Assembly (NCBI GenBank): GCA_900109895.1
Contig: FOBR01000008.1
Span: forward strand, 1 to 64,000
DNA: 64,000 nucleotides
Origin: a bacterium A37T11
GTDB lineage: Bacteria > Bacteroidota > Bacteroidia > Sphingobacteriales > Sphingobacteriaceae
Direction of reading: 5' to 3'
Shown: positions 1 through 64,000 of the stretch, piece by piece
Layout of the letters: each line of letters starts with the position of its first letter
Position numbering within the stretch: position 1 is the stretch's first letter
Program-made: the position numbers and the translations under genes
Notes under the pieces: model-generated
The model's input: the letters and a program-made list of their open reading frames with translations, nothing else
Told to the model about the DNA's origin: nothing
Database searches by the model: none

Positions 1-149
1 GTAACATCCGTGTCGTTCCAAGCCGCGATGCGCGCTTCGTTCAAATCCACCACCGTGACGGTAATGTCCGGACTTTGTTTGGCTATTACAGCCATGGTTG
101 GGCCGCCAACATAACCTGCACCAATGCAGCAAATCTTTGTTATCTTCAT
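1..149 (-). CDS. ugd: UDP-glucose 6-dehydrogenase, N-terminal part (cut by window edge)
   Basis: The first 49 residues of an enzyme that oxidises UDP-glucose to UDP-glucuronate in the cytoplasm; the rest lies left of the window. The visible part begins [16 protein letters not shown], which contains the GxGxxG nucleotide-binding loop, and continues to an acidic strand end (VVDLNEAR) expected for NAD binding. The spelling [13 protein letters not shown] is closer to the animal-type enzyme than to the E. coli type. The composition is GC-rich (35 of the first 60 bases), unlike the AT-rich genes just upstream, so it probably marks the native border of the polysaccharide cassette. By inference it supplies glucuronate to the polymer made by this cluster. 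Confidence 0.9.
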
Positions 150-279
150 AAAAAAAATATTTTAAATTATTAACCAAAAAGTTACATGCAAATTAGAAGT
201 TGCATCTGGCCATGAGATCAACCTTTTCGATATAACATTTTGGAATAAACTATTTCTTTATTCTTTTGGAAAAAATAAA

Positions 280-1527
280 TTAAAATTCCGTTAACTTTTT
301 AACTACAGATTTAGGCTTCATATTTTGATCAAATAAATACGGATAATTTTTTTTATTAAATTGTTGAATAATATAATTATTTCTGTCAAATGGACTCCAT
401 AATGTTATACCAGTTACAATTCCTTTAAACTGTCTACAAACTCTAAAGATTGTTTCATATACATTTGATTGTTTAGAAATAATATCTTTTGAATATAAAT
501 CACTCATATACTTAAGATCTGCATTTGTCATTGTCCTACCCAAAATCCTTTTTCGATATATTGAAACATCTAACTCTGTAAGTTGAACCTCAAGGCCAAT
601 TGAATTAAATTTGTTAATAGTTTCTGTCAAATCCTTTTCAGAGCAGCCTTCAATTCCCCAATGAGCCTGAAGTCCTACTCCGTCAATTGGAACACCTTTT
701 TCTTTCATTTTTTTCAAATATTGAAAAATAACATCTCGTTTATAAGTCCATTCAAAACTATTATCATTATAAAAAAGTTTCGCCTTTGGATCTGCAGCGC
801 GTGCGTACCTAAATGCTTTTTCAAAATATTCTTCACCAGCGATAACTAACATTGAATCGGTTCTTTTATCAATCGGTCTATCCCCAAAATAAGGAATAGC
901 CTCATTTACAACATCCCAACAATATACCTTTCCCTTATAATGATTTATAACGCTAGTTATATGTTTTTCCAATCTCTTTAATAAAAGCTGCTTATTCGCT
1001 GCTCTATTACCATCCCGAAACATCCATTTAGGCATCTTTTGTGGCCATACTAAGGTATGACCCCGTATTTTCATGTTATTTTTAATTGCAAAAGAAACTA
1101 TCAAATCAGCATCTTTGAAATTAAAAATATTTTCTTTTGGCTGAACTACAGTTGGTTTCATTTGATTTTCAGGAGTTACGCTCGAATAATTTTCAGCAAT
1201 AAAAGAGGAAATCTTCGGATCTTTCACCATAGAAGGATCTATAGCAGTTCCTATAGGAAAATAGCTCGCGTATTTATTACGGAGTGTTACTTTTCTTTGT
1301 AATTTAATTTTCTTTATTGGTATCCCAGAATTGCCATTATTCTCTAAACTATCATCATCCCAAGTTATTTTTCTATTATTCGCCAAATTTACTTTTAAGG
1401 ATTGCTCGTCGACATCATTTTTTATGACAGAAGCTCCACTATCAATAGTTTTTCTTTCTTTTTGACTACTAATTGATAAACAAGAATTAAACAGAATATA
1501 AACACATATGAATATAACTAATTTCAT
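280..1527 (-). CDS. GH10 family endo-beta-1,4-xylanase-like lipoprotein
   Basis: A secreted glycoside hydrolase of family 10, whose known members cut beta-1,4-xylan or related beta-glycans with retention. The N-terminus is a signal peptide with a lipobox-like FNSC at residues 13-16, so the protein is probably lipid-anchored through Cys16. A low-complexity linker (about 20-75) precedes the barrel. The acid/base is Glu209 in WDVVNEA and the nucleophile is Glu318 in QLTELDVS; the substrate-side motifs RGHTLVWP (155-162) and LQAHWG (287-291) are also present. No carbohydrate-binding module is seen. It is the next-to-last visible gene of an exopolysaccharide operon and not part of a SusC/SusD locus, so trimming or release of the cluster's own polymer is more likely than xylan feeding. 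The family call is firm; the substrate is not known. Confidence 0.88.
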   Translation of the reverse strand: MKLVIFICVYILFNSCLSISSQKERKTIDSGASVIKNDVDEQSLKVNLANNRKITWDDDSLENNGNSGIPIKKIKLQRKVTLRNKYASYFPIGTAIDPSMVKDPKISSFIAENYSSVTPENQMKPTVVQPKENIFNFKDADLIVSFAIKNNMKIRGHTLVWPQKMPKWMFRDGNRAANKQLLLKRLEKHITSVINHYKGKVYCWDVVNEAIPYFGDRPIDKRTDSMLVIAGEEYFEKAFRYARAADPKAKLFYNDNSFEWTYKRDVIFQYLKKMKEKGVPIDGVGLQAHWGIEGCSEKDLTETINKFNSIGLEVQLTELDVSIYRKRILGRTMTNADLKYMSDLYSKDIISKQSNVYETIFRVCRQFKGIVTGITLWSPFDRNNYIIQQFNKKNYPYLFDQNMKPKSVVKKLTEF

Positions 1528-1544
1528 CTTGTAAATTTTATATA

Positions 1545-2030
1545 TTATTTTTCTAAAAATTCCCTAATAGAATTGGTCAACTCATCCGAAGCCCAATTTC
1601 CAATTTTATGTAACGAATTATATCGGCGATTTTGTACAATATCCAGCGCATTAGTCACCAAATCATTCTCATCCCAAGCTATGTTAACATATTTCAACGA
1701 CTGCATTTTTCTAGCAGTGGCAAACTGATGCTCATTTCTGTGTTCTCCTAGCTTAGCATTTCTAGGCATAATTAATATAGCCTTGCCTTTTGTTAATGCT
1801 GAAAGAATTGTCCCCATGCCAGCGTGACTAATTATTAAATCAGCATGATCGAAATATTTATCAAAATCTTCGGGGGTTAAAAAGTCGAAAATTTTTACAT
1901 TTTTCTCAAACAAAACTTTCGTCCTTGCTTGAATAAAAATTTGAACTTCTGGAATTTTAAAAGACAATTTACTTATTGAACCCATTAATCTTTCAAATGG
2001 TTCTTGCGTTCCTATTGTAACAAATATCAT
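1545..2030 (-). CDS. PssE/Alg13-like catalytic subunit of a split glycosyltransferase
   Basis: A 161-residue protein matching the C-terminal nucleotide-sugar-binding half of GT-B family 28 enzymes, as in PssE, Cps14G and yeast Alg13. It starts MIFVTIGTQEPFERL, and the donor-binding loop appears as DLIISHAGMGT near residues 64-74. Such proteins need a membrane-bound partner, and the PssD-like gene immediately upstream (overlap of 4 bases) supplies it. The pair typically adds the second sugar to an undecaprenyl-linked lipid carrier on the cytoplasmic face of the inner membrane. The sugar cannot be read from the sequence. The gene is intact and AT-rich like its neighbours. Confidence 0.82.
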   Translation of the reverse strand: MIFVTIGTQEPFERLMGSISKLSFKIPEVQIFIQARTKVLFEKNVKIFDFLTPEDFDKYFDHADLIISHAGMGTILSALTKGKAILIMPRNAKLGEHRNEHQFATARKMQSLKYVNIAWDENDLVTNALDIVQNRRYNSLHKIGNWASDELTNSIREFLEK

Positions 2031-2470
2031 GAAATTACGTTTCCTGAATAGTGAATTCCTTTTTTTGCAAGATCAGGCCATTGAGAATATACCCTGCTAG
2101 CAAACATTGTAGCCAATTTTCCACTTAATGAAATTTTTTCTACATTTGCAATACTGTCTACCCAGATTGTTTTACATCCCAGAATCCAGCCTACGAAAAG
2201 ACAAATAAGGCCAGGTGCAGCACCTGTAGTAATTATAAATTCAGCCTTTTCTAATTTCAAAATTTTATAAATTTTGAAAAATGCCTTAAATATTTTAACT
2301 TTTTCTTTTCGATTGAAATCATCAACAAAATAAAATTTGTTGTTTGGCACCATAGAAGAAAAGTTTGAGTTTGTACTTACATATACCATTTCATGATTCT
2401 TAAACGCTGGATTCAATCGTAATAATTGGATCCAATGTCCTCCTATTGAAGCTACAGCTATCCCTTTCAT
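2027..2470 (-). CDS. PssD/Alg14-like membrane-anchor subunit of a split glycosyltransferase
   Basis: A 147-residue partner of the PssE-like protein. The opening MKGIAVASIGGHWIQLLRL carries the GGH loop typical of PssD, Cps14F and Alg14. A hydrophobic stretch around residues 81-103 (ITTGAAPGLICLFVGWILG) could sit at the membrane and recruit the catalytic subunit. Its 3' end overlaps the next gene by four bases, consistent with coupled translation and 1:1 assembly. The protein has no complete active site of its own. In known clusters the pair acts straight after the initiating transferase, so its acceptor here may be the sugar placed by one of the WcaJ proteins; that link is inference. Confidence 0.8.
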   Translation of the reverse strand: MKGIAVASIGGHWIQLLRLNPAFKNHEMVYVSTNSNFSSMVPNNKFYFVDDFNRKEKVKIFKAFFKIYKILKLEKAEFIITTGAAPGLICLFVGWILGCKTIWVDSIANVEKISLSGKLATMFASRVYSQWPDLAKKGIHYSGNVIS

Positions 2471-2475
2471 TTTAT

Positions 2476-3579
2476 TTATTTTAATAATTCATTATAAAAG
2501 GAATTCAATTTAGGAATTACAAAATCTGAATAATAAGGTTCAACCATATTATAGGACTTGTTTCCAAACAATGCTATTGTACCTGGCTTTTGAATGAAAA
2601 AATTTAACGCATTTAAAATTTCATTTTTATTTCCTGGCTCTATTAAAATTCCATTTTGTCCGTCTTCTACAATTTCTGGTGTTCCACCAACGGGAGTTGA
2701 TATAATGGGCATCTTATAACTCATAGCCTCTAATATTGATAAAGGTAATCCTTCATTATAAGATGGAAGAATGTAAATATCACATTCGGCAAAAAGATCT
2801 TCTTTTTGTTTTCCGGTTACCCATCCAACAAACTCGATTATATCTTTTAATTCTTCATAATTAATATAATTTAATAATTTTTCAATTTGCCCATCTCCTC
2901 CAATGTATAATTTCAATTTTCCAACTAAATCAATTTTATTATCCCTTATAGTGTCCAAAAGATCAAATATACCTTTTCTCTTTCCAATCGCTCCTAGAAA
3001 TAAAAATTTAATCGGATTATTAGCTAATATTTTTAAATTTTTGTTTGATACTTCTTTCCGCTCTACAATATTTTCCAACACTTTTACGTTATCAACACCA
3101 AACGTTGAATAAAAAAAATTTAACCACTTATTTGATAAACAAATTATTAGATCTGTCTGGTTAAAAAATTTATTCATCCATCTTTTTATAATCTTATTAC
3201 TATTTAAATAAAATTTTTCTAGCTCAGATCCATGACTGTGATATATAACTTTTTTACTAAAAATTTTTTTTGAAATCCAAAAAACACAATATTTTCTTAT
3301 TAAACTACCTTTAGCAGCTCCATGAATGTGCACAACTCTAATATCTTTATCACAAATTAATTTCCAAAATAATTTAAAAATTGCCAATATAAAATAAGGA
3401 TAGATAAAAATCTTTCTTTTTTGGGGGCGATAGGTAGAAATAAATTTAAATGGGAAAAAAAATTTGGAATAGGTCTCAATTACTCCACCAATACCTCCCT
3501 TGTGATTAATATAATTTAATCCAACAGTCAATATTGCCTTTGAATTCTTAGGTGAAATATAAGCTTTGGCTTTATCCAT
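2476..3579 (-). CDS. GT4 family glycosyltransferase
   Basis: A 367-residue GT-B retaining glycosyltransferase. The N-terminal acceptor half shows the family GG loop (NHKGGIGGVIETYS, 25-38) and the H-I-H/H-S-H segments near 84-116. The C-terminal half has the EX7E motif (Glu276 to Glu284) within PSYNEGLPLSILEAM, followed by STPVGGTPEIVEDG. It lies five bases downstream of the second acetyltransferase gene's stop region and just upstream of pssD, all co-directional, so it is part of the polymer repeat-unit assembly line. Donor and linkage are unknown. Very AT-rich, like the whole cassette. Confidence 0.85.
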   Translation of the reverse strand: MDKAKAYISPKNSKAILTVGLNYINHKGGIGGVIETYSKFFFPFKFISTYRPQKRKIFIYPYFILAIFKLFWKLICDKDIRVVHIHGAAKGSLIRKYCVFWISKKIFSKKVIYHSHGSELEKFYLNSNKIIKRWMNKFFNQTDLIICLSNKWLNFFYSTFGVDNVKVLENIVERKEVSNKNLKILANNPIKFLFLGAIGKRKGIFDLLDTIRDNKIDLVGKLKLYIGGDGQIEKLLNYINYEELKDIIEFVGWVTGKQKEDLFAECDIYILPSYNEGLPLSILEAMSYKMPIISTPVGGTPEIVEDGQNGILIEPGNKNEILNALNFFIQKPGTIALFGNKSYNMVEPYYSDFVIPKLNSFYNELLK

Positions 3580-3580
3580 T

Positions 3581-4078
3581 TTACAAATTTAAATTCTTAA
3601 TAACCTTTGCAGGATTCCCCCCTACAACACATTGTTCTGGAACATCTTTAACTATTACAGAACCGGCCCCTATTATTGCTCTATTCCCAACAGATATTGC
3701 CCCCAATATAACCACTTGAGCACCTATATTAACATTATCTCCTATTACCGGACATTCACCGTTCATACCTTTATTTCCAATCGTCAAGCTGTGCCGTATA
3801 CAACAGTTTTTCCCAATGATTGAATTCTTGTTAATTACTATTGCTTGCAAATGATAGATGCATAGTCCCTTGCCAATAGTAGTATTATAGGGTACTTCAA
3901 AACCTATCAAATATTCAAAGATAAGTTTATAAAAAATTAAATATGGTAATAAAATTATTTTAAATAATTTACTTTTATTTGCATAATTAGCGATTCTAAA
4001 AAAAACAGCAACTGCCCTACCTTTGGTATTTTTTTTATTTGCTTCCCAGTCTTGAAATGTAAAATAAAAAAACCCCAT
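3581..4078 (-). CDS. Hexapeptide-repeat O-acetyltransferase (serine acetyltransferase-like)
   Basis: A 165-residue left-handed beta-helix acyltransferase. The C-terminal half shows repeated hexapeptide turns (IGKGLC, IGKNCC, IGDNVNIG, VGNRAIIGAGS, VVGGNPAKVI) like serine acetyltransferase, but the helical N-terminal domain of CysE is shortened. In polysaccharide loci this subtype usually acetylates a sugar hydroxyl with acetyl-CoA. It lies between two GT4 genes with one-base gaps, so a role decorating the repeat unit is likely. A second protein of the same family lies two genes upstream, suggesting two acetylation sites or sugars. A true CysE role is unlikely because no cysteine genes are nearby. 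Confidence 0.78.
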   Translation of the reverse strand: MGFFYFTFQDWEANKKNTKGRAVAVFFRIANYANKSKLFKIILLPYLIFYKLIFEYLIGFEVPYNTTIGKGLCIYHLQAIVINKNSIIGKNCCIRHSLTIGNKGMNGECPVIGDNVNIGAQVVILGAISVGNRAIIGAGSVIVKDVPEQCVVGGNPAKVIKNLNL

Positions 4079-4079
4079 A

Positions 4080-5129
4080 TTAATTCACTAGGCTTAAATA
4101 AGTTTTTAAATAACCACTTACCATTCTATTCAATGAATATTTACTTTTAATTTCCTTACCCACTTCCTCTAAAAATTTTGTCATAGTTCCATTTTCTAAC
4201 ATAGATATAACATTTAATATTTTCAATGAACATTCTTTGGAATCACCGGTTCTAAACAAAAAAATACTATTCCATTTTTTTAAAATTTCAGAAGGCCCCC
4301 CTCCCTCTGAAGCTATTACTGGTATACCCGCAGCGATACCTTCAATTATAGTCAAACCAAATCCTTCATATATTGATGGTTGAATTAACAAATCAAATTC
4401 TCTAAGGTTATTCATGATCCAAGTTCGGTCCTTATTTCCTAAAAAATATACCATCGATTCTATCCCTTCCCTAACCACTAGATTTTCCAAATACTCTAAA
4501 GATGGACCATCCCCAACAAAATAAAGTTCAAATAAAATATTATATTGTAATAATTCGGTAACTGCCTTAATAAGAATATCTTGACCTTTTTTTTCATGAA
4601 TTAAACGACTAATTTGTATTAATTTTAGCGGCTTATTTATATCATATTCTTTAAATGAAGATTTCTCAAATTTATCAAAATCTATTCCATTATAAATAAT
4701 TTCAGATGATGTGTTAAATCGGTCTTTGATGTCTTCAAAAACGGCATCCGAAATAGAAATTAACTTTTGATAATTTTTATGAAATAAATTCTTAATACCA
4801 ACATCATGAACAGTTAATATACACAGGGATTTTTTAAACAATATCATATTAACCATATTCGGTTCATGACAGTGAATTATTGTTGGGTCAATCCTCCAGA
4901 GGAGAAAATTAAGTCTAAAAATATACAAAGGATTTTTACTACCTCGGGGCCTATATAAAAAATATATTCTAATACGCTTATCTAGCCTAGCAATAATATC
5001 ATTTGACCATTCATCATTTATAACTATCAAATAAACCTCATTATCCCTACACAAACTATTTAATATGTCAACTACTAACATTTGTGATCCACCTGTGTGC
5101 ATGGTGAAAATACAATGAACTATTTTCAT
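4080..5129 (-). CDS. GT4 family glycosyltransferase
   Basis: A 349-residue GT-B enzyme. Residues 1-20 (MKIVHCIFTMHTGGSQMLVV) carry the GG acceptor loop. The EX7E catalytic pair is Glu255/Glu263 in PSIYEGFGLTIIEG, with ISRLIHEKKG (173-182) as the phosphate-binding stretch. It lies one base upstream of the 3581-4078 acetyltransferase in the same direction, so the two are probably co-translated. It presumably transfers one sugar of the repeat unit at the cytoplasmic face of the inner membrane; donor and linkage cannot be read. The 48-base gap to the preceding gene is one of the larger gaps in this cassette and shows no clear promoter. Confidence 0.85.
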   Translation of the reverse strand: MKIVHCIFTMHTGGSQMLVVDILNSLCRDNEVYLIVINDEWSNDIIARLDKRIRIYFLYRPRGSKNPLYIFRLNFLLWRIDPTIIHCHEPNMVNMILFKKSLCILTVHDVGIKNLFHKNYQKLISISDAVFEDIKDRFNTSSEIIYNGIDFDKFEKSSFKEYDINKPLKLIQISRLIHEKKGQDILIKAVTELLQYNILFELYFVGDGPSLEYLENLVVREGIESMVYFLGNKDRTWIMNNLREFDLLIQPSIYEGFGLTIIEGIAAGIPVIASEGGGPSEILKKWNSIFLFRTGDSKECSLKILNVISMLENGTMTKFLEEVGKEIKSKYSLNRMVSGYLKTYLSLVN

Positions 5130-5177
5130 TAAGAAAAATTTAAAAAAATAAGATTGTATTCATCAAAAATCAACATA

Positions 5178-5735
5178 TCACAATATCCATTTATTCAAAA
5201 TATAACCTCCTGATCCATTCATTGATAGTATCTTACTCGGTATTCCCCCATGCACTGAATTATTAGGACAATCAATCAAAACAACAGCATTCGCACCAAC
5301 ACAAGCATTATCTCCAACTAATATACCACCCATAACTTTTGCACCAGGCCCAATAAAAACATTATCGCCAATTTCGGGATAGCCTACATTTTTCCCTCGC
5401 GCGCTAAACCCAATTGTAACACCCTGTGATATATTAACATTATTTCCAATTTTTGCCTTTCCCGAAATAACTATTCCACCAAAGTGACCAATATAAAATC
5501 CATAACCAATTTCAGTACCCACAGGAATATCAAATCCATATCTAAAACTATAATGTCTTAAAATAAGCCTAATAAGATAATAAATTATTTTAGAGCGTGA
5601 TTTCATATGCTTACACAATCTAAAATAAAACATATATTTAAAACCAGGAGTGATAAAAAAATGCTTTATAAAAGATTTAAAAGATAAATTCCCCGAATAC
5701 CTAAACAAATCCGACTTAACGAAATCCAATAGCAT
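5178..5735 (-). CDS. Hexapeptide-repeat acetyltransferase (serine acetyltransferase/WcaB-like)
   Basis: A 185-residue left-handed beta-helix acetyltransferase. Hexapeptide coils are seen from about residue 75 on (IPVGTEIGYG, IGHFGGIVISG, IGNNVNISQG, IGDNVFIGPGA, VGDNACVGANA). The GHFGGIVI segment is typical of the serine acetyltransferase-like subgroup found in colanic-acid-type clusters. Its start lies inside the end of the upstream GT2 gene (20-base overlap, different frame), which points to tight co-expression. Probable role: O-acetylation of a sugar in the repeat unit, using acetyl-CoA. Compared with the other acetyltransferase of this cassette it has a longer N-terminal part. Confidence 0.78.
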   Translation of the reverse strand: MLLDFVKSDLFRYSGNLSFKSFIKHFFITPGFKYMFYFRLCKHMKSRSKIIYYLIRLILRHYSFRYGFDIPVGTEIGYGFYIGHFGGIVISGKAKIGNNVNISQGVTIGFSARGKNVGYPEIGDNVFIGPGAKVMGGILVGDNACVGANAVVLIDCPNNSVHGGIPSKILSMNGSGGYILNKWIL

Positions 5736-6492
5736 TTTTAATGGTACCTTTAAATAATTCCTTTTTCAATTTAAACCAATTTTTTGAAAATCTTTTTAAA
5801 CCATTTCTTTCTAAGCATAATTCAATATCTTTCAAAAATTTCTCAAAACCTGTTGATGTCTTAGTAAAATCGGACATCCTAAAACCAGCAATAGGCCCAT
5901 TTATCATATACAAATCTCCATGTAGGGTTAAACGTAATATTAAATCTAAATCCATACAATAGTGTATATCTTCATTGCAAAATCCAACTTTTCGAACTAA
6001 AGAATTTCTATAAAAAGATCCCTGCTGAACCACATTATAGTCATTATTAATTAGATCATCTCTTTTGTGAGCCTTAATTGAGCGTAATTTAATAACTAAA
6101 TCGCTTTCATCAATCCAATTTACAGAATTTGGCATTAAAACTGCCGGTTTTATTGGGTTAAGGTTCGAATATATTTTTACAACTTTCTCTACAGCTCGTT
6201 GATATAAAACATCGTCTGAATTAATCCATCCTACTAATTCTCCTTCAGCAAGTTTAAAACCTTTATTAATTGCATCACTTTGACCTTTATCCGATTCATG
6301 AATAATAATATCAATTTTATCTTTATATCTGTTAACAACTTCCATAGTGTTATCAGTTGATCCCCCGTCGACCAAAATATATTGAATATTTTTATAAGAT
6401 TGATTTAATACGGAAAGAATAGTTCGTTCGATAAATTGCCCCTGGTTATAGGATGGAGTGATTATAGAAACTTTCATATGCTTTGAATCCAT
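5716..6492 (-). CDS. GT2 family glycosyltransferase
   Basis: A 258-residue inverting GT-A transferase. The fold opens with VSIITPSYNQGQFIERT, followed by the nucleotide-binding DGGSTD (42-47) and a DxD-type metal site SDD at 92-94 (GWINSDDVL). There are no membrane helices, so it is a soluble or peripheral enzyme of the WcaA/WfgS type. Start: Met1 at 6492 or Met6 at 6477; the second begins exactly at the conserved strand (MKVSIITPSYNQG) and may be the true one. It overlaps the downstream acetyltransferase by 20 bases and follows the polymerase gene by eight bases. It builds one linkage of the repeat unit; the sugar is unknown. Confidence 0.87.
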   Translation of the reverse strand: MDSKHMKVSIITPSYNQGQFIERTILSVLNQSYKNIQYILVDGGSTDNTMEVVNRYKDKIDIIIHESDKGQSDAINKGFKLAEGELVGWINSDDVLYQRAVEKVVKIYSNLNPIKPAVLMPNSVNWIDESDLVIKLRSIKAHKRDDLINNDYNVVQQGSFYRNSLVRKVGFCNEDIHYCMDLDLILRLTLHGDLYMINGPIAGFRMSDFTKTSTGFEKFLKDIELCLERNGLKRFSKNWFKLKKELFKGTIKNAIGFR

Positions 6493-6500
6493 AAATTATA

Positions 6501-7886
6501 TTATAAAACTAACACTTTCTTTTTTGGTACTAACATCAAACTTTTAATTTGTATAACATATAATATTAAAAACAAATAAAGTGTACTTTGTATTCCTGTA
6601 AAGATACAAAAGAAAAAATAAGAAAATATTGTCGCCTGAGTAATGGCAAAATCAGATTTTAATATTAAACTTTTATTATTTGTTTTAAAATATCTATTTA
6701 CAATGCTAGTATTTTTTAATAATACAAAAAACAAGTATAACCACATAATAAATCCAACATATCCAGATTCGACTAGAGATAAAAAAACTAAGCTTTCGAA
6801 ACCCATTAAAACAGGATGAAAACCATAAGTTGCATTATAATATTTTCCATAACCAAGTCCTAAACCAACGAGTGGTGATCTTTCTATCATCTTAAAAGAT
6901 CCTAATAACTGGTCATACCTCATAGAAGCACTTGACCCATTAATGTCTTGGTTAACTTTTAATGTTGAATCCCAAAAGAAAACTGTTGATTCAAAAAAAT
7001 CTTGATATTTCGTCAGTGCAGGAATTTGATATAATGCGATTAATGTAAGAAATGCCCCAATAACTGAATATTTAATAATACCAAATTTCATTTTAGCAGA
7101 ACTTTTTAGCGTATAATAAAATATACCTATAATCATTGCTAATAACGCAGATCTACTTCCACTAAATATTACGTTTACAAATAGGAGAATTAATAAAAAT
7201 ACCTGTATCCACCGTTTTAAATCCCACCTCTTAATAAAAAAAAAGAACAATAATACACAACTGCCTCCCCAAGTAAGAGGATGCATCATAGTCCCTAAGA
7301 CTCTACCCTCCAATCCTGCTCTTTCTTCTTGAGAGAAACGATCAGTCATAGAATCATCCTGATTATAAAGAGCATTTACCAAAGATACGTATGGATTCGA
7401 ATGAGTTATATAACAAACACAACCGTAAAAAGTAATCAAAAAAACTGTCCAAGCGATTATCTTAGCAAATCTGCTAATATCATATTCATCCTTAAAAATA
7501 CACCAGCCTATGAAACATAATGTAAACTCGGTATATATCATCTGTATTAAGGTGCTAATTCTAATTTTTAAGGTCATTTCTCCAGCAAAAAAACAAAGAA
7601 TAAATAGTACTAATGCAAATAGTATTACACCATTAAGAAAATAAGAAGGAATACGTAACATTTTTTCTTTCGCTATCATTGTTTTATATAAAAATACACC
7701 AATGAGAACGAGGGTTAAACACGAATTCAAACTTAAATCTTTTATTCCTAAAGGTACACGGACAATTGCGGGCACTAGTAAACGGCATGCCAAAATTAAT
7801 GAAAACCCTAATTGAATACGGTATACTGTTATTGAGGAAATAATTATAAAAATAAATAATATTAATATTCCTAAAACCATAAACAA
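6501..7886 (-). CDS. O-antigen ligase/polymerase-like membrane protein (Wzy candidate of the AT-rich cassette)
   Basis: A 461-residue protein with about ten to twelve predicted hydrophobic helices. The signature region of the O-antigen ligase/Wzy family is seen: a long periplasmic loop between about residues 290 and 350, a GSRSALLA motif in the middle, and SPLVGLGLGYGKYY before the final helices. Such proteins join lipid-linked repeat units in the periplasm, or transfer the polymer to an acceptor. It is the only polymerase-like gene in this cassette, which also has its own flippase, so Wzy is the simplest reading. Low sequence conservation in this family prevents a firmer assignment. Confidence 0.72.
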   Translation of the reverse strand: MFMVLGILILFIFIIISSITVYRIQLGFSLILACRLLVPAIVRVPLGIKDLSLNSCLTLVLIGVFLYKTMIAKEKMLRIPSYFLNGVILFALVLFILCFFAGEMTLKIRISTLIQMIYTEFTLCFIGWCIFKDEYDISRFAKIIAWTVFLITFYGCVCYITHSNPYVSLVNALYNQDDSMTDRFSQEERAGLEGRVLGTMMHPLTWGGSCVLLFFFFIKRWDLKRWIQVFLLILLFVNVIFSGSRSALLAMIIGIFYYTLKSSAKMKFGIIKYSVIGAFLTLIALYQIPALTKYQDFFESTVFFWDSTLKVNQDINGSSASMRYDQLLGSFKMIERSPLVGLGLGYGKYYNATYGFHPVLMGFESLVFLSLVESGYVGFIMWLYLFFVLLKNTSIVNRYFKTNNKSLILKSDFAITQATIFSYFFFCIFTGIQSTLYLFLILYVIQIKSLMLVPKKKVLVL

Positions 7887-7922
7887 TTATTTCTAATAAA
7901 AACTCCTCTAATAACGAATATT

Positions 7923-9071
7923 TTAATTAATTTTTCTGCCATATTTTATAAATACCATATTCACTATTTTGCTAATTTCGAAACAATAATTTACTTCTGA
8001 AAAATTTTGTGTTGCATATTCTATACAATTTTTAGTTAATTTATTGTAGTTATCCATATTAATAAGTTTAGGAAAAAGTATTTCGAGGGCAGACTCTGGA
8101 TCACTAAAAAGATAACCATTATAATTATCAATAACTAATTCAGAAGTACCAGCATTATTAAGCCCTATAACGGGTATTCCCCATTGCATAGATTCTATCG
8201 TAACCCGGCCAAATCCTTCCATTTTTGAATACATTAACATATAGTTAAAATTTTTAAATTGTTCGTATGGGTTTTTTAAATAGCCCATAAAATTCACTTT
8301 ATTTTTTAAAAGTGAACTATCTTCGCAGTATCTTTTAAGAGAATTAACATAATGTTCGTCACCATTACCTATTATTGACAATAATGCTTTATCATCCAAA
8401 CACAAAAATCTTTCAAACGCTTTAATTGCTTCCATTTGACCCTTAGAAGGACTAATATGTCCTATTATAAAAAATCCAATAGTTCCTCCCTGTTTAATTT
8501 TAGGAATAAATCCATTAGGATTAAGATTTGGTAATCCATTGTAAACCATAAAACAATTAGGATTATTATTCTGCAAATAATAATTCTTTATAGATTTCGA
8601 AATTGCAATAACAGCTTCACTTTTTCGTAATAATTTAAGGAAAAACTTTTTACCAAAGGGCCTTAATAATTCATAATCTTCTAGACCAAATTCACGAAGA
8701 TGCCAAATATGTGGGATTTTAAGAATCCGAGAAACAAAATAACCGTGATAAAAAACTGATGAATTTGAGTAAATTATATCTGCTTTCTCAGATTTAATTT
8801 GCTTCAAAAGAGCAGGAAATCTCCAAATATCATAGAGTGTATATAGTATCCCTCTTACTAATCCTTTAAGACCTTTTGAAAAACATGAGTACTTAAACTT
8901 TAATAGGATACACTCAATTCCATTTGATCTCAACAGTTCAAAAAAATCGCCAGCAAATGGTAAACCCACTTTAACTTTAATCCCACGATTTTTTAAAAAA
9001 GATACAATTGAAAATAATGATCTGTTTGCTCCGTAAAGTCCAGAATAATGGGTAATAAAAAAAATCGTCAT
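7923..9071 (-). CDS. GT4 family glycosyltransferase
   Basis: A 382-residue GT-B glycosyltransferase. The N-terminal half begins FFITHYSGLYGANRSL, a GANRSL variant of the acceptor loop, and the C-terminal half has GHISPSKGQ (203-212) and the EX7E pair Glu285/Glu293 (KMEGFGRVTIES). Its start overlaps the end of the preceding GT4 by four bases, a coupling arrangement. Both are in the AT-rich cassette and must act in sequence on the same lipid-linked intermediate. Donor and linkage are unknown. Confidence 0.85.
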   Translation of the reverse strand: MTIFFITHYSGLYGANRSLFSIVSFLKNRGIKVKVGLPFAGDFFELLRSNGIECILLKFKYSCFSKGLKGLVRGILYTLYDIWRFPALLKQIKSEKADIIYSNSSVFYHGYFVSRILKIPHIWHLREFGLEDYELLRPFGKKFFLKLLRKSEAVIAISKSIKNYYLQNNNPNCFMVYNGLPNLNPNGFIPKIKQGGTIGFFIIGHISPSKGQMEAIKAFERFLCLDDKALLSIIGNGDEHYVNSLKRYCEDSSLLKNKVNFMGYLKNPYEQFKNFNYMLMYSKMEGFGRVTIESMQWGIPVIGLNNAGTSELVIDNYNGYLFSDPESALEILFPKLINMDNYNKLTKNCIEYATQNFSEVNYCFEISKIVNMVFIKYGRKIN

Positions 9072-10243
9072 GATTCAATTTCTGAAATTACATTATCTAT
9101 ATCCTCTACTGTCCTTTTCAAGCTAAAACGTTCTTCAATACGAAGCCTTCCCCCAACTCCCAAAAACTTTCTTAAATTATTATCCTTAATTAGTTTTTCT
9201 AAAGCTTCTTTCAACGATTTATTGTCTCTTTCTTTAACCAATAGGCCATTAACTCCCGAAGTTATAACTTCGGGAATACCTGCATGGTAGGTTGAAACGA
9301 CGGGTAGCTCCATACTCATAGCCTCAAGTACACCGTTTGGAACTCCTTCCATATCTCCATCAGGTCCCGTTCGACTATTTAATACATAAATATTTGCTTG
9401 CATTAGAAGCTCCTTAACCTGTTCCCTACCCAACGCTCCCCAAATTTTAACCGGAGGTTGATTATTGTTCAAATTTTTGGTTAATTCTTTACAAATTTCC
9501 AATTCAGGACCATCTCCAACTACATCCAAGTGAATATTTTTATATTCTTCCCATAACTTTAAAAATACTTTTATTAAATCGATCGCTCCTTTCTTTGGAA
9601 CTAATCTCCCTACATGGATAATTCGGATAATGCTAGAATCATGGGAGACTTCAGTTGGTCTTTTAAACTCCTGATTATCTATACCACAAGGAACCCACGC
9701 TACTTTACCCATCCAAGTTTTCAGCCCTAAGGGTTCAATCATATGGTTACTAACAATAAATATTTTTTCACAATAGGAATATAGCTCTTTTAGTTTGTAC
9801 TTATAAATATTATCCTTAAGAAATACTTCAGTTGCATCGATACCGTGGAAAGTAACCAACAAAGGAATATTTAATGCCTTTGCTATTGGAAGAATTTTTA
9901 AAGCAACAGGTCCAAAATGTGCATGAATAAATCTTACTTTTTCCGATTTTAAAAAATTTTTAATTTTGCGGACAGTATTTGGAGATAGCCTATAGTTATC
10001 CTTAAATAAATCACGATAAATCTTTAAGATAATTCTATCAAGCAAACCATAATACTTTCTATAAATTAACGTTTTGTTCTTGAGTTTAAAAAAATCAGTA
10101 TTCTCTTGCTTGGAGCCTATCAACAAAACTTCATATTTTTCTGAAAGACCCAAGATTTGTTTATAAACAAAGGTTTGGCTCATAGGGAGAAAACTCTCAT
10201 TAAAAATGACGATTTTCGTTCTATTTTTAATGTTATTTTCCAT
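9068..10243 (-). CDS. GT4 family glycosyltransferase (WcaL/colanic-acid-type)
   Basis: A 391-residue GT-B enzyme whose layout resembles the colanic-acid type (WcaL, AmsK): an N-terminal SFLPMSQTFVYKQI, the HAHFGP acceptor segment (108-113), TFHGID (131-136), and the C-terminal pair Glu299/Glu307 within DMEGVPNGVLEAM. The insert RTGPDGDMEG just before the catalytic glutamate is typical of this subgroup. The gene abuts the HprK-like gene (sharing base 10243) and overlaps the next GT4 by four bases. It adds one sugar to the lipid-linked repeat unit; galactose is common in the subgroup, but that is not a safe prediction here. Confidence 0.85.
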   Translation of the reverse strand: MENNIKNRTKIVIFNESFLPMSQTFVYKQILGLSEKYEVLLIGSKQENTDFFKLKNKTLIYRKYYGLLDRIILKIYRDLFKDNYRLSPNTVRKIKNFLKSEKVRFIHAHFGPVALKILPIAKALNIPLLVTFHGIDATEVFLKDNIYKYKLKELYSYCEKIFIVSNHMIEPLGLKTWMGKVAWVPCGIDNQEFKRPTEVSHDSSIIRIIHVGRLVPKKGAIDLIKVFLKLWEEYKNIHLDVVGDGPELEICKELTKNLNNNQPPVKIWGALGREQVKELLMQANIYVLNSRTGPDGDMEGVPNGVLEAMSMELPVVSTYHAGIPEVITSGVNGLLVKERDNKSLKEALEKLIKDNNLRKFLGVGGRLRIEERFSLKRTVEDIDNVISEIES

Positions 10244-11346
10244 TATTCAATAATTTTATTTAAATATCCAACAAGTTCATTCGGACCTGCATGTAATGGT
10301 ATTCGTATTAAAATTGGGTTTATATTGGAGAAAGCTTTACTTAATATTGATTTTGTTGATTGATATAGTGAAGAATATTCAGGCAATATAGAATCATTTT
10401 GAGCAGTACACAATGCAACTATAATTTTATGATATGGATCAATTTCGCTCATTACTGTATTTGCTGCCCTTTGGGATAATTCTTCAACACTTAATTGCCT
10501 TTGGGAAAATTCGGAATTGTTTACGCGTTCAATAAAAAAAACATGCGTAAGCGGTGCAGTTTTTGACACCAAATCGTCTCCAAATAATGTTTCTGCTGAA
10601 ACACGTCTCCTAACTTTTTTTATTCCTTTATATTTCTTACGATAATTCCAATTTATTCTGTCTAGTAATCCGCGACCTTTTGTAAGAAGCTCTTTAAGTC
10701 TTGGCTGCCCTTCTAAATTGTAAGCGTAAATTTGCATTTTTTTTGGTGACCGGTACAAATTGCCTTCGGTATCAATAAGTCCCAAATCATCACTTAAAAA
10801 TTTCCACCCTTGTTCTCCCACTAATTTTAGCATAGCCGTTGTTTTCCCAATACCTCCCCAAGCAACAATAGCAATGGTTTTATCTTCTTTTTGAAAAGAA
10901 CTTGCATGCATATAACTTTGCCCTACCTCTACATTTTTTATCTGAGTAATGTAGTCAAAAACATCATACATAAAGTTTTTAGCAAGCTGTTCTGATGGTA
11001 ATAAAAAATTCCAATCTTTGAACCTACTATACTTTGGGAGATATCTGTATTTCTTTCTTAAAGTATCAGATTTGATTAAAATTTTAAAGTTACCATTTTC
11101 TTCTTTTATGACTTGGTACTTAAATCCTTGCCCTTCATACAAAAAACTCTTACCATCACTAATGACAGGGGAAGCAAAAACCCCATTATCTAAGTCTTTA
11201 GGAACATCTCCAAAAATAAATCGAATTTTTTGCTCTTTTCCCGAGGTTGATTCTATAGATGTTAACTCTTCTTGTAAATGGATAAGCACTTTGTCTTTTC
11301 CTTCCAGAGAAAATACAAGCTTACCAAAATTATATTTTTTTACCAT
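10243..11346 (-). CDS. HprK-like P-loop protein of a polysaccharide cluster
   Basis: A 367-residue protein with a P-loop (AWGGIGKTT, 162-170) and, about 17 residues later, SDDLGLID (185-192). This is the layout of the HPr kinase/PEP-carboxykinase superfamily, where a DD pair follows the nucleotide loop. The N-terminal 130 residues look like an alpha/beta domain with no family I can name. No HPr (ptsH) or EI gene is nearby, so classic HPr phosphorylation is unlikely. Similar HprK-related proteins are known next to glycosyltransferases in other bacteria, but their substrate is not established. It lies between the flippase and a GT4, with gaps of two bases and none, so it belongs to the operon. 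Possible role: a kinase acting on a sugar, lipid or cluster protein. Confidence 0.62.
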   Translation of the reverse strand: MVKKYNFGKLVFSLEGKDKVLIHLQEELTSIESTSGKEQKIRFIFGDVPKDLDNGVFASPVISDGKSFLYEGQGFKYQVIKEENGNFKILIKSDTLRKKYRYLPKYSRFKDWNFLLPSEQLAKNFMYDVFDYITQIKNVEVGQSYMHASSFQKEDKTIAIVAWGGIGKTTAMLKLVGEQGWKFLSDDLGLIDTEGNLYRSPKKMQIYAYNLEGQPRLKELLTKGRGLLDRINWNYRKKYKGIKKVRRRVSAETLFGDDLVSKTAPLTHVFFIERVNNSEFSQRQLSVEELSQRAANTVMSEIDPYHKIIVALCTAQNDSILPEYSSLYQSTKSILSKAFSNINPILIRIPLHAGPNELVGYLNKIIE

Positions 11347-11348
11347 AT

Positions 11349-12848
11349 TTATACTTTTTGAGCTTTAAATAAATTCATTTTAACTAAGCTTTTATAGAGC
11401 AAAGTTCTTAATTCAACTGCTACTGAATTTTTACTAAAAACAAAAAATACTCCATAAACTCCAATTCCTGTTAAAACACCTAATAATAAAATCATTCCTT
11501 CGGAATGACCTGTTAAATATTTTTGAAGTAAAAAAACCGGCACTCCCATCCCCACACTCCAAATAAATGGAGCAGTAAAAGTATTTAAATACTGTTTCAA
11601 ACTTGGACCTAACAAATTTTTAATAAGGTATTGGTAGCTAAATGCAGCAAACAAAACCTGAAGCAATAAAAATGTATAAGCCACCCCAAGAACTCCCCCC
11701 AAATAGGCGCCAATAACTATTGCAGGAACTTGTATAACAATTTTATAGAGATTAAATGTAAATATTCTTTTCGCTTTACCTTTTGCATAAACAAGGGAAC
11801 CAACTGGATTACCAAATGATCTCAGTAGACCAACACCACATAAAATTTGAAGAATTGTGGCAGAAAATAACCATTTTTCACCAAAAACAGTTAAAACAAA
11901 GGGCTTTGCTAATATAAAAAGGCCAACAAAAATGGGCATATTTATAAAATTAAGCACGTTTAATAATTTAAAAAATACGGATTTAAGCTTCTCATCTTGA
12001 TCCTGTATATGTGAAAATGCTGGAAAGAAAACTTTTGTTAAAATGGGATTAATTCTCATTGATGGGATGATAATTATGTTAAATGCTGCATTGTAGTAAC
12101 CTAGTGCTGCTGGTCCTACAAACCTGCCAATACTAATACCATCAATATTAGTATTAATATAATTTAAGATGCTTTCACCAGCTTGATAAATACCGAAAGC
12201 CAAAAATCGTTTCACCCTACTATATTTATAATACCACATTACTGTATATACCTTACGACCTTCATAAATTAACAACAATGTTCTTATAAAAGCATTCGCA
12301 ATTTGTCCGTATATTAATGAATAAACATTATATCCGTTATATGCCAAGTATATAGTAAGTGGGACGGAGATAACTATGGCAATAATATTTATTCTTTCAA
12401 TAATATTAAATTCCATTCTTTTTTGAAAAATGGCACGGTATTGCTGGCCAAATGGAGTAATAAAATATATAATTGAAATCCATTCCAAATAGTTTGTTAA
12501 TTTGGGTTCCTTTAAAAGTGTGCCTATCAATCCACTTCCTCCAAAAATAATACCGGCTAGGATAAATCCAGTAATTAAGTTAAGGTAGAAAAGGGATGAC
12601 AAATCTTTTACATCGATATCCTTTCTTTGAATTATGGCATTTGAAATGCCCATATCTAGAAATATGTCTGAAAACTTAGAAACAATGAGTACTAATCCCA
12701 TTATTCCAAATACCTCGGGTGCAAATAGCCTTGTCAATATAATTAATTGCAAAGTTTGCATCCCAAATGTAACCAAGGACGAAGCCGTGTTCCATCCCAA
12801 TCCCGTCAATGTTTTTTCTTTTAAAGACATATTATCGACTTTGACCAA
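11349..12848 (-). CDS. Wzx-type polysaccharide flippase (MOP superfamily, WzxC-like)
   Basis: A 499-residue membrane protein with about 12-14 hydrophobic helices of the polysaccharide transporter family. The N-terminus (KEKTLTGLGWNTASSLV), the loop GISNAIIQRKDID near 71-84 and DGISIGRFVGPAALGYYNAA in the middle are typical of the WzxC/TuaB group. It flips undecaprenyl-linked repeat units from the inner to the outer face of the cytoplasmic membrane. The start at 12848 adds six residues before MSLKEKT; family habit favours that second Met at 12830. It is the first gene of the AT-rich cassette after gmd and pairs functionally with the Wzy-like gene at 6501-7886. Confidence 0.86.
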   Translation of the reverse strand: MVKVDNMSLKEKTLTGLGWNTASSLVTFGMQTLQLIILTRLFAPEVFGIMGLVLIVSKFSDIFLDMGISNAIIQRKDIDVKDLSSLFYLNLITGFILAGIIFGGSGLIGTLLKEPKLTNYLEWISIIYFITPFGQQYRAIFQKRMEFNIIERINIIAIVISVPLTIYLAYNGYNVYSLIYGQIANAFIRTLLLIYEGRKVYTVMWYYKYSRVKRFLAFGIYQAGESILNYINTNIDGISIGRFVGPAALGYYNAAFNIIIIPSMRINPILTKVFFPAFSHIQDQDEKLKSVFFKLLNVLNFINMPIFVGLFILAKPFVLTVFGEKWLFSATILQILCGVGLLRSFGNPVGSLVYAKGKAKRIFTFNLYKIVIQVPAIVIGAYLGGVLGVAYTFLLLQVLFAAFSYQYLIKNLLGPSLKQYLNTFTAPFIWSVGMGVPVFLLQKYLTGHSEGMILLLGVLTGIGVYGVFFVFSKNSVAVELRTLLYKSLVKMNLFKAQKV

Positions 12849-12887
12849 GGATTTTGTGCCATATATCTAAAAGTGCAAAAAATTTTA

Positions 12888-13985
12888 TTATCCTGCTAAG
12901 TGCTCCCATTGAGTTTTACTATCTTTTTGAAAAGCACTTACATCAGAGGCGACCATCTCTTTACAAAGTGCGGCCAAATCATATTCAGGCTCCCAACCTA
13001 ATTTTGTTTTCGACTTCGTCGGATCTCCAATTAAAAGTTCCACCTCTGTTGGTCTGAAATAGGCCCGATCTACTGAAACCACCTCCTGTCCAATTTCCAA
13101 TTTAAAATCGAGATTTGAAATCGACTTCACAACTCCTTTTTCATCAATTCCAACCCCATTAAATTCAATCTCAGCACCTACTTCCGCAAAAGCCATTTTG
13201 ACAAAATCCCTGACAGGGGTTGTAATTCCTGTTGCTATTACATAGTCCTCAGCCGTATCTTGTTGCAAAATGAGCCACATCGCTTTTACGTAGTCTTTGG
13301 CGTGACCCCAGTCACGCCGTGCATCCAAATTCCCCAAAAACATCTTCTTCTGCAACCCAAGTGCTATGGCCGCAACTGCGCGTGTAATTTTACGCGTTAC
13401 AAAGGTTTCTCCACGTAAGGGGCTTTCGTGGTTGAACAAAATACCGTTACAAGCGTACAGATTATATGCTTCCCGATAATTTACTGTAATCCAATAAGCG
13501 TATAATTTCGCAACCGCATACGGGCTCCGTGGATAAAATGGGGTTGATTCTGATTGAGGCACAGCCTGAACCAATCCGTAAAGCTCAGAAGTAGATGCCT
13601 GATAAATCCGGGTTTTCTTTTCTAGCCCAAGGATGCGAATCGCCTCTAATAGCCGAAGCGTTCCGATACCATCAGCATTGGCCGTATATTCTGGTGTATC
13701 AAAACTTACTTTTACATGACTCATAGCGGCAAGATTATAGATCTCATCGGGTTGGGTTTCCTGTATAATACGGATTAAGTTTGTGCTATCGGTCATATCC
13801 CCATAATGGAGTTTAAATCGAACATCAGGGTCGTGAGGATCTTGGTATAGGTGGTCAATCCGATCCGTATTGATTAGGGAAGACCTTCTTTTTACGCCAT
13901 GTACCATATAGCCCTTTTCCAATAATAACTCTGCTAAATAAGCTCCGTCTTGTCCATTAACTCCAGTGATTAGTGCAGTTTTCAT
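12888..13985 (-). CDS. gmd: GDP-mannose 4,6-dehydratase
   Basis: A 365-residue short-chain dehydrogenase-fold enzyme converting GDP-mannose to GDP-4-keto-6-deoxymannose. The start [20 protein letters not shown] holds the NADP loop GxxGxxG, and the GVKRRSS segment that follows is diagnostic of Gmd. The catalytic SxYxxxK appears as SPYAVAK, and FNHESPLRG and [15 protein letters not shown] are Gmd hallmarks. Twenty bases downstream of fcl, it forms the usual two-step GDP-L-fucose module, although the intermediate could also feed other 6-deoxy sugars. Composition is mid-GC, contrasting with the AT-rich genes that follow. Confidence 0.96.
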
Positions 13986-14005
13986 GTATATAATTAGTTA
14001 TTCTA

Positions 14006-14947
14006 TTATCTCTCAGTTAGTATTTCCTTTAATTTAAAATCATTATAGGCCTTTTGAATACCCTCCAGCAAAGACGTATGATGCTTCCAACCGAGGTTAT
14101 GAAGCTTACTTACATCCATCAACTTTCTGGGAGTACCATCAGGTTTGGTCGTGTCAAATTTGAGTTCTCCCTCAAATCCAACAATATCTTTTATGAGATA
14201 ACCAAGCTCTTTGATGGTTAAATCCTCGCCCGTGCCGATGTTGATCAATTCTCGTCCATCATATTCGTTCATTAAAAAGACGCATGCCTCCGCTAAATCG
14301 TCTGAATATAAAAACTCCCGCCTAGGTGAGCCACTCCCCCAAATAGTGACAGCTTCATATGCGTTTTCTTTGGCCTCGTGAAACTTGCGTATTAATGCTG
14401 GCAATACATGGGAATTCCTTGGATGGTAATTGTCGTCGATACCATATAAATTTGTAGGCATTGCACTTATAAAGTTATCGTTATACTGATCCCGGTAGGC
14501 TTCACAAAGTTTAATGCCAGCAATCTTGGCGATGGCATAGGGTTCATTGGTCTCTTCTAACAATCCTGTCAACAAGTATTCTTCTTTGAGTGGTTGGGGA
14601 GCCAATTTTGGGTAAATACAACTACTACCTAAAAACAATAGTTTTTTTACGTTATTAAGGTGTGCTGAATGAATAATGTTACTTTCTATAACTAAGTTTT
14701 CATAAATGAAATCTGCCCGATATGTGTTATTGGCAATAATTCCGCCAACCTTAGCAGCAGCCAGAAAAACATATTCCGGTTTTTCATCCTTAAAAAAATC
14801 AAAGACAGCTTGCTGATTACGTAAATCCAACTCAGAAGATGTACGGAAAATCAAATTAAAATAGCCCTCCTTTTCTAAATATCGCTTTATGGCTCCTCCG
14901 ACCATGCCACGATGGCCTGCTATGTATATCTTATTTTCTTTATTCAT
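14006..14947 (-). CDS. fcl: GDP-L-fucose synthase
   Basis: A 313-residue epimerase/reductase (WcaG family) that turns GDP-4-keto-6-deoxymannose into GDP-L-fucose with NADPH. Visible motifs are the Rossmann loop GHRGMVGGA (11-19), LGSSCIYP, and the catalytic YAIAK in [11 protein letters not shown]. Length and motifs fit a complete enzyme. It is the first gene after a 359-base gap holding a good promoter match (TATATTTG with an upstream TTG), so it may head a transcription unit that continues through gmd into the AT-rich cassette. The polymer of this cluster therefore probably contains fucose. Confidence 0.95.
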
Positions 14948-15306
14948 TATGAATATCCTTTAACTATTAGACAAATACTTTCCCAAAAACAATGTGCTAT
15001 TTATTTTGCAAAATATAATTTGCAATCCATGAAGCAAAATTTTTATTTTCTACCGAAATATTGACCATTTAAATACCCAATATAACAAGGATCTCATATT
15101 TTGACATTGTATAAATGTGTAATGGTTTTTTAGTCATTATACGAATTTTATAACAAGTAGGTAAACTAGCGCTTTAGTTTAAATTAAAATATCGATGCAG
15201 GCAAATATAATAAAAACCTCTGATCATAACAAGAGTCAGTGGTTTAAAGGATTTCAATTTTTCAGACAAAATATATTACCTTTTTAAGATTCACTTTCCT
15301 GAGACG
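14948..15306. other. Intergenic region between fcl and the CpsB-like pseudoenzyme gene
   Basis: 359 bases without a supportable gene, AT-rich. It contains one minus-strand promoter match at 15202-15232. From there to the fcl start there would be an untranslated leader of about 250 bases, unusually long for this phylum and possibly a site of transcript-level control. No strong terminator hairpin, tRNA or repeat was seen. Confidence 0.6.
15202..15232 (-). promoter_or_regulatory. Bacteroidota-type promoter for fcl-gmd and cassette
   Basis: On the minus strand the sequence reads TTG-N20-TATATTTG, matching the Bacteroidota primary sigma consensus TTG-N19/20-TAnnTTTG (established for Bacteroides and Flavobacterium). 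The -7 box is 15209 down to 15202 and the TTG is at 15232-15230. Predicted transcripts would start near 15198 and carry a leader of about 250 bases before fcl. Chance matches in AT-rich DNA are possible. Confidence 0.45.
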
Positions 15307-16050
15307 CTAAAATATGTTTTGGTTTTTTACAAAATCAACCAAAACTTTAACTTGGATCTCCGAATTGATTCCGCTGCCGCTCATATCTATCAGACCTTCT
15401 TTTAACAATGTTTGAGCCATACGTTTCGTCTTATCCCCATAATATCCTGCGAGGGATAACAAACTCGATTGAAAAAGGCAGCCCAGGCTTTTTAACTTGC
15501 GGTAGCGTTTCAAATTCAATTGATGATAATATACGTATCGCTCTGGACAGGCAAGAACTGGCGTAAATCCATTAACTTCTAATTCAAAAATAATGTTTTC
15601 TATAAAAGGGGGTTCTGCATCTAACGGTAGATCGAATAATACATAGTGTCCAGACATAGGTATCAATTCATTTTTTTTCAATAATGACATGAAACCTTTT
15701 TCTAGCCGATAAATCCCAGCCAGCATGACTTCCATCTCACATCTCTCCAATAGCAATTTTTGACAGACGGACTGGTAGCCCCTCTGAATAGTATCAAAAG
15801 TAATTGGAGATTGTTCATTAATGGGGGCAATTAAAACTATCTTCTCTAAACCCAAGGCAGCTAATTGACTGATGAGCAAACAAGCAGTATCAACATCTTG
15901 GGGCCCTTCAATCAAACCAGGCAAAAGCTGAACATTTGAGTCTATATGTAGCCAATTTGGTTGCCGGGCCAAAACATTTTTCTTTTTATTGGTAAAGAAC
16001 ATATCATATAGCGATTTGAAATTATTAATACGCTTGTTTATCTCCAGCAA
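15307..16050 (-). CDS. CpsB/YwqE-like protein with all metal ligands lost (pseudo-phosphatase)
   Basis: A 247-residue paralogue of the PHP-type tyrosine phosphatase encoded at 17749-18495. The scaffold aligns end to end (for example LGCLFQ, LACPERY, GYYGDKTKRMAQTLLK), but every metal-site position differs: HSH became NVQ (39-41), TPH became API (75-77), the Glu of AEY became Ile in GIY (113), HPER became CPER (Cys168) and DLHH became GINS (227-230). The frame is open and full length, so the protein is probably made but not catalytic in the usual way. It overlaps the upstream WcaJ gene by 26 bases. Possible role: binding the phosphotyrosine tail of the Wzc-like kinase, or regulating the WcaJ partner. 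Both are inference. Confidence 0.8.
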   Translation of the reverse strand: MLEINKRINNFKSLYDMFFTNKKKNVLARQPNWLHIDSNVQLLPGLIEGPQDVDTACLLISQLAALGLEKIVLIAPINEQSPITFDTIQRGYQSVCQKLLLERCEMEVMLAGIYRLEKGFMSLLKKNELIPMSGHYVLFDLPLDAEPPFIENIIFELEVNGFTPVLACPERYVYYHQLNLKRYRKLKSLGCLFQSSLLSLAGYYGDKTKRMAQTLLKEGLIDMSGSGINSEIQVKVLVDFVKNQNIF

Positions 16051-17416
16051 CCATATTCCAAAAGGTCAAAAAGATGATTTTGAGATCCAGTAAAAAAGTC
16101 CAATGCTCAATATACCAGATATCGTGTTCCACACGGGCTTTTAACAATTTCGGATCACCCGATTCCCCCCTTAAGCCGTTAACTTGTGCCCAACCTGTGA
16201 TTCCTGGCTTTGCTTGATGCCTTACTAGATAATTATTAACGGTTTCTAGTGATTCGCGGTTCATAAGGGATGCATGAGGTCGAGGGCCTACCACGCTCAT
16301 ATGCCCCAACAAAACATTGATGAATTGCGGAAATTCATCGAGACTGCTCTTGCGCAGAAACCGTCCAATGGGTGTAATGCGCGGATCGTGTTTTTGCGCC
16401 TGTTGAAATTTGCCATTTGCATTGGTATCTGGAGCAGCAACATACATGGACCTGAATTTATAACATAAGAATGGCCGGTTGCGTTTACCCCATCGTTCTT
16501 GTTTGTAAAATACCGGGCCTTTTGAACCCAGTTTAATAAATAGGCCGATAATGGGGAATAACCAAGAACAGATAAAGACCAATACAAACAAACTGAATGC
16601 AATATCAAATATCCTTTTAATGGCTTCGTTATAAATATCCTCCAAGGGTTCATTACGAATACTTAGAAGAGGAAAATCTCCAAGGGTACTCATTTGGTAA
16701 ACGCCGGTGGACGAACTGCCGTATATATTGGGAATAATGCGCAATCGAGCTGCATTGGCACTCAGCATAGTTGCAATCTCCCTCGTATTATATAATAACG
16801 ACTCAGATTCAGCAATGAATACTTCATCCACATCACTGATATCACCTAAGCGTTGAAAAAAACCAGCCGTATTGGCCTCCAATTGAAGGCCGCCATTGAT
16901 GAAACGTACCACATCGTATCCATAATATTGGTGGTTGCTGATGTATTCATAAAAACGCTGCCCAGTAACTCCATCGCCAATGACAATGGTTTTTTTACGA
17001 ACTACTCCTTTTCGATACATCCAATGGAACACACGCTTTAGTGTTATCTTACTTAACGGCATGAAAAACGAAAGTGTAAGAATGTAACCTAAAACAAAAC
17101 CACGCGTATACGTTTTTTCCTGGAAGGCAAAGACAAATAGCACCATCAGTGTTCCAAGTACGACCAAGCATTTACCTGTTGTAAGCAGTTCTCGTACCTG
17201 ATTAACCGGCACCCGGTCTGCATATAATGCGTTAGACCGGGAGATGAAGTACCAACATGTAAGTAGGTATGCCAGAAAACCGAGGTCAAACAAATTAATA
17301 ACAGGAAAAGAAAGGCTACCACCAAACCACGTAATGGTGATAAACGCAACTGTAATTAGCGAAAAATCTGCTAACAGATGGGAGAAATAAAAAATGTTAC
17401 GACTATTGGTTGCCAT
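16025..17416 (-). CDS. WcaJ-type polyprenyl-phosphate sugar phosphotransferase, copy 1
   Basis: A 463-residue polyprenyl glycosylphosphotransferase that starts a repeat unit by moving a sugar 1-phosphate, often glucose or galactose, from its nucleotide form to undecaprenyl phosphate. It has four or five N-terminal membrane helices, a CoA-binding-like soluble domain ([16 protein letters not shown]) and a C-terminal PglC-like catalytic domain with KFRSM, the Asp-Glu pair in [16 protein letters not shown] and [17 protein letters not shown]. All catalytic motifs are intact. It is closely similar to the 18512-19921 gene, and each is followed by a CpsB-like gene, so the two pairs arose by duplication. 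The start overlaps nothing and has a 332-base upstream gap. Confidence 0.92.
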
Positions 17417-17748
17417 GGCAACCCCCCTTCCTTAAGTAGTCCATTAGGGAGGAAAATAATACTGATGTTTCCATATATAGTGATCGTTAAAGAACATATT
17501 TGCGATCAATCCCCGTAGATGTTTTATTTTGTCGCAAATTCACTACAAATATAAATGAGTTTTTGAATAAATGAATAAAAAATATAAAAATATTTTTTAT
17601 TTTTATATTATATTCTTCAAACAGCATAATTTAACGCAATAATTACATCAATTGTTTATTAATTTAACAGTAAACTAACAACACAAAAGAATCGATTATC
17701 TGCATCTTAGCTTGATCACGTAGTTGTTAATATATATAAGTACAAAAG
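17417..17748. other. Intergenic region between the two WcaJ-CpsB pairs
   Basis: 332 bases with no supportable gene. The middle (about 17570-17630) is almost purely A/T and can fold as a weak AT hairpin. A minus-strand -7-like box TATATTTG lies at 17553-17546, but no TTG is found at the right distance, so it is only half a promoter. An inverted repeat TGATCG...CGATCA (17481-17486 and 17503-17508) lies about 65-90 bases before the downstream WcaJ start and could be an operator. No terminator of the GC-stem type was seen. Confidence 0.5.
17481..17508. repeat. Short inverted repeat upstream of WcaJ copy 1
   Basis: TGATCG and its exact complement CGATCA are separated by 16 bases, about 65 bases upstream of the WcaJ copy 1 start codon. 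The spacing and position would suit a dimeric regulator or a small RNA hairpin, but six-base arms can occur by chance in 332 bases of AT-rich DNA. Confidence 0.25.
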
Positions 17749-18495
17749 CTACAAAAACAGATCATGATTTTTAAAGGGATATGCAGAGAGTAACTCGGCT
17801 GCCTGTCCACTTTTCACGAATTCGCGAATTCGAAACAGGTGGCGGTCATGATGCAAATCAGTTCCAATGAGATCATAGGCCTTCGATTTAAGTAATTTTA
17901 CGGAAATTTGTTTGGCTTTTGGACTATAATAGCCGGTAGGAGAGAGTAGATTTAACTGAAATAAACATCCCAATTCTTTTAGCTTATCATAACGCTCTGG
18001 ATGATCATAGTAAAAACTGTAACGTTCTGGATGGGCTAAAATAGGAAGGTAACCCTTTAGCTCTATATCAAAGATCATAGCCTCCAGCTGCATGGGTTCA
18101 GTATTGTAAGGCATTTCAATAAGCAAGTATTTGTTAGGAAATGGTATGATATCCCCGGCATTAAGCTTATCGCGAAATCCGCTGCCTAGCATATATTCAG
18201 CAGAGGCACTAACTGGTACTGATAATCCCTCATGATCAAGTTCTTTTTGTAACACGCTAAGTGCAGACAAAATGGTTTTGGGGGTATTTGGATGAATTTC
18301 ATCATAGATATGTGGCGTACAAATAAACTTTTCCAGGCCAAGACCCCTCAATTCTTTAATAATTCGAACAGAACTTGATGCATCAGGCAAACCGTCATCG
18401 ATACCTGGAATAAGATGAGAATGAATATCTACCCCCATCCAGGATAAATCGGTTATCTTTTTCCTTTTCGAACCGAATATGTTAAAAACTCCCAT
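17749..18495 (-). CDS. CpsB/YwqE-type tyrosine-protein phosphatase (PHP fold)
   Basis: A 248-residue manganese-dependent PHP phosphatase that dephosphorylates the tyrosine tail of Wzc/CpsD-type kinases. The metal ligands are intact: HSH (25-27) in DIHSHLIPGIDDG, TPH (60-62), Glu100 in SAEYML, His155 in AHPERY and D213/H215 in GTDLHHDRH. It is the complete counterpart of the degenerate protein at 15307-16050. It lies 16 bases downstream of WcaJ copy 2, which itself follows the Wzc-like kinase by 52 bases, so kinase, transferase and phosphatase form a natural regulatory unit controlling chain length or export. Confidence 0.92.
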   Translation of the reverse strand: MGVFNIFGSKRKKITDLSWMGVDIHSHLIPGIDDGLPDASSSVRIIKELRGLGLEKFICTPHIYDEIHPNTPKTILSALSVLQKELDHEGLSVPVSASAEYMLGSGFRDKLNAGDIIPFPNKYLLIEMPYNTEPMQLEAMIFDIELKGYLPILAHPERYSFYYDHPERYDKLKELGCLFQLNLLSPTGYYSPKAKQISVKLLKSKAYDLIGTDLHHDRHLFRIREFVKSGQAAELLSAYPFKNHDLFL

Positions 18496-18511
18496 TCTAG
18501 CAAAGATACGA

Positions 18512-19921
18512 TTAATAGGCTTGTTTATCTCCTATGATCATTTTCCAGAAAGTTAAAAATATAATGCGTAAATCCAGCCAGAAGGTCCAATTTTCAATGT
18601 ACCAAATATCGTAAATGACCCGGGATTCTAATAATCGGGGGTCGGTAGATTCGCCACGAAGACCGTTAACTTGTGCCCAACCTGTGATGCCGGGTTTAGC
18701 CTGATGGCGTACCAAGTATTTCTCGATGGTTTCAACCGATTCTTTATTCATCAGCGACGCGTGCGGTCGTGGACCAACTACAGACATATCTCCTAACAGT
18801 ACATTAAGGAACTGAGGTAATTCATCCAGGTTGCTTTTGCGTAAGAAACGACCAATCCGAGTGATGCGGGGATCATTTTTGCGCGCTTGTTGAAATTTTC
18901 CTTCTGTATTCGTATCAGGAGCGGCGGTAAACATTGAGCGGAATTTGAAGCATAAAAAGCGGCGGTTACGCTTTCCCCATCGCTCCTGCCTGAAAAACAC
19001 CGGGCCTTTGGATTCTAATTTGATGAAAAGGGCAATAATTGGAAAGAGCCAGGAACAAATGCTCAGTAAGATAAATAGACTGAAAAAAATATCGAATACT
19101 CGTTTTGCTGTTAAATTATAAATATCTTCCAAGGGTTCCTGACGTAAGCTGATCAGCGGAAATCCGCCTAACTGACCTACTCTTGGATTGTGAGACAGCA
19201 TTTCGGCTACGTGAGGAATGATACGCAATCGCACAGAGTATGGAGCTAGCGCATTGGCAATTTCCCGCGTATTAAACGTGGGTTGCTCCGATTCTGTAAT
19301 AAAGACCTCGTCAATACGACCCAAACCTGTCTCGCCAATGGCTATTCGATTTAAGGCGGCAGAAACAGATCCTCGGGTACGCTGCAGAACTTCTCCTTTA
19401 ACATATCGAACTACTTGATAGCCATAGAATCGATTTTTTTTTAGGTATTGATAAAAGTTTAATCCGCCATTGCCATCTCCAATGACAATGGCTCGTTTGC
19501 AAAGAAATCCCCTGTTAAATATATATTTGAAGACGCGCTTAAGAACAAACTTGGAAAAAGGAATAAGGAACCCCAAGAGAACCACATAAGTTATAACGAA
19601 CAACCGCGAATATTTATTTTCAAGTTGCAACGTAAAAACAAACAATACAGCTAATAGGCCTTGGATTACAATACAATTGATCGCCCGGAAGACCTCTCGG
19701 ATTACATTGACCTCCGAACGATCTACATAAAGACCATAACTACTTGATGAGATATACCAGCCGGTTAGCAGGTATAACAGAAAGCCCATTTCTAATAGGT
19801 CTAGCTCGGGAAATGCTACGATATTAAATATCCAGACCACAGAAAAAAAAGCCAGAATGATCAGGATATTATCTACCAGCAAATGGGTAAAATAAAAAAT
19901 GTTACGACTATTTCTTGCCAT
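18512..19921 (-). CDS. WcaJ-type polyprenyl-phosphate sugar phosphotransferase, copy 2
   Basis: A 469-residue paralogue of the 16025-17416 protein with the same architecture: N-terminal membrane helices, a soluble domain with VIGDGNGGLNFYQYL, and the PglC-like catalytic domain (KFRSMF, Asp-Glu in [31 protein letters not shown]). It is predicted to load the first sugar phosphate onto undecaprenyl phosphate at the inner membrane. Two intact copies in one locus fit two polymers sharing one region, or two initiating sugars. Located directly downstream of the tyrosine kinase gene and upstream of the intact phosphatase. Confidence 0.92.
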   Translation of the reverse strand: MARNSRNIFYFTHLLVDNILIILAFFSVVWIFNIVAFPELDLLEMGFLLYLLTGWYISSSSYGLYVDRSEVNVIREVFRAINCIVIQGLLAVLFVFTLQLENKYSRLFVITYVVLLGFLIPFSKFVLKRVFKYIFNRGFLCKRAIVIGDGNGGLNFYQYLKKNRFYGYQVVRYVKGEVLQRTRGSVSAALNRIAIGETGLGRIDEVFITESEQPTFNTREIANALAPYSVRLRIIPHVAEMLSHNPRVGQLGGFPLISLRQEPLEDIYNLTAKRVFDIFFSLFILLSICSWLFPIIALFIKLESKGPVFFRQERWGKRNRRFLCFKFRSMFTAAPDTNTEGKFQQARKNDPRITRIGRFLRKSNLDELPQFLNVLLGDMSVVGPRPHASLMNKESVETIEKYLVRHQAKPGITGWAQVNGLRGESTDPRLLESRVIYDIWYIENWTFWLDLRIIFLTFWKMIIGDKQAY

Positions 19922-19973
19922 AAATGGTCATCAGGCAGATGCCTACAATAATGAAGACAATATTAATTAAAAT

Positions 19974-22349
19974 TTATTTTTTGCTCACCACTTTAGCGAA
20001 CAATTTTTTTAACCATCCCTTTTTCTCGTCTTCGCTGTGATAATACCCATACCCATAATAACCCGGCGCATGATCACTGATATCGTTAAGCACAATACCT
20101 ACGTTTTTAATCTTTTTATTTATACGCAGGTCTTCTGGAATGTTCAGCACTTCGTGCGGCGTAACGCCACAACGTACCAAGTACAGACATACATCGCTGT
20201 ATTCACTTAACAGCTGTGCGTCTGTAACCGCACCTACCGGTGGAGCATCTACTATGATATAGTCAAAATCTTTTCGTACTTGTTCAAAAAATTGTAGAAG
20301 CCGGCCATTTAAAATCAGTTCAGATGGATTTGGAGGAATTGGACCTGATGGAGCAAAGGACAACTGACCGGTGACAACATCTGAAACTACCAGTATATCT
20401 CTGTAATTCATGTCAGGATTAACCAGGTAGTTGGTTATGCCGGTATGCCCATATGTATTAAAAGTAGCCGAAAGCTTGGGTTTACGCAAATCGAATTCCA
20501 ATAATAATACTTTTTTTCCTGAAACGGCATAAACCCGAGCCAGATTAAGGGAAATAAAAGATTTTCCCTCGCCAGGTTGTCCTGAACTTACTAAAATTAC
20601 TTTATTTTTTTCACTTCCTAACAAGAATTGCAGGTTTGTACGTAAACCCCTAAACTGTTCGGCAATAGCTGACCGGGATGCGTTAAAGGGCACTTCTTCC
20701 TCGCCTTGATTGTGGGAAATTTCCCCAACTATGGGTACCTGAGTGCGTTTTTCAACATCTTTGCGAGACTGAACGGTGGTGTCTAACAAATCCTGTAAAT
20801 AAATCCATCCGGAAGGTATTAACAGTCCAATTAACAATGCAGCAGCGAAAACCAAGCTTTTCCTCGGACTAAATGGAACATATTCAGCCTTAGGCGGATC
20901 TATAATTCTAATACCAGCCATATTAGAAGTTTTGGCAACCGCAGTCTCTTCTCTTTTTTGCAAAAGAAAAACGTATAGATCTTGTTTTATTTGTTGCTGT
21001 CGAGAAAAATCAAGAAAAGATCTTTCTTGAGCTGGCACTTGCCTGATATTTCCTTCTAATAAATTAATATTTTTCTTTGTCTCTTCCTGACTAATCTCTA
21101 GATTGATTTTTGTGCTCTTAATAAACGCTTGAATGTCTTGCCGAACTGAGTTTATTTGTTGATCCATATTTTGGATAAAGGGATTTTCCTCTGTATAAGA
21201 CAAAAGTGCCCGTTCACGCTGTAAATTTATCTCATTATACCGATTAATCATACCAGTAAATCCTGGATCATCAGCTAAAACAGAACCTGCTATTATTTTA
21301 TTGTAATTTTTAGGATCTTTTAACTGGTTTTCAACTGAAACAATGGTTTGAATCTTTGTTTGAATATCTGCTAATTGCTTGATATATTCACTGCTATTGC
21401 TAAATAATAATTTAGACTGTTCTGAAATATTTGCCAAGCCGCTTCCCTGCATAAATCCTTGAATTTTTCCTTCAATCAGATCCAAGTCTTGGTTTACAAG
21501 CGTTATGCGTTTATCAATAAATTCAATTGTGCTGTCTGCAATGCGACTTTTATCTCTAAAATTTTGCCGTATATATTCATCAATGTATGTTCTTAATATT
21601 TTCTCACCCTTAGCTGATACAGGATAATCAAAAACAATATCAACAGTTGATGCCAATTTGTTAGTTACAGTTACGACTAAATTCCCCTGAAGTTCTGCAA
21701 CTTTAGCATCAATGGATGATAGAGTAAACATGTAATTTTTTTCAGAATTCATTTTGGCTGAATGCTCGTTATTAAGCCTAAATAACCCAAATCCTTCTAA
21801 TTCAAAAGGCTGACCAAATATACCCTCTTTACTTAAGTCATTCTTAGTATGAGGATCTTCATAATCTAACCTAAATTTTGAGTTGCCAAGCAATGTAACA
21901 TCAAAATCAGTTGTAATTATGGAATCTTTCAAATGCTCAACGATGAGATTAAATGGGGATAAATAAAGCTCTTTATCTCTCAGAGGACCTTTTTCAAACC
22001 AAATAACATTCAATTTCAAATCTCGAACAAGCTCATCCATCAAAATTCTTGTTTGCAAAACTTCTGCCTCATTATCAACAGAACTTTTCGCTCCCAATAG
22101 GCCACCAAGATCAAGCATATCACTAATATTTGATTCCCCAGTCTTCTTCTCATCCTCTATCAAAAGCTTAGCATTAACGTGATATTCAGGAATTGCAGAT
22201 TTTAAGTATAAAAATCCAAAGGCAAAACAAAATAATATTCCGCCTACAGCTAATGGCCAAAGTCTAATTAAGCGAAAAATATACTCTTTTAAATTAAAAG
22301 GACTATTTAAATTAAACTCCAAATCGTGAACTTCCTTTTCACTATTCAT
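19974..22349 (-). CDS. Wzc-like polysaccharide co-polymerase with BY-kinase domain
   Basis: A 791-residue inner-membrane protein. TM1 is at about 31-50, a long periplasmic Wzz/GNVR region with coiled coils runs from about 260 to 470, and TM2 is at about 499-518. The cytoplasmic tyrosine kinase has Walker A (SSGQPGEGKS, 588-597) and Walker A' (LLLEFDLRKP). The tail has a tyrosine cluster (GYYGYGYYHS) for autophosphorylation. It controls chain length and export with the Wza-like lipoprotein 31 bases upstream. Composition changes within the gene: the kinase half is mid-GC (27 G/C in 20521-20580), the periplasmic half AT-rich (15 in 21541-21600), with the change near codon 480, close to TM2. This suggests a recombinant gene. 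Confidence 0.93.
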   Translation of the reverse strand: MNSEKEVHDLEFNLNSPFNLKEYIFRLIRLWPLAVGGILFCFAFGFLYLKSAIPEYHVNAKLLIEDEKKTGESNISDMLDLGGLLGAKSSVDNEAEVLQTRILMDELVRDLKLNVIWFEKGPLRDKELYLSPFNLIVEHLKDSIITTDFDVTLLGNSKFRLDYEDPHTKNDLSKEGIFGQPFELEGFGLFRLNNEHSAKMNSEKNYMFTLSSIDAKVAELQGNLVVTVTNKLASTVDIVFDYPVSAKGEKILRTYIDEYIRQNFRDKSRIADSTIEFIDKRITLVNQDLDLIEGKIQGFMQGSGLANISEQSKLLFSNSSEYIKQLADIQTKIQTIVSVENQLKDPKNYNKIIAGSVLADDPGFTGMINRYNEINLQRERALLSYTEENPFIQNMDQQINSVRQDIQAFIKSTKINLEISQEETKKNINLLEGNIRQVPAQERSFLDFSRQQQIKQDLYVFLLQKREETAVAKTSNMAGIRIIDPPKAEYVPFSPRKSLVFAAALLIGLLIPSGWIYLQDLLDTTVQSRKDVEKRTQVPIVGEISHNQGEEEVPFNASRSAIAEQFRGLRTNLQFLLGSEKNKVILVSSGQPGEGKSFISLNLARVYAVSGKKVLLLEFDLRKPKLSATFNTYGHTGITNYLVNPDMNYRDILVVSDVVTGQLSFAPSGPIPPNPSELILNGRLLQFFEQVRKDFDYIIVDAPPVGAVTDAQLLSEYSDVCLYLVRCGVTPHEVLNIPEDLRINKKIKNVGIVLNDISDHAPGYYGYGYYHSEDEKKGWLKKLFAKVVSKK

Positions 22350-22380
22350 ATTTTATTTCTAGATTGAAATGAACACTAAA

Positions 22381-23181
22381 TTAAAAAAACCTGGATACTA
22401 CAACTACCACGGCAGACAAGATTGTTCCAAGTATAGCATACGTACGTGTTCTGGCAGCATCGGTTGTTGCAACTTTAGATTTATTAGGTTCAACATAAAT
22501 AACGTCGTTTTGCTTCAAATAATAATAAGGTGATTTAAATATATCTGTGCTATTCAAATTAAATCGTACCATTTCTTTAATTCCTGTTCCATTATCTCTT
22601 ATTAGCAAAATATTCTCCCTTTTACCATATATAGTAAGATCTCCTGCCATCCCAATTGCATCCAAAATTGTTACTTTTTCATTTGGGAGTGTATATGATG
22701 CTGGCTTTGTTACTTCGCCTATAATTGTAATTTTAAAATTGACAAATCGTACTTGTACAGATGGGTTATTTAAGAAAATTTCTGCCCTTTTTCGGATAAC
22801 CTCCCTAGCTTGAAAAGTGGTGAGCCCTGCTAATTTAACATTTCCTATCATAGGAAATTCAACTTCACCATTTTTATCTACTAAAAATCCCGATACTTGT
22901 TGAGTTCCTATATTTGTAGCTGTACTGGCTCCCATTGCCGATTCCGTTATAGATTTTTGATTAACCGAGGCGGAAGAACTTGGGTCTACCGTTTGAATTG
23001 TTATATTTAAAATATCATCGGGTTGAATGATTGGCTCCGTAAACTTGGCCTGGGGAATTTGACTATATTTTATAGAATCTGATAAATTTTTAAAATAAGG
23101 AATATTTTTGGGAGTAGAACAGGATGTGACTATTACCAATATTACCACGTATCCAAATGACAAAAAAGAATGTCTTTTCAT
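22381..23181 (-). CDS. Wza-like polysaccharide export lipoprotein
   Basis: A 266-residue outer-membrane lipoprotein. The signal peptide ends with the lipobox VTSC (Cys21), followed by the Poly_export domain (IIQPDDILNITIQTVDPS), a second strand-rich part (VDKNGEVEFPMIGNVKLAG) and one SLBB domain (ITIIGEVTKPASYTLPNEKVTI). A C-terminal hydrophobic helix (about 248-266) probably crosses the outer membrane, as in Wza. Together with the Wzc-like protein immediately downstream it would form the trans-envelope export channel. It is shorter than E. coli Wza, as is normal for Bacteroidota. Confidence 0.9.
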   Translation of the reverse strand: MKRHSFLSFGYVVILVIVTSCSTPKNIPYFKNLSDSIKYSQIPQAKFTEPIIQPDDILNITIQTVDPSSSASVNQKSITESAMGASTATNIGTQQVSGFLVDKNGEVEFPMIGNVKLAGLTTFQAREVIRKRAEIFLNNPSVQVRFVNFKITIIGEVTKPASYTLPNEKVTILDAIGMAGDLTIYGKRENILLIRDNGTGIKEMVRFNLNSTDIFKSPYYYLKQNDVIYVEPNKSKVATTDAARTRTYAILGTILSAVVVVVSRFF

Positions 23182-23190
23182 GAAATTATA

Positions 23191-23424
23191 TTAAAATATG
23201 TAACAGGCTGCAGATATAACCGTATTAATTTTGTTCATTTTTGTATACACAAAATCTGCCTGCGAAAATAAAGGTTTTTGCACGCTTCTTACAAAGAAAT
23301 TAAAATATACCTGCTTTCCCACAGAATATGCTTCAAAAAAAAGGTCTGGCGATAGTAAAAATAATTCATTTTTGCTTTTACTAGCATGAGCATTTATTGT
23401 GCCAATTGTAACTATAGTTGACAT
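23191..23424 (-). CDS. Small ORF of unknown function, possible beta-barrel remnant
   Basis: A 77-residue frame beginning MSTIVTIGTINAHASK. Its ATG overlaps the stop codon of the upstream chain-length gene by one base (TAATG on the minus strand), an arrangement that allows coupled translation. I recognise no family. The second half alternates polar and hydrophobic residues and ends NTVISAACYIF, a terminal aromatic strand of the sort seen at the end of outer-membrane beta-barrels, so it may be the 3' remnant of such a gene left by recombination. The frame can be opened to 23481, but that extension lies inside the chain-length gene. It sits exactly at the composition border. It could also be a chance ORF. 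Confidence 0.3.
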   Translation of the reverse strand: MSTIVTIGTINAHASKSKNELFLLSPDLFFEAYSVGKQVYFNFFVRSVQKPLFSQADFVYTKMNKINTVISAACYIF

Positions 23425-24476
23425 TAATTCTTCTGCATTTCTATCACCCAGATCTTTTTTACAGTAAAATAGATCATACACAGCACCCCACCAAACAACC
23501 CTCCTAGGATCATCCCAAACAATTTACCGGTCTTTTTCTTTTCCAGAGGTAGCACCGGGCTGTCGATCACCTGAATCAGCGGGGTGTTTTGCTGCACATC
23601 CATTCGGGAGAGTTCCTGGTTTTTAACCAACTCGGTCAAAATAGCTGTATTGGCCTGCACATCCACCGTACGACGCTGAGAAGGCACTTTAAGCCGGATC
23701 ATTGCGGTATTGGGATTAGGGTTTGCTTCCGTAGCGCTGGCCACCCCGGCGATGGCCGCGTTGAGCTCACGCCGCACAGAATCAACCTGCCGGGTAATGC
23801 TTCGCAGGTTATCCTGCGATTTTTGGACGCGCGTATGTGTATAGAAATCCTGCACGTTTTGCAGCAATTTCTCAGCAAAGGCTTTTGAGAATTGTTCGTC
23901 GGTGCTACCTATTTCAAGTGCAATGATGTTCAGTTTACGATCTGGTTTTATAATATGCAACCTTTTCTTGAGGATTTCTTTGTAAAATTCTCCCAATAAA
24001 CTGTCCTGCAAAAACAGGCCGGAGCTATCCCGAAAGATAAGCCCTGCCAGCTCAGGCTTTTTTTTCCATTTATCCCGCAGGTTTCGCAAATTGATATACC
24101 GGTTCACCAGCATTACGCGGGTTCCATGGATATTTACGGTGCTAAGCAATGTTTTTTGGATCATTCTTCTGGATTGGATAAACTGCATGATGTTGTCGCC
24201 TTCAAACAAGCCGCTACCTCCACCTACCCCATTTAGATTTATACCAAATTGGGCCGCGATGCCAGCGTATGCCCCTAAGCCACCTGAGCTTTTCGGTTCA
24301 TCCACTACGAAGCTGACTGTGGCGATGTATTGTGGTTTATTAAACAAGGAATAACACAGCCCGGCCAGAGCGCCGAAAATACCAGCCAGCAACACATATT
24401 TTCGTTGCGCCCATAAATAGCGTATCCAATGCCGGAAGAGAAAAAAAAGGGATCGGAAACTGATTTCTTGGTTCAT
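23424..24476 (-). CDS. Wzz-type chain-length determinant without kinase domain
   Basis: A 350-residue polysaccharide co-polymerase of class 1. TM1 is at about 27-45 (YVLLAGIFGALAGLCYSLF), followed by a periplasmic Wzz domain (SLFNKPQYIATVSFVVDEP, later coiled coil with QVDSVRREL), and TM2 lies near 325-343 (LFGMILGGLFGGVLC) with a short basic tail. It has no P-loop. A longer frame reaches 24554, but the start chosen here (MNQEISFR) lies after the upstream SLBB gene ends at 24485 and begins at the conserved N-terminus. It is the partner of the large SLBB exporter and is separate from the Wzc/Wza pair. Confidence 0.86.
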   Translation of the reverse strand: MNQEISFRSLFFLFRHWIRYLWAQRKYVLLAGIFGALAGLCYSLFNKPQYIATVSFVVDEPKSSGGLGAYAGIAAQFGINLNGVGGGSGLFEGDNIMQFIQSRRMIQKTLLSTVNIHGTRVMLVNRYINLRNLRDKWKKKPELAGLIFRDSSGLFLQDSLLGEFYKEILKKRLHIIKPDRKLNIIALEIGSTDEQFSKAFAEKLLQNVQDFYTHTRVQKSQDNLRSITRQVDSVRRELNAAIAGVASATEANPNPNTAMIRLKVPSQRRTVDVQANTAILTELVKNQELSRMDVQQNTPLIQVIDSPVLPLEKKKTGKLFGMILGGLFGGVLCMIYFTVKKIWVIEMQKN

Positions 24477-24484
24477 AGGTCTGA

Positions 24485-27004
24485 TCAGTTTCGATTGATG
24501 AGTGATACAATTATTGCAGCCATCGAGGCCAACCCGGTACCAATGCCGATCCATTGGGATGCGTTTAACCGCTCCTTAACCTGTTTTTGTGGAACAAAGA
24601 TCTCTGCGCCCGGCCGTAGTTGAGGATAATGGTTAAAGAAAAGGAAGCGACTGGTGCTTTTGGCAATGCCATTGGCATAGATGACATACGATCGCTTCTT
24701 GAGGGCGCGCTGGGTAAAACCGCCCGATTCAGATATATATTGTTTGAACCCTTTGGAAGGGCTATACACCACTGTGACAGGCGACAACACCTCTCCGCTG
24801 ATCTTCACCGTTTGCAGTTCTTTGGGAATGCGGATCTGATCGCCACCTTCCAGAATGAGGTCTTCCCCGCTTCCGGGTTTATCCATGATGCGGGTTAAGT
24901 GAATGCCCACACGGTTGTTGTAGAGGCTTCGGGCCAAGACCTCTTCATTCACGCTATTTACATCTTGCTGCAGGCTGCGCATTGCTTGTTCCCGCTCAAG
25001 TTCCTTTTCTTTTTCAAGTGCTTTCTGCTGCTGTTCCTTTGAACTTGCGCTCATGGGCTGCTCGGCTTCAGCACCCCTTCGCAATGAAGCCCCATCAGGA
25101 TAGGCGTAGGGGGTAAAGCCGCCGGCACGTTTAACCAGATCGGAGATCCGCTCGTCTTTACGGATGATGGCATATAGTCCCGGATAGCGCACTTCGCCTT
25201 CTATACGCACGGTTTTCTGGCTTTCATAACCCGGTGTGGTGCGCACGACGACAACGTCATAGGGGTTGAGCACAAAAGACGCTGCTTGTTCTGCCAATGC
25301 CTGGTCAGCAGCCACCTGAAACACTTCAGCAATATTAACCGTATTGGAAAGGGTGTCAGCATTTCGGTTCCGCCGGGAAATCTCAATGCGTTTGGGACTG
25401 GCGCTTTCCCTAAATCCGCCAGCCTGCAAGATCAGTTCTTCAACAGTCATGCCCTCGGCAAAAGGGAGGATGCCGGGCTTCCGCACCTCACCATCTATGC
25501 GTACAGTATATTGGTCGCGCAGGTCAAAAATAGAGGAGATGCTAACGCGGTCTTCCCGTTTTAGCGGAATATCGGCCGCGGTTCCGGCCAAAAGGGCTGC
25601 GACATTAAAAGACAACTGCTCGGTTTGCAGATCGGGCTTGAGCCGCAAGATGGTGGCCCTGTTTAAAAAGGCATCTTCGGTAACGCCACTGGCCTTTTTG
25701 ATCAGCATGGACAGTGTGAGGCCGGGGCTAAGCTCATAAATGCCGGGACGATATACTGCCCCGGCGATTTGTACCCTATTGACGAAACGGGACAAAATGC
25801 GGTCTACGGTATAGTGATCGCCGGTCTGGGGTTTATACTGGGCAAACTGACTTTGTAACAAATCTTCGATGCGATGTTCGGTACCAGTATTTTTTATAAC
25901 CTTTATTCGGGCCTGATAAGCGGTTTCGGTAAAACCGCCTGCATAGCGCAGCAGATCTTCAAAGTTTTCGCCATTCTGCAATTCAAAAATGGCCGGATGC
26001 TTCACCTCGCCGGCGAGCGTGACGCGTTGTGAGTAAGGTGGAATAAGTAGCACGTCCTGATCCTGCAAACCGATGTTGTTCCTAAATGCTCCGTCCATGA
26101 GGAATTGGTAAATATCCAGGATGGCTATGGCCTGCCCGTTTCGGATCACACGGATGTCACGGTATGACCCACTGCTATCAGGGCCTCCGGAGGCATATAG
26201 TGCATTGAAAGCCGTGGCCAGTGACGGGAGGGTAAAGGTTCCGGGCTTTTTGACTTCGCCGGTCACCGTAACCCGAATACTGCGGATATTGCCTAAACTT
26301 ACGCCTACTTTGGTTGCCCCACTGGAGAGGCCAGTATAAATAGCGCTTAGTTTTTTTCGGATACGTGCCGTGGCATTTTCCATGCTGACACCGGATACGG
26401 ACACGATACCTGCATAAGGAATATTGATCGTGCCTTCGGGGCTTACGGTGAGCTGATAGCTGGCTTCCGAATTTCCATATATGTCAATAAGCAACTGGTC
26501 TTCGGGCCCTATGATATAGTTTGAGGGTGAAGCAATACGCAAATTTGGTTCAAATACGGGCTGGGCATTATTAAACAAATTGGCGCCAAAAACAGGCAGC
26601 TGGACGCCTCGTTTCACAGAATCAGTTTTGTTTCGCAGGTCATCGTTCTGGGCCGGCAGGCTATCGCTTAGCTTTCTCTTATTGAAAGGAGGGGCTTTGT
26701 GGCGGATGTCCTGACCGGTAGTCGCCTGCTCAGGGCTTAGCCCCAGTTTTTCGACCCGGGCCCTTAGTTTGCTTATCTCGCTGACAGGCATGCCTCTTGA
26801 AAGGGCCATTTGTTCCATTTGGCTTTCAGACAGGCCGGATGTTTCTGCCCGGCTGACAAACGCCCGGATTTGATCGTCCGTTAACTGGTCAACCTGAACT
26901 GTGCTTAGGTCGTTCGGATCGATCTGTTGGGCCGGGGCCCGGCTGTATATGCCCAGCTCCAGAACAAGGAGACTACACCAGCAGATGATTTTTCGGATTT
27001 CCAT
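24485..27004 (-). CDS. Multi-SLBB outer-membrane polysaccharide export protein
   Basis: An 839-residue protein with a signal peptide, then a proline/charged low-complexity region (30-145), a Poly_export domain starting near NYIIGPEDQLLIDIYGN, and a chain of about six SLBB beta-grasp repeats, each marked by an R-V-x-G-E-V-x-x-P-G-like core (TVTGEVKKPGTFTLP, TLAGEVKHPAIFEL, QIAGAVYRPGIYEL, RIDGEVRKPGILPF, RIEGEVRYPGLYAI, KISGEVLSPVTVVY). A coiled-coil-like segment around 655-695 interrupts the last repeats. Much longer than Wza, it could span the periplasm toward the kinase-less chain-length protein encoded 8 bases downstream. High GC compared with the wza gene. Confidence 0.88.
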   Translation of the reverse strand: MEIRKIICWCSLLVLELGIYSRAPAQQIDPNDLSTVQVDQLTDDQIRAFVSRAETSGLSESQMEQMALSRGMPVSEISKLRARVEKLGLSPEQATTGQDIRHKAPPFNKRKLSDSLPAQNDDLRNKTDSVKRGVQLPVFGANLFNNAQPVFEPNLRIASPSNYIIGPEDQLLIDIYGNSEASYQLTVSPEGTINIPYAGIVSVSGVSMENATARIRKKLSAIYTGLSSGATKVGVSLGNIRSIRVTVTGEVKKPGTFTLPSLATAFNALYASGGPDSSGSYRDIRVIRNGQAIAILDIYQFLMDGAFRNNIGLQDQDVLLIPPYSQRVTLAGEVKHPAIFELQNGENFEDLLRYAGGFTETAYQARIKVIKNTGTEHRIEDLLQSQFAQYKPQTGDHYTVDRILSRFVNRVQIAGAVYRPGIYELSPGLTLSMLIKKASGVTEDAFLNRATILRLKPDLQTEQLSFNVAALLAGTAADIPLKREDRVSISSIFDLRDQYTVRIDGEVRKPGILPFAEGMTVEELILQAGGFRESASPKRIEISRRNRNADTLSNTVNIAEVFQVAADQALAEQAASFVLNPYDVVVVRTTPGYESQKTVRIEGEVRYPGLYAIIRKDERISDLVKRAGGFTPYAYPDGASLRRGAEAEQPMSASSKEQQQKALEKEKELEREQAMRSLQQDVNSVNEEVLARSLYNNRVGIHLTRIMDKPGSGEDLILEGGDQIRIPKELQTVKISGEVLSPVTVVYSPSKGFKQYISESGGFTQRALKKRSYVIYANGIAKSTSRFLFFNHYPQLRPGAEIFVPQKQVKERLNASQWIGIGTGLASMAAIIVSLINRN

Positions 27005-27049
27005 AACGCGCTATTTGTTGGACAAAGAAAGGCTTTTTTTAGGCAAATG

Positions 27050-28741
27050 TCAAAAACGGTACATCAAAGAGAGGTACGCGTGGAAATTATTTTTGTCCTG
27101 GGGATCAAAATCCCAATAATCATCGGTGTTTTCTTGTTTAAATTGATACTGGTAATTATAAGCATGGATAAATTGCAGACCAATACTCGCAATGAATTGC
27201 TTGTAGTCCCAGTTGGCATAGGCCAGCAGGCTTGCATCGATCCAATAGCGTCTTTTATCATCGTAAAATTTATCCACCAGGTCTTCATTATGGGAGAGGC
27301 GTTCGGCACGCAGACCAATGTTTTTAAGGCCCCGTACCCAGCTTACGTCAACTGACTGGGCATTGCTTCCGGGGCCTATCCCTGCGCCCATGACTTGGCC
27401 CAGGTTGGTATAGCCATGTCGGATCTGGTGGTGCACATACCACGTGGGATATGCGCGGATACGCCGGGTATTAGTGGCTGAAAGCTGGGTAACCTCGGCA
27501 TTGACCGCAATGTGCTCGCCGGCTTGGGTCGACGAAAGGGGGATGAGTTTCGTAATGCCCACGACATAACCGCGCGAATGGTCAAGCTGGGTGTACAGGT
27601 CCCTGAAATCCCAGGGATGGTCATTGCGCGCATATTCTGCATACACTTCGGCCTTGGCTGCGGGTATGGCCCAGCGGAAAAAAACAGAAACGCCCTGGTC
27701 GGTCTGTTTAGGATCCTCGTCATCCGCCCCTGCAACTCCTTCTTTTAAACCCGGTGTAAAGAACGGGAAATAATCGGATATGCCGCTGCCCATGTCCTGA
27801 TGGTACATGGAAAAGGTGCGGATAAGGCCCAGCGACAAACCTGGCACCCAGCGCGGCTGGTAGCTGAGCACCAAGCCCGCAAAGTAACGCCAATCATCCC
27901 TTCGGGGAAGGTAATAGGCGCTGTGCATGCTTGTATCGCCCAACAAAGAGGGAGGAAAGCCGGAGTCTTCCAGCCGGCCACCGACAACCTGCCCTTCAAA
28001 CGAACCAAGGGGGGTACGGATGGGGCTGACGGTATTGAGGGTGACGTGTGCGAAACCCGGTGCGGTATTGCTCATTAGGATGGAATTTCGCTGGCCAGGG
28101 CCCCACCAAAGGTTTTCGGTAGAAAACCCTAGCGAGATGGGCTTAAACGTGATGCGAACACTGCTTTGTCCGGGAAAAACACGGCTATAAGATCCCAAAC
28201 CAAATATTTCGGGCATGTCTATGCGGTTGCCGATCAAATCATACCATTGTTTGGTGGGCCCCGTTGCGCCGCCGAAACCTTCGTAGCGCTTGTTTTGGGC
28301 ATAGACCACCTCGGGCTGCAATTGGATACTAAACCATTTGTATTGCGCATAGATGCCCACACTGAAACGGGTTTGATATCCTCGCGCGGGGATCATGCTG
28401 CCATCATTCCAGCCGTAAGGATAGCTGGTGTTGATCTGTTGGTCCCAGCGGAGGGGCAATATTTGTATAAGACGGTTGCTGCCGGCTTGGCCTGCGATGA
28501 CCGATCTGGATTGGAAGGTTCCTTCCGGATCAAATATGTTGCTCTGGGACAGGGCTTCGGCATGCAGAGGCCGGATGCTAAAGGATAGGCTAGAATCTAC
28601 AAGGCCCAATAATTGATATCTGCGGTAAACATCATCAAGCGCAGGGGTGCCAACGGGAATGGTTTGGCTCCTGACCAGCAAGAAGCCGGTACAGGACAGG
28701 AAACCGGTTAGCAGGATCTTGAAAAGAGTGGTATGTTGCAT
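27050..28741 (-). CDS. Capsule assembly Wzi-like outer-membrane protein, copy 1
   Basis: A 563-residue secreted protein with a signal peptide (about 1-25) and alternating aromatic strands ending in NFHAYLSLMYRF, the terminal Phe signature of outer-membrane beta-barrels. Segments such as TENLWWGPGQRNSILMSNTA and SYPYGWNDGSMIPARG are typical of the Bacteroidota Wzi-like capsule assembly family. In E. coli, Wzi is a lectin-like barrel holding capsule at the surface. It sits 45 bases upstream of the SLBB exporter and is closely related to the neighbouring copy at 28773-30458. Confidence 0.85.
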   Translation of the reverse strand: MQHTTLFKILLTGFLSCTGFLLVRSQTIPVGTPALDDVYRRYQLLGLVDSSLSFSIRPLHAEALSQSNIFDPEGTFQSRSVIAGQAGSNRLIQILPLRWDQQINTSYPYGWNDGSMIPARGYQTRFSVGIYAQYKWFSIQLQPEVVYAQNKRYEGFGGATGPTKQWYDLIGNRIDMPEIFGLGSYSRVFPGQSSVRITFKPISLGFSTENLWWGPGQRNSILMSNTAPGFAHVTLNTVSPIRTPLGSFEGQVVGGRLEDSGFPPSLLGDTSMHSAYYLPRRDDWRYFAGLVLSYQPRWVPGLSLGLIRTFSMYHQDMGSGISDYFPFFTPGLKEGVAGADDEDPKQTDQGVSVFFRWAIPAAKAEVYAEYARNDHPWDFRDLYTQLDHSRGYVVGITKLIPLSSTQAGEHIAVNAEVTQLSATNTRRIRAYPTWYVHHQIRHGYTNLGQVMGAGIGPGSNAQSVDVSWVRGLKNIGLRAERLSHNEDLVDKFYDDKRRYWIDASLLAYANWDYKQFIASIGLQFIHAYNYQYQFKQENTDDYWDFDPQDKNNFHAYLSLMYRF

Positions 28742-28772
28742 ATCGTTTTTCTGTAATGAATGGCCAGCTGTG

Positions 28773-30458
28773 TCAGAACCGGTAAGAAATCCCTAATCGA
28801 AAATTTACATTGTTTTTATCGTGCTTCGCATAATCCCAAAAATCCGAATAGAATTCGTCAACAATGTGTTGGTAGTTATAAGCGTGGGTATATTGGAAAC
28901 TGGCCGTGGCTACAAACTGCTTGTAGTCCCAGCTGGCATGGCCCCTGATGCCCAGATCTGCCCAGCTGCGGCGGATATCGCGGACGTAATGATTGAAGAA
29001 GTCTTCGTTGTGTGAAAATCGTTCAAATTCGATACCGATGGATTGCAGGTCGCGGATCCAGCTAACATCAATGGACTGAAGATCACTACCGGGCCCAATA
29101 CCGGCCCCTAACACCTGACCCTTGTTGGTGTATCCATCACGTACTACGTCATCGGTATACCAGGAGGCAGTATAGTTACTCTCCATGGGGTCGGGCGAGG
29201 CTAACTCAGTGGCTTCGGCGCTGATCTGGAGGTTGGCTCCACTAGCCCGGTGCAGCGACACCATTTTTGTGAATCCTAAAATGTAGGCTCTTGACTTGGT
29301 GGGATTGACCATCCAGTCCCTCCCATTTTCTGCTTTCAACTTACGCCCATATTCACCATATACTTCAAATCCTCCGGAGGGCATGACCCACCGGAAAAAG
29401 ACAGATCCATAGCGATCGCGCACATGATTACTTTGCTGTTTGACACCATTGTCATCCAGATAGTCGGTACCACTTAGACTTGGGCTGAAGAATGGCAAGT
29501 AGTCTTGGAGCTTGTCCTGATCTTTGTGATACGTAACATAAGTACGAATAAAACCTAAAAATAGCCCAGGAACCCATTTGGGTTGATAGTTGGCCACGAA
29601 GCCTGAAAAATACCGCCAATCATCAGGTTTCTCTACGTAATATAATTCCTGATGCAGGCTTTCCCCGGTAATGGATGGAGGAAATCCTGAACGATTAAGC
29701 TTACCTCCTACAATTTGAGCTTCAAAGCTGCCTATGGGGGTGGCGATGGGGGTGGAGGTATGGATCGTGGCATGCATAAAACCTGGCGCAGTATTACTCA
29801 TAGTAAGTGAATTGCGTTTTCCAGGACCCCACCAGAGGTTTTCGGTGGAAAGGCCAAACGAAATGGGTTTAAAAGTAAATAGGATATTGCTTTGCCCAAA
29901 AAAAGCTTTCTGGTAAGATCCGTTTCCAAAATATTCGGGCATATCGATGTGGTTGCCGATGGCATGGTACCATTCCATTCCAAAACCTGGTTGTTTAGCA
30001 TGATTCTCAAAGGTTTTATTATCTGCATAGACAAATTCGGGCCTAAATTGGACGCTCAAAAATTTGTATTGGGCATATACGCCTGCGCTTAAACGGGTCT
30101 GGAACCCATTTGATGGGATCATACTTCCATCATTCCACCCATATGGGTAACTACTGTTGGCCTGAACTTCCCAGGTAATAGGAAGGATCTGCAAAAAGAT
30201 CTGATCATCGCCCGTGCTGTATTGATAGGGGCTGTTTAAAGGCTCATTAGGCCGATAAATATTATCCTGCCTCAAGAATTTGGCTTGGAGCGGCCGGATG
30301 ACAAAAGAAACGGTTGAATCAAGTTTTCCTAAAAGTTGCTGTTGACGATAATATTCTTCAAGTAAATGACTTCCAACAGGCAAAACCTGAGCGTTTGCAA
30401 AGGATACAGAAACTAGGAATATACAGACCAGCTTGATGAATGGAATTTGTTTTAGCAT
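28773..30458 (-). CDS. Capsule assembly Wzi-like outer-membrane protein, copy 2
   Basis: A 561-residue paralogue of the preceding gene product. It shares SYPYGWNDGSMIPSNG, STENLWWGPGKRNSLTMSNTA and the C-terminal VNFRLGISYRF, with a signal peptide at about 1-23. The two genes are 31 bases apart and in the same frame order, so they arose by tandem duplication and then diverged, especially in the extracellular-loop-like regions. Two surface barrels may bind two parts of one polymer or two polymers. No truncation was seen. Confidence 0.85.
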   Translation of the reverse strand: MLKQIPFIKLVCIFLVSVSFANAQVLPVGSHLLEEYYRQQQLLGKLDSTVSFVIRPLQAKFLRQDNIYRPNEPLNSPYQYSTGDDQIFLQILPITWEVQANSSYPYGWNDGSMIPSNGFQTRLSAGVYAQYKFLSVQFRPEFVYADNKTFENHAKQPGFGMEWYHAIGNHIDMPEYFGNGSYQKAFFGQSNILFTFKPISFGLSTENLWWGPGKRNSLTMSNTAPGFMHATIHTSTPIATPIGSFEAQIVGGKLNRSGFPPSITGESLHQELYYVEKPDDWRYFSGFVANYQPKWVPGLFLGFIRTYVTYHKDQDKLQDYLPFFSPSLSGTDYLDDNGVKQQSNHVRDRYGSVFFRWVMPSGGFEVYGEYGRKLKAENGRDWMVNPTKSRAYILGFTKMVSLHRASGANLQISAEATELASPDPMESNYTASWYTDDVVRDGYTNKGQVLGAGIGPGSDLQSIDVSWIRDLQSIGIEFERFSHNEDFFNHYVRDIRRSWADLGIRGHASWDYKQFVATASFQYTHAYNYQHIVDEFYSDFWDYAKHDKNNVNFRLGISYRF

Positions 30459-30481
30459 ACCTGCATTTTATTGGATTAACG

Positions 30482-31618
30482 TCAATATTGTTTAGTTATT
30501 TCTTTGATGGCGTTTTTATAAATCTGTATAACCTTGTCCACAGAAAATTCTTTCATCATTTTCTCCCGACCGTACTTTCCCATTTGTCTTCTTTCGTCAT
30601 ATGATAGGTTTATTATTGCCTCCATTTGCTGCACAAGGCTTTCTGGATTTCTTGGTTTACACAAATAGCCGTTTTTACCATGCGTGATCAACTCCTTACA
30701 TCCAGCAATGTCGGAGGCGATGATCGGCTTTTCCATCGCAGCACTTTCCTGCAGTATCGTCGACATTCCTTCCCGATAAGACGGCAATACTACACAATCC
30801 GTGCCAAGCAAGTAGGGACGGACGTCATCAGTAACGCCTAAATAGCTCACTATGCCTTCCTGCACCCATTCTTCGAGTTGATCCGCCGGGACTGCTGCGG
30901 GATTTTGGACGTTTAGATATCCCAAAAGATAAAAGCTGACTTGGGGATGTTTTTCCTTGATTTGGCGGGCTGCCATGATGTACTCGCGGATGCCTTTGTC
31001 ATATAGCAAACGGCCTACCAGTAAAAACCGAATGGTTTCTGATGCCGGAGACAATGATTGAGGAAACAAAGCCGGATTAAAAACCCTTTTACAATTGATA
31101 CCTTCGCCGGGAAGGACCAGCGTCTTACCAGGTGGGACCAAGCGCCGCAAGAGAAACAAATCCAGGTCGTCTTGGTTGAGGAACCAGATACGGTTGGCTT
31201 TTTTGAGGGCATAGCGATATAACCGGGAAGCGATAAGGGATATGATGTTTTTGTTGATAAAAGTATATCCCAGCCCTGTGATAACGGCAATGGCTGGGAT
31301 GTGTAAACGGGATGCCGCAAGGGTGCTGTAAATATTTGGTTTAATGGTATACTGGATAACCAGTTCTGGCTTTTCAAGCTGATAGATGGTTCTGAATTCC
31401 CGATATAGACGCTGGTCTGCCAGTGGATTTACACCTTGCCCGTAAAGATGCTGAAGGATAATAAAGCGCAATTTCATGGCGCTTAACTGAGGAGTATATT
31501 CGTCTTCAGGCGCCAGCAAAATTACCTGGTGTCCATCTGATATAAGTGCCTGCAACAGGTCTGCCCGGAAACGGACAAAACTCCAGCTGGTATTGGACAC
31601 GAGACAGATCTTTGCCAT
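30482..31618 (-). CDS. GT4 family glycosyltransferase (PglA-like)
   Basis: A 378-residue GT-B enzyme. The N-terminal half has NTSWSFVRFRADLLQAL and TIKPNIYSTLAASR (91-104), a pattern shared with PglA/CapM-type enzymes that add N-acetylgalactosamine or related sugars to the first lipid-linked sugar. In the C-terminal half are VGRLLYDKGI (201-210) and the EX7E pair Glu283/Glu291 (YREGMSTILQES). It starts one base after the previous gene stops and lies upstream of the Wzi pair. Its place in the first unit suggests it acts early in that polymer. Confidence 0.86.
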   Translation of the reverse strand: MAKICLVSNTSWSFVRFRADLLQALISDGHQVILLAPEDEYTPQLSAMKLRFIILQHLYGQGVNPLADQRLYREFRTIYQLEKPELVIQYTIKPNIYSTLAASRLHIPAIAVITGLGYTFINKNIISLIASRLYRYALKKANRIWFLNQDDLDLFLLRRLVPPGKTLVLPGEGINCKRVFNPALFPQSLSPASETIRFLLVGRLLYDKGIREYIMAARQIKEKHPQVSFYLLGYLNVQNPAAVPADQLEEWVQEGIVSYLGVTDDVRPYLLGTDCVVLPSYREGMSTILQESAAMEKPIIASDIAGCKELITHGKNGYLCKPRNPESLVQQMEAIINLSYDERRQMGKYGREKMMKEFSVDKVIQIYKNAIKEITKQY

Positions 31619-31619
31619 T

Positions 31620-32723
31620 TCAGGATGATTTTGTATGATGGATAAGATGATTGATCAATGATTCGTGATAAAGCGGTTTTTCGAGAAAGGCGCGATAAGC
31701 TTCCTGTGAAACTTTTCTGCAGGTTTCCGGATTGCGCAGAGTAGCCATCATGGTATTCAACGACTGCTGCCAGCTTTCGGGTGTATCGGGCTTCATAAAG
31801 ATGGCCGACACGTGGTCTTCGGCATAGGCAGGTATTTCGCCTACAGGACTTACAAAACACACTGCTCCGGCTTGCATGGCTTCGGCAACACTCATTGCCA
31901 TGCCTTCATCATGGCTTAGCTGAAGATAAAAGGGATATTGTTGTTGAAGCGTTTCTTTTAAATTCGGGTTTATTTCTCCTTTGAGCTGAATGTGTGCCTC
32001 CATTTGTTCTTGTTGAATGCGTTCTCGGATGGTGTGTATTTCGCCATTGTCCCTGCCGTAGATGTCAAAAACAATGTCCATCCCTTGCTTCCGCAACCAG
32101 GCAATGGCAGAAATGGCCAGGGGTATATTTTTAACCTTGTGCAGCCGGCCGGCAAAAAGGATACGGTAGGGCGGCGTAAAAGCGTGTACCGGGGGGGTGG
32201 CTGGGCTGGGGTTGATAAGCATTGATACGATCTCCACGGGTGTCTGGGCGGGAGCATCGCGGAGGGCAAGTTTTTTACTAGCGGCCGAATCGGCAAGGAT
32301 AACATCCGCCCTTTTCATGGCCCTTTTTAAAAAATAACGGTCGGGCTTATGAAAATAAACGCTGCTGTGCAAAAATAGAAAGTATTGCACCCGGGTTTGC
32401 CGTTTTTTATAAATGCTTGCAAGCATGGCTGACCGCCATAGGGAGCTGATGACGATATCCGGGCGGAATTGATGGATGCGGCGAAGAACCAGGGGCATAA
32501 TCAGCAGTCCCATCCAGCTTGGATAAGGATAGCTAATAATACGCCGCTTTATTTCGGGCGGATACGGTTCGAGAAGCCCTGGATCTACTTTTCCAAGCAC
32601 GTATACCTGCAGGTCAAATTGGTGGTGCAGGTTTGGAAGCGCGCTCAAAAAAGCAAGCTCTGCTCCGCCGATGGCCACCTCATGCAGGATATATGCTAGT
32701 TTTTGTTTTGCCCGGATTGCCAT
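31620..32723 (-). CDS. GT4 family glycosyltransferase
   Basis: A 367-residue GT-B glycosyltransferase. The acceptor loop is HEVAIGGAELAFLS (14-27), the nucleotide-binding strand ILFAGRLHKVKN (188-199), and the catalytic pair Glu273/Glu281 (HDEGMAMSVAEAM). Residues 108-140 (KRQTRVQYFLFLHSSVY...) are rather basic and hydrophobic, suiting a peripheral membrane enzyme. Three bases separate it from the EpsG-like gene and one base from the next GT4, so all three are co-transcribed. Donor unknown. Confidence 0.85.
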   Translation of the reverse strand: MAIRAKQKLAYILHEVAIGGAELAFLSALPNLHHQFDLQVYVLGKVDPGLLEPYPPEIKRRIISYPYPSWMGLLIMPLVLRRIHQFRPDIVISSLWRSAMLASIYKKRQTRVQYFLFLHSSVYFHKPDRYFLKRAMKRADVILADSAASKKLALRDAPAQTPVEIVSMLINPSPATPPVHAFTPPYRILFAGRLHKVKNIPLAISAIAWLRKQGMDIVFDIYGRDNGEIHTIRERIQQEQMEAHIQLKGEINPNLKETLQQQYPFYLQLSHDEGMAMSVAEAMQAGAVCFVSPVGEIPAYAEDHVSAIFMKPDTPESWQQSLNTMMATLRNPETCRKVSQEAYRAFLEKPLYHESLINHLIHHTKSS

Positions 32724-32726
32724 GTG

Positions 32727-33800
32727 TTAAAGGATGTGATAGGGTTGCAGGATTTCTGGTGTGATCATTTTTAACCCGTAATAGAGCATATAGATAAGGA
32801 ATAACAGGTGGAATGCGGTAATGCTATACCGGTCTTCACGGTAGCTTTGCAGCGTTTTTATCAATTGGGGTATCATAAACAGGATGACCCCAAATAACAG
32901 TAGTGAAAGTCGGAGCATGATGGCAAAGGATATAAACAGCAGGTTAATGAAGGATGATAGCGAGAGGGCAATGTATAACAGGCCGAGGGCTCTCTTAGGG
33001 TATTCTACCCGCAATTTGTCCTGATAGCAGCAATATCCGATCAATAGGAGCTGGGCAATAATGGACAAGACATATCCGCCCCGGCCAAATTCGTCGGCTA
33101 TGACATAGTTTGTAAGGGTTGCCGGCAGTCCTCCCCATTGGAATAAGTGGCCAATGGGGTCAAAAAAACCGCCGATAAGGCCGGCAAAGGGCAATATTAG
33201 GTAAAACCATTTATTCTTTAGGACAAGTTGGCTCACATATAGCAAGCCAACAACCAGTGCAGCGCTGTGGAAACTGCAAGCCACAAGCGTGAGCAACAGG
33301 GCGTTTAACCATTTCCGGTCAATGAGGGCAAAAATGGCCCATAAACTGAGTCCCGCCGACAGTGCAAAACGTATTTGTGTAAAATCACGGTAAAAGTAAA
33401 AGAAACAGGCATAGGTAAAGATGGCTGTAAATGGGTATGGGCTTTTCCGGTATATGAGTGAATAATTTACGGCAGAAGTGAGCAGCGACATGATAAAGAA
33501 TACGCCTTGCACAGTGCCCCCAACGCTGGATACGACTTTGTTCAGGAGCAGATAGCCGCGCTCCATCGTGACGTCATAAGCACCGCTTACAAGGGCACTC
33601 CAATCGAGCTTGTCAGCTAGCCTAAAGGCATCTTCATAGTTGATGCTGTCGTTATCGACACCTACAGACCGCAGACCGGCAAAAAGCATTAACAATAGGG
33701 CGTATGCGGCATAGAACACGAAGCGCACTTGCCGGTTCTGAAAATAGTCAAGCGGGCAGCAGCAAAACCCCAAAAGGATGAGCATGTAATAGGGTATCAT
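32727..33800 (-). CDS. EpsG-like membrane protein (Wzy candidate of the first unit)
   Basis: A 357-residue protein with about ten hydrophobic helices. The N-terminal LRSVGVDNDSINYEDAF segment (63-79) and the FYFYRDFTQIRFALSAGLSLWAI region after the fourth or fifth helix are hallmarks of the EpsG family, whose members polymerise exopolysaccharide repeat units in the periplasm. It gives the first unit its own polymerase, distinct in family from the O-antigen-ligase-like gene at 6501-7886. Overlaps the upstream GT2 by four bases. Confidence 0.82.
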   Translation of the reverse strand: MIPYYMLILLGFCCCPLDYFQNRQVRFVFYAAYALLLMLFAGLRSVGVDNDSINYEDAFRLADKLDWSALVSGAYDVTMERGYLLLNKVVSSVGGTVQGVFFIMSLLTSAVNYSLIYRKSPYPFTAIFTYACFFYFYRDFTQIRFALSAGLSLWAIFALIDRKWLNALLLTLVACSFHSAALVVGLLYVSQLVLKNKWFYLILPFAGLIGGFFDPIGHLFQWGGLPATLTNYVIADEFGRGGYVLSIIAQLLLIGYCCYQDKLRVEYPKRALGLLYIALSLSSFINLLFISFAIMLRLSLLLFGVILFMIPQLIKTLQSYREDRYSITAFHLLFLIYMLYYGLKMITPEILQPYHIL

Positions 33801-34720
33801 GGCAGCTTGCTTAGGGGTTTTCGGATGAGTGTTTTTACTAACAACGCGCCCTTTTTTTGACCCAAATGAAAACCTTGGCTAAGTACGATGTAAATTCTTT
33901 CGGTAAGAGCAGCATGTTCTGCATACTTGAAATAGCTGCTGAATAACCGCTGTTGCCGTGGGCTGAGTTCCTGTTGATAGGTATCATAAAACGACCGGAC
34001 GGCCTGAAAATGCCGATAATCTATAACATACCTGTTCTTATAAATAAAGTTGAGGAATTTTGTGCCGGTCCGGAGTTCTGTTTCTCCCGTTACATTCTGC
34101 GCGTGCTGGCGATAGTACATAAGAGGTATATTCACGGATATAATCTTGCCAAAGGTTGCTGCTGCCAGGGTAATGAAATGATCGTGCATGGCAATTACGG
34201 GCGGATAAGTTTCCAGCTGCCGGATAAGCGCCCTGTTTAAGATGAGCGAACAGCCTTGGATGCCGCCGTTCATGAACAACATATTATTTAACGACGTGGG
34301 ATGAATTTCGGTTACCAGTTTAGGAACTGGATGGTTATCTTTGTAATAATAGGCATTGGCGTAAGCGATCGCCGGACTTGATACAGGCCGGATAGCTGCC
34401 AAAAGTGTTTCTGCTTTTTGTTCCATCCAGAGGTCGTCCTGGTCGCTGAACATGCAGTAGGGTGCGGTTGACCGGGATAGCAGATAGAGAAAATTTTGAG
34501 CAGAACCCAGTTGTTTTTTCTTATCCTCGATTAACTGGATTCGGGCATCTGACCGTTGCATTTCTTTTATGATTCCGACCGTATTATCTGATGATCCATC
34601 ATCATGAATCAGTAGCCTCCAGTTGGCATAGGTTTGACGGCAGATGGAGTAGATCTGAGCTTTGATAAAGCGTTCTCCATTATAAGTAGCCATCAATATT
34701 TCTATGAGAGGTTTATCCAT
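33797..34720 (-). CDS. GT2 family glycosyltransferase (rhamnosyltransferase-like)
   Basis: A 307-residue GT-A transferase. IEILMATYNGERFIKAQI opens the fold, followed by HDDGSSDNT (39-47) and the DxD site at 93-95 in FSDQDDLW. The FSDQDDLW and later MHDHFITLAAATFG motifs are common in RgpF/WbbL-like rhamnosyltransferases, but the donor cannot be fixed from this. The C-terminal 70 residues may attach to the membrane. It overlaps the EpsG-like gene by four bases and starts 18 bases after the flippase gene. Confidence 0.86.
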   Translation of the reverse strand: MDKPLIEILMATYNGERFIKAQIYSICRQTYANWRLLIHDDGSSDNTVGIIKEMQRSDARIQLIEDKKKQLGSAQNFLYLLSRSTAPYCMFSDQDDLWMEQKAETLLAAIRPVSSPAIAYANAYYYKDNHPVPKLVTEIHPTSLNNMLFMNGGIQGCSLILNRALIRQLETYPPVIAMHDHFITLAAATFGKIISVNIPLMYYRQHAQNVTGETELRTGTKFLNFIYKNRYVIDYRHFQAVRSFYDTYQQELSPRQQRLFSSYFKYAEHAALTERIYIVLSQGFHLGQKKGALLVKTLIRKPLSKLP

Positions 34721-34738
34721 TAATCCTAATCATTTCGG

Positions 34739-36289
34739 TTATTCTTTGCCGATTTTGCAGTTGCTTTTGTTTTGCTGACTAGTAACGTATAAGGCAAAGC
34801 GGCTGATCACAAAGCGCTCATCCAGCCTGAACAAATAAATGAAGGCTATCAAGGTGGCTATTATTATAATAGTGCTACTGATAATGACACCATAATTATT
34901 CAGCGTTTTGAACAACGAGCTTAACACATGGACAAAAAAGACGCTGCTCAAGACCAATAATGCAAGCAACAGCAAATACTTGAGGGTAATGATATAAAGT
35001 GGCTTATGAGGCCCCGGGAAATATACAAACATAAAAATGGCCGAACAGGTGTGCGCGATGATAAAGGATGTAGGAAAGGTATATAGCCCTAATCTGGCAT
35101 AAAAACATATATTTATTACAATCATGATGATCTGTGCCATAACTCCGAAGAACGCATAGATCTTTCCCCTGTTAGATGAAAGCAATGCCAGGCCATACAT
35201 GATGTAAAAGAAATGGACAATAGCCGTCCACGAATAGTATTGGGTGAGCTGCGTAATATGGGTGATATCCCCGTTGCTGATCGTTCCTTTGTGAAAAAGT
35301 AATAGGGTAATAAGTTGATTTCCTGAAACACTCATAAATGCTATTAGCAATGCTACAACAAGGATACCAAAACGGTAAATCTGTTGAAAAGAACTTATAA
35401 ATCCCGCGTTGTCTTCTTTGGCATGATTGGATGACAATGCTGGGACGAGAATGGTTAGTAAAACGCTTGTAAGTACATTATTGGGGATATCTATAAATTT
35501 CCGGGAATAGTCCTGAATTGAAACCATACCTTGGCCCAACATGCTGGCTAAAGATTTTTCAACCAATAAGTTTATCTGGATAAAGAAATAGGGAAGGAAA
35601 AATGGAAGGGCATATTGAAAAAATGGATAAAAAGCTGATAACTTAATTTTTTTATACCCGTTAAATATCGGAATCTTTTTCTTTTGCAGCTGATAGACGA
35701 GCATTGCTAACAAAAGCAAAAGCCCAAGATAATAGGATATAACCAACGAGTAAATACCGATATATGGTGCCAACGTAAAGATAAACACCAGATTTATTAG
35801 TGAAGAAAGTATTCCGCTAATTTCAGGTAGCGCAAATATTTCGTAAGCATTAAGTATGCTGGTACCGATAAGTGTTAGTTGATTAATCAACAGCGATGGA
35901 ACGAGAAGCATAATCATATACACCAAGGCTTTAAATTGTACACCTCCGATCTTTGGGGCAATGACAGATGCCAGCAAATCTGGGAAAAGTAACATAAACC
36001 CAACTATGCAAACAGAGGTTAATAACGATACTAACAGCAAAGCCCTAACCTTAACAAATACTTCCGATTGGCCAATCGTTTCTTTAAGCAAAACGAATTT
36101 CGCCCGGAAAGTTTCATTAATGGGCCCCCAGATGATCAGATCAATCACTAAAAGGCAATTTAATGCAAGCACCCAGTTATCCCGATCAATGGATACACCA
36201 AAAAATTTTGCGGTAAAGGATAAGTTAACGACCATTAAGCTCAGCTTTAGCATTCGTAATAAAAAAAGTATACTAATCCGTTTCTTCAT
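34739..36289 (-). CDS. MurJ/MviN-like lipid-linked oligosaccharide flippase
   Basis: A 516-residue membrane protein with 12-14 helices of the MOP superfamily. It matches the MVF (MurJ) branch rather than the WzxC branch, with APKIGGVQFKALVYMIMLLVP after the early helices and a GMVSIQDYSRKFIDIPNNVL segment similar to the MurJ core. Such a protein near glycosyltransferases and EpsG usually flips the polymer precursor, not lipid II. The frame opens at 36319, but the start at 36289 (MKKRISILFLLRML) is preferred because the ten extra residues are unlike the family. It is the first gene of the minus-strand supercluster. Confidence 0.8.
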   Translation of the reverse strand: MKKRISILFLLRMLKLSLMVVNLSFTAKFFGVSIDRDNWVLALNCLLVIDLIIWGPINETFRAKFVLLKETIGQSEVFVKVRALLLVSLLTSVCIVGFMLLFPDLLASVIAPKIGGVQFKALVYMIMLLVPSLLINQLTLIGTSILNAYEIFALPEISGILSSLINLVFIFTLAPYIGIYSLVISYYLGLLLLLAMLVYQLQKKKIPIFNGYKKIKLSAFYPFFQYALPFFLPYFFIQINLLVEKSLASMLGQGMVSIQDYSRKFIDIPNNVLTSVLLTILVPALSSNHAKEDNAGFISSFQQIYRFGILVVALLIAFMSVSGNQLITLLLFHKGTISNGDITHITQLTQYYSWTAIVHFFYIMYGLALLSSNRGKIYAFFGVMAQIIMIVINICFYARLGLYTFPTSFIIAHTCSAIFMFVYFPGPHKPLYIITLKYLLLLALLVLSSVFFVHVLSSLFKTLNNYGVIISSTIIIIATLIAFIYLFRLDERFVISRFALYVTSQQNKSNCKIGKE

Positions 36290-36616
36290 TCGCGCGTGGT
36301 TACAAAAACAAAGAAACAACTTTATATGGAAAATAATTTCATTTTTACCTACGTTTGCTTTAATGTGCCTTTTTTATGTGCTTCGGAGGTGTAATATATA
36401 TTTTGTATGAATTTGATAAAATGTTCCCGGATTTTTTGAACGGTCTGAAGAAGGCAATTAAACGTATTAAAAGAAAGGGGCTAATATATTCGTTCGATGC
36501 GTGGCATAAATATTGCGAAACTTTTGAAAATTCCTTTTTTTCTTTTGTAACAGAAATTTAATTAATAAGCTAATTTTACTTTCTTTGTCTGGATATTATT
36601 CAATTAATGGGTTTTT
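36290..36616. other. Divergent intergenic region upstream of the flippase and the WecA-like gene
   Basis: About 327 bases between divergent genes. A plus-strand -7-like box TACGTTTG is at 36350-36357, but without a TTG at the expected distance. A plus-strand frame of 46-61 codons (to 36561) exists, starting either at 36376 or at ATG 36421; the longer version follows a GGAGG. It has no recognisable family, so it is not called a gene. This region must hold the promoter of the minus-strand supercluster, but no consensus match was found on that strand. Confidence 0.45.
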
Positions 36617-37801
36617 ATGCTGAACATTGCCTTTGTTTTAGTTCTCTCTTATTTACTTGTGTTCTATGCTATACCATCCATTATAAGAATAGCTTATCTA
36701 AAGCACTTATTCGATGATCCTGCACTTGAAGAACGTAAGATCCACAAATCGCGTATCCCCAATTTAGGGGGTATTGCGGTTCTCACTTGTTTTGCATTTT
36801 CAGCTTGCTTGTTTATACGTGGTGAGGCCCTGCCTTATGCTAACTACATTTTTGCAGCCGGGCTGCTGATTTTTTCTATGGGTTGTATGGATGACCTGAC
36901 TGGTCTCAATCCTTATAAAAAGTTTTTAGCACAATTTATAACAGCATTTATTGTGGTGTACTATGGAGATATTCGCCTAAGCAATTTTGATGGCCTGCTG
37001 GGCATTAACGCCATTGACCCCATTCTAAGTTATGCTTTTTCTATGCTGCTGGTTGTATTTATTGTGAATGCTTTTAATCTGATTGACGGTATTAACGGAT
37101 TGCTGGGAACAGTAAGCTTCACTGCGAGCATTGCTTTAAGCGTCTTATTTTATAAGATGGGTCAAACAGGTTTGTCTTTGCTGGGTTTCAGCTTGGCAGG
37201 GGCGGTGTTGGGTTTTTTGAAGTATAACATGGGAAAACATGCGCGCATATTTATGGGTGATGCCGGCGCTTACACGATAGGCTTGGTTATTTCCGTACTC
37301 ACCATAAAATTTATGGAGCTTAACATTGCATCGGAACCGACGCCTGGAGATAATGGTGAAATTTTTGTTGTTTATTCTCCGCCTGCAATAGCCATAGCCA
37401 TCTTAATCATCCCAGTTTTTGATACATTACGTGTATTTATATTGAGAATCGCGGCTGGGAGATCTCCGTTTATAGCTGATCGCAAGCATTTGCATCACAG
37501 GCTGCTTGACATTGGGATGTCTCATACGCAGGCTACCGTTATTTTGGGCGGAGTTAATGTGTTTATGATTGCAATGGCCATTGCTTTTCAGAAATTAGGC
37601 AACGCTGAATTATTGTTGTTGATCGGAATTTTAACATTTGTATTAAATGCGTTATTGTGGCTATACGATGTAAAAACAGATAAGGCACATCTCGATATTC
37701 AACCCGGAGATTCGCTGCCGGAAATACCTGTGTCTGCTAATGAAATAATTGGCCATGCAAAACAAGTGGCTGAAGAGGCTCTGCAACAAAATAAAAATTA
37801 A
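36617..37801 (+). CDS. WecA/TagO-type undecaprenyl-phosphate GlcNAc-1-phosphate transferase
   Basis: A 394-residue MraY/WecA-superfamily enzyme with about 11 helices. Catalytic signatures are Asp92/Asp93 in MGCMDDLTG, the FNLIDGINGL loop (about 153-162), FMGDAGAY near 215 and the His-rich DRKHLHHRLLDIGMSH. It transfers a HexNAc 1-phosphate, usually GlcNAc, from the UDP sugar to undecaprenyl phosphate on the cytoplasmic face. The tail after the last helix is hydrophilic. Transcribed away from the polysaccharide supercluster, it could start a third lipid-linked glycan such as O-antigen, or serve the first unit, whose PglA-like GT4 could extend a HexNAc. Confidence 0.9.
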   Translation: MLNIAFVLVLSYLLVFYAIPSIIRIAYLKHLFDDPALEERKIHKSRIPNLGGIAVLTCFAFSACLFIRGEALPYANYIFAAGLLIFSMGCMDDLTGLNPYKKFLAQFITAFIVVYYGDIRLSNFDGLLGINAIDPILSYAFSMLLVVFIVNAFNLIDGINGLLGTVSFTASIALSVLFYKMGQTGLSLLGFSLAGAVLGFLKYNMGKHARIFMGDAGAYTIGLVISVLTIKFMELNIASEPTPGDNGEIFVVYSPPAIAIAILIIPVFDTLRVFILRIAAGRSPFIADRKHLHHRLLDIGMSHTQATVILGGVNVFMIAMAIAFQKLGNAELLLLIGILTFVLNALLWLYDVKTDKAHLDIQPGDSLPEIPVSANEIIGHAKQVAEEALQQNKN

Positions 37802-37818
37802 GTCCCGGCTAAAACAAC

Positions 37819-38472
37819 TCAGTCTAATAACAAAACGTAAAGTTCTTTCGGGCCTTGAACGCCCATCGCTGATTTTTTCTCGATATCTGCCATACTACTG
37901 GGCCCGGTGATTACACTAACCATGCTGGGCAATTGACTATGGTATTTTTGTTTTAAAAGTTGAAAGCCTTCATTCAGGTCTGTAACAATCTGTTTGCTTC
38001 GTGCAATGACAATGTGAATTTTGGGGTAGATGCTGAGCCGACGGCCGGCGCTTGTGGCATTGCTTACTATAATGCTTCCGCTGCGGGCTATAAGTGCTTC
38101 ACAGTTGCTGATGCCGGCTTCGGCATCAGCGAACCCAGTGTCTGAACTATAAAAAGGAAATCCGTATTTACCAAGCAGCCGCTGTAGGTCTGGTTCCCAA
38201 ACATACATTTTTCGTAATTGGTGCACTTCGGCAATGGCCAGTAATTGTTCGATAAGCTGAAGTTCATCTTCGCAGAAAACAAATTTGCCTGCGGCAGCCT
38301 GTAACTGGATTGCAAAACTGATCTCTGGTGTCTCGCTAAGGGGAGGGTATACAGGAACTTCTTCTAATTGTGGAAAAGGATTATCCCGTTTCAGCAACAA
38401 CGCCTTCCGGATCTTCTTAAGAAGCTGTTCCTTTGGCGTTGTTTCTGTGGGGTTAAATCTATTTTTTGCCAT
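37819..38472 (-). CDS. LUD-domain protein (LutC/YkgG family)
   Basis: A 217-residue LUD-domain protein, the family of LutC from the lactate-utilisation complex. Recognisable parts are the N-terminal helix NPTETTPKEQLLKKIRKALL, the CEALIARSGSIIVSN strand-turn and VITGPSSMADIEKK near the end. A longer frame reaches 38592, but that extension lies in ftsH; the start MAKNRFN at 38472 overlaps the ftsH end by 14 bases. LutA and LutB are absent, so the role is open. The coupling with ftsH suggests a housekeeping function rather than lactate use. Confidence 0.8.
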   Translation of the reverse strand: MAKNRFNPTETTPKEQLLKKIRKALLLKRDNPFPQLEEVPVYPPLSETPEISFAIQLQAAAGKFVFCEDELQLIEQLLAIAEVHQLRKMYVWEPDLQRLLGKYGFPFYSSDTGFADAEAGISNCEALIARSGSIIVSNATSAGRRLSIYPKIHIVIARSKQIVTDLNEGFQLLKQKYHSQLPSMVSVITGPSSMADIEKKSAMGVQGPKELYVLLLD

Positions 38473-40570
38473 CCTGGTGGGATGTATTCTCGTCTGCCGG
38501 TTTTCGGCTGAAGGTTCCTGTATTGTCTCCGACACCGTCGTGAATGAGCCCTTCGGCTGCTTTTTCCTGATTGGCGGCGACGGTTGGTCCATTTACAAAT
38601 TCATCATAGGTGGTACGGTTGTCAAATGGACGTTTGCCAAGGATATCCTCGAGGTCTGACTGGAACAGTATCTCCTTTTCAAGTAGTTTTTCTGCCAGGA
38701 TTTTTAAACCTTCCTGCTTATCAAGCAACAAGCTCTTTGTCCGTTCATACATTTCAGCAATGAGCAGTCTAACTTCTTCGTCGATCAGTTCGGCGGTTTT
38801 TTCTGAATAGGGCTTGGTAAATTGGGCGTCTTGACTGTTATCGTTAAACGAGACATTGCCGATGCGGTGGTTCATGCCATAAAAGGTTACCATGGCATAA
38901 GCCAGCTTAGTAATACGCTCCAGATCGTTTTGTGCGCCCGTAGATATTTTACTAAAGGTAATATCTTCAGCTACCCGGCCACCAAGGGTCATACATAGGC
39001 TATCCAGCAGTTGCTCTGTAGTATAAAGGAATTGCTCTTTTGGAAGATACTGAGCGTATCCCAATGCAGCCACTCCACGTGGAACAATGGATACCTTGAC
39101 AAGTGGGTCTGCGTGTTCAAGAAACCAGCCGGCAATGGCATGGCCAGCCTCATGATAGGCCACAATACGCTTTTCTTCGGGGGAAATAATTTTGTTTTTC
39201 TTTTCAAGACCTCCGATTACACGGTCAATGGCATCCTGAAAGTCTTGCATATCTACCGATTCTTTATTGCGACGTGCAGCAATCAGCGCGGCTTCGTTAC
39301 AGACATTGGCTATTTCTGCTCCAGCAAAGCCTGGCGTTTGGGCAGATAGTTTTTTGGCGTCGACTCCTGCGGCTAGTTTTATAGGCTTAAGGTGTACTTT
39401 AAAGATTTGTTCACGGCCAACCAAGTCGGGTTTATCAATGGAGATCTGACGGTCAAAACGTCCGGGACGAAGCAAAGCAGAGTCCAGTACATCAGGGCGG
39501 TTAGTGGCTGCCATGATAATAATGCCTGAATCGGTACCGAAACCGTCCATTTCTACCAATAGCTGATTGAGGGTGTTTTCACGTTCATCATTGCCGCCTA
39601 CCATACTGTTTTTGCCACGTGCACGGCCTATTGCATCGATCTCATCAATAAAAATGATACAAGGTGCTTTATCTTTTGCTTGTTTGAAAAGGTCACGCAC
39701 GCGCGAGGCGCCAACACCGACAAACATTTCTACAAAATCTGAGCCTGATAGTGAGAAAAAGGGAACTTGTGCTTCCCCGGCCACAGCTTTGGCCAACAGC
39801 GTTTTCCCGGTTCCTGGCGAGCCGACCAAAAGAGCTCCCTTGGGAATTTTCCCACCCAGATTGGTGTATTTCTTTGGGTTTTTCAGGAAATCCACAATCT
39901 CCATAACCTCTTGTTTAGCTTCTTCCAAGCCTGCAACATCATTAAAGGTAACGTTTACCTGCGATTCTTTGTCAAATAGAGTCGCCTTTGATTTTCCAAT
40001 GTTAAAAATCTGACCGCCGGCTCCCCCGCCGCCCCCCATGCGCCGCATAATGAATATCCAAAAAAGGATGATGATGCCGATAGGTAGGATAAATGATAAA
40101 AACCAACCTGTCCAGGGGTTGCTACGGTCTTCTAACCGGTAGGGAACACTGGCTAATTCAGGATTTTCTTTTTGTGCTGCGGTTATTTTACGTTCAAATG
40201 ATTCATAAGAGCCATCGGTGAAAAAATATTGCGGACCACTGCTCCGTCCGATGCTTATAGCGTTGGAAGGCTGGCTTACGTCCTTATATTTTGGATCATT
40301 TAACCGATCAGGTTTGATATAAACTTCAACGACGAGTACTTTCTCATTTTTATTGTATGCTTCCAATTTATCCACATCACCAGCTTTGAGCATTTGACTT
40401 TCAAAGCGCTGGTAACTGATTTCCTTGGCCGCACTTCCGCTAAATATATATTGGAGCACGAAAAATCCCAGAATCATTGCAGCCCAAACCCACATAATAT
40501 TAAATTTGGGGGGCTTGGGTGATATCTTTTTCCCGGGTACTTTTTTTATTCTATCGGGCCTTGTTGACAT
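38459..40570 (-). CDS. ftsH: ATP-dependent zinc metalloprotease FtsH
   Basis: A 703-residue inner-membrane AAA+ protease degrading misfolded and regulatory membrane proteins. TM1 is at about 24-43, a periplasmic domain follows, and TM2 is at about 155-176. The AAA module has Walker A GSPGTGKT (250-257), Walker B IIFIDE (305-310) and the second region of homology [20 protein letters not shown]. The protease has the zinc motif HEAGH (473-477). A glycine-rich linker (about 178-187) follows TM2 and the C-terminal tail is charged. The full set of motifs is intact. Downstream it overlaps the LUD gene; upstream lies rsfS, 63 bases away. Confidence 0.97.
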
Positions 40571-40633
40571 ATGATTTTTTCTTTTATCTCTTTTTAATGT
40601 TTGATATAGGTAACCCTACCACGGGATACGCTG

Positions 40634-41008
40634 TTATGCACTTTGATAATGGACGATCTCAGCATCGCCCCATAATTCTTCTATGCCGTAAAAATGTCGC
40701 TTTTCTGTTTTAAATATGTGAACAACTACATCTATAAAATCCAGCAGGATCCATTCGCCATGTTCCGTTCCTTCTTTGCGCCATGGCTCCTGGTTCAAGG
40801 CTTTAAAAACTTCTTCTTCCACACTTCTTGCCAATGCACGTACCTGGGTGCTGGATTCAGCATGGCATACGACAAAATAGTCAGATACGGAACTGTGTAT
40901 GTTTCTTAAGTCGAGCCGGACGATTTCATTTCCTTTTTTTTCCTGCATACCATGTATGATCACTTCAGAAAGATATGCGGATTGATTGGCTGTTTTTGTT
41001 TTAACCAT
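40634..41008 (-). CDS. rsfS: Ribosomal silencing factor RsfS
   Basis: A 124-residue Iojap/RsfS protein that binds ribosomal protein L14 and blocks subunit joining under starvation. The core DYFVVCHAESSTQVRALA, then GTEHGEWILLDFIDVVVHIF and RHFYGIEELWGDA are the family's conserved blocks. It begins MVKTKTANQSAYLSEVI. Divergent from birA, with 51 bases between the start codons. In Bacteroidota it commonly sits before ftsH, as here. Confidence 0.95.
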   Translation of the reverse strand: MVKTKTANQSAYLSEVIIHGMQEKKGNEIVRLDLRNIHSSVSDYFVVCHAESSTQVRALARSVEEEVFKALNQEPWRKEGTEHGEWILLDFIDVVVHIFKTEKRHFYGIEELWGDAEIVHYQSA

Positions 41009-41029
41009 TAAATAAAAATCCTAGTTTTG
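40996..41029 (+). promoter_or_regulatory. Possible birA promoter
   Basis: TTG (40996-40998) and TAGTTTTG (41022-41029) lie 23 bases apart, at the upper limit of the usual spacing for the TTG-N-TAnnTTTG consensus. The GTG start of birA lies about 27 bases after the expected transcript start. The TTG lies inside the rsfS coding region, near its start. Confidence 0.35.
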
Positions 41030-41059
41030 ACCAATTGTATTGCTAATTGTTAATTCACT

Positions 41060-41830
41060 GTGCAAAGTAACACTTTTTCCGGACTTTTTGTTGGTCAAAA
41101 AATTATTACGCTTCAGCGGGTTGATTCTACGAATCGATTCCTTAGAGAGAAACTGTCAAATTTTGAGCCAGTAGCCGAGGGGACTGTTATAATGGCAGTT
41201 GACCAATATGCGGGCAGGGGCCAGCAGGGCAACGCATGGTGGTCTGAACCGGGGAAAAACCTGACATTAAGTATGCTGCTAAAGCCTGGTTTTTTACATC
41301 CAGAGGCACAATTTGACTTAAACAGGACGATTAGTGTGGCGGTGTGCGATACCCTGACGCCTTTGATTGGGGATCAATTAAGCATAAAATGGCCGAATGA
41401 CATATATGCGGGCAACCTCAAAATGGGCGGCATATTGATAGAAAACATTGTACAGGGAAATTTTTGGAAATATGCAGTTATCGGCATCGGAATTAATGTA
41501 AATCAAACTGATTTTAAGAATTTGTCTGGCAAAAGCTGTTCAATAAAACAATTGTTACATGCCGATTACGATTTAAATATTTTATTATCCGACCTTTGCA
41601 AAGCTATAGCTGAACGGTACTTTTTATTAAAAGAAGGCGGAATTTCTAAGTTAAGGGAAGCTTATTTACAAAACCTATTTGGCTTGAATGAATACCGCCA
41701 ATTTTTAGTGGATGGGATAATGGTTTCAGGCTCCATAAGGGATGTAAATGCCAAGGGGCGTTTGATCATCGATTTTGACGGGCACATGGCCGATTTTGGC
41801 GCTAAAGAGATTGGGTTTGTGATTGATTAA
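41060..41830 (+). CDS. birA: Biotin-[acetyl-CoA-carboxylase] ligase
   Basis: A 256-residue class I biotin protein ligase that makes biotinyl-AMP and transfers biotin to the carboxyl-carrier protein. Key motifs are DSTNRFLREKL, the adenylate-binding loop GRGQQGNAWWSEPG, and KWPNDIYAGNLKMGGILIE. There is no N-terminal winged helix, so it is not a repressor. The start codon is GTG: reading in from the conserved N-terminal strand there is no ATG before it. It is followed 26 bases later by the DsbD-like gene. Confidence 0.93.
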   Translation: MQSNTFSGLFVGQKIITLQRVDSTNRFLREKLSNFEPVAEGTVIMAVDQYAGRGQQGNAWWSEPGKNLTLSMLLKPGFLHPEAQFDLNRTISVAVCDTLTPLIGDQLSIKWPNDIYAGNLKMGGILIENIVQGNFWKYAVIGIGINVNQTDFKNLSGKSCSIKQLLHADYDLNILLSDLCKAIAERYFLLKEGGISKLREAYLQNLFGLNEYRQFLVDGIMVSGSIRDVNAKGRLIIDFDGHMADFGAKEIGFVID

Positions 41831-41856
41831 TATTAGGTTTAGACGATAATTATATA

Positions 41857-43548
41857 ATGGGTAAATACATTTTAGTGTTGTTAATGGTTGGGGGTTTACT
41901 GGCTGTGAACCGATCTCTGGCTGCTACGTCAAAATTTACGTCAGACACTTCGGTAACTGATACGCAGAGCTTGGATGATATTGTATTTACGGAAATTGGT
42001 GCAGATGACAGTGTGAAAGTGGATAGTGCTGCGGGTGACACTGCTATTTCGGTAAATGCCGTAGCGGCTACTGATAGCGTTTCTGACCCAGATAACAGCA
42101 TTTGGGGAATTTTTATAGCTGGCCTCGTGGGTGGTTTTCTCGCCATCTTAATGCCTTGTATTTATCCGATGATCCCAATGACCGTTAGCTTTTTTACCAA
42201 ACGTGCTGAAACGAAGAAAAAAGGGATACAGGGAGCCGTGTTGTATGGACTGTCTATCATAGTAATCTATGTTTTGCTTGGACTCATCATTACCTTGCTC
42301 TTCGGCGCTGGGGCTCTTAATGAGCTATCAACAAACGGCATTTTTAACGTATTTATCTTTGCAGTGTTGCTGGCTTTTGGCATTTCTTTTCTGGGGGCTT
42401 TTGAAATTGTACTGCCTAGTTCTCTAACCAATAAATTGGATGCTAAATCTGATTCTAAGGGTTTGGTAGGTATTTTTTTTATGGCGGCTACGTTGGCTGT
42501 GGTATCATTTTCATGCACAGGTCCCATTATTGGCACTTTGCTGGTGACACTAAACGATGCCGGGGGATATTTGGCGCCGATAGTAGGCATGTTTGGCTTT
42601 TCGCTGGCGCTGGCACTTGTATTTAGTGTTTTTGCTGTATTTCCGAACTGGATGACATCCTTGCCTAAATCTGGCGGCTGGTTAAACTCTGTAAAGGTGG
42701 TATTGGGTTTTGTAGAAATTGCACTTTCACTGAAGTTTTTGTCTTCTGCTGACCTAGCCTATCATTGGGGTATTCTTGACCGGGAGGTTTTTGTGTCTAT
42801 ATGGATTGTGATAGCCGCCTTCACTGGTTTATATTTACTGGGTAAATTAAAATTTTCGCACGATAGTGATGTGCCCTTCATTTCTATTACACGCTTATTC
42901 CTGGCGGGCGGATTTTTAGCATTTGCATTGTATATGGTACCCGGCCTCTGGGGTGCCCCTCTTAAAATCATCAGCGGCCTTACCCCGCCGCTATCTACGC
43001 AGGATTTTAAATTTTCTGTGGGATCTGCTCAGGCCGTTGATCCGGAAAGTATCAATGCATTGCCGAATGGTGCTAAAAAGAAGTATTCAGATTTTCTGGA
43101 TGTTCCTAATGAAATTGATGGCTTCATGGATTATGAAGAGGCCCTTTCTTATGCAAAACGGGTTCATAAGCCCTTATTTCTTGATTTCACAGGACATGCC
43201 TGCGTGAACTGCCGGGAGATGGAGGCGAATGTTTGGACAGAGCCCGAAATTGATAAGATGCTGCGCAATAAATATGTGGTGGTATCTTTATATACTGACG
43301 ATAAAAAGTCAATTCCTGAAAATGAACAGTTTTATTCGGATGTACTGAAAAAGAAGGTGACCACGGTGGGTTTAAAATTTATGCACCTGCAGGCAAAGAG
43401 TTATAATACCATTTCTCAACCATGGTACGTTTTGTTATCTCCTGATGAAAAATTGTTAGTGTCGCCACCAATAGGAGCAGAGTTTAATAAGGATAAGTTT
43501 AAGGCCTATCTACAGAAGGGGTTGGCAGTTTTTGCGGATCAAAACTAG
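41857..43548 (+). CDS. DsbD-like thiol:disulfide interchange protein (CcdA domain plus thioredoxin domain)
   Basis: A 563-residue inner-membrane reductase passing electrons from cytoplasmic thioredoxin to periplasmic targets. It has a signal sequence (1-22), a 60-residue linker without the alpha domain of E. coli DsbD, and a CcdA-type membrane domain (83-370) with the redox cysteines Cys101 (LMPCIYPM) and Cys220 (SFSCTGPI). The C-terminal thioredoxin domain has CVNC (449-452). Lack of the immunoglobulin-like alpha domain is usual in this phylum. It follows birA by 26 bases and ends just before a hairpin terminator. Confidence 0.9.
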   Translation: MGKYILVLLMVGGLLAVNRSLAATSKFTSDTSVTDTQSLDDIVFTEIGADDSVKVDSAAGDTAISVNAVAATDSVSDPDNSIWGIFIAGLVGGFLAILMPCIYPMIPMTVSFFTKRAETKKKGIQGAVLYGLSIIVIYVLLGLIITLLFGAGALNELSTNGIFNVFIFAVLLAFGISFLGAFEIVLPSSLTNKLDAKSDSKGLVGIFFMAATLAVVSFSCTGPIIGTLLVTLNDAGGYLAPIVGMFGFSLALALVFSVFAVFPNWMTSLPKSGGWLNSVKVVLGFVEIALSLKFLSSADLAYHWGILDREVFVSIWIVIAAFTGLYLLGKLKFSHDSDVPFISITRLFLAGGFLAFALYMVPGLWGAPLKIISGLTPPLSTQDFKFSVGSAQAVDPESINALPNGAKKKYSDFLDVPNEIDGFMDYEEALSYAKRVHKPLFLDFTGHACVNCREMEANVWTEPEIDKMLRNKYVVVSLYTDDKKSIPENEQFYSDVLKKKVTTVGLKFMHLQAKSYNTISQPWYVLLSPDEKLLVSPPIGAEFNKDKFKAYLQKGLAVFADQN

Positions 43549-43566
43549 AAATAGATTTTAAATACT

Positions 43567-43589
43567 GGGCTTGATTAAAGCCCTTCTTT
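43567..43589 (+). terminator. Hairpin after the DsbD-like gene
   Basis: A perfect six-base stem, GGGCTT/AAGCCC with a five-base loop (43567-43583), is followed by TTCTTT. It lies 18 bases after the stop codon at 43548. The tract after it is only partly T-rich, so termination may be incomplete. The hairpin's left arm holds the TTG of the pfkA promoter. Confidence 0.5.
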
Positions 43590-43601
43590 GTCGTATGTTT
43601 G
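43571..43601 (+). promoter_or_regulatory. pfkA promoter
   Basis: TTG (43571-43573), 20 bases, then TATGTTTG (43594-43601), a full match to the Bacteroidota consensus. The start codon of pfkA is 20 bases after the box, giving an expected leader of about 17 bases. It is nested inside the preceding terminator hairpin. Confidence 0.7.
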
Positions 43602-43621
43602 CGCCTTAAATAATTGCTAAC

Positions 43622-44602
43622 ATGTCAACCATCAAAAATATTGCGGTTTTTACTTCGGGGGGTGATGCACCAGGCATGAATGCGGCCATCAGGGCTGTGG
43701 TACGAACCGGTTTATATTATGATTTAAAGGTATTAGGCATTAACCGCGGATATGACGGGATGGTAAAGGGCGACATTTTTGAAATGGATGCTAAATCTGT
43801 CGCTAATATTATACAGCGCGGTGGCACTATTTTAAGGACGGCGCGCTGTGATGAGTTCAGAACGGTTGAAGGACGGCAAAAAGCCTATGATCAACTAAAA
43901 AGGTTTAATATTGATGCCCTGGTAGTTATTGGGGGTGATGGATCGTTTACGGGTGCTGATCGGTTTATTTCTGAACACAATATTCCGATTGTAGGCTTGC
44001 CAGGAACGATCGACAATGACTTGGCCGGTACAGATTTTACCATTGGTTATGACACGGCTATTAATACTGTGATCGATGCGGTGGATAAGATCAGGGATAC
44101 GGCTGAGTCACATAACCGCATATTTATTGTGGAAGTAATGGGCCGCGATTCGGGGCTTATAGCGTTAAGAAGTGGCATTGGCAGTGGTGCCGAAGCGGTA
44201 TTAGTTCCTGAAATAAAAACAGACCTAAACATGCTGATGGAACGTCTTGACAGATCTCGAAAAAATAAGGCTTCGCGCATCGTAATTGTCGCAGAAGGGG
44301 ATGAGGAAGCAGGCGGAGCCCTTGAAGTGGCCGAACGGGTAAAGGAGAAATTTCCAAATTATGATATCCGCGTTTCGGTATTGGGACATATTCAGCGAGG
44401 CGGAAGCCCTTCCTGCATGGACAGAGTACTGGCGAGCCGATTGGGAGTGGCTGCTGTAGAAGGCTTGTTGGAAGGGCGAATGGGTGAAATGGTTGGATTG
44501 GTAAATGGTATAGTAACTTTTACACCATTTTATAAGGCGATTAAGCATCTTGGAACTATTAATCCTAATTTATTGAAAATTGTGGATATTCTTTCTCTTT
44601 AA
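43622..44602 (+). CDS. pfkA: ATP-dependent 6-phosphofructokinase
   Basis: A 326-residue glycolytic kinase phosphorylating fructose 6-phosphate. The ATP-binding FTSGGDAPGMNAAIR, GGDGSFTGA, the catalytic GTIDNDLAGTD (proton-acceptor Asp) and GHIQRGGSPSCMDR are all in place. The GGDGS spelling, with Gly after the second GG, fits ATP rather than pyrophosphate use. The length is standard for the bacterial A-type enzyme. It has its own promoter and ends before a strong bidirectional terminator. Confidence 0.97.
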   Translation: MSTIKNIAVFTSGGDAPGMNAAIRAVVRTGLYYDLKVLGINRGYDGMVKGDIFEMDAKSVANIIQRGGTILRTARCDEFRTVEGRQKAYDQLKRFNIDALVVIGGDGSFTGADRFISEHNIPIVGLPGTIDNDLAGTDFTIGYDTAINTVIDAVDKIRDTAESHNRIFIVEVMGRDSGLIALRSGIGSGAEAVLVPEIKTDLNMLMERLDRSRKNKASRIVIVAEGDEEAGGALEVAERVKEKFPNYDIRVSVLGHIQRGGSPSCMDRVLASRLGVAAVEGLLEGRMGEMVGLVNGIVTFTPFYKAIKHLGTINPNLLKIVDILSL

Positions 44603-44626
44603 TTAACTTTAGAAAAATCTGGGTAT

Positions 44627-44682
44627 ATAATCCTAAGAAAGCGGGGAAAAATGATATCATTTCCCCGCTTTCTTAGGATTAT
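44627..44682. terminator. Strong bidirectional terminator between pfkA and the Spy-like gene
   Basis: A perfect 22-base inverted repeat (44627-44648 with 44661-44682) contains the core AAGCGGGGAA. The 12-base loop itself holds the palindrome ATGATATCAT, so the full stem may reach 27 pairs. It is flanked by A/T-rich sequence on both sides. It lies between the convergent genes pfkA (+) and the Spy-like gene (-), so it can stop transcripts from both. Confidence 0.85.
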
Positions 44683-44691
44683 AAATCGTAG

Positions 44692-45102
44692 CTAGTTGGT
44701 ATGCTCTCCACCACGAGGTCCGCCACGGAATTTTTTCATTCGTTCTTCTCTTTGTTTTAGATAAGCATCATATTTCGTTTTTTGATCATCAGTAAGCAGG
44801 GACTTAATCTTGGTATCTGTTTTTTCCTGCAGGGACTTAAATTTGGCCATAGTGGCCTCCCGGTCTTCATTTCCCTGGCCCGGTTTAAACAGGGTTTGTT
44901 GCTCCTTGGATTGTGATAATACATATGAGTACACCGAATCTTTTTGTGCTGGTGAAAGTTTTAATTCTTTTTCAAGGTCTTCTGCTGTTCTTTTCGCTCT
45001 GTCCTCTGGATTAGGTCTTCCACCTCTTCCACCTCCAGGCTGGGCCTGACTGTACATAAACATACTTGAAATTAGGGCAAGTGCCATCATTACTTTTTTC
45101 AT
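44692..45102 (-). CDS. Spy/CpxP-like small periplasmic protein
   Basis: A 136-residue secreted protein. The signal peptide (MKKVMMALALISSMFMYSQA) is cleaved near residue 20. It is followed by a glycine/arginine-rich PGGGRGGRPN stretch and a mostly helical charged domain with LKLSPAQKDSVYSYV and LLTDDQKTKYDAYLKQRE, the L-x-x-x-Q pattern of the Spy/CpxP group and of the related Bacteroidota families. Probably a periplasmic chaperone or stress-related protein; the function is not proven for this branch. It ends with GGPRGGEHTN. Transcribed 101 bases downstream of the YihY gene. Confidence 0.72.
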   Translation of the reverse strand: MKKVMMALALISSMFMYSQAQPGGGRGGRPNPEDRAKRTAEDLEKELKLSPAQKDSVYSYVLSQSKEQQTLFKPGQGNEDREATMAKFKSLQEKTDTKIKSLLTDDQKTKYDAYLKQREERMKKFRGGPRGGEHTN

Positions 45103-45203
45103 GTGAATGGTATTTTTTAATTTTTATTTTGGACAACAACAACTCAAAAAGGTTTAAATCTGTTGGTCAGATTGATCAACATTTAACATTAAATAACAGT
45201 ATT

Positions 45204-46142
45204 TTACATAGGTGTGCGCTCTTCTTCTTCTTCAACAGTTTCGCTCTGCACTACGCGCACCGCATAAGGAGAAGGGGTAATGCCTCCACCATGTTTTTTG
45301 GCAAATTCTTTGGTAAATTCGGCTCCAAAGTAAAGAATGGCAGAGGTATAATATATCCAAAGTAGAATGACAATGACCGATCCGGCAGCTCCATAGGCTG
45401 ATGCTGGTGCAGAATATCGCATATATAATCCTATAAGATATTGCCCTAGCATAAATAATACCGCTGTAAAAATGGCCCCAATGCGTACGGTTTTCCATCG
45501 GATACGTGCATCAGGTAAGAACCTGAAGATAACACCAAATAGGGTGGCAATGACTAAAAATGTTATGGCTCGGTTGGCTAAATCAACCATCCAAAGAGTG
45601 TCTATAGGTATGTAACGGGATATTATCACATTCATAGATGAAATGATCGTGGTTACAATAAGTGAAACAACCAGTAAAAAGCCAATCCCAATAATCATGG
45701 AAAAAGATAATAACCGGTTTAAAACTAACCGCACCCATTCTTTTTTAGGTTTTACCCGTACTTTCCAAATATCATTAATAGAATCTTGAATTTGCACAAA
45801 TACGGTTGTAGAACCAATGACCAACGTAACAATGCCAATACCAATAGCAAGTCCGGACTTGTCCTGCAAGCCTATTTTTTGAATGACCTGCTGGATCTGA
45901 TAGGCAGCTTCGGTGCCCACCATCTTTTCTAATTCTTTCAATATTTGTTCTTGTGATTCGGAGTGTTGGCCAAAGAAAAAACCCACAAGCCAAAGGACGA
46001 TAAGCAACAATGGTGCAAGTGAGAAAAGAGTATAGTAGGCTAATGCTGCACTCATCTTCATGGCCTTGTCGTCTATAAAAGAATTGACAGTAGCCACGAG
46101 CAATGCAAAGGAGTCTTTGAAGAATGTTTTTTTTATCTTCAT
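45204..46142 (-). CDS. YihY/BrkB-family inner-membrane protein
   Basis: A 312-residue protein with six hydrophobic helices, formerly misnamed ribonuclease BN. The family blocks KMSAALAYYTLFSLAPLLLI near 32-51, IQDSINDIWKVRVKPKK, and YGAAGSVIVILLWIYYTSAILYFGAEF near the end are all visible. Members are thought to be transport or envelope proteins, without a proven substrate. The C-terminus is an acidic soluble tail (VETVEEEEERTPM-like). No operon partner is clear, as 46 bases separate it from the alanine-dehydrogenase-like gene upstream. Confidence 0.88.
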   Translation of the reverse strand: MKIKKTFFKDSFALLVATVNSFIDDKAMKMSAALAYYTLFSLAPLLLIVLWLVGFFFGQHSESQEQILKELEKMVGTEAAYQIQQVIQKIGLQDKSGLAIGIGIVTLVIGSTTVFVQIQDSINDIWKVRVKPKKEWVRLVLNRLLSFSMIIGIGFLLVVSLIVTTIISSMNVIISRYIPIDTLWMVDLANRAITFLVIATLFGVIFRFLPDARIRWKTVRIGAIFTAVLFMLGQYLIGLYMRYSAPASAYGAAGSVIVILLWIYYTSAILYFGAEFTKEFAKKHGGGITPSPYAVRVVQSETVEEEEERTPM

Positions 46143-46188
46143 ACTTAACCTATATTACAATTGTCTTATTAGTTTTGTTTGGTAAATA

Positions 46189-47400
46189 CTATCTATTAGA
46201 TACTACCAATAACTCCAGATCTTTGGGCGTAATGTTAAACTTGGCTGCAATATCTTTATTGGTCAAATGTCCCTGATAGAGGTATATGGCATTCCTTATT
46301 CCAGGCTTGTGCCAGATAAGGCTCATTAATCCTCCCATCTCCCCGATTTCCAGTAAAATGGGGGTAAAGATATTCGTTAATGCATAGGTTGCTGTACGCG
46401 CAACACGAGAAGCAATATTGGGCACACAGTAATGAATTACTTCATATTTCCGGAAAACAGGATCTGCATGATTGGTGATCTGAGAAGTTTCAAAACATCC
46501 GCCTTGATCTATACTCACGTCTATGAGCACAGAGTTGGGTTTCATATTTGAAACGGTTTCCTCTGAAATTATGCAGGGGCTCCTGCCGTTATTGGAGCGT
46601 ATAGCCCCGATTACCACATCGCAAGACCTAACAGCCTTTCGTAAAACAATGGGTTGTATAACGGATGTGAAAACCCTGCTGCCAATATTATTTTGTAAGC
46701 GTCGAAGCCGGTATATGGAGCTGTCAAATACCTTAACCTGCGCCCCTAATGCAATAGCTGTGCGGGCTGCATATTCACCAACTGTGCCAGCACCCAGAAT
46801 AACGATTTCAGTAGGGGGTACCCCAGTAATCCCGCCAAGCATCAAGCCTTTTCCGTTAAAGACGTTACTAAGGTATTCTGCCGCTATAAGGACAGAGGTG
46901 GCCCCGACGATTTCGCTCATAGCACGCACTACGGTTAATACGTTTCCTTCGTCACGAAGGTATTCATATGACAGTGCAGTAATTTTTTTCTTCATCATAG
47001 CCTGCAACTGTTCCAGCCCCATCAAGGATGGTTGTTGCGTGGACAAAAGAATCTGGCCTTGCTTCATCAGGTGAATCTCTTCCATTGTTGGGGGCGCAAT
47101 CTTGATGATAATATCAGCCTTATAAATTTCTTCTTTGCTGTAGACAATTTGTGCTCCCTGCTCGCTATAATGATGATCTAAAAAATTGGCGCCCGCGCCT
47201 GCATTGCTTTCAAGCATGACCTGATGTCCGTTCTCAATAAGTAATGCGACTGAGAGGGGCGTGAGAGGGATGCGATTTTCCTGAAAACTGACCTCTTTTG
47301 GAATACCAATATACAGGCTGTTTTTTTTGTTTTGGATTTCCTGTAACGCCTCCTGTGGCTGTAATAGTGCCTGTTTGGTTAAATGGGAAAGTTCGCTCAT
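46189..47400 (-). CDS. Alanine dehydrogenase/PNT-family protein
   Basis: A 403-residue protein of the alanine dehydrogenase/transhydrogenase family. The N-terminal domain has IGIPKEVSFQENRIPLTP (31-48), the usual substrate-arginine region, and a lysine at 100 in IIKIAPP. The Rossmann domain has GAGTVG (203-208) and a later FDSSIYRLRRLQ. In the well-studied alanine dehydrogenases a catalytic histidine lies in a FHLA motif; here the aligned stretch reads LLSTQQPS and no histidine is seen, so activity or substrate may differ. Family members next to porX and tsaE are common in this phylum, and the tight gene order here (52 bases to tsaE) fits. Confidence 0.78.
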   Translation of the reverse strand: MSELSHLTKQALLQPQEALQEIQNKKNSLYIGIPKEVSFQENRIPLTPLSVALLIENGHQVMLESNAGAGANFLDHHYSEQGAQIVYSKEEIYKADIIIKIAPPTMEEIHLMKQGQILLSTQQPSLMGLEQLQAMMKKKITALSYEYLRDEGNVLTVVRAMSEIVGATSVLIAAEYLSNVFNGKGLMLGGITGVPPTEIVILGAGTVGEYAARTAIALGAQVKVFDSSIYRLRRLQNNIGSRVFTSVIQPIVLRKAVRSCDVVIGAIRSNNGRSPCIISEETVSNMKPNSVLIDVSIDQGGCFETSQITNHADPVFRKYEVIHYCVPNIASRVARTATYALTNIFTPILLEIGEMGGLMSLIWHKPGIRNAIYLYQGHLTNKDIAAKFNITPKDLELLVVSNR

Positions 47401-47452
47401 GTTTACAAAATTGGGCTGAATTTACGCATTTTACTGCGTATGCACCAAAAAA

Positions 47453-47872
47453 TCAGGAGTATTTTTCTAAGGAGACTTTCCTTATGCCCGCATTTATCTC
47501 GTGAATATGGACATAGACGGCATCCGGGGGCCAACTGCTTTCTGCTTTTTCCGGCCATTCGACAAAGCAATAATGCCCTGACCATAGGTATTCCTCGTAC
47601 CCAAGATCATAGGCTTCTTCGGGCTTTTGTAACCTGTACAGGTCAAAATGATAGATGGGCCCGCTCTCTCCTTCATATTCGTTTACAATAGAAAAGGTGG
47701 GGCTTGAGGTACTACCGTCAACCCCAAGTTGTCGACATATGACCTTAATAAGGGTGGTCTTGCCGGCTCCCATCTCTCCGTAAAAAAGATACACCCTGCT
47801 GCTACTGCCAAAAGTAAGTACCTGCTCGGCTGCCTGGCGTAATTCTTCCAGGTTGTTGATTTCAAATTCCAT
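47453..47872 (-). CDS. tsaE: tRNA threonylcarbamoyladenosine biosynthesis ATPase TsaE
   Basis: A 139-residue P-loop protein of the t6A pathway, acting with TsaB and TsaD on tRNAs reading ANN codons. The Walker A loop is FYGEMGAGKTT (near 30-40), followed by the S/T-rich TSSPTFSIVNEYEG and the DLYRL motif. It lies four bases downstream of porX and is presumably co-transcribed with it. Confidence 0.95.
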   Translation of the reverse strand: MEFEINNLEELRQAAEQVLTFGSSSRVYLFYGEMGAGKTTLIKVICRQLGVDGSTSSPTFSIVNEYEGESGPIYHFDLYRLQKPEEAYDLGYEEYLWSGHYCFVEWPEKAESSWPPDAVYVHIHEINAGIRKVSLEKYS

Positions 47873-47876
47873 CCAC

Positions 47877-49433
47877 CTATTTTGTGCTGTATGTAGCGTA
47901 AGGTATGATCATTTCCTCTAACGAAATACCCCCGTGTTGGAATGTTTCGTTATAATAGTTAACAAACTGATTATAGTTATTAGGATATACAAAGTAGGTG
48001 TCTTCCTTGGCAAAGATAAAGCTGGAACTCACGTGTAGCTTTGGCAACATGGCGTCTTGGGGATTTTTGATCAGGAAAACGTCTTTGCTGATGTAGTTTA
48101 GGTTTTTTCCCTGTTTGTATCGTAGGTTGGTGTTGGTATTCCGGTCGCCGATCACCTTGCTGGCATGCTTAACCCGGATGGTACCATGGTCTGTGGTAAT
48201 GACTACTCTTATGTTTTTTTGCGAAAGCCATTTGAGGGTTTCAAAAAGGGGTGAGTGCTCAAACCAGGAAAGGGTAAGCGATCGGTAAGCTGCCTCATCG
48301 TTTGCTAGTTCTCTAATCATGGCCATGTCTGTGCGGGCATGTGAAAGCATATCGACAAAATTGTATACCAATACATTGAGGTCATTGCCCATAATATTGG
48401 GCATGTTTTCAAGCACTTCCCTTCCTTGTTCAAGGGTCAGGATTTTATGATAAGAAAACTTAAACGGCTTTCGGATGGTACGTTGTATCTGATCTGCCAG
48501 AAAGTCTTCTTCAAAAAGATTTTTACCCCCTTCGTCTTCGTCATTTTGCCATTTTTCTGGAAAGCGTTTTTCCATTTCACTAGGCATTAATCCACTAAAT
48601 ATAGCATTTCGCGCATACTGCGTGGCTGTCGGAAGGATACTGATATAGCTGTCTTCTTCATCCAGCCGATAATAATTAGTGATGACGTCATTGATGATAC
48701 GCCATTGATCATACCGTAGGTTATCTATGAGAAAGAAAAAAGTGGGTTTGTCGGTATCCAGGTTTGGAAAAACTTTGCTTTTAAATAATTGATGGGACAA
48801 TATTGGGGCTTTTTGGGGTTCTTTAATCCAGCCAAGGTAGTTTTTTTCTACAAATTTGCAGAATTGGGCATTGGCTTCCGCTTTTTGCATCGTTAAAATT
48901 TCATGCATCCCGGCGTCTTCCAATTTTTCTAGAGATAATTCCCAATATACCAATTTTTTATAAACTTCAGTCCATTGTGCAAAGTCAAGGTTGTCATTAA
49001 GTGTCATACCCAGCTGACGAAAGTCCTGCTGATAGGCCATTGATGTTTTTTCACTAACCAACCTTTTGTTTTCCGTTAATTTTTTAATGGTTGATAGTAT
49101 TTGTTTAGGGTTAACAGGTTTGATAAGGTAATCATCAATCTGCGAACCAATGGCATCTTCCATCAGGTATTCTTCTTCGTTTTTGGTAACCATCACCATG
49201 GGTACGCCTGGATTAATGCTTTTGAGCTCTGACAGGGTTTCAAGCCCGGTAAGTCCAGGCATGTTCTCATCCAGGAAGACGAGGTCGTAATATGCTTTTT
49301 TAAAGGCGTCAATGGCATCATGTCCATTAGTAACCGTTTTAACAAAATATCCTTTTTCGTTCAAAAGCATGATGTGAGGCTTTAGCATGTTTATTTCATC
49401 ATCAGCCCATAATATATTTGTAGATTGTGGCAT
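47877..49433 (-). CDS. porX: Type IX secretion response regulator PorX (receiver plus PglZ domain)
   Basis: A 518-residue two-domain regulator. The receiver (1-120) has the acidic DD at 11-12, phosphoacceptor Asp55 (VFLDENMPG) and Lys105 (LIKP). The C-terminal PglZ domain is an alkaline-phosphatase-like fold: LIDNLRYDQW (235-244), the nucleophile Thr271 in PTATQYARNAIFSG, FVDMLSHAR (359-367) and TTDHGT (413-418) form the zinc site. PorX works with the kinase PorY to control type IX secretion genes, and the PglZ part has phosphodiesterase activity on nucleotides in Porphyromonas. Its presence suggests the host has a type IX system; PorY and the por structural genes are not in the window. Confidence 0.95.
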   Translation of the reverse strand: MPQSTNILWADDEINMLKPHIMLLNEKGYFVKTVTNGHDAIDAFKKAYYDLVFLDENMPGLTGLETLSELKSINPGVPMVMVTKNEEEYLMEDAIGSQIDDYLIKPVNPKQILSTIKKLTENKRLVSEKTSMAYQQDFRQLGMTLNDNLDFAQWTEVYKKLVYWELSLEKLEDAGMHEILTMQKAEANAQFCKFVEKNYLGWIKEPQKAPILSHQLFKSKVFPNLDTDKPTFFFLIDNLRYDQWRIINDVITNYYRLDEEDSYISILPTATQYARNAIFSGLMPSEMEKRFPEKWQNDEDEGGKNLFEEDFLADQIQRTIRKPFKFSYHKILTLEQGREVLENMPNIMGNDLNVLVYNFVDMLSHARTDMAMIRELANDEAAYRSLTLSWFEHSPLFETLKWLSQKNIRVVITTDHGTIRVKHASKVIGDRNTNTNLRYKQGKNLNYISKDVFLIKNPQDAMLPKLHVSSSFIFAKEDTYFVYPNNYNQFVNYYNETFQHGGISLEEMIIPYATYSTK

Positions 49434-49612
49434 ATTTACTTTTCTTGTTCACGTATTGAAGTTACGAACTTAAAAAAAAGTTTGCCAAAAATCGCATTTT
49501 AACATTTATTTAACAGCAAACTGCATGCTTTTTGCCGGCTTTTGGAAAGTAAACCAGACCTTCGCGAATTAATTTTTTTAGCTAGTTTTGTGGAAATTTA
49601 CTATGAGAAAAT

Positions 49613-50875
49613 TTGAATAAGAAAAAAATAATAAACGACCCGGTATACGGTTTTATAGCGATTCCTTCTGCGCTGGTCTTTGACTTAATTCAGCATCCTT
49701 ATTTTCAGCGTCTGCGGTATATTAAGCAGGTTAGCATGACTAGTATGGTGTATCCGGGAGCGGTACATACCCGTTTTCAGCATGCACTTGGGGCTATGCA
49801 CCTCATGGGCCTGGCCATTGAAACGCTGCGTGGAAAAGAGGTTGCCATTAGTGAAGAGGAGTGTAAAGGGGCTATGATCGCCATTTTATTGCACGACATC
49901 GGGCATGGTCCTTTTTCCCATTCATTGGAATATGCGTTGGTGGAAGGAATTACGCATGAAAATATTTCAGCATTAATGATGGAAGAGTTGAACGCGGAGT
50001 TTCATGGGCAGCTGGACCTTGCCATTGCCATTTTCCGAAACCTTTACCCAAAACGTTTCCTTCACCAACTTGTATCCGGACAATTGGACACTGACCGGAT
50101 GGATTACTTGAATCGTGATAGTTTTTTTACAGGGGTTTCTGAAGGTGTGATTAGTTTTGACCGCATTATTAAAATGCTCAATGTGGCCAATAACGAGCTA
50201 GTCGTAGAAGAGAAGGGAATCTATTCGGTAGAAAAATTTCTGATCGCCCGAAGACTGATGTATTGGCAGGTTTACTTACATAAAACGGTACTTAGCTCTG
50301 AACAAATGCTTATAAAAATTTTGCATAGGGCTAAATGGCTTACCGAAAACGGCCGGCGGCTTTTCGCGACGCCGGCACTGGCTCATTTTTTGATGAATCG
50401 CATTGACCGGAAAATTTTTGAAAGTGATAAGTGGCATTTGATACAGTTTTCTCGTTTGGATGATACGGACATCATGGCTTCCGTAAAAGTGTGGATGGAA
50501 GACGATGACCGAATCTTGTCGGCTTTGTGCTCACAGCTTATACGGCGTGAATTGTATCATGTTGAGATGAGTTCAATGCCTCCGACAGAAGAATACTTGA
50601 ATGGCATGCGTAAAAAAGCAATGCAGCTATTGGAGGTTAATGAAGCCGAGGTGGACTATTTTGTAATAAAACAAATGGTTGAAAATAGTGCTTACGACAG
50701 CAACCAAGGTACAATTAGGATTTTGATGAAGAATGGCGCTGTAAAGGATATTGTTGAGGCTTCCGATCTTTCAAATTTGGAGGTTTTGTCCAAAAAAGTT
50801 CAGAAATACAGCGTTTCGTATCCTAAAATTTTAAGACAGATGCTTGCGCAGACGGAATATCCTGAAAGTCAATAA
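49613..50875 (+). CDS. HD-domain phosphohydrolase (dGTPase/SAMHD1-like)
   Basis: A 420-residue HD-superfamily protein. The motif set is VHTRFQHALGAMHLM (His57), HDIGHGPFSHSLEYA (His94/Asp95) and SGQLDTDRMDYLNRDS (the distal Asp), as in dNTP triphosphohydrolases and SAMHD1-like proteins. The start is TTG at 49613: the conserved DPVYGFI lies at residues 9-15 and the only in-frame ATG comes much later (codon 42), so it cannot be the start. The exact nucleotide substrate is not known. It precedes lpxD by 42 bases but has separate promoter signals. Confidence 0.86.
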   Translation: MNKKKIINDPVYGFIAIPSALVFDLIQHPYFQRLRYIKQVSMTSMVYPGAVHTRFQHALGAMHLMGLAIETLRGKEVAISEEECKGAMIAILLHDIGHGPFSHSLEYALVEGITHENISALMMEELNAEFHGQLDLAIAIFRNLYPKRFLHQLVSGQLDTDRMDYLNRDSFFTGVSEGVISFDRIIKMLNVANNELVVEEKGIYSVEKFLIARRLMYWQVYLHKTVLSSEQMLIKILHRAKWLTENGRRLFATPALAHFLMNRIDRKIFESDKWHLIQFSRLDDTDIMASVKVWMEDDDRILSALCSQLIRRELYHVEMSSMPPTEEYLNGMRKKAMQLLEVNEAEVDYFVIKQMVENSAYDSNQGTIRILMKNGAVKDIVEASDLSNLEVLSKKVQKYSVSYPKILRQMLAQTEYPESQ

Positions 50876-50884
50876 CGAATAAAT

Positions 50885-50914
50885 TTGGACTTAACATTTT
50901 AACCCATAAATTTG
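50885..50914 (+). promoter_or_regulatory. lpxD promoter, predicted to make a leaderless transcript
   Basis: TTG (50885-50887, inside TTTG), 19 bases, then TAAATTTG (50907-50914), a perfect Bacteroidota consensus. The usual start four bases after the box falls on the ATG of lpxD at 50918. It lies between the HD gene's stop codon and lpxD. Confidence 0.65.
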
Positions 50915-50917
50915 CAC

Positions 50918-51964
50918 ATGCAATTTAGCGCAAAACAAATAAACGAGCTTGTAAAAGGATATGTAGAGGGGGATGAGGACATTACCGTTGAACGGCTGGC
51001 TAAGATTGAAGAAGCCAATTCAGGTAGCCTTACTTTTTTGGCAAATCCAAAATATGAGCATTATTTGTATACTACAGACGCCTCGATTGTTTTAATAAAT
51101 GAGGATTTACAATTAACCCAACCCGTAAATTCCACGTTGATACGTGTCAAAAATGCTTATGCCGCGATTTCATTACTTCTGGAAATTTATAATAAGCTCC
51201 GGCTCAATAAAGAAGGGATTGAAGAACCGGCATTTATTGCTTCTTCTGCCAAAATCGGAAAAGAGGCCTATATTGGCGCTTTCAGTTATATCGGGGATAA
51301 TGTAAAGATTGGGGATAATGTAAAGATCTATCCACAATGCTATATCGGCGATAATGTGATTATTGGAAATAATTGTATTCTGTACGCGGGTGTGAAGGTA
51401 TATTTTGACTGCCGTTTAGGAAATGACGTCATAATCCATTCGGGTGCTGTGATTGGAAGTGATGGTTTTGGCTTTGCTCCGCAGGATAATGGTGGTTACT
51501 TGAAGGTAAGCCAAATAGGGAACGTATTAATTGAGGATTTGGTTGAAATTGGTGCAAATACGACAATAGACCGTGCCACCATGGGCTCTACCGTGATCCG
51601 CAAAGGAGTAAAGTTAGATAATTTAATTCAATTGGCCCACAATGTAGAGATTGGTGCCAATACAGTCATTGCTGCCCAAACGGGTGTTTCGGGAAGCACA
51701 AAAATTGGCGAGAATGTAGTGCTTGGGGGACAAGTAGGTATTGCAGGTCATCTTTCTATAGCTAAAGGGTCGCAAATACAAGCACAATCAGGCATCAATC
51801 GTTCTATCGAAGAAGAAGGGATGAAATGGGCTGGATCACCCGTAACTACCTTTAATGCCCAGATGAGGGCACAGGTTATTTTGCAACGCTTGCCTGAATT
51901 AGAACGTCGCTTGGAAGAAATGGAGAATAAATTGCGGAATTCGGAAAGCGAAAAGTGTAGATAA
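50918..51964 (+). CDS. lpxD: UDP-3-O-(3-hydroxyacyl)glucosamine N-acyltransferase LpxD
   Basis: A 348-residue third-step enzyme of lipid A synthesis. The N-terminal uridine-binding domain ([16 protein letters not shown]) is followed by a left-handed beta-helix with many hexapeptides ([25 protein letters not shown]) and the catalytic histidine region QLAHNVEIG. The C-terminal helical part ([18 protein letters not shown]) completes the trimer. The reading frame could open two codons earlier with TTG at 50912, but that codon is part of the -7 box, so ATG 50918 is chosen. It starts the lpxD-lpxC/fabZ-lpxA run. Confidence 0.95.
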
Positions 51965-52033
51965 GAAATTTTTTTAAATTAATTAAGTAGAATTAAAAGA
52001 GTGGTTTTGCTCAAAGAAACCAATACCATATAG

Positions 52034-53455
52034 ATGAATGTAAAACAACGAACCATAAAATCGGAGATCAGTATCTCTGGGGTAGGATTGCACACTGGGA
52101 AAGCAGCAAATGTTACGTTTAAACCGGCTCCTGAGAATCATTGGTATAAATTTAAAAGGGTAGACTTGGAAAATCAGCCGGTAATTGATGTAGATGCCGA
52201 CAATGTAACGGATACGGCCAGGGGAACAACCATTACTCAACATGGTGCCAGTGTTAGTACAATAGAACACCTCATGGCCGCATTGGTTGGCATGGAAATA
52301 GATAATGTGCTTATAGAGATAGATGGGCCTGAAGTCCCCATCATGGACGGAAGCTCATTTCCCTTTGCAGAGGTTATAGAAACTGCCGGTTATACCGATC
52401 AAAATGCTGATCGCGAATATTATGAGATTCCACACAATATTCATTATTCTGAGCCGGAAAGACGGGTGGAGATGGTAGCTATGCCATTGGATGGATACCG
52501 GTTTACGTGTATGATTGACTATAACTCGCCCGTGTTGGGCAGTCAACATGCAGCCATCACCAATATTCAGGAATTTAAAAATGAAATTGCATCTTCAAGA
52601 ACTTTTTGTTTTTTGCATGAACTCGAAATGTTACTTCAGCACGACCTAATAAAGGGTGGCGACCTAAACAATGCCATCGTGGTAGTTGACAAGGATGTAA
52701 GCAGGGAAGAATTGAAACACTTGGCAAAGATGTTTCACCGCGAAGATATTGATGTGGCCAAAGAGGGTATTTTAAATAATATTGAGCTACGCCATCAAAA
52801 TGAGCCTGCCAGACATAAACTATTGGACATGATTGGCGATCTTGCGCTGGTTGGAAAACCCATTAAAGGTCATATAATGGCCGCCAGACCAGGTCACGCG
52901 GCCAATGTGGCATTCGCCAAAAAGATAAAGGCACAAATAAAACGAGAAAAAAGCCGAAAATATGTGAAGGTTTATGACCCGAACATGACTCCTGTATATG
53001 ATACGGTTCAGATCATGAATATATTGCCGCATCGGCAACCCATGCTTATGATTGACAAAATCCTGGAGTTGACAAAAATGTATGTGGTAGGACTGAAAAA
53101 TGTGACCATGAACGAAGATTTGTTTATGGGCCATTTCCCGGATCAACCTATTTTCCCCGGGGTTATGCAAATTGAGGCCATGGCCCAAACAGGGGGAATT
53201 TTGGTGTTAAATACCGTTCCTGACCCAGAAAATTACATAACCTTATTTTTAAAAATAGAAAATGCCCGCTTTAAAGCCCAGGTGAAGCCTGGCGATACGC
53301 TCATCTTCCATTGCCAATTGATGGAACCTATCCGTAGAGGTATTGCCCAAATGAAAGGTGTGGGAATGGTGGGCGAAAAAGTGGTTGTTGAAGCGGAATT
53401 AATGGCCCAAATAGTGAAAGTTAAAGACAGCCCTAAGGAGGAACCTAAATCATGA
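52034..53455 (+). CDS. lpxC-fabZ: Fused LpxC deacetylase and FabZ dehydratase
   Basis: A 473-residue two-enzyme fusion characteristic of Bacteroidota. Residues 1 to about 305 are LpxC, the zinc deacetylase that commits sugar to lipid A, with GVGLHTGKAANVTF, His79 in STIEHLMAAL and the later RHKLLDMIGDLAL. Residues from about 320 are FabZ, the hydroxyacyl-ACP dehydratase, with LPHRQPMLMIDK and the active-site block GHFPDQPIFPGVMQIEA. Fusion may balance lipid A with fatty acid synthesis. It starts 69 bases after lpxD and overlaps lpxA by four bases. Confidence 0.97.
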   Translation: MNVKQRTIKSEISISGVGLHTGKAANVTFKPAPENHWYKFKRVDLENQPVIDVDADNVTDTARGTTITQHGASVSTIEHLMAALVGMEIDNVLIEIDGPEVPIMDGSSFPFAEVIETAGYTDQNADREYYEIPHNIHYSEPERRVEMVAMPLDGYRFTCMIDYNSPVLGSQHAAITNIQEFKNEIASSRTFCFLHELEMLLQHDLIKGGDLNNAIVVVDKDVSREELKHLAKMFHREDIDVAKEGILNNIELRHQNEPARHKLLDMIGDLALVGKPIKGHIMAARPGHAANVAFAKKIKAQIKREKSRKYVKVYDPNMTPVYDTVQIMNILPHRQPMLMIDKILELTKMYVVGLKNVTMNEDLFMGHFPDQPIFPGVMQIEAMAQTGGILVLNTVPDPENYITLFLKIENARFKAQVKPGDTLIFHCQLMEPIRRGIAQMKGVGMVGEKVVVEAELMAQIVKVKDSPKEEPKS

Positions 53456-54237
53456 TACAGCCTTTAGCCTATATACACCCACAAGCACGAATAGCCAACA
53501 ATGTGGTTATTGAGCCTTTTGTCACTATTCATAAGGATGTGGTTATTGAGGAAGGTACCTGGATTGGTTCAAACGTGACCATCATGGATGGGGCACGCAT
53601 CGGAAAAAACTGCCGCATCTTTCCTGGCGCTGTCATTTCAGGCATTCCACAGGATCTTAAATTTGCCGGAGAGGAAACTACTGCGGAAATTGGTGACAAT
53701 ACGACAATTCGGGAATGTGTAACCATTAACCGGGGTACCAGGGATCGCTGGAAAACGGTGGTGGGTAAAAATTGCCTGATACAGGCTTACAGCCACATTG
53801 CGCATGATTGTATGGTGGGCAATAACTGCATTTTTTCTAACAATAGTACCCTGGCAGGCCATATTACCGTTGGAGATTTTGTAGTTTTAGCTGGTATGGT
53901 CGCTGTCCACCAGTTTTGCCACATTGGCTCGCATGCTTTTCTTGCGGGTGGTTCCTTAGTCCGTAAGGATGTTCCACCATTTGTTAAGGCGGCTCGTGAG
54001 CCCGTCTCGTATGTGGGGGTAAACTCAGTAGGATTACGCAGGAGGGGATTTTCTTCTGACCAGATTAATGAAATTCAAGACATATATCGTGTGCTATTTG
54101 TTAAAAACAACAACCTTTCAAAAGCATTGGAAATCATAGAGGCTGAATACCAACCTACCGAAGTAAGGGATGAGATTATTGACTTTATCCGCAACTCAAA
54201 CCGTGGGGTCATGAAAGGGTTTGGATCCGGAATTTAA
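53452..54237 (+). CDS. lpxA: UDP-GlcNAc acyltransferase LpxA
   Basis: A 261-residue first enzyme of lipid A synthesis. It has the left-handed beta-helix with hexapeptides (IEEGTWIGSNVTIMDG), the catalytic histidine in SHIAHDCMVGNN, FVVLAGMVAVHQFCHIG, and the C-terminal helical domain (GLRRRGFSSDQINEIQDIYR). ATG overlaps the lpxC-fabZ stop (ATGA), so translation is likely coupled. Gene order with lpxD and lpxC-fabZ is the normal one for the phylum. Confidence 0.97.
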   Translation: MIQPLAYIHPQARIANNVVIEPFVTIHKDVVIEEGTWIGSNVTIMDGARIGKNCRIFPGAVISGIPQDLKFAGEETTAEIGDNTTIRECVTINRGTRDRWKTVVGKNCLIQAYSHIAHDCMVGNNCIFSNNSTLAGHITVGDFVVLAGMVAVHQFCHIGSHAFLAGGSLVRKDVPPFVKAAREPVSYVGVNSVGLRRRGFSSDQINEIQDIYRVLFVKNNNLSKALEIIEAEYQPTEVRDEIIDFIRNSNRGVMKGFGSGI

Positions 54238-54286
54238 ATGGTAAGCTTTCCTCAATTATTCAACATATTTAGTTCACCATTTTGAA

Positions 54287-54907
54287 ATGGAGATTATACT
54301 GGAGAACATCGGACGAAGGTTTAACCGTGACTGGATTTTTAAAGGAATAAATTACGCTTTTATAACGGGGGAAACTTATGCTATACTAGGACCGAATGGT
54401 TCAGGTAAATCTACATTTTTACAAGTGCTGGCGGCTAGCTTAAGTCCTTCTGCTGGAAAACTGGGTTACCGTTGGGGAGGTGGAGAGGTAGATATAAACA
54501 CTATTTACCAGTTTTTATCCCTTGCTGCCCCTTATTTAGAACTCCCGGAAGAATTTACATTAAAGGAGGCAATTGCATTTCATTTCCGATATAAGCGTTA
54601 TCGGCCGGGTACAGATATGTCATATATCTTAGACCTCTTAAATTTTGGTGATGGGGCGCATAAAGAGCTTCATAAGTTTTCTTCCGGCATGAAGCAACGC
54701 ACCAAACTCGCTCTTGCCTTTTGCGCTGACACCCCATTACTATTACTGGATGAGCCTACGGCTAATTTAGATAAGCAAGGAATGGACTGGTACTTGGATT
54801 TAGTTAAGGAACATAGTGCTGGTAGAACAGTGGTAATTGGTTCAAATCAACCACAGGAATATGCATTTTGTCGTCATACACTGAAGATCACTGATTTTAA
54901 ATCCTAA
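54287..54907 (+). CDS. Orphan ABC transporter ATP-binding protein
   Basis: A 206-residue ABC ATPase subunit. Walker A is GPNGSGKST (around 35-43), the signature FSSGMKQRTKLALA, and Walker B LLLLDEPTANLD. The Q-loop is near TIYQFLSLAAPY. It is short, close to the heme-exporter type or a small GldA/lipoprotein type. No permease or binding protein is adjacent: efp follows and lpxA precedes. It may act with a membrane protein elsewhere, or serve lipid A or LPS traffic; both are inference. Confidence 0.88.
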   Translation: MEIILENIGRRFNRDWIFKGINYAFITGETYAILGPNGSGKSTFLQVLAASLSPSAGKLGYRWGGGEVDINTIYQFLSLAAPYLELPEEFTLKEAIAFHFRYKRYRPGTDMSYILDLLNFGDGAHKELHKFSSGMKQRTKLALAFCADTPLLLLDEPTANLDKQGMDWYLDLVKEHSAGRTVVIGSNQPQEYAFCRHTLKITDFKS

Positions 54908-54909
54908 CC

Positions 54910-54940
54910 TTGCATTAATGAATTCAGAAACTTACCTTTG
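54910..54940 (+). promoter_or_regulatory. efp promoter
   Basis: TTG (54910-54912), 20 bases, then TACCTTTG (54933-54940), a full consensus match. The ATG of efp lies eight bases after the box, so the leader would be only about five bases. Confidence 0.65.
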
Positions 54941-54948
54941 CGCCTGTT

Positions 54949-55509
54949 ATGGCAAAAGCATCTGACATTAAGAACGGTAATATTTTGCGTTTTAACGGCG
55001 AATTGGTGGCCGTTGAAGAATTTATTCACCGTACTCCTGGAAATCTACGGGCCTTTTATCAGGCAAGAATGCGAAATGTTAAATCTGGCAAATTGGTAGA
55101 ATATCGCTTCCGTACGGACGAGGAGGTAGAAATAGCGCGTGTTGAAACCAATGACTACCAGTATTTATATGAGGAGGGTGAGTTTTTTGTGGTCATGGAT
55201 AATAATACTTTTGAACAATACCACATTCCCAAACATTTATTTGGAAACTCTGCGCGATTTCTAAAGGAAGGAATGGATGTGATTGTGGCTTTTGAAAGCG
55301 AAGAACCCATTATGGCCCAGGCGCCAACTTCTGTCGAATTGGAGATCACCTATACTGAACCCGCAGTGAAAGGAGATACTTCTACAAGTGCTTTGAAAAA
55401 TGCTACTGTAGAGACTGGAGTAGAGATTAAAGTTCCACTTTTCATCAATCAAGGTGAGCGCGTGAAGGTAGACACCCGGACAGGGGACTACATCGAACGT
55501 GTTAAGTAG
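54949..55509 (+). CDS. efp: Elongation factor P
   Basis: A 186-residue translation factor that relieves ribosome stalling at proline runs. The three beta-barrel domains are recognisable from SDIKNGNILRFNGELVAVEEF, then the loop IHRTPGNLRAF (26-36) and KVDTRTGDYIERVK at the end. In E. coli the loop lysine (VKPGKGQAF) is modified; here the aligned position reads Asn32 (RTPGNLRAF) and no lysine is at the tip, so another activation route or none is expected. Its short promoter distance indicates a very short leader. Confidence 0.95.
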   Translation: MAKASDIKNGNILRFNGELVAVEEFIHRTPGNLRAFYQARMRNVKSGKLVEYRFRTDEEVEIARVETNDYQYLYEEGEFFVVMDNNTFEQYHIPKHLFGNSARFLKEGMDVIVAFESEEPIMAQAPTSVELEITYTEPAVKGDTSTSALKNATVETGVEIKVPLFINQGERVKVDTRTGDYIERVK

Positions 55510-55514
55510 CTATC

Positions 55515-56093
55515 ATGTCTGGCCAGACCAAGGCTCGGCTAAGAAATAATGCGCTTAAACGTCGAAAGACGCTTTCAGATGCAGAGATTCTTAAGAGGAA
55601 TCAAAAAATTTTGCATTTTTTCTCAAATTGGACATTTTCCAATATTCATTATGTACATTCTTTTTATCCCATTCCGAGGCAAAAAGAACCAGACACATTA
55701 CTATTGGTGCAATGGCTTAGGAGCCACCATCCTGATATTAAGATTGTCCTTCCCAAAAGCGATTTAAAAAACTTATCCATGCAGCATTATTTGTGGGATG
55801 AGCAAGTAGTATTAGGATTTAATAAATGGAATATCGTAGAGCCTCTTAGTGGTCATGAAGTAACTCCCAAATTATTGGACTTGATTTTGGTTCCGCTTCT
55901 TGAAATCGATATACGTGGTAACCGGGTGGGGTATGGCAAAGGTTTCTATGATCGCTTCCTGGCCCAATGCCGGTCTGATGTACAAAAGGTCGGTTTGTCT
56001 TTATTTGACCCGGTGGCTCCAATTGAAGACGTTTCGCCATTTGACATCCCACTTGATGCGTGCATCACCCCTTCAGGCATTATTTGGTTTTAA
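55515..56093 (+). CDS. 5-formyltetrahydrofolate cyclo-ligase
   Basis: A 192-residue enzyme of the 5-FTHF cyclo-ligase family, converting 5-formyl- to 5,10-methenyl-tetrahydrofolate with ATP. The N-terminal helices with LRNNALKRRKTLSD hold the basic patch, and the C-terminal GYGKGFYDRFL and IPLDACIT are the family motifs. It follows efp by five bases, so the two are co-transcribed. Confidence 0.93.
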   Translation: MSGQTKARLRNNALKRRKTLSDAEILKRNQKILHFFSNWTFSNIHYVHSFYPIPRQKEPDTLLLVQWLRSHHPDIKIVLPKSDLKNLSMQHYLWDEQVVLGFNKWNIVEPLSGHEVTPKLLDLILVPLLEIDIRGNRVGYGKGFYDRFLAQCRSDVQKVGLSLFDPVAPIEDVSPFDIPLDACITPSGIIWF

Positions 56094-56120
56094 GTCCTCG
56101 GATTTTTTATAACAATTCAT

Positions 56121-56633
56121 TTACCGAGGTTTAGGGATACAAATTACGGTATCTGTCTTTGCTAAAGGTATCGGCATCTGATCAAACCTGTTTTCCAGAA
56201 ATAGAGAATCAGCAGTATATCCTGCAATTTTGAAGCGTGGAATAAACTGGCCGATGCGGTAGCAGCCTGAAATTTTTTGCTTTCCATTTGCTTTTGTAAA
56301 GATGCCATCAACAATGAGGCTGTCTCCCCGCACTACATAGATGCCTTTGGCATACTCTGTCCAGTTCCCGGATCCGTAGCAGGAATCAGTAATTGTCTTT
56401 TGCATAGAATGGGTTTGCATTATTGCATATATACTGTCGCAAGTAAATTTAAACTCATATTGTGTATAGCTCAGCAACTGATCTTTATAAGGGATGACTG
56501 CCTGCTTCCATACACCTTGTAAATACGGCGCTCCTTTTTCCTGCATGTTGTCATGAATCTGACAGGAGGAGGTTACTAAATGGAGGAAAAATATGCCGGA
56601 GACAACCCTCCGGCAATTTAGCATGCGGATCAT
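56121..56633 (-). CDS. Small lipoprotein translationally coupled to fumC
   Basis: A 170-residue protein with a signal peptide ending in TSSC (Cys24), so probably a lipoprotein. The rest, [22 protein letters not shown] onward, is strand-rich, with repeated Tyr/Asp residues and a [16 protein letters not shown] segment resembling lipocalin-like domains of Bacteroidota. I do not recognise a characterised family. Its ATG overlaps the fumC stop by four bases, so it is made from the fumC message. The linkage with fumarase suggests no obvious metabolic role. Confidence 0.7.
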
Positions 56634-58027
56634 TTAAGTCCACCGATCATGTCCTCAGGCCTTACCCATGCATCGAACTGTTCGTTTGTGAGCAGGTTAA
56701 GTGCCAACGCCGCTTCGCGTAGGGAGGTGTTTTCTTTATGAGCTTTTTTGGCAATCTTAGCAGCGTTTTCGTAGCCTATATGCGGGTTAAGGGCAGTGAC
56801 AAGCATCAACGAATTTTCCACATGCTTTTTAATTCCCTCATAGTTTGGTTCTATCCCCACGGCACAATGATCATTGAATGAAACGCAGGCATCTCCGATT
56901 AACCGGGCTGACTGTAGAAAATTGGCAGCCATGACTGGCTTAAAAACGTTTAATTCATAATGCCCGCTGGCTCCGCCAACGGTTATAGCAACATCGTTGC
57001 CTATGACTTGAGCGGCGACCATCGTAACAGCCTCACATTGAGTTGGATTAACTTTCCCCGGCATAATGGAGGAGCCTGGCTCATTTTCGGGTATAAATAA
57101 TTCGCCAATACCTGATCGTGGACCAGAGGCCAACATGCGTATGTCATTGGCTATTTTCATGAGTGAAACAGCCAATTGCTTTAATGCCCCATGACTTTCA
57201 ACAATGGCATCGTGAGCTGCCAGCGCTTCAAATTTATTAGCCGCCGTGCGAAATGGTAATCCTGTAAATTGAGCAATGTATTGGGCAACATTTACATCGT
57301 AACCTTTGGGTGTATTAATACCGGTACCTACCGCCGTTCCGCCAAGGGCCAACTCTGAAAGGTGCTCAAGGGTATTTTTTAATGCTTTCAGTCCATGATT
57401 CAATTGGGCTACATAGCCAGAAAACTCCTGTCCTAAGGTGAGGGGGGTGGCATCCATGAGGTGTGTGCGACCAATTTTGACAATGTCTTTGAATGTTTCA
57501 GATTTTGCCTGTAAGGTATCCCTAAGTTTTTCCACGCCTGGTATCACCGTATGAAAAACCAAAGCGTAGGCAGCTACATGCATAGCGGTAGGAAAGGTAT
57601 CATTGGAAGACTGCGATTTATTGACATCGTCGTTTGGATGGATAAATGGTTTTCCTTCTCCCAGCTTATTACCCTGAAGCACGTGGGCCCTGTTTGAAAT
57701 AACTTCGTTTACATTCATATTGGATTGGGTGCCAGAACCCGTTTGCCAAATTACTAATGGAAATTCGTCATCAAGTTTTCCGTCCAGTATTTCGTCACAG
57801 ACGTTGGCTATCAGATCGCGCTTTTCAGGTTGAAGTATACCAGCATCTGTATTGGTATACGCTGCTGCTTTCTTAAGATAGGCAAATGCATTTATAATCT
57901 CCTTGGGCATGGAGGCTGATGGCCCGATCTTAAAATTATTGCGAGAACGTTCGGTTTGCGCTCCCCAGTATTTGTCGGCGGGTACTTGTACCTCACCCAT
58001 AGTATCATGCTCAATTCTATATGACAT
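56630..58027 (-). CDS. fumC: Class II fumarate hydratase
   Basis: A 465-residue fumarase C converting fumarate and malate in the TCA cycle. The signature [16 protein letters not shown], the conserved [20 protein letters not shown] and the [14 protein letters not shown] block are all intact. A partial promoter box TAACTTTG lies at 58057-58050 (minus strand) about 25 bases upstream, but no TTG is found at the right spacing. Followed by the coupled small lipoprotein. Confidence 0.96.
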
Positions 58028-58174
58028 CGTTTTCTATTGGATTAGGGTACAAAGTTAAAAAGATATGCTTTTAGCTATTGTAAAAATTTCATAAAGTCTG
58101 GTTTGTCTGACATTATTTGTGCATTTTCGCATCTTTGTTAAGCAAAGGTCACACCTCAAGAATTATCCAATACG

Positions 58175-59350
58175 TTGAAATGGGTCTATAAACTCTTACT
58201 GCTTGTTGCCGTCCAGATGGTTGCATGCGGTCCGGGACGAAAAGAAAAAATAGTAAAGGAACGTCAACGCACAGATAGCCTGCGTCTCATCTACGATCCG
58301 GCGAATGCAGATAAACGTATTGATGCCTTTATGCAACGCTTACATAGTCATTCTGGATTTAATGGCAATGTACTGGTAGCTAAAAAAGGCAAGATTATTT
58401 ATGAAAATTGTTTTGGCTGGGCCGATTACCTCCATCGGGATAGCCTAAAAATTGATTCCCGTTTTGAACTGGCTTCCATTTCAAAAACAATGACTGGCAT
58501 TGGTATTTTAATGCTGGTGGAAAAAGGAAAGTTAAAATTAGATCAAACAGTCAATGATTTTTACCCGGATTTCCCTTATCCGGGTATTACCATCAAGCAA
58601 TTATTGTCTCATCGTTCGGGATTGCCAAATTATGTATATTTTACGGATGATCTTTGGCCAGACAAGAAAAAGGGTATGTCTAATCAGGATGTTATGAAAT
58701 TACTGATAGAAAAAAAACCCGCAGCATATAGCAAGCCGGATGCCCGTTTTTTTTATAATAATAGCAATTTTATGGTTTTGGCCGCCATTATTGAAAAGGT
58801 AACCGGTGAGACCTATACGGCATATATGAAGGAAAATGTGTTTAATCCTGCCGGAATGAATCATACAGTTGTTTATTCAAAGGCCGATTACGAGAAAATA
58901 CCCGTGGATGTGGTAGGCCATGATCGTGTCTTCAGACGTTCTGTGGTTCAGGATTTCCATGACGGGCCCGTTGGTGATAAAGGGACATACAGTACAGTGG
59001 AAGATTTATTTTTACTTAATGAAGCGCTTAATGAGGGTCGTCTGCTAAAAAAAGAAACCCTGGATTCCGCTTATAAAGGTCGCAGTAAACCTATAAAGGA
59101 TTTGTTTAACTATGGTTATGGATGGCGCACATTTACCAAAGACAGCCATCAAGTGGTTTATCATACGGGGTGGTGGCATGGGTTTCGTCATATTTATGTA
59201 AGGGATCTAAGCGCAGATATCACCATTGTTTTGCTATCAAACCTGACTAACGGAAGTTTGACTCACTTGGATGAGCTTTACCAGATATTGGGAATACCGG
59301 TCATCCGCCAGGGCGCGTATGGTTCGGATGGGGATTATGTGGGGGAATGA
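58175..59350 (+). CDS. Beta-lactamase-family serine hydrolase lipoprotein
   Basis: A 391-residue serine hydrolase of the class C/PBP4-like group. TTG is the start: the first codons MKWVYKLLLLVAVQMVAC form a lipoprotein signal with Cys18, which would be lost with the next ATG. The active site is Ser101-X-X-Lys104 (SISK), the second motif YNN (194-196) and HTG in VVYHTGWWHG. Members include esterases, D-aminopeptidases and carboxypeptidases; without a specific match no substrate is claimed. It stands alone, followed by a 155-base gap. Confidence 0.85.
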   Translation: MKWVYKLLLLVAVQMVACGPGRKEKIVKERQRTDSLRLIYDPANADKRIDAFMQRLHSHSGFNGNVLVAKKGKIIYENCFGWADYLHRDSLKIDSRFELASISKTMTGIGILMLVEKGKLKLDQTVNDFYPDFPYPGITIKQLLSHRSGLPNYVYFTDDLWPDKKKGMSNQDVMKLLIEKKPAAYSKPDARFFYNNSNFMVLAAIIEKVTGETYTAYMKENVFNPAGMNHTVVYSKADYEKIPVDVVGHDRVFRRSVVQDFHDGPVGDKGTYSTVEDLFLLNEALNEGRLLKKETLDSAYKGRSKPIKDLFNYGYGWRTFTKDSHQVVYHTGWWHGFRHIYVRDLSADITIVLLSNLTNGSLTHLDELYQILGIPVIRQGAYGSDGDYVGE

Positions 59351-59505
59351 GTCATCCGGATGAAAATTTTATTAAATTTTTACACAATTTTTTATCTTCT
59401 GAATTTAAAACCGTATATTGAGTCGAAATATTTTTAACAGCGACTTTTATGCTTTATTTTTTAGCTTGTTAAATTCTTAATCATACAATCATTATATTAT
59501 TATAC

Positions 59506-60321
59506 ATGACCGGGGATTTAGACAGGGATAGACCAGTTGTCAGACTTAGGGCATTCAGGGCAATTGACGATCCGGAAACTTGCGAGTTATTTATAAAGGG
59601 ACATGAACATGTCCTTACCAGCATAGGTGTTAAAAAAGTAACTTCTTCGAAAAATGACTGGATGTATAATCCTGCAGCGTTTGTCCTGATCGTTGAATCG
59701 CTTGATAGAAAAAAAGTGTATGGCGGGGTACGCATCCATGTGGCAGGGGGCACACAACCTCTACCCATTGAAGAAGCCACCGGCAATATGGATCCAGCGA
59801 TTTATGACCTCGTGTATAAATATGCATTAAGTGGCACGGGCGAGGGTTGCGGATTATGGAATTCACGGGAAATTGCCGGTTACGGCATTGGGAGCATTTT
59901 CCTAACCCGTGCAGGCGCCGCAATTTCTACCCAAATTGGCATTACATCTTTATTCGCTTTGTGCGCACCTTATACCGTCAAGCTGGCAGAGAGCGTGGGC
60001 TACCGTATAGAAACTAGCGTGGGCAATAATGGCACCTTTTATTATCCAAAGCTTGATCTTTTAGCAACAACAATGATCATGAAAGGGTTAAGCGACCTTA
60101 ATACGGCTAATCAGGAAAACAAAGAAGCTATTATGGAATTGCGCAGCAAATCAAATATCATACGCACAGAGGTGTTGCGCAACAAGCAAATCGAAATCCA
60201 CTACGAAACCGATATTCCAAATTTGGATAAATGGAGCCTTAAAGACACGATTGCCATACTTAAAAAATCTACCCAAAAAGCTTCAGTGAACGAACAAAAT
60301 TTAAACATTCTAAAAACTTAA
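59506..60321 (+). CDS. Uncharacterised GNAT-like (acyltransferase) protein
   Basis: A 271-residue soluble protein. Residues 55-190 look like a GNAT fold: a strand VYGGVRIHVAGG (71-82), then LWNSREIAGYG (118-126), a helix with STQIGITSLFALCAPYTVK and a final SVGYRIE. The W-x-S-R spacing recalls, at low similarity, the LuxI-type signal synthases, but catalytic residues cannot be assigned. The last 70 residues are helical and charged. It starts a short run with a methyltransferase (six-base gap), a sensor kinase and a receiver protein. A role in making a small signal molecule is inference. Confidence 0.5.
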   Translation: MTGDLDRDRPVVRLRAFRAIDDPETCELFIKGHEHVLTSIGVKKVTSSKNDWMYNPAAFVLIVESLDRKKVYGGVRIHVAGGTQPLPIEEATGNMDPAIYDLVYKYALSGTGEGCGLWNSREIAGYGIGSIFLTRAGAAISTQIGITSLFALCAPYTVKLAESVGYRIETSVGNNGTFYYPKLDLLATTMIMKGLSDLNTANQENKEAIMELRSKSNIIRTEVLRNKQIEIHYETDIPNLDKWSLKDTIAILKKSTQKASVNEQNLNILKT

Positions 60322-60327
60322 AGTATT

Positions 60328-61092
60328 ATGTCTACTAAACATTATAATGCCGGATACCTTGAAAATACCGCGGATTTTCTAAAAAACCTTAAACAGCAAT
60401 CATACGGTGGCTTTGCATCATTGCAAAAGGGAACATTAATCGACTTAGGCTGTGGGATAGGGGCTGACGCGATCAACCTTGCTAAAATTTTAGGTGAAAA
60501 GGTTAATGTGGTCGGCATTGATCATGACCAGGAACTACTTGACAAGGCGACCGAAAGTGCAATGGGCTTGCCAAATATCCGTTTCATAAAGAAGGAAGTC
60601 TGGGATATCCCATTTGAAGACAAGACTGTCTCCGGTGTTCGTGCGGAACGTTTGATCCAGCACCTTTCAAACCCTGAACAAACGTTTAAGGAGATATATC
60701 GGGTTTTAAAAGCAGGCCACCCAGTTGTAGTACTCGAAACCGTCTGGGATAGTCTCACATTTTATACCAAACATACAAGTATAGAACAACAAATAAGAAG
60801 CTATTTAACCGATAATAAGGTAAATAATGGGTGGGCAGCAAATAACTTAACATCTTATTTGAAAGATAGTAGTTTCAATGAAATTGAAGTAAACCGGTTT
60901 CCTCTGACAGGTAGGTCATTGAATGATGCCCGCCAATATCTTTGGATTGATAAGATTATGGAAGAAATGTTAACTGGAAGTTATATAGACCAACAAGAAT
61001 ACGATGTGTTTAATGAGGCGTTGACAGAGGCCGATAACGATAGTTTTTTTCTCTGCTCGCTGGATCTTCTCTTGGTGTCTGCCTTAAAATAG
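60328..61092 (+). CDS. Class I SAM-dependent methyltransferase
   Basis: A 254-residue Rossmann methyltransferase. Motif I LIDLGCGIGADAINL (36-50), motif II VVGIDHDQELLDKA (61-74) and the DIPFEDKTVSGVRAERLIQHL stretch are the usual SAM-binding parts. No known ubiquinone or biotin family signature was seen. Directly between the GNAT-like and sensor-kinase genes (gaps of six and ten bases), it could modify the product of the former; that is inference. Confidence 0.85.
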   Translation: MSTKHYNAGYLENTADFLKNLKQQSYGGFASLQKGTLIDLGCGIGADAINLAKILGEKVNVVGIDHDQELLDKATESAMGLPNIRFIKKEVWDIPFEDKTVSGVRAERLIQHLSNPEQTFKEIYRVLKAGHPVVVLETVWDSLTFYTKHTSIEQQIRSYLTDNKVNNGWAANNLTSYLKDSSFNEIEVNRFPLTGRSLNDARQYLWIDKIMEEMLTGSYIDQQEYDVFNEALTEADNDSFFLCSLDLLLVSALK

Positions 61093-61102
61093 TTGTCATA
61101 TA

Positions 61103-63256
61103 ATGATTAGGGCTTCCCACAACATTTTTATTTGCCTGGTGGCAGGCTTCTTTTTTCATTTTGATGCTAAGGCTCAAATGGTCATAACAGACACTACCGA
61201 AAAAATAGCCATCGGGAAATATCTATCAATATTTTCAGGCAATCCCGCCGCTGGTATTGGGGACGTAATTAAATCCAACAGGTTTAGAAAAATCGGCAGG
61301 ACAGTCCCTAATTTGGGAATTTCTAACTTAAATAACTGGCTCAAATTTACAGCATCAAACCATAGCCAGACTTCTCATTTTATATTGGAAATCGCCTATC
61401 CGATTTTGGATGAAGTGGAATTATATATTCCTGAAGGGGAAAACCGATACAAATCAGTATTTATGGGTGAGAACCGACCTTTTAAGACTCGGAAATACTT
61501 TTTACCAAATTATTTATTTGACATATATATCCCTCCCTCTTCGACAAGGACTTTTTTTTTGAGAGTCAGGAGCACTGAGCAGGTCATTTTGCCCATTTAC
61601 CTTGGCACAACGGCAATCCTTTTGGAGAAAGTCAATATGGATCACGTCATTAACGGAATTTTCATCGGGGTCGTAATGATAATGGTTCTATACAATTTGT
61701 TCCTATTTTTTTCTGTAAGAGATACTAGTTATATATATTATGTGTTATATGTTGGCTTTGCCGGACTAACCCAGATGAGCATACGGGGCTATAATTTTCA
61801 ATATCTATGGCCCAATTCCCCTGAATTTGAACAAAAAAGTGCCATCCTGTTTGGATGTTTATCAGGAATAGCGGCGCTGATGTTTGCAAATAATTTCTTG
61901 CAATTAAGAACAAATGTTCCTATATTCAAATTATTCCTGAATTCTTTCATAGCCCTTTTTGCCATTGGTTTTTTGTTAACCATATTTGGTTTATCACAAT
62001 ATGGGTTCATAATTATGCAATTTACAACCGGAATTGGATCCCTGACTGTTTTGATCATCTCATTCAGGGTGATGGCGAAGGGGTACAGTCCGGCGAAATT
62101 TTTTGTGTTTGGCTGGTCTGTATTATTATTAGGCTCCATTATATTCCTGTTAAAAGATTATGGAGTTCTTCCATATAACATCTTTACAAGTTATTCTGTC
62201 CAGGGGGCATCGGCAATAGAAATGGCCCTTTTATCCTTTGGTTTAGCCTATAGTATAAATATATTAAAGCAAGAAAAGGAATTATCTCAAGCCGAGGCGC
62301 TTCGGGTTTCAAAAGAAAACGAAAGGCTGATCCGCGAACAGAATGAAGTGCTTGAAAGAAAAGTTGGGGAGCGCACCAGTGAGCTCAAGGAATCAAATAT
62401 AAACCTGGAACAGGCCATGACCAATTTAAAGGAAGCTCAATCTCAGTTGGTCGAATCAGAAAAAATGGCTTCCCTTGGACAGCTGACGGCTGGTGTGGCA
62501 CATGAAATCAATAACCCTATTAATTTTGTAACTTCTAATGTAAAACCATTAAGGAGGGACTTGAGCGTGGTATTGGAAGCCCTGCAGGAAATTGAAAAAA
62601 TCGGCTTAAGTGACCTATCAGTTAGTGAAAAATCAAAGCAAATGAAGGCCTACAAGGCTCAGCTTGATTTTGACTATCTTAAAACGGAGATAGACCATCT
62701 TCTTAACGGCATGTACGAAGGGGCTACCAGAACTTCTGAAATTGTTAAAAGTTTACGCATATTTTCCCGGGTAGATGAAGATGACCTGAAAATGGCTAAT
62801 ATTAATGAATGTATGGAGTCAACACTTGTGATTCTTAATAGTTTACTTAACGATAAGAATGTATTTGTTGAAAAAGATTTAGGCGATTTGCCCGATATAG
62901 AATGTTATCCGGGCAAGCTGAATCAGGTTTTCCTGAATATTATGAGTAATGCTATATATGCGATTCATAAGCAACATAGTTTGGATGGAAATGGTAAACT
63001 TTATATTAGTACCAGGGCGAAGCAAGCGTATATTGAAGTACTTTTTAGGGATAATGGTATAGGTATGGACGAAAGGACAAAAAGTAAGATGTTTGAGCCT
63101 TTTTTTACGACTAAGGATGTAGGAGAAGGCACGGGATTAGGAATGTCCATTGTCTATAACACGGTTCAAAAACACAATGGTAAAATAGAGGTTACTACTG
63201 CACCGGGGGAGGGAGCTTCTTTCATTTTAAAATTTCCATTACGCCAAAAAAATTAA
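61103..63256 (+). CDS. 7TMR-DISM sensor histidine kinase
   Basis: A 717-residue membrane kinase. A signal peptide (1-24) is followed by a beta-rich periplasmic 7TMR-DISMED2-type sensor (about 30-170), seven helices (about 182-390), a coiled coil (391-455) and HisKA with phosphoacceptor His467 (GVAHEINNPINF). The C-terminal HATPase has FLNIMSNAIYAI, RDNGIGMDE and GTGLGMSIVYN, the N, G1 and G2 boxes. The periplasmic DISMED2 module is a jelly-roll carbohydrate- or small-ligand-binding type. It belongs to the run beginning at 59506 and may feed the receiver protein that follows 98 bases later. Confidence 0.92.
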   Translation: MIRASHNIFICLVAGFFFHFDAKAQMVITDTTEKIAIGKYLSIFSGNPAAGIGDVIKSNRFRKIGRTVPNLGISNLNNWLKFTASNHSQTSHFILEIAYPILDEVELYIPEGENRYKSVFMGENRPFKTRKYFLPNYLFDIYIPPSSTRTFFLRVRSTEQVILPIYLGTTAILLEKVNMDHVINGIFIGVVMIMVLYNLFLFFSVRDTSYIYYVLYVGFAGLTQMSIRGYNFQYLWPNSPEFEQKSAILFGCLSGIAALMFANNFLQLRTNVPIFKLFLNSFIALFAIGFLLTIFGLSQYGFIIMQFTTGIGSLTVLIISFRVMAKGYSPAKFFVFGWSVLLLGSIIFLLKDYGVLPYNIFTSYSVQGASAIEMALLSFGLAYSINILKQEKELSQAEALRVSKENERLIREQNEVLERKVGERTSELKESNINLEQAMTNLKEAQSQLVESEKMASLGQLTAGVAHEINNPINFVTSNVKPLRRDLSVVLEALQEIEKIGLSDLSVSEKSKQMKAYKAQLDFDYLKTEIDHLLNGMYEGATRTSEIVKSLRIFSRVDEDDLKMANINECMESTLVILNSLLNDKNVFVEKDLGDLPDIECYPGKLNQVFLNIMSNAIYAIHKQHSLDGNGKLYISTRAKQAYIEVLFRDNGIGMDERTKSKMFEPFFTTKDVGEGTGLGMSIVYNTVQKHNGKIEVTTAPGEGASFILKFPLRQKN

Positions 63257-63354
63257 GTGGGATCGTGATTTTTCTAAACAAAATAGTAATTTTACATGTT
63301 AAACGGCCTCTCGGGTAAATATAGCTTGCGGATAGATTAAATTTGGCACAAATC

Positions 63355-64000
63355 ATGGCAGAAAAAATAAAGATCTTATATGTTGATGATGAGATTAATA
63401 ATCTCATTTCATTTAATGCGTCATTCCGCTTAGATTTTAATATTTTGACGGCAGAAAATACTACTAAAGCTGAAGCGTTACTTGCCGAGCACCCTGATAT
63501 CCGGATCGTTTTTAGCGATCAGCGAATGCCGGATAAAACAGGAGTTGAGTTTTTGAGCGAAATCCGGTACCGATATCCAAATCCTATCCGAATCCTTTTA
63601 ACGGCTTATGCAGATTTGTCCACTGTAATTGGGGCGATAAATAAAGGAAATATTTTCCGTTTTGTGAGCAAGCCCTGGATTGAAGCTGAAATACTTTCAG
63701 CCATTGAAGAAGCCAATAAATTTTACCTTGCCAATTCCATGTTAATTGTTAAAAATGAAGAATTGCAATTAGCATATGATGAGTTGGATAAATTTGCTTA
63801 TAGTGTAAGCCATGACCTTCGAGAACCTTTATCCAGCATTTTATCAGCAGTGAGGCTTGCCCGTGAATTTGATTCACTGACCGATATCCATGACCTTCTT
63901 AAGCTGATGGAAAAATCAGTTATTAAATTAAATGCGTTTATATTGAGCCTGCATGATTATTATGCCACTCAACGGGGAGAATTAACTATTCGGGATATTT
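63355..64000 (+). CDS. Receiver domain plus histidine kinase (cut by window edge)
   Basis: At least 215 codons, open at the right edge. The receiver (1-120) has DD at 11-12, the phosphoacceptor Asp55 in FSDQRMPD and Lys in VSKPW. From about residue 135 on, a helix with FAYSVSHDLREPLSS supplies a HisKA phosphoacceptor His. The order receiver-then-kinase marks a hybrid that takes a phosphate and passes it on. A -7-like TAAATTTG at 63338-63345 lies just upstream but lacks a well-placed TTG. No DNA-binding domain is seen in the visible part. Confidence 0.85.
   Translation, partial: MAEKIKILYVDDEINNLISFNASFRLDFNILTAENTTKAEALLAEHPDIRIVFSDQRMPDKTGVEFLSEIRYRYPNPIRILLTAYADLSTVIGAINKGNIFRFVSKPWIEAEILSAIEEANKFYLANSMLIVKNEELQLAYDELDKFAYSVSHDLREPLSSILSAVRLAREFDSLTDIHDLLKLMEKSVIKLNAFILSLHDYYATQRGELTIRDI

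Follow-up and report, generated by a model that had tools for sequence, protein, structure and literature searches.

The window, by which we mean the whole 64,000-nucleotide stretch of DNA that was analysed, ends in four consecutive genes on the plus strand, and the ORF list confirmed them in the order in which they had first been noted. We refer to the first gene as G, to the second as X, and to the fourth, which encodes a receiver and histidine kinase, as RR-HK. The third gene encodes a 7TMR-DISM sensor histidine kinase (DISM kinase), of which two halves are considered separately.

59506 to 60321, plus strand: G (gene 1), 271 aa; predicted FeeM/LuxI-fold GNAT and predicted N-acyl amino acid synthase; the constant gene of the module
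60328 to 61092, plus strand: X (gene 2), 254 aa; class I SAM methyltransferase by Pfam
61103 to 63256, plus strand: 7TMR-DISM sensor histidine kinase (gene 3), 717 aa; assigned from its Pfam domains
61190 to 62251, plus strand: sensor half of the DISM kinase (DISMED2 and 7TM), residues 30–383; co-switches with X
62090 to 62317, plus strand: change-point zone, reaching from the final portion of the 7TM into the beginning of the kinase part, residues 330–405; from 17 different-class pairs
62465 to 63253, plus strand: kinase half of the DISM kinase, residues 455–717; control for the constant part
63343 to 64000, plus strand: RR-HK (gene 4), receiver and histidine kinase; continues beyond the window to about 64440

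The preliminary description had read this region as four co-directional genes with gaps of 6, 10, and 98 bases, and the ORF coordinates agree with it if RR-HK starts with the ATG at 63355; with the other candidate start, the TTG at 63343, the last gap is 86 bases. The products that it had named for genes 2 to 4 were likewise recovered by the Pfam searches. Gene 2 matched a class I methyltransferase. In gene 3 the search found 7TMR-DISMED2, 7TMR-DISM_7TM, HisKA, and HATPase, the HisKA (26.4 bits) falling slightly below the Pfam cut-off of 26.9. Both PF07696 (E 2.7e-28) and PF07695 (E 2.3e-50) lie ahead of the signalling domain, the arrangement of a 7TMR-DISM receptor, and a profile search of the window's own genome returned this kinase as the sole PF07695 match. 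The whole RR-HK (L002:8343–9440, 365 aa counted from the TTG) contains a receiver, HisKA, and HATPase, and the gene that follows it on the opposite strand (L002:9447–9905) encodes a receiver alone. The Pfam domain search gave no output domain in RR-HK or in the adjacent receiver.

Predicted fold and conserved neighbourhood of G

The best Pfam match of G reached only E 0.19, and NCBIfam and PHROGs gave none. A PDB sequence search with G returned nothing, and the same search with the A1 profile returned one ribosomal protein at E 0.47. Neither PF21926, the FeeM family of Pfam, nor the LuxI family, which we take to be PF00765, was among the Pfam matches of G up to E 1, and for want of such matches G was not filed under either family. 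We built an AlphaFold2 model of G from a 40-row alignment (pLDDT 84.3, pTM 0.83). The model has a GNAT fold, and its top structural match by both Foldseek and VIA-align was FeeM (2g0b; VIA-align Z 16.4 over 181 residues, 2.7 Å), followed by the AHL synthases BjaI (Z 14.8) and LasI (Z 14.4). The margin in favour of FeeM is modest, since plain GNATs reached up to Z 14.3 (1xeb), approximately 2 Z units under it.

As far as a prediction can show it, G thus has the FeeM-type GNAT fold of signal synthases, in line with the GNAT-like core that had been proposed for gene 1, and the Pfam and NCBIfam searches gave no match to a housekeeping family. G resembles the N-acyl amino acid synthases FeeM and NasY in its predicted fold but not in sequence. 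It likewise shares a related GNAT fold with the LuxI-type AHL synthases (Z 14–15 for BjaI and LasI), from which it differs both by lacking a LuxI Pfam match and by having a membrane kinase as its gene partner. These likenesses suggest that G is an N-acyl amino acid synthase. A W-x-S-R segment reminiscent of signal synthases had also been pointed out in G; it is present as W118-N119-S120-R121, and W118 and N119 are invariant across 14 homologues, but S120 and R121 vary.

Thirty of 60 relatives (own genome included) carry G, as do 13 of 395 genomes drawn from Bacteroidota, 151 of 301 genomes of its own family, and 77 of 244 genomes of a second family. Among named genomes, a scan gave 448 relatives, and the best 80, which were kept, came mostly from Sphingobacterium and also from Pedobacter, Mucilaginibacter, Daejeonella, and others. 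The plasmid collection contained no match to G; among the viral contigs, 19 stretches fitted the pattern for G and none of them encodes a relative.

Of 208 locus readings, 202 have a DISM kinase beside G and the remaining six break off at the end of a sequence; the neighbourhood is thus more than chance. The 208 readings, 10 of which are repeats, consist of 108 loci in which G was called from a first set of 110, the remaining two of that set (L061 and L127, read separately and both with X and a DISM kinase), and two further sets of 9 and 89 loci. Within the 108, the kinase was present in 106, and L058 and L121 are cut by contig ends. Among the 60 relatives, the sensor scored at least 160 bits in all 30 genomes that have G and no more than 123 bits in the 30 that lack it, on either side of a dividing line of 150 bits that was chosen after the scores had been viewed. 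RR-HK was matched (E 1e-40) in 26 of the 30 genomes with G vs. one of the 30 without it, and that single match was to a kinase half. The module usually comes with a receiver-kinase and one or two receiver proteins, and the genes that flank the module differ in size and strand from locus to locus.

The fact that G has no family match would fit a housekeeping acetyltransferase in an accidental neighbourhood. That reading is hardly credible in view of the FeeM/LuxI-like model, and we rejected it because of the patchy presence of G (13 of 395 genomes) and its strict linkage to the module.

Exchangeable enzymes at the X position

In the first 108 loci, X was a methyltransferase in 40, a ThiF protein in 36, and a ThiF–nitroreductase fusion in 32, where L056, which carries a split ThiF–nitroreductase frame, was counted as ThiF. 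Methyltransferase and ThiF occurred together in none of these loci. X comes after G in 96 loci and before it in 12, and it lies directly next to G except in L051 and L056, where it is one gene away. In two of nine further loci from the draw across the phylum, X was an ICMT-like membrane methyltransferase (PF04140, E 1.5e-19 and 3.5e-18; NF040696, 98 and 96 bits, below its cut-off of 160). The set of 89 loci was drawn from the second family together with divergent members of the window's own family (90 loci, of which L313 had no called G). Here X was a ThiF–nitroreductase in 46, ThiF in 15, the nitroreductase end only in two, an ICMT in seven, a class I methyltransferase in six, and an FAD-linked oxidase (PF01565) in two, with none recorded in 11. 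On inspection, nine of these 11 have no recognisable X beside G; L215, from the same genome as L298 with its ThiF–nitroreductase upstream, and L281, at a contig edge, are not true absences.

The results showed that the methyltransferase is one of several exchangeable enzymes and not a fixed part of the module, and that a ThiF cyclase, with or without nitroreductase, is the most frequent X. Co-occurrence of the GNAT-like protein, the methyltransferase, and the DISM kinase, which had been put forward for checking across Bacteroidota genomes, thus held for G and the kinase but not for the methyltransferase, which is found in only 40 of the 108 and six of the 89 loci.

Three ThiF proteins were scored against NF005901, the Rv1355c family: the fused protein of L047 reached 768.9 bits, above the cut-off of 476, and the ThiF-only proteins of L035 (467.5 bits) and L060 (410.4 bits) came slightly under it. 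ThiF signature residues such as the C–D aspartate were kept in 108 of 109 proteins. All 10 TrzS-type matches of at least 146 bits in the 395 Bacteroidota genomes lay within about 160 bp of G, and the remaining three genomes of that draw with G carry a methyltransferase (own genome) or an ICMT (two genomes).

According to the parts of the literature cited here, Rv1355c corresponds to TrzS, an enzyme that cyclises the N-acyl tryptophan made by TrzA and then desaturates it (PMC12856293), and the same gene logic is found in Tyz and has been proposed for stieleriacines and related N-acyl tyrosines (PMC10404671, PMC12479983). Like the TrzAS, TyzACB, and OxzAB systems of Mycobacterium and Pseudoalteromonas, the loci of the relatives pair a predicted acyltransferase gene with one for a ThiF cyclase, which in many cases is fused to an oxidase of the nitroreductase type, and the X of most relatives matches the Rv1355c family. 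With a ThiF protein of the Rv1355c/TrzS family next to an acyltransferase, these loci have the make-up of putative oxazolone clusters. The locus in the window, unlike those systems, has a methyltransferase in place of ThiF. A search of its own genome gave no NF005901 match above the cut-off, only a generic one of 24 bits on another contig, and the window's locus was therefore not filed as an oxazolone cluster.

A structure search with the methyltransferase gave 3mgg, OxaG, and RoqN as the best matches (Z 22.5–24.5) among many class I methyltransferases, which does not fix the substrate, and its sequence match to LahSB is by itself no proof of substrate either. Since ThiF proteins adenylate carboxylates and ICMT is a family of carboxyl methyltransferases, X would probably modify the product of G at its carboxylate, and the class I methyltransferase of the window probably makes the methyl ester of an N-acyl amino acid. 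The N-acyl alanine methyl esters (NAMEs) of Roseovarius are compounds of the sort that the methyltransferase and ICMT types are predicted to make; in the part of the source cited, no candidate synthase genes had been found for them (PMC11580390).

Co-switching of X with the kinase sensor half

We compared 88 complete unique loci of the 108, after nine repeats and 11 incomplete loci had been dropped (34 methyltransferase, 30 ThiF, and 24 ThiF–nitroreductase). At a G identity of 80–85%, same-class pairs (n = 66) were 51% identical in DISMED, 76% in 7TM, 74% in the kinase, and 68% in RR-HK, compared with 24%, 30%, 74%, and 68%, respectively, in different-class pairs (n = 43). At a G identity of 60–65% the contrast between same-class and different-class pairs was small (DISMED 32% vs. 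28%, 7TM 41% vs. 33%).

On the sensor tree of these 88 loci, the methyltransferase/ThiF label changed once, with a support of 99. There were 14 changes on the kinase + RR-HK tree, at least nine of them forced by starred branches, and 14 on the G tree, at least five of them so forced. A single methyltransferase clade was rejected for kinase + RR-HK (p-AU 5e-10) and for G (p-AU 2e-81) on 32 rows chosen as close different-class pairs, on which change counts are not a fair sample. The analysis was also carried out on 160 of 162 loci, with L281 and L287 set aside as lying at contig edges and with L186, L187, and L289 given their ICMT and FAD labels by hand. The methyltransferase label changed once on the sensor tree, 19 times on the kinase tree, and 15 times on the G tree, and the ThiF label 3, 24, and 16 times, respectively. 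ICMT loci and loci with no X were mixed on the sensor tree, with five changes each, the same as on the kinase tree. Within the 88 loci, the sensor separated ThiF from ThiF–nitroreductase no better than the kinase did (five extra changes each).

In 17 of 17 disjoint different-class pairs, identity jumped inside the kinase gene at residues 330–405 (10 at 330–350, four at 376–377, and three at 392–405; the Pfam 7TM domain ends at 383), and the change-point raised the log-likelihood by 55–174. The 32 same-class pairs kept 57% identity in DISMED and 72% in 7TM with an average gain of 32, the kinase + RR-HK identity in this comparison being 82% vs. 75%. One pair of Sphingobacterium loci occupies the same chromosomal site, namely the methyltransferase locus of S. 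paucimobilis HER1398 (L098) and the ThiF locus of S. tabacisoli (L082). Their DNA is 97.2% identical over 3.7 kb until approximately 108 bases before the end of G, gives no blastn alignment through X and the sensor, and is 86.1% identical over the 5.2 kb that begin near codon 388 of the kinase. One break-point of the exchange thus falls close to where G ends, and the other in the region where the 7TM ends. X (methyltransferase or ThiF) has switched together with the sensor half, and G, the kinase half, and RR-HK have been kept.

ComQXP of Bacillus is a specificity cassette in which the signal-making gene co-varies with a portion of the sensor kinase. In agr of Staphylococcus, a hypervariable region spanning agrB, agrD, and agrC sets specificity, so that a signal-making gene and part of a sensor kinase vary together there as well, according to the part of the source cited (PMC10482373). 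An agr-like pattern, in which the sensor half co-varies and the kinase half does not, was found here for methyltransferase vs. ThiF but not for the ICMT loci and those with no X. In agr the signal is a peptide; the part that changes in the module is a small-molecule tailoring enzyme with non-homologous alternatives.

Within classes, the distances of X and the sensor correlated after G, kinase, and RR-HK had been removed (partial r 0.48–0.81, p 0.0005), and the partial r of X and the kinase given G and the sensor was −0.12 to 0.34, the highest value being that of the ThiF type. A second partial-correlation analysis of X against the kinase half, with G and the sensor removed, gave 0.38 and 0.39 for the ThiF types and −0.06 for the methyltransferase type. 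Where the order is G–X–kinase, X adjoins the sensor-coding end of the kinase gene, and the partial r was 0.55 (ThiF) and 0.87 (methyltransferase) for the sensor with X, and 0.08 and 0.26 for the sensor with G. Where the order is X–G–kinase, the sensor is tied more closely to G (partial r 0.40) than to X (0.21). Linkage therefore accounts for part of the co-variation of X and the sensor, since in this order the sensor follows the adjacent G; adjacency matters in part, though both neighbours shape the predicted product.

The tendency of the sensor to follow the adjacent G would also be expected from hitch-hiking, in which recombination tracts that start in the conserved parts of G and the kinase carry X and the sensor along, and the kinase senses an unrelated ligand such as a sugar. 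The DISMED2 domain of NicD is reported, in the part of the source cited, to bind carbohydrates (PMC8544897), which would fit such a ligand. This explanation is nevertheless distinctly unlikely, as not one methyltransferase gene was found with a ThiF-type sensor in the 88 loci despite the label changes forced on the kinase tree, the identity jump falls within the kinase gene and close to where the 7TM ends in all 17 pairs, and the sensor is tied to the presence of G in the 60 relatives.

A predicted N-acyl amino acid signal module

We consider it probable that G and X together make an N-acyl amino acid derivative that is read by the kinase as a signal of the cell's own making. The exchange of its sensor half together with X is the strongest evidence for the kinase as reader of the pathway's predicted product. 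N-acylation and ThiF cyclisation are established elsewhere for homologous or analogous enzymes, and we infer the identity of the product, its export, its binding to the sensor, the route of phosphotransfer, and its use from cell to cell. G would join an acyl chain to an amino acid. An X of the ThiF type would adenylate the N-acyl amino acid and then cyclise it to an oxazolone, which a fused nitroreductase could desaturate, and an ICMT-like X, or the class I methyltransferase of the window, would give a methyl ester. The resulting neutral amphiphile would leave the cell or remain in the envelope and would bind the DISMED2/7TM half of the kinase, which in turn would signal to RR-HK and the small receivers. 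Lineages would change their dialect by exchanging X and the sensor half and retaining G, the kinase half, and RR-HK.

It is also possible, if unlikely, that the product is an envelope lipid and that the kinase keeps synthesis in balance by sensing this lipid or the lack of it. X and the sensor would then co-evolve because the sensor must know the lipid, and the co-switch data fit equally well. The cited part of the tryptazolone study reports that tryptazolones are more abundant inside cells than outside and that acyl-tryptophan is found mainly in the supernatant (PMC12856293), which is consistent with such a lipid. The usual presence of a receiver-kinase and one or two receivers argues weakly against it, being more than a feedback on one operon seems to need.

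A small antibiotic operon, in which the derivative would be directed against competitors and the kinase would govern its production or the cell's self-protection, is very unlikely, even though antimicrobial activity is reported in the cited part of the same study for stieleriacines and related N-acyl amino acids (PMC12856293). The co-switch of the sensor with X would then be harder to explain, and the variation in size and strand of the flanking genes also speaks weakly against it.

If G and X do make a self-signal, the exchangeable X and sensor suggest a chemical language still to be described. We give even chances to a broader proposal, that the module stands for widespread Gram-negative cell–cell signalling by small-molecule pherotypes, in which a non-homologous tailoring enzyme and a 7TM sensor half are exchanged and which includes a receptor for oxazolones. 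Oxazolones, dehydro-oxazolones, carboxyl methyl esters, oxidised N-acyl amino acids, and free N-acyl amino acids may or may not, with the balance level between the two, be the dialects of such pherotypes. If this were true, Bacteroidota would have a signal system of their own, and small-molecule specificity would be switched by exchanging one enzyme along with one half of a receptor.

The physiological role of N-acyl oxazolones was called a major unresolved question in 2025, in the part of the source cited (PMC12856293). With a receptor kinase that accompanies the pathway, this role would become testable in ordinary laboratory bacteria. The main text of that paper contains no word beginning with kinase, sensor, two-component, Bacteroidetes, Sphingobac, or Chitinophag. 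Among the literature matches listed, which were openly licensed PMC papers, we found no paper on a module of G, X, and a DISM kinase.

The preliminary description had suggested a new synthase-plus-kinase signalling module. The predicted fold of G and the conserved pairing of G with the DISM kinase favour that suggestion, but the methyltransferase, which had been included in it, is not fixed. A synthase gene also lies beside a sensor kinase gene in the CqsA–CqsS system of Vibrio and the LqsA–LqsS system of Legionella; CqsA and LqsA are PLP enzymes, whereas G is a predicted GNAT. In one 974-aa protein encoded on a Nitratidesulfovibrio plasmid, FeeM, ThiF, and nitroreductase parts were found fused in a single chain.

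Genes flanking the module

58175-59350, beta-lactamase-family gene (PF00144), upstream of G
L002:9447-9905, receiver-only protein of 152 aa, on the strand opposite to the module, in the window genome's DNA that holds the RR-HK end

The start of the PF00144 product resembles a lipobox, as judged by eye, and the genes upstream of the module in relatives differ from it in size. A homologue of the 152-aa receiver adjoins the module in many relatives; at the X-G-kinase loci, it lies mostly upstream and on the opposite strand.

Variant forms of G and X in relatives

L056:8358-10666, split ThiF-nitroreductase ORF in two pieces (545 + 227 aa)

In genome G523 (L298 and L215), G occurs twice in tandem, ahead of the kinase.

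Related genes on plasmids outside the module

L197:2774-5695, FeeM-ThiF-nitroreductase fusion protein adjoining PEP-CTERM genes, Nitratidesulfovibrio plasmid
L195:5917-7715, ThiF overlapping a GNAT gene, Streptomyces plasmid
L196:1895-6040, Rv1355c-type gene close to a GGDEF gene, Rhodococcus plasmid

The Streptomyces ThiF showed 42% identity to X of L047, a relative with a fused ThiF-nitroreductase, and the GNAT that it overlaps belongs to a different Pfam family (Acetyltransf_3); the two are perhaps a further oxazolone-type pair. The Rhodococcus arrangement resembles that of the Mycobacterium trzAS locus, which c-di-GMP genes are reported to adjoin (PMC12856293).
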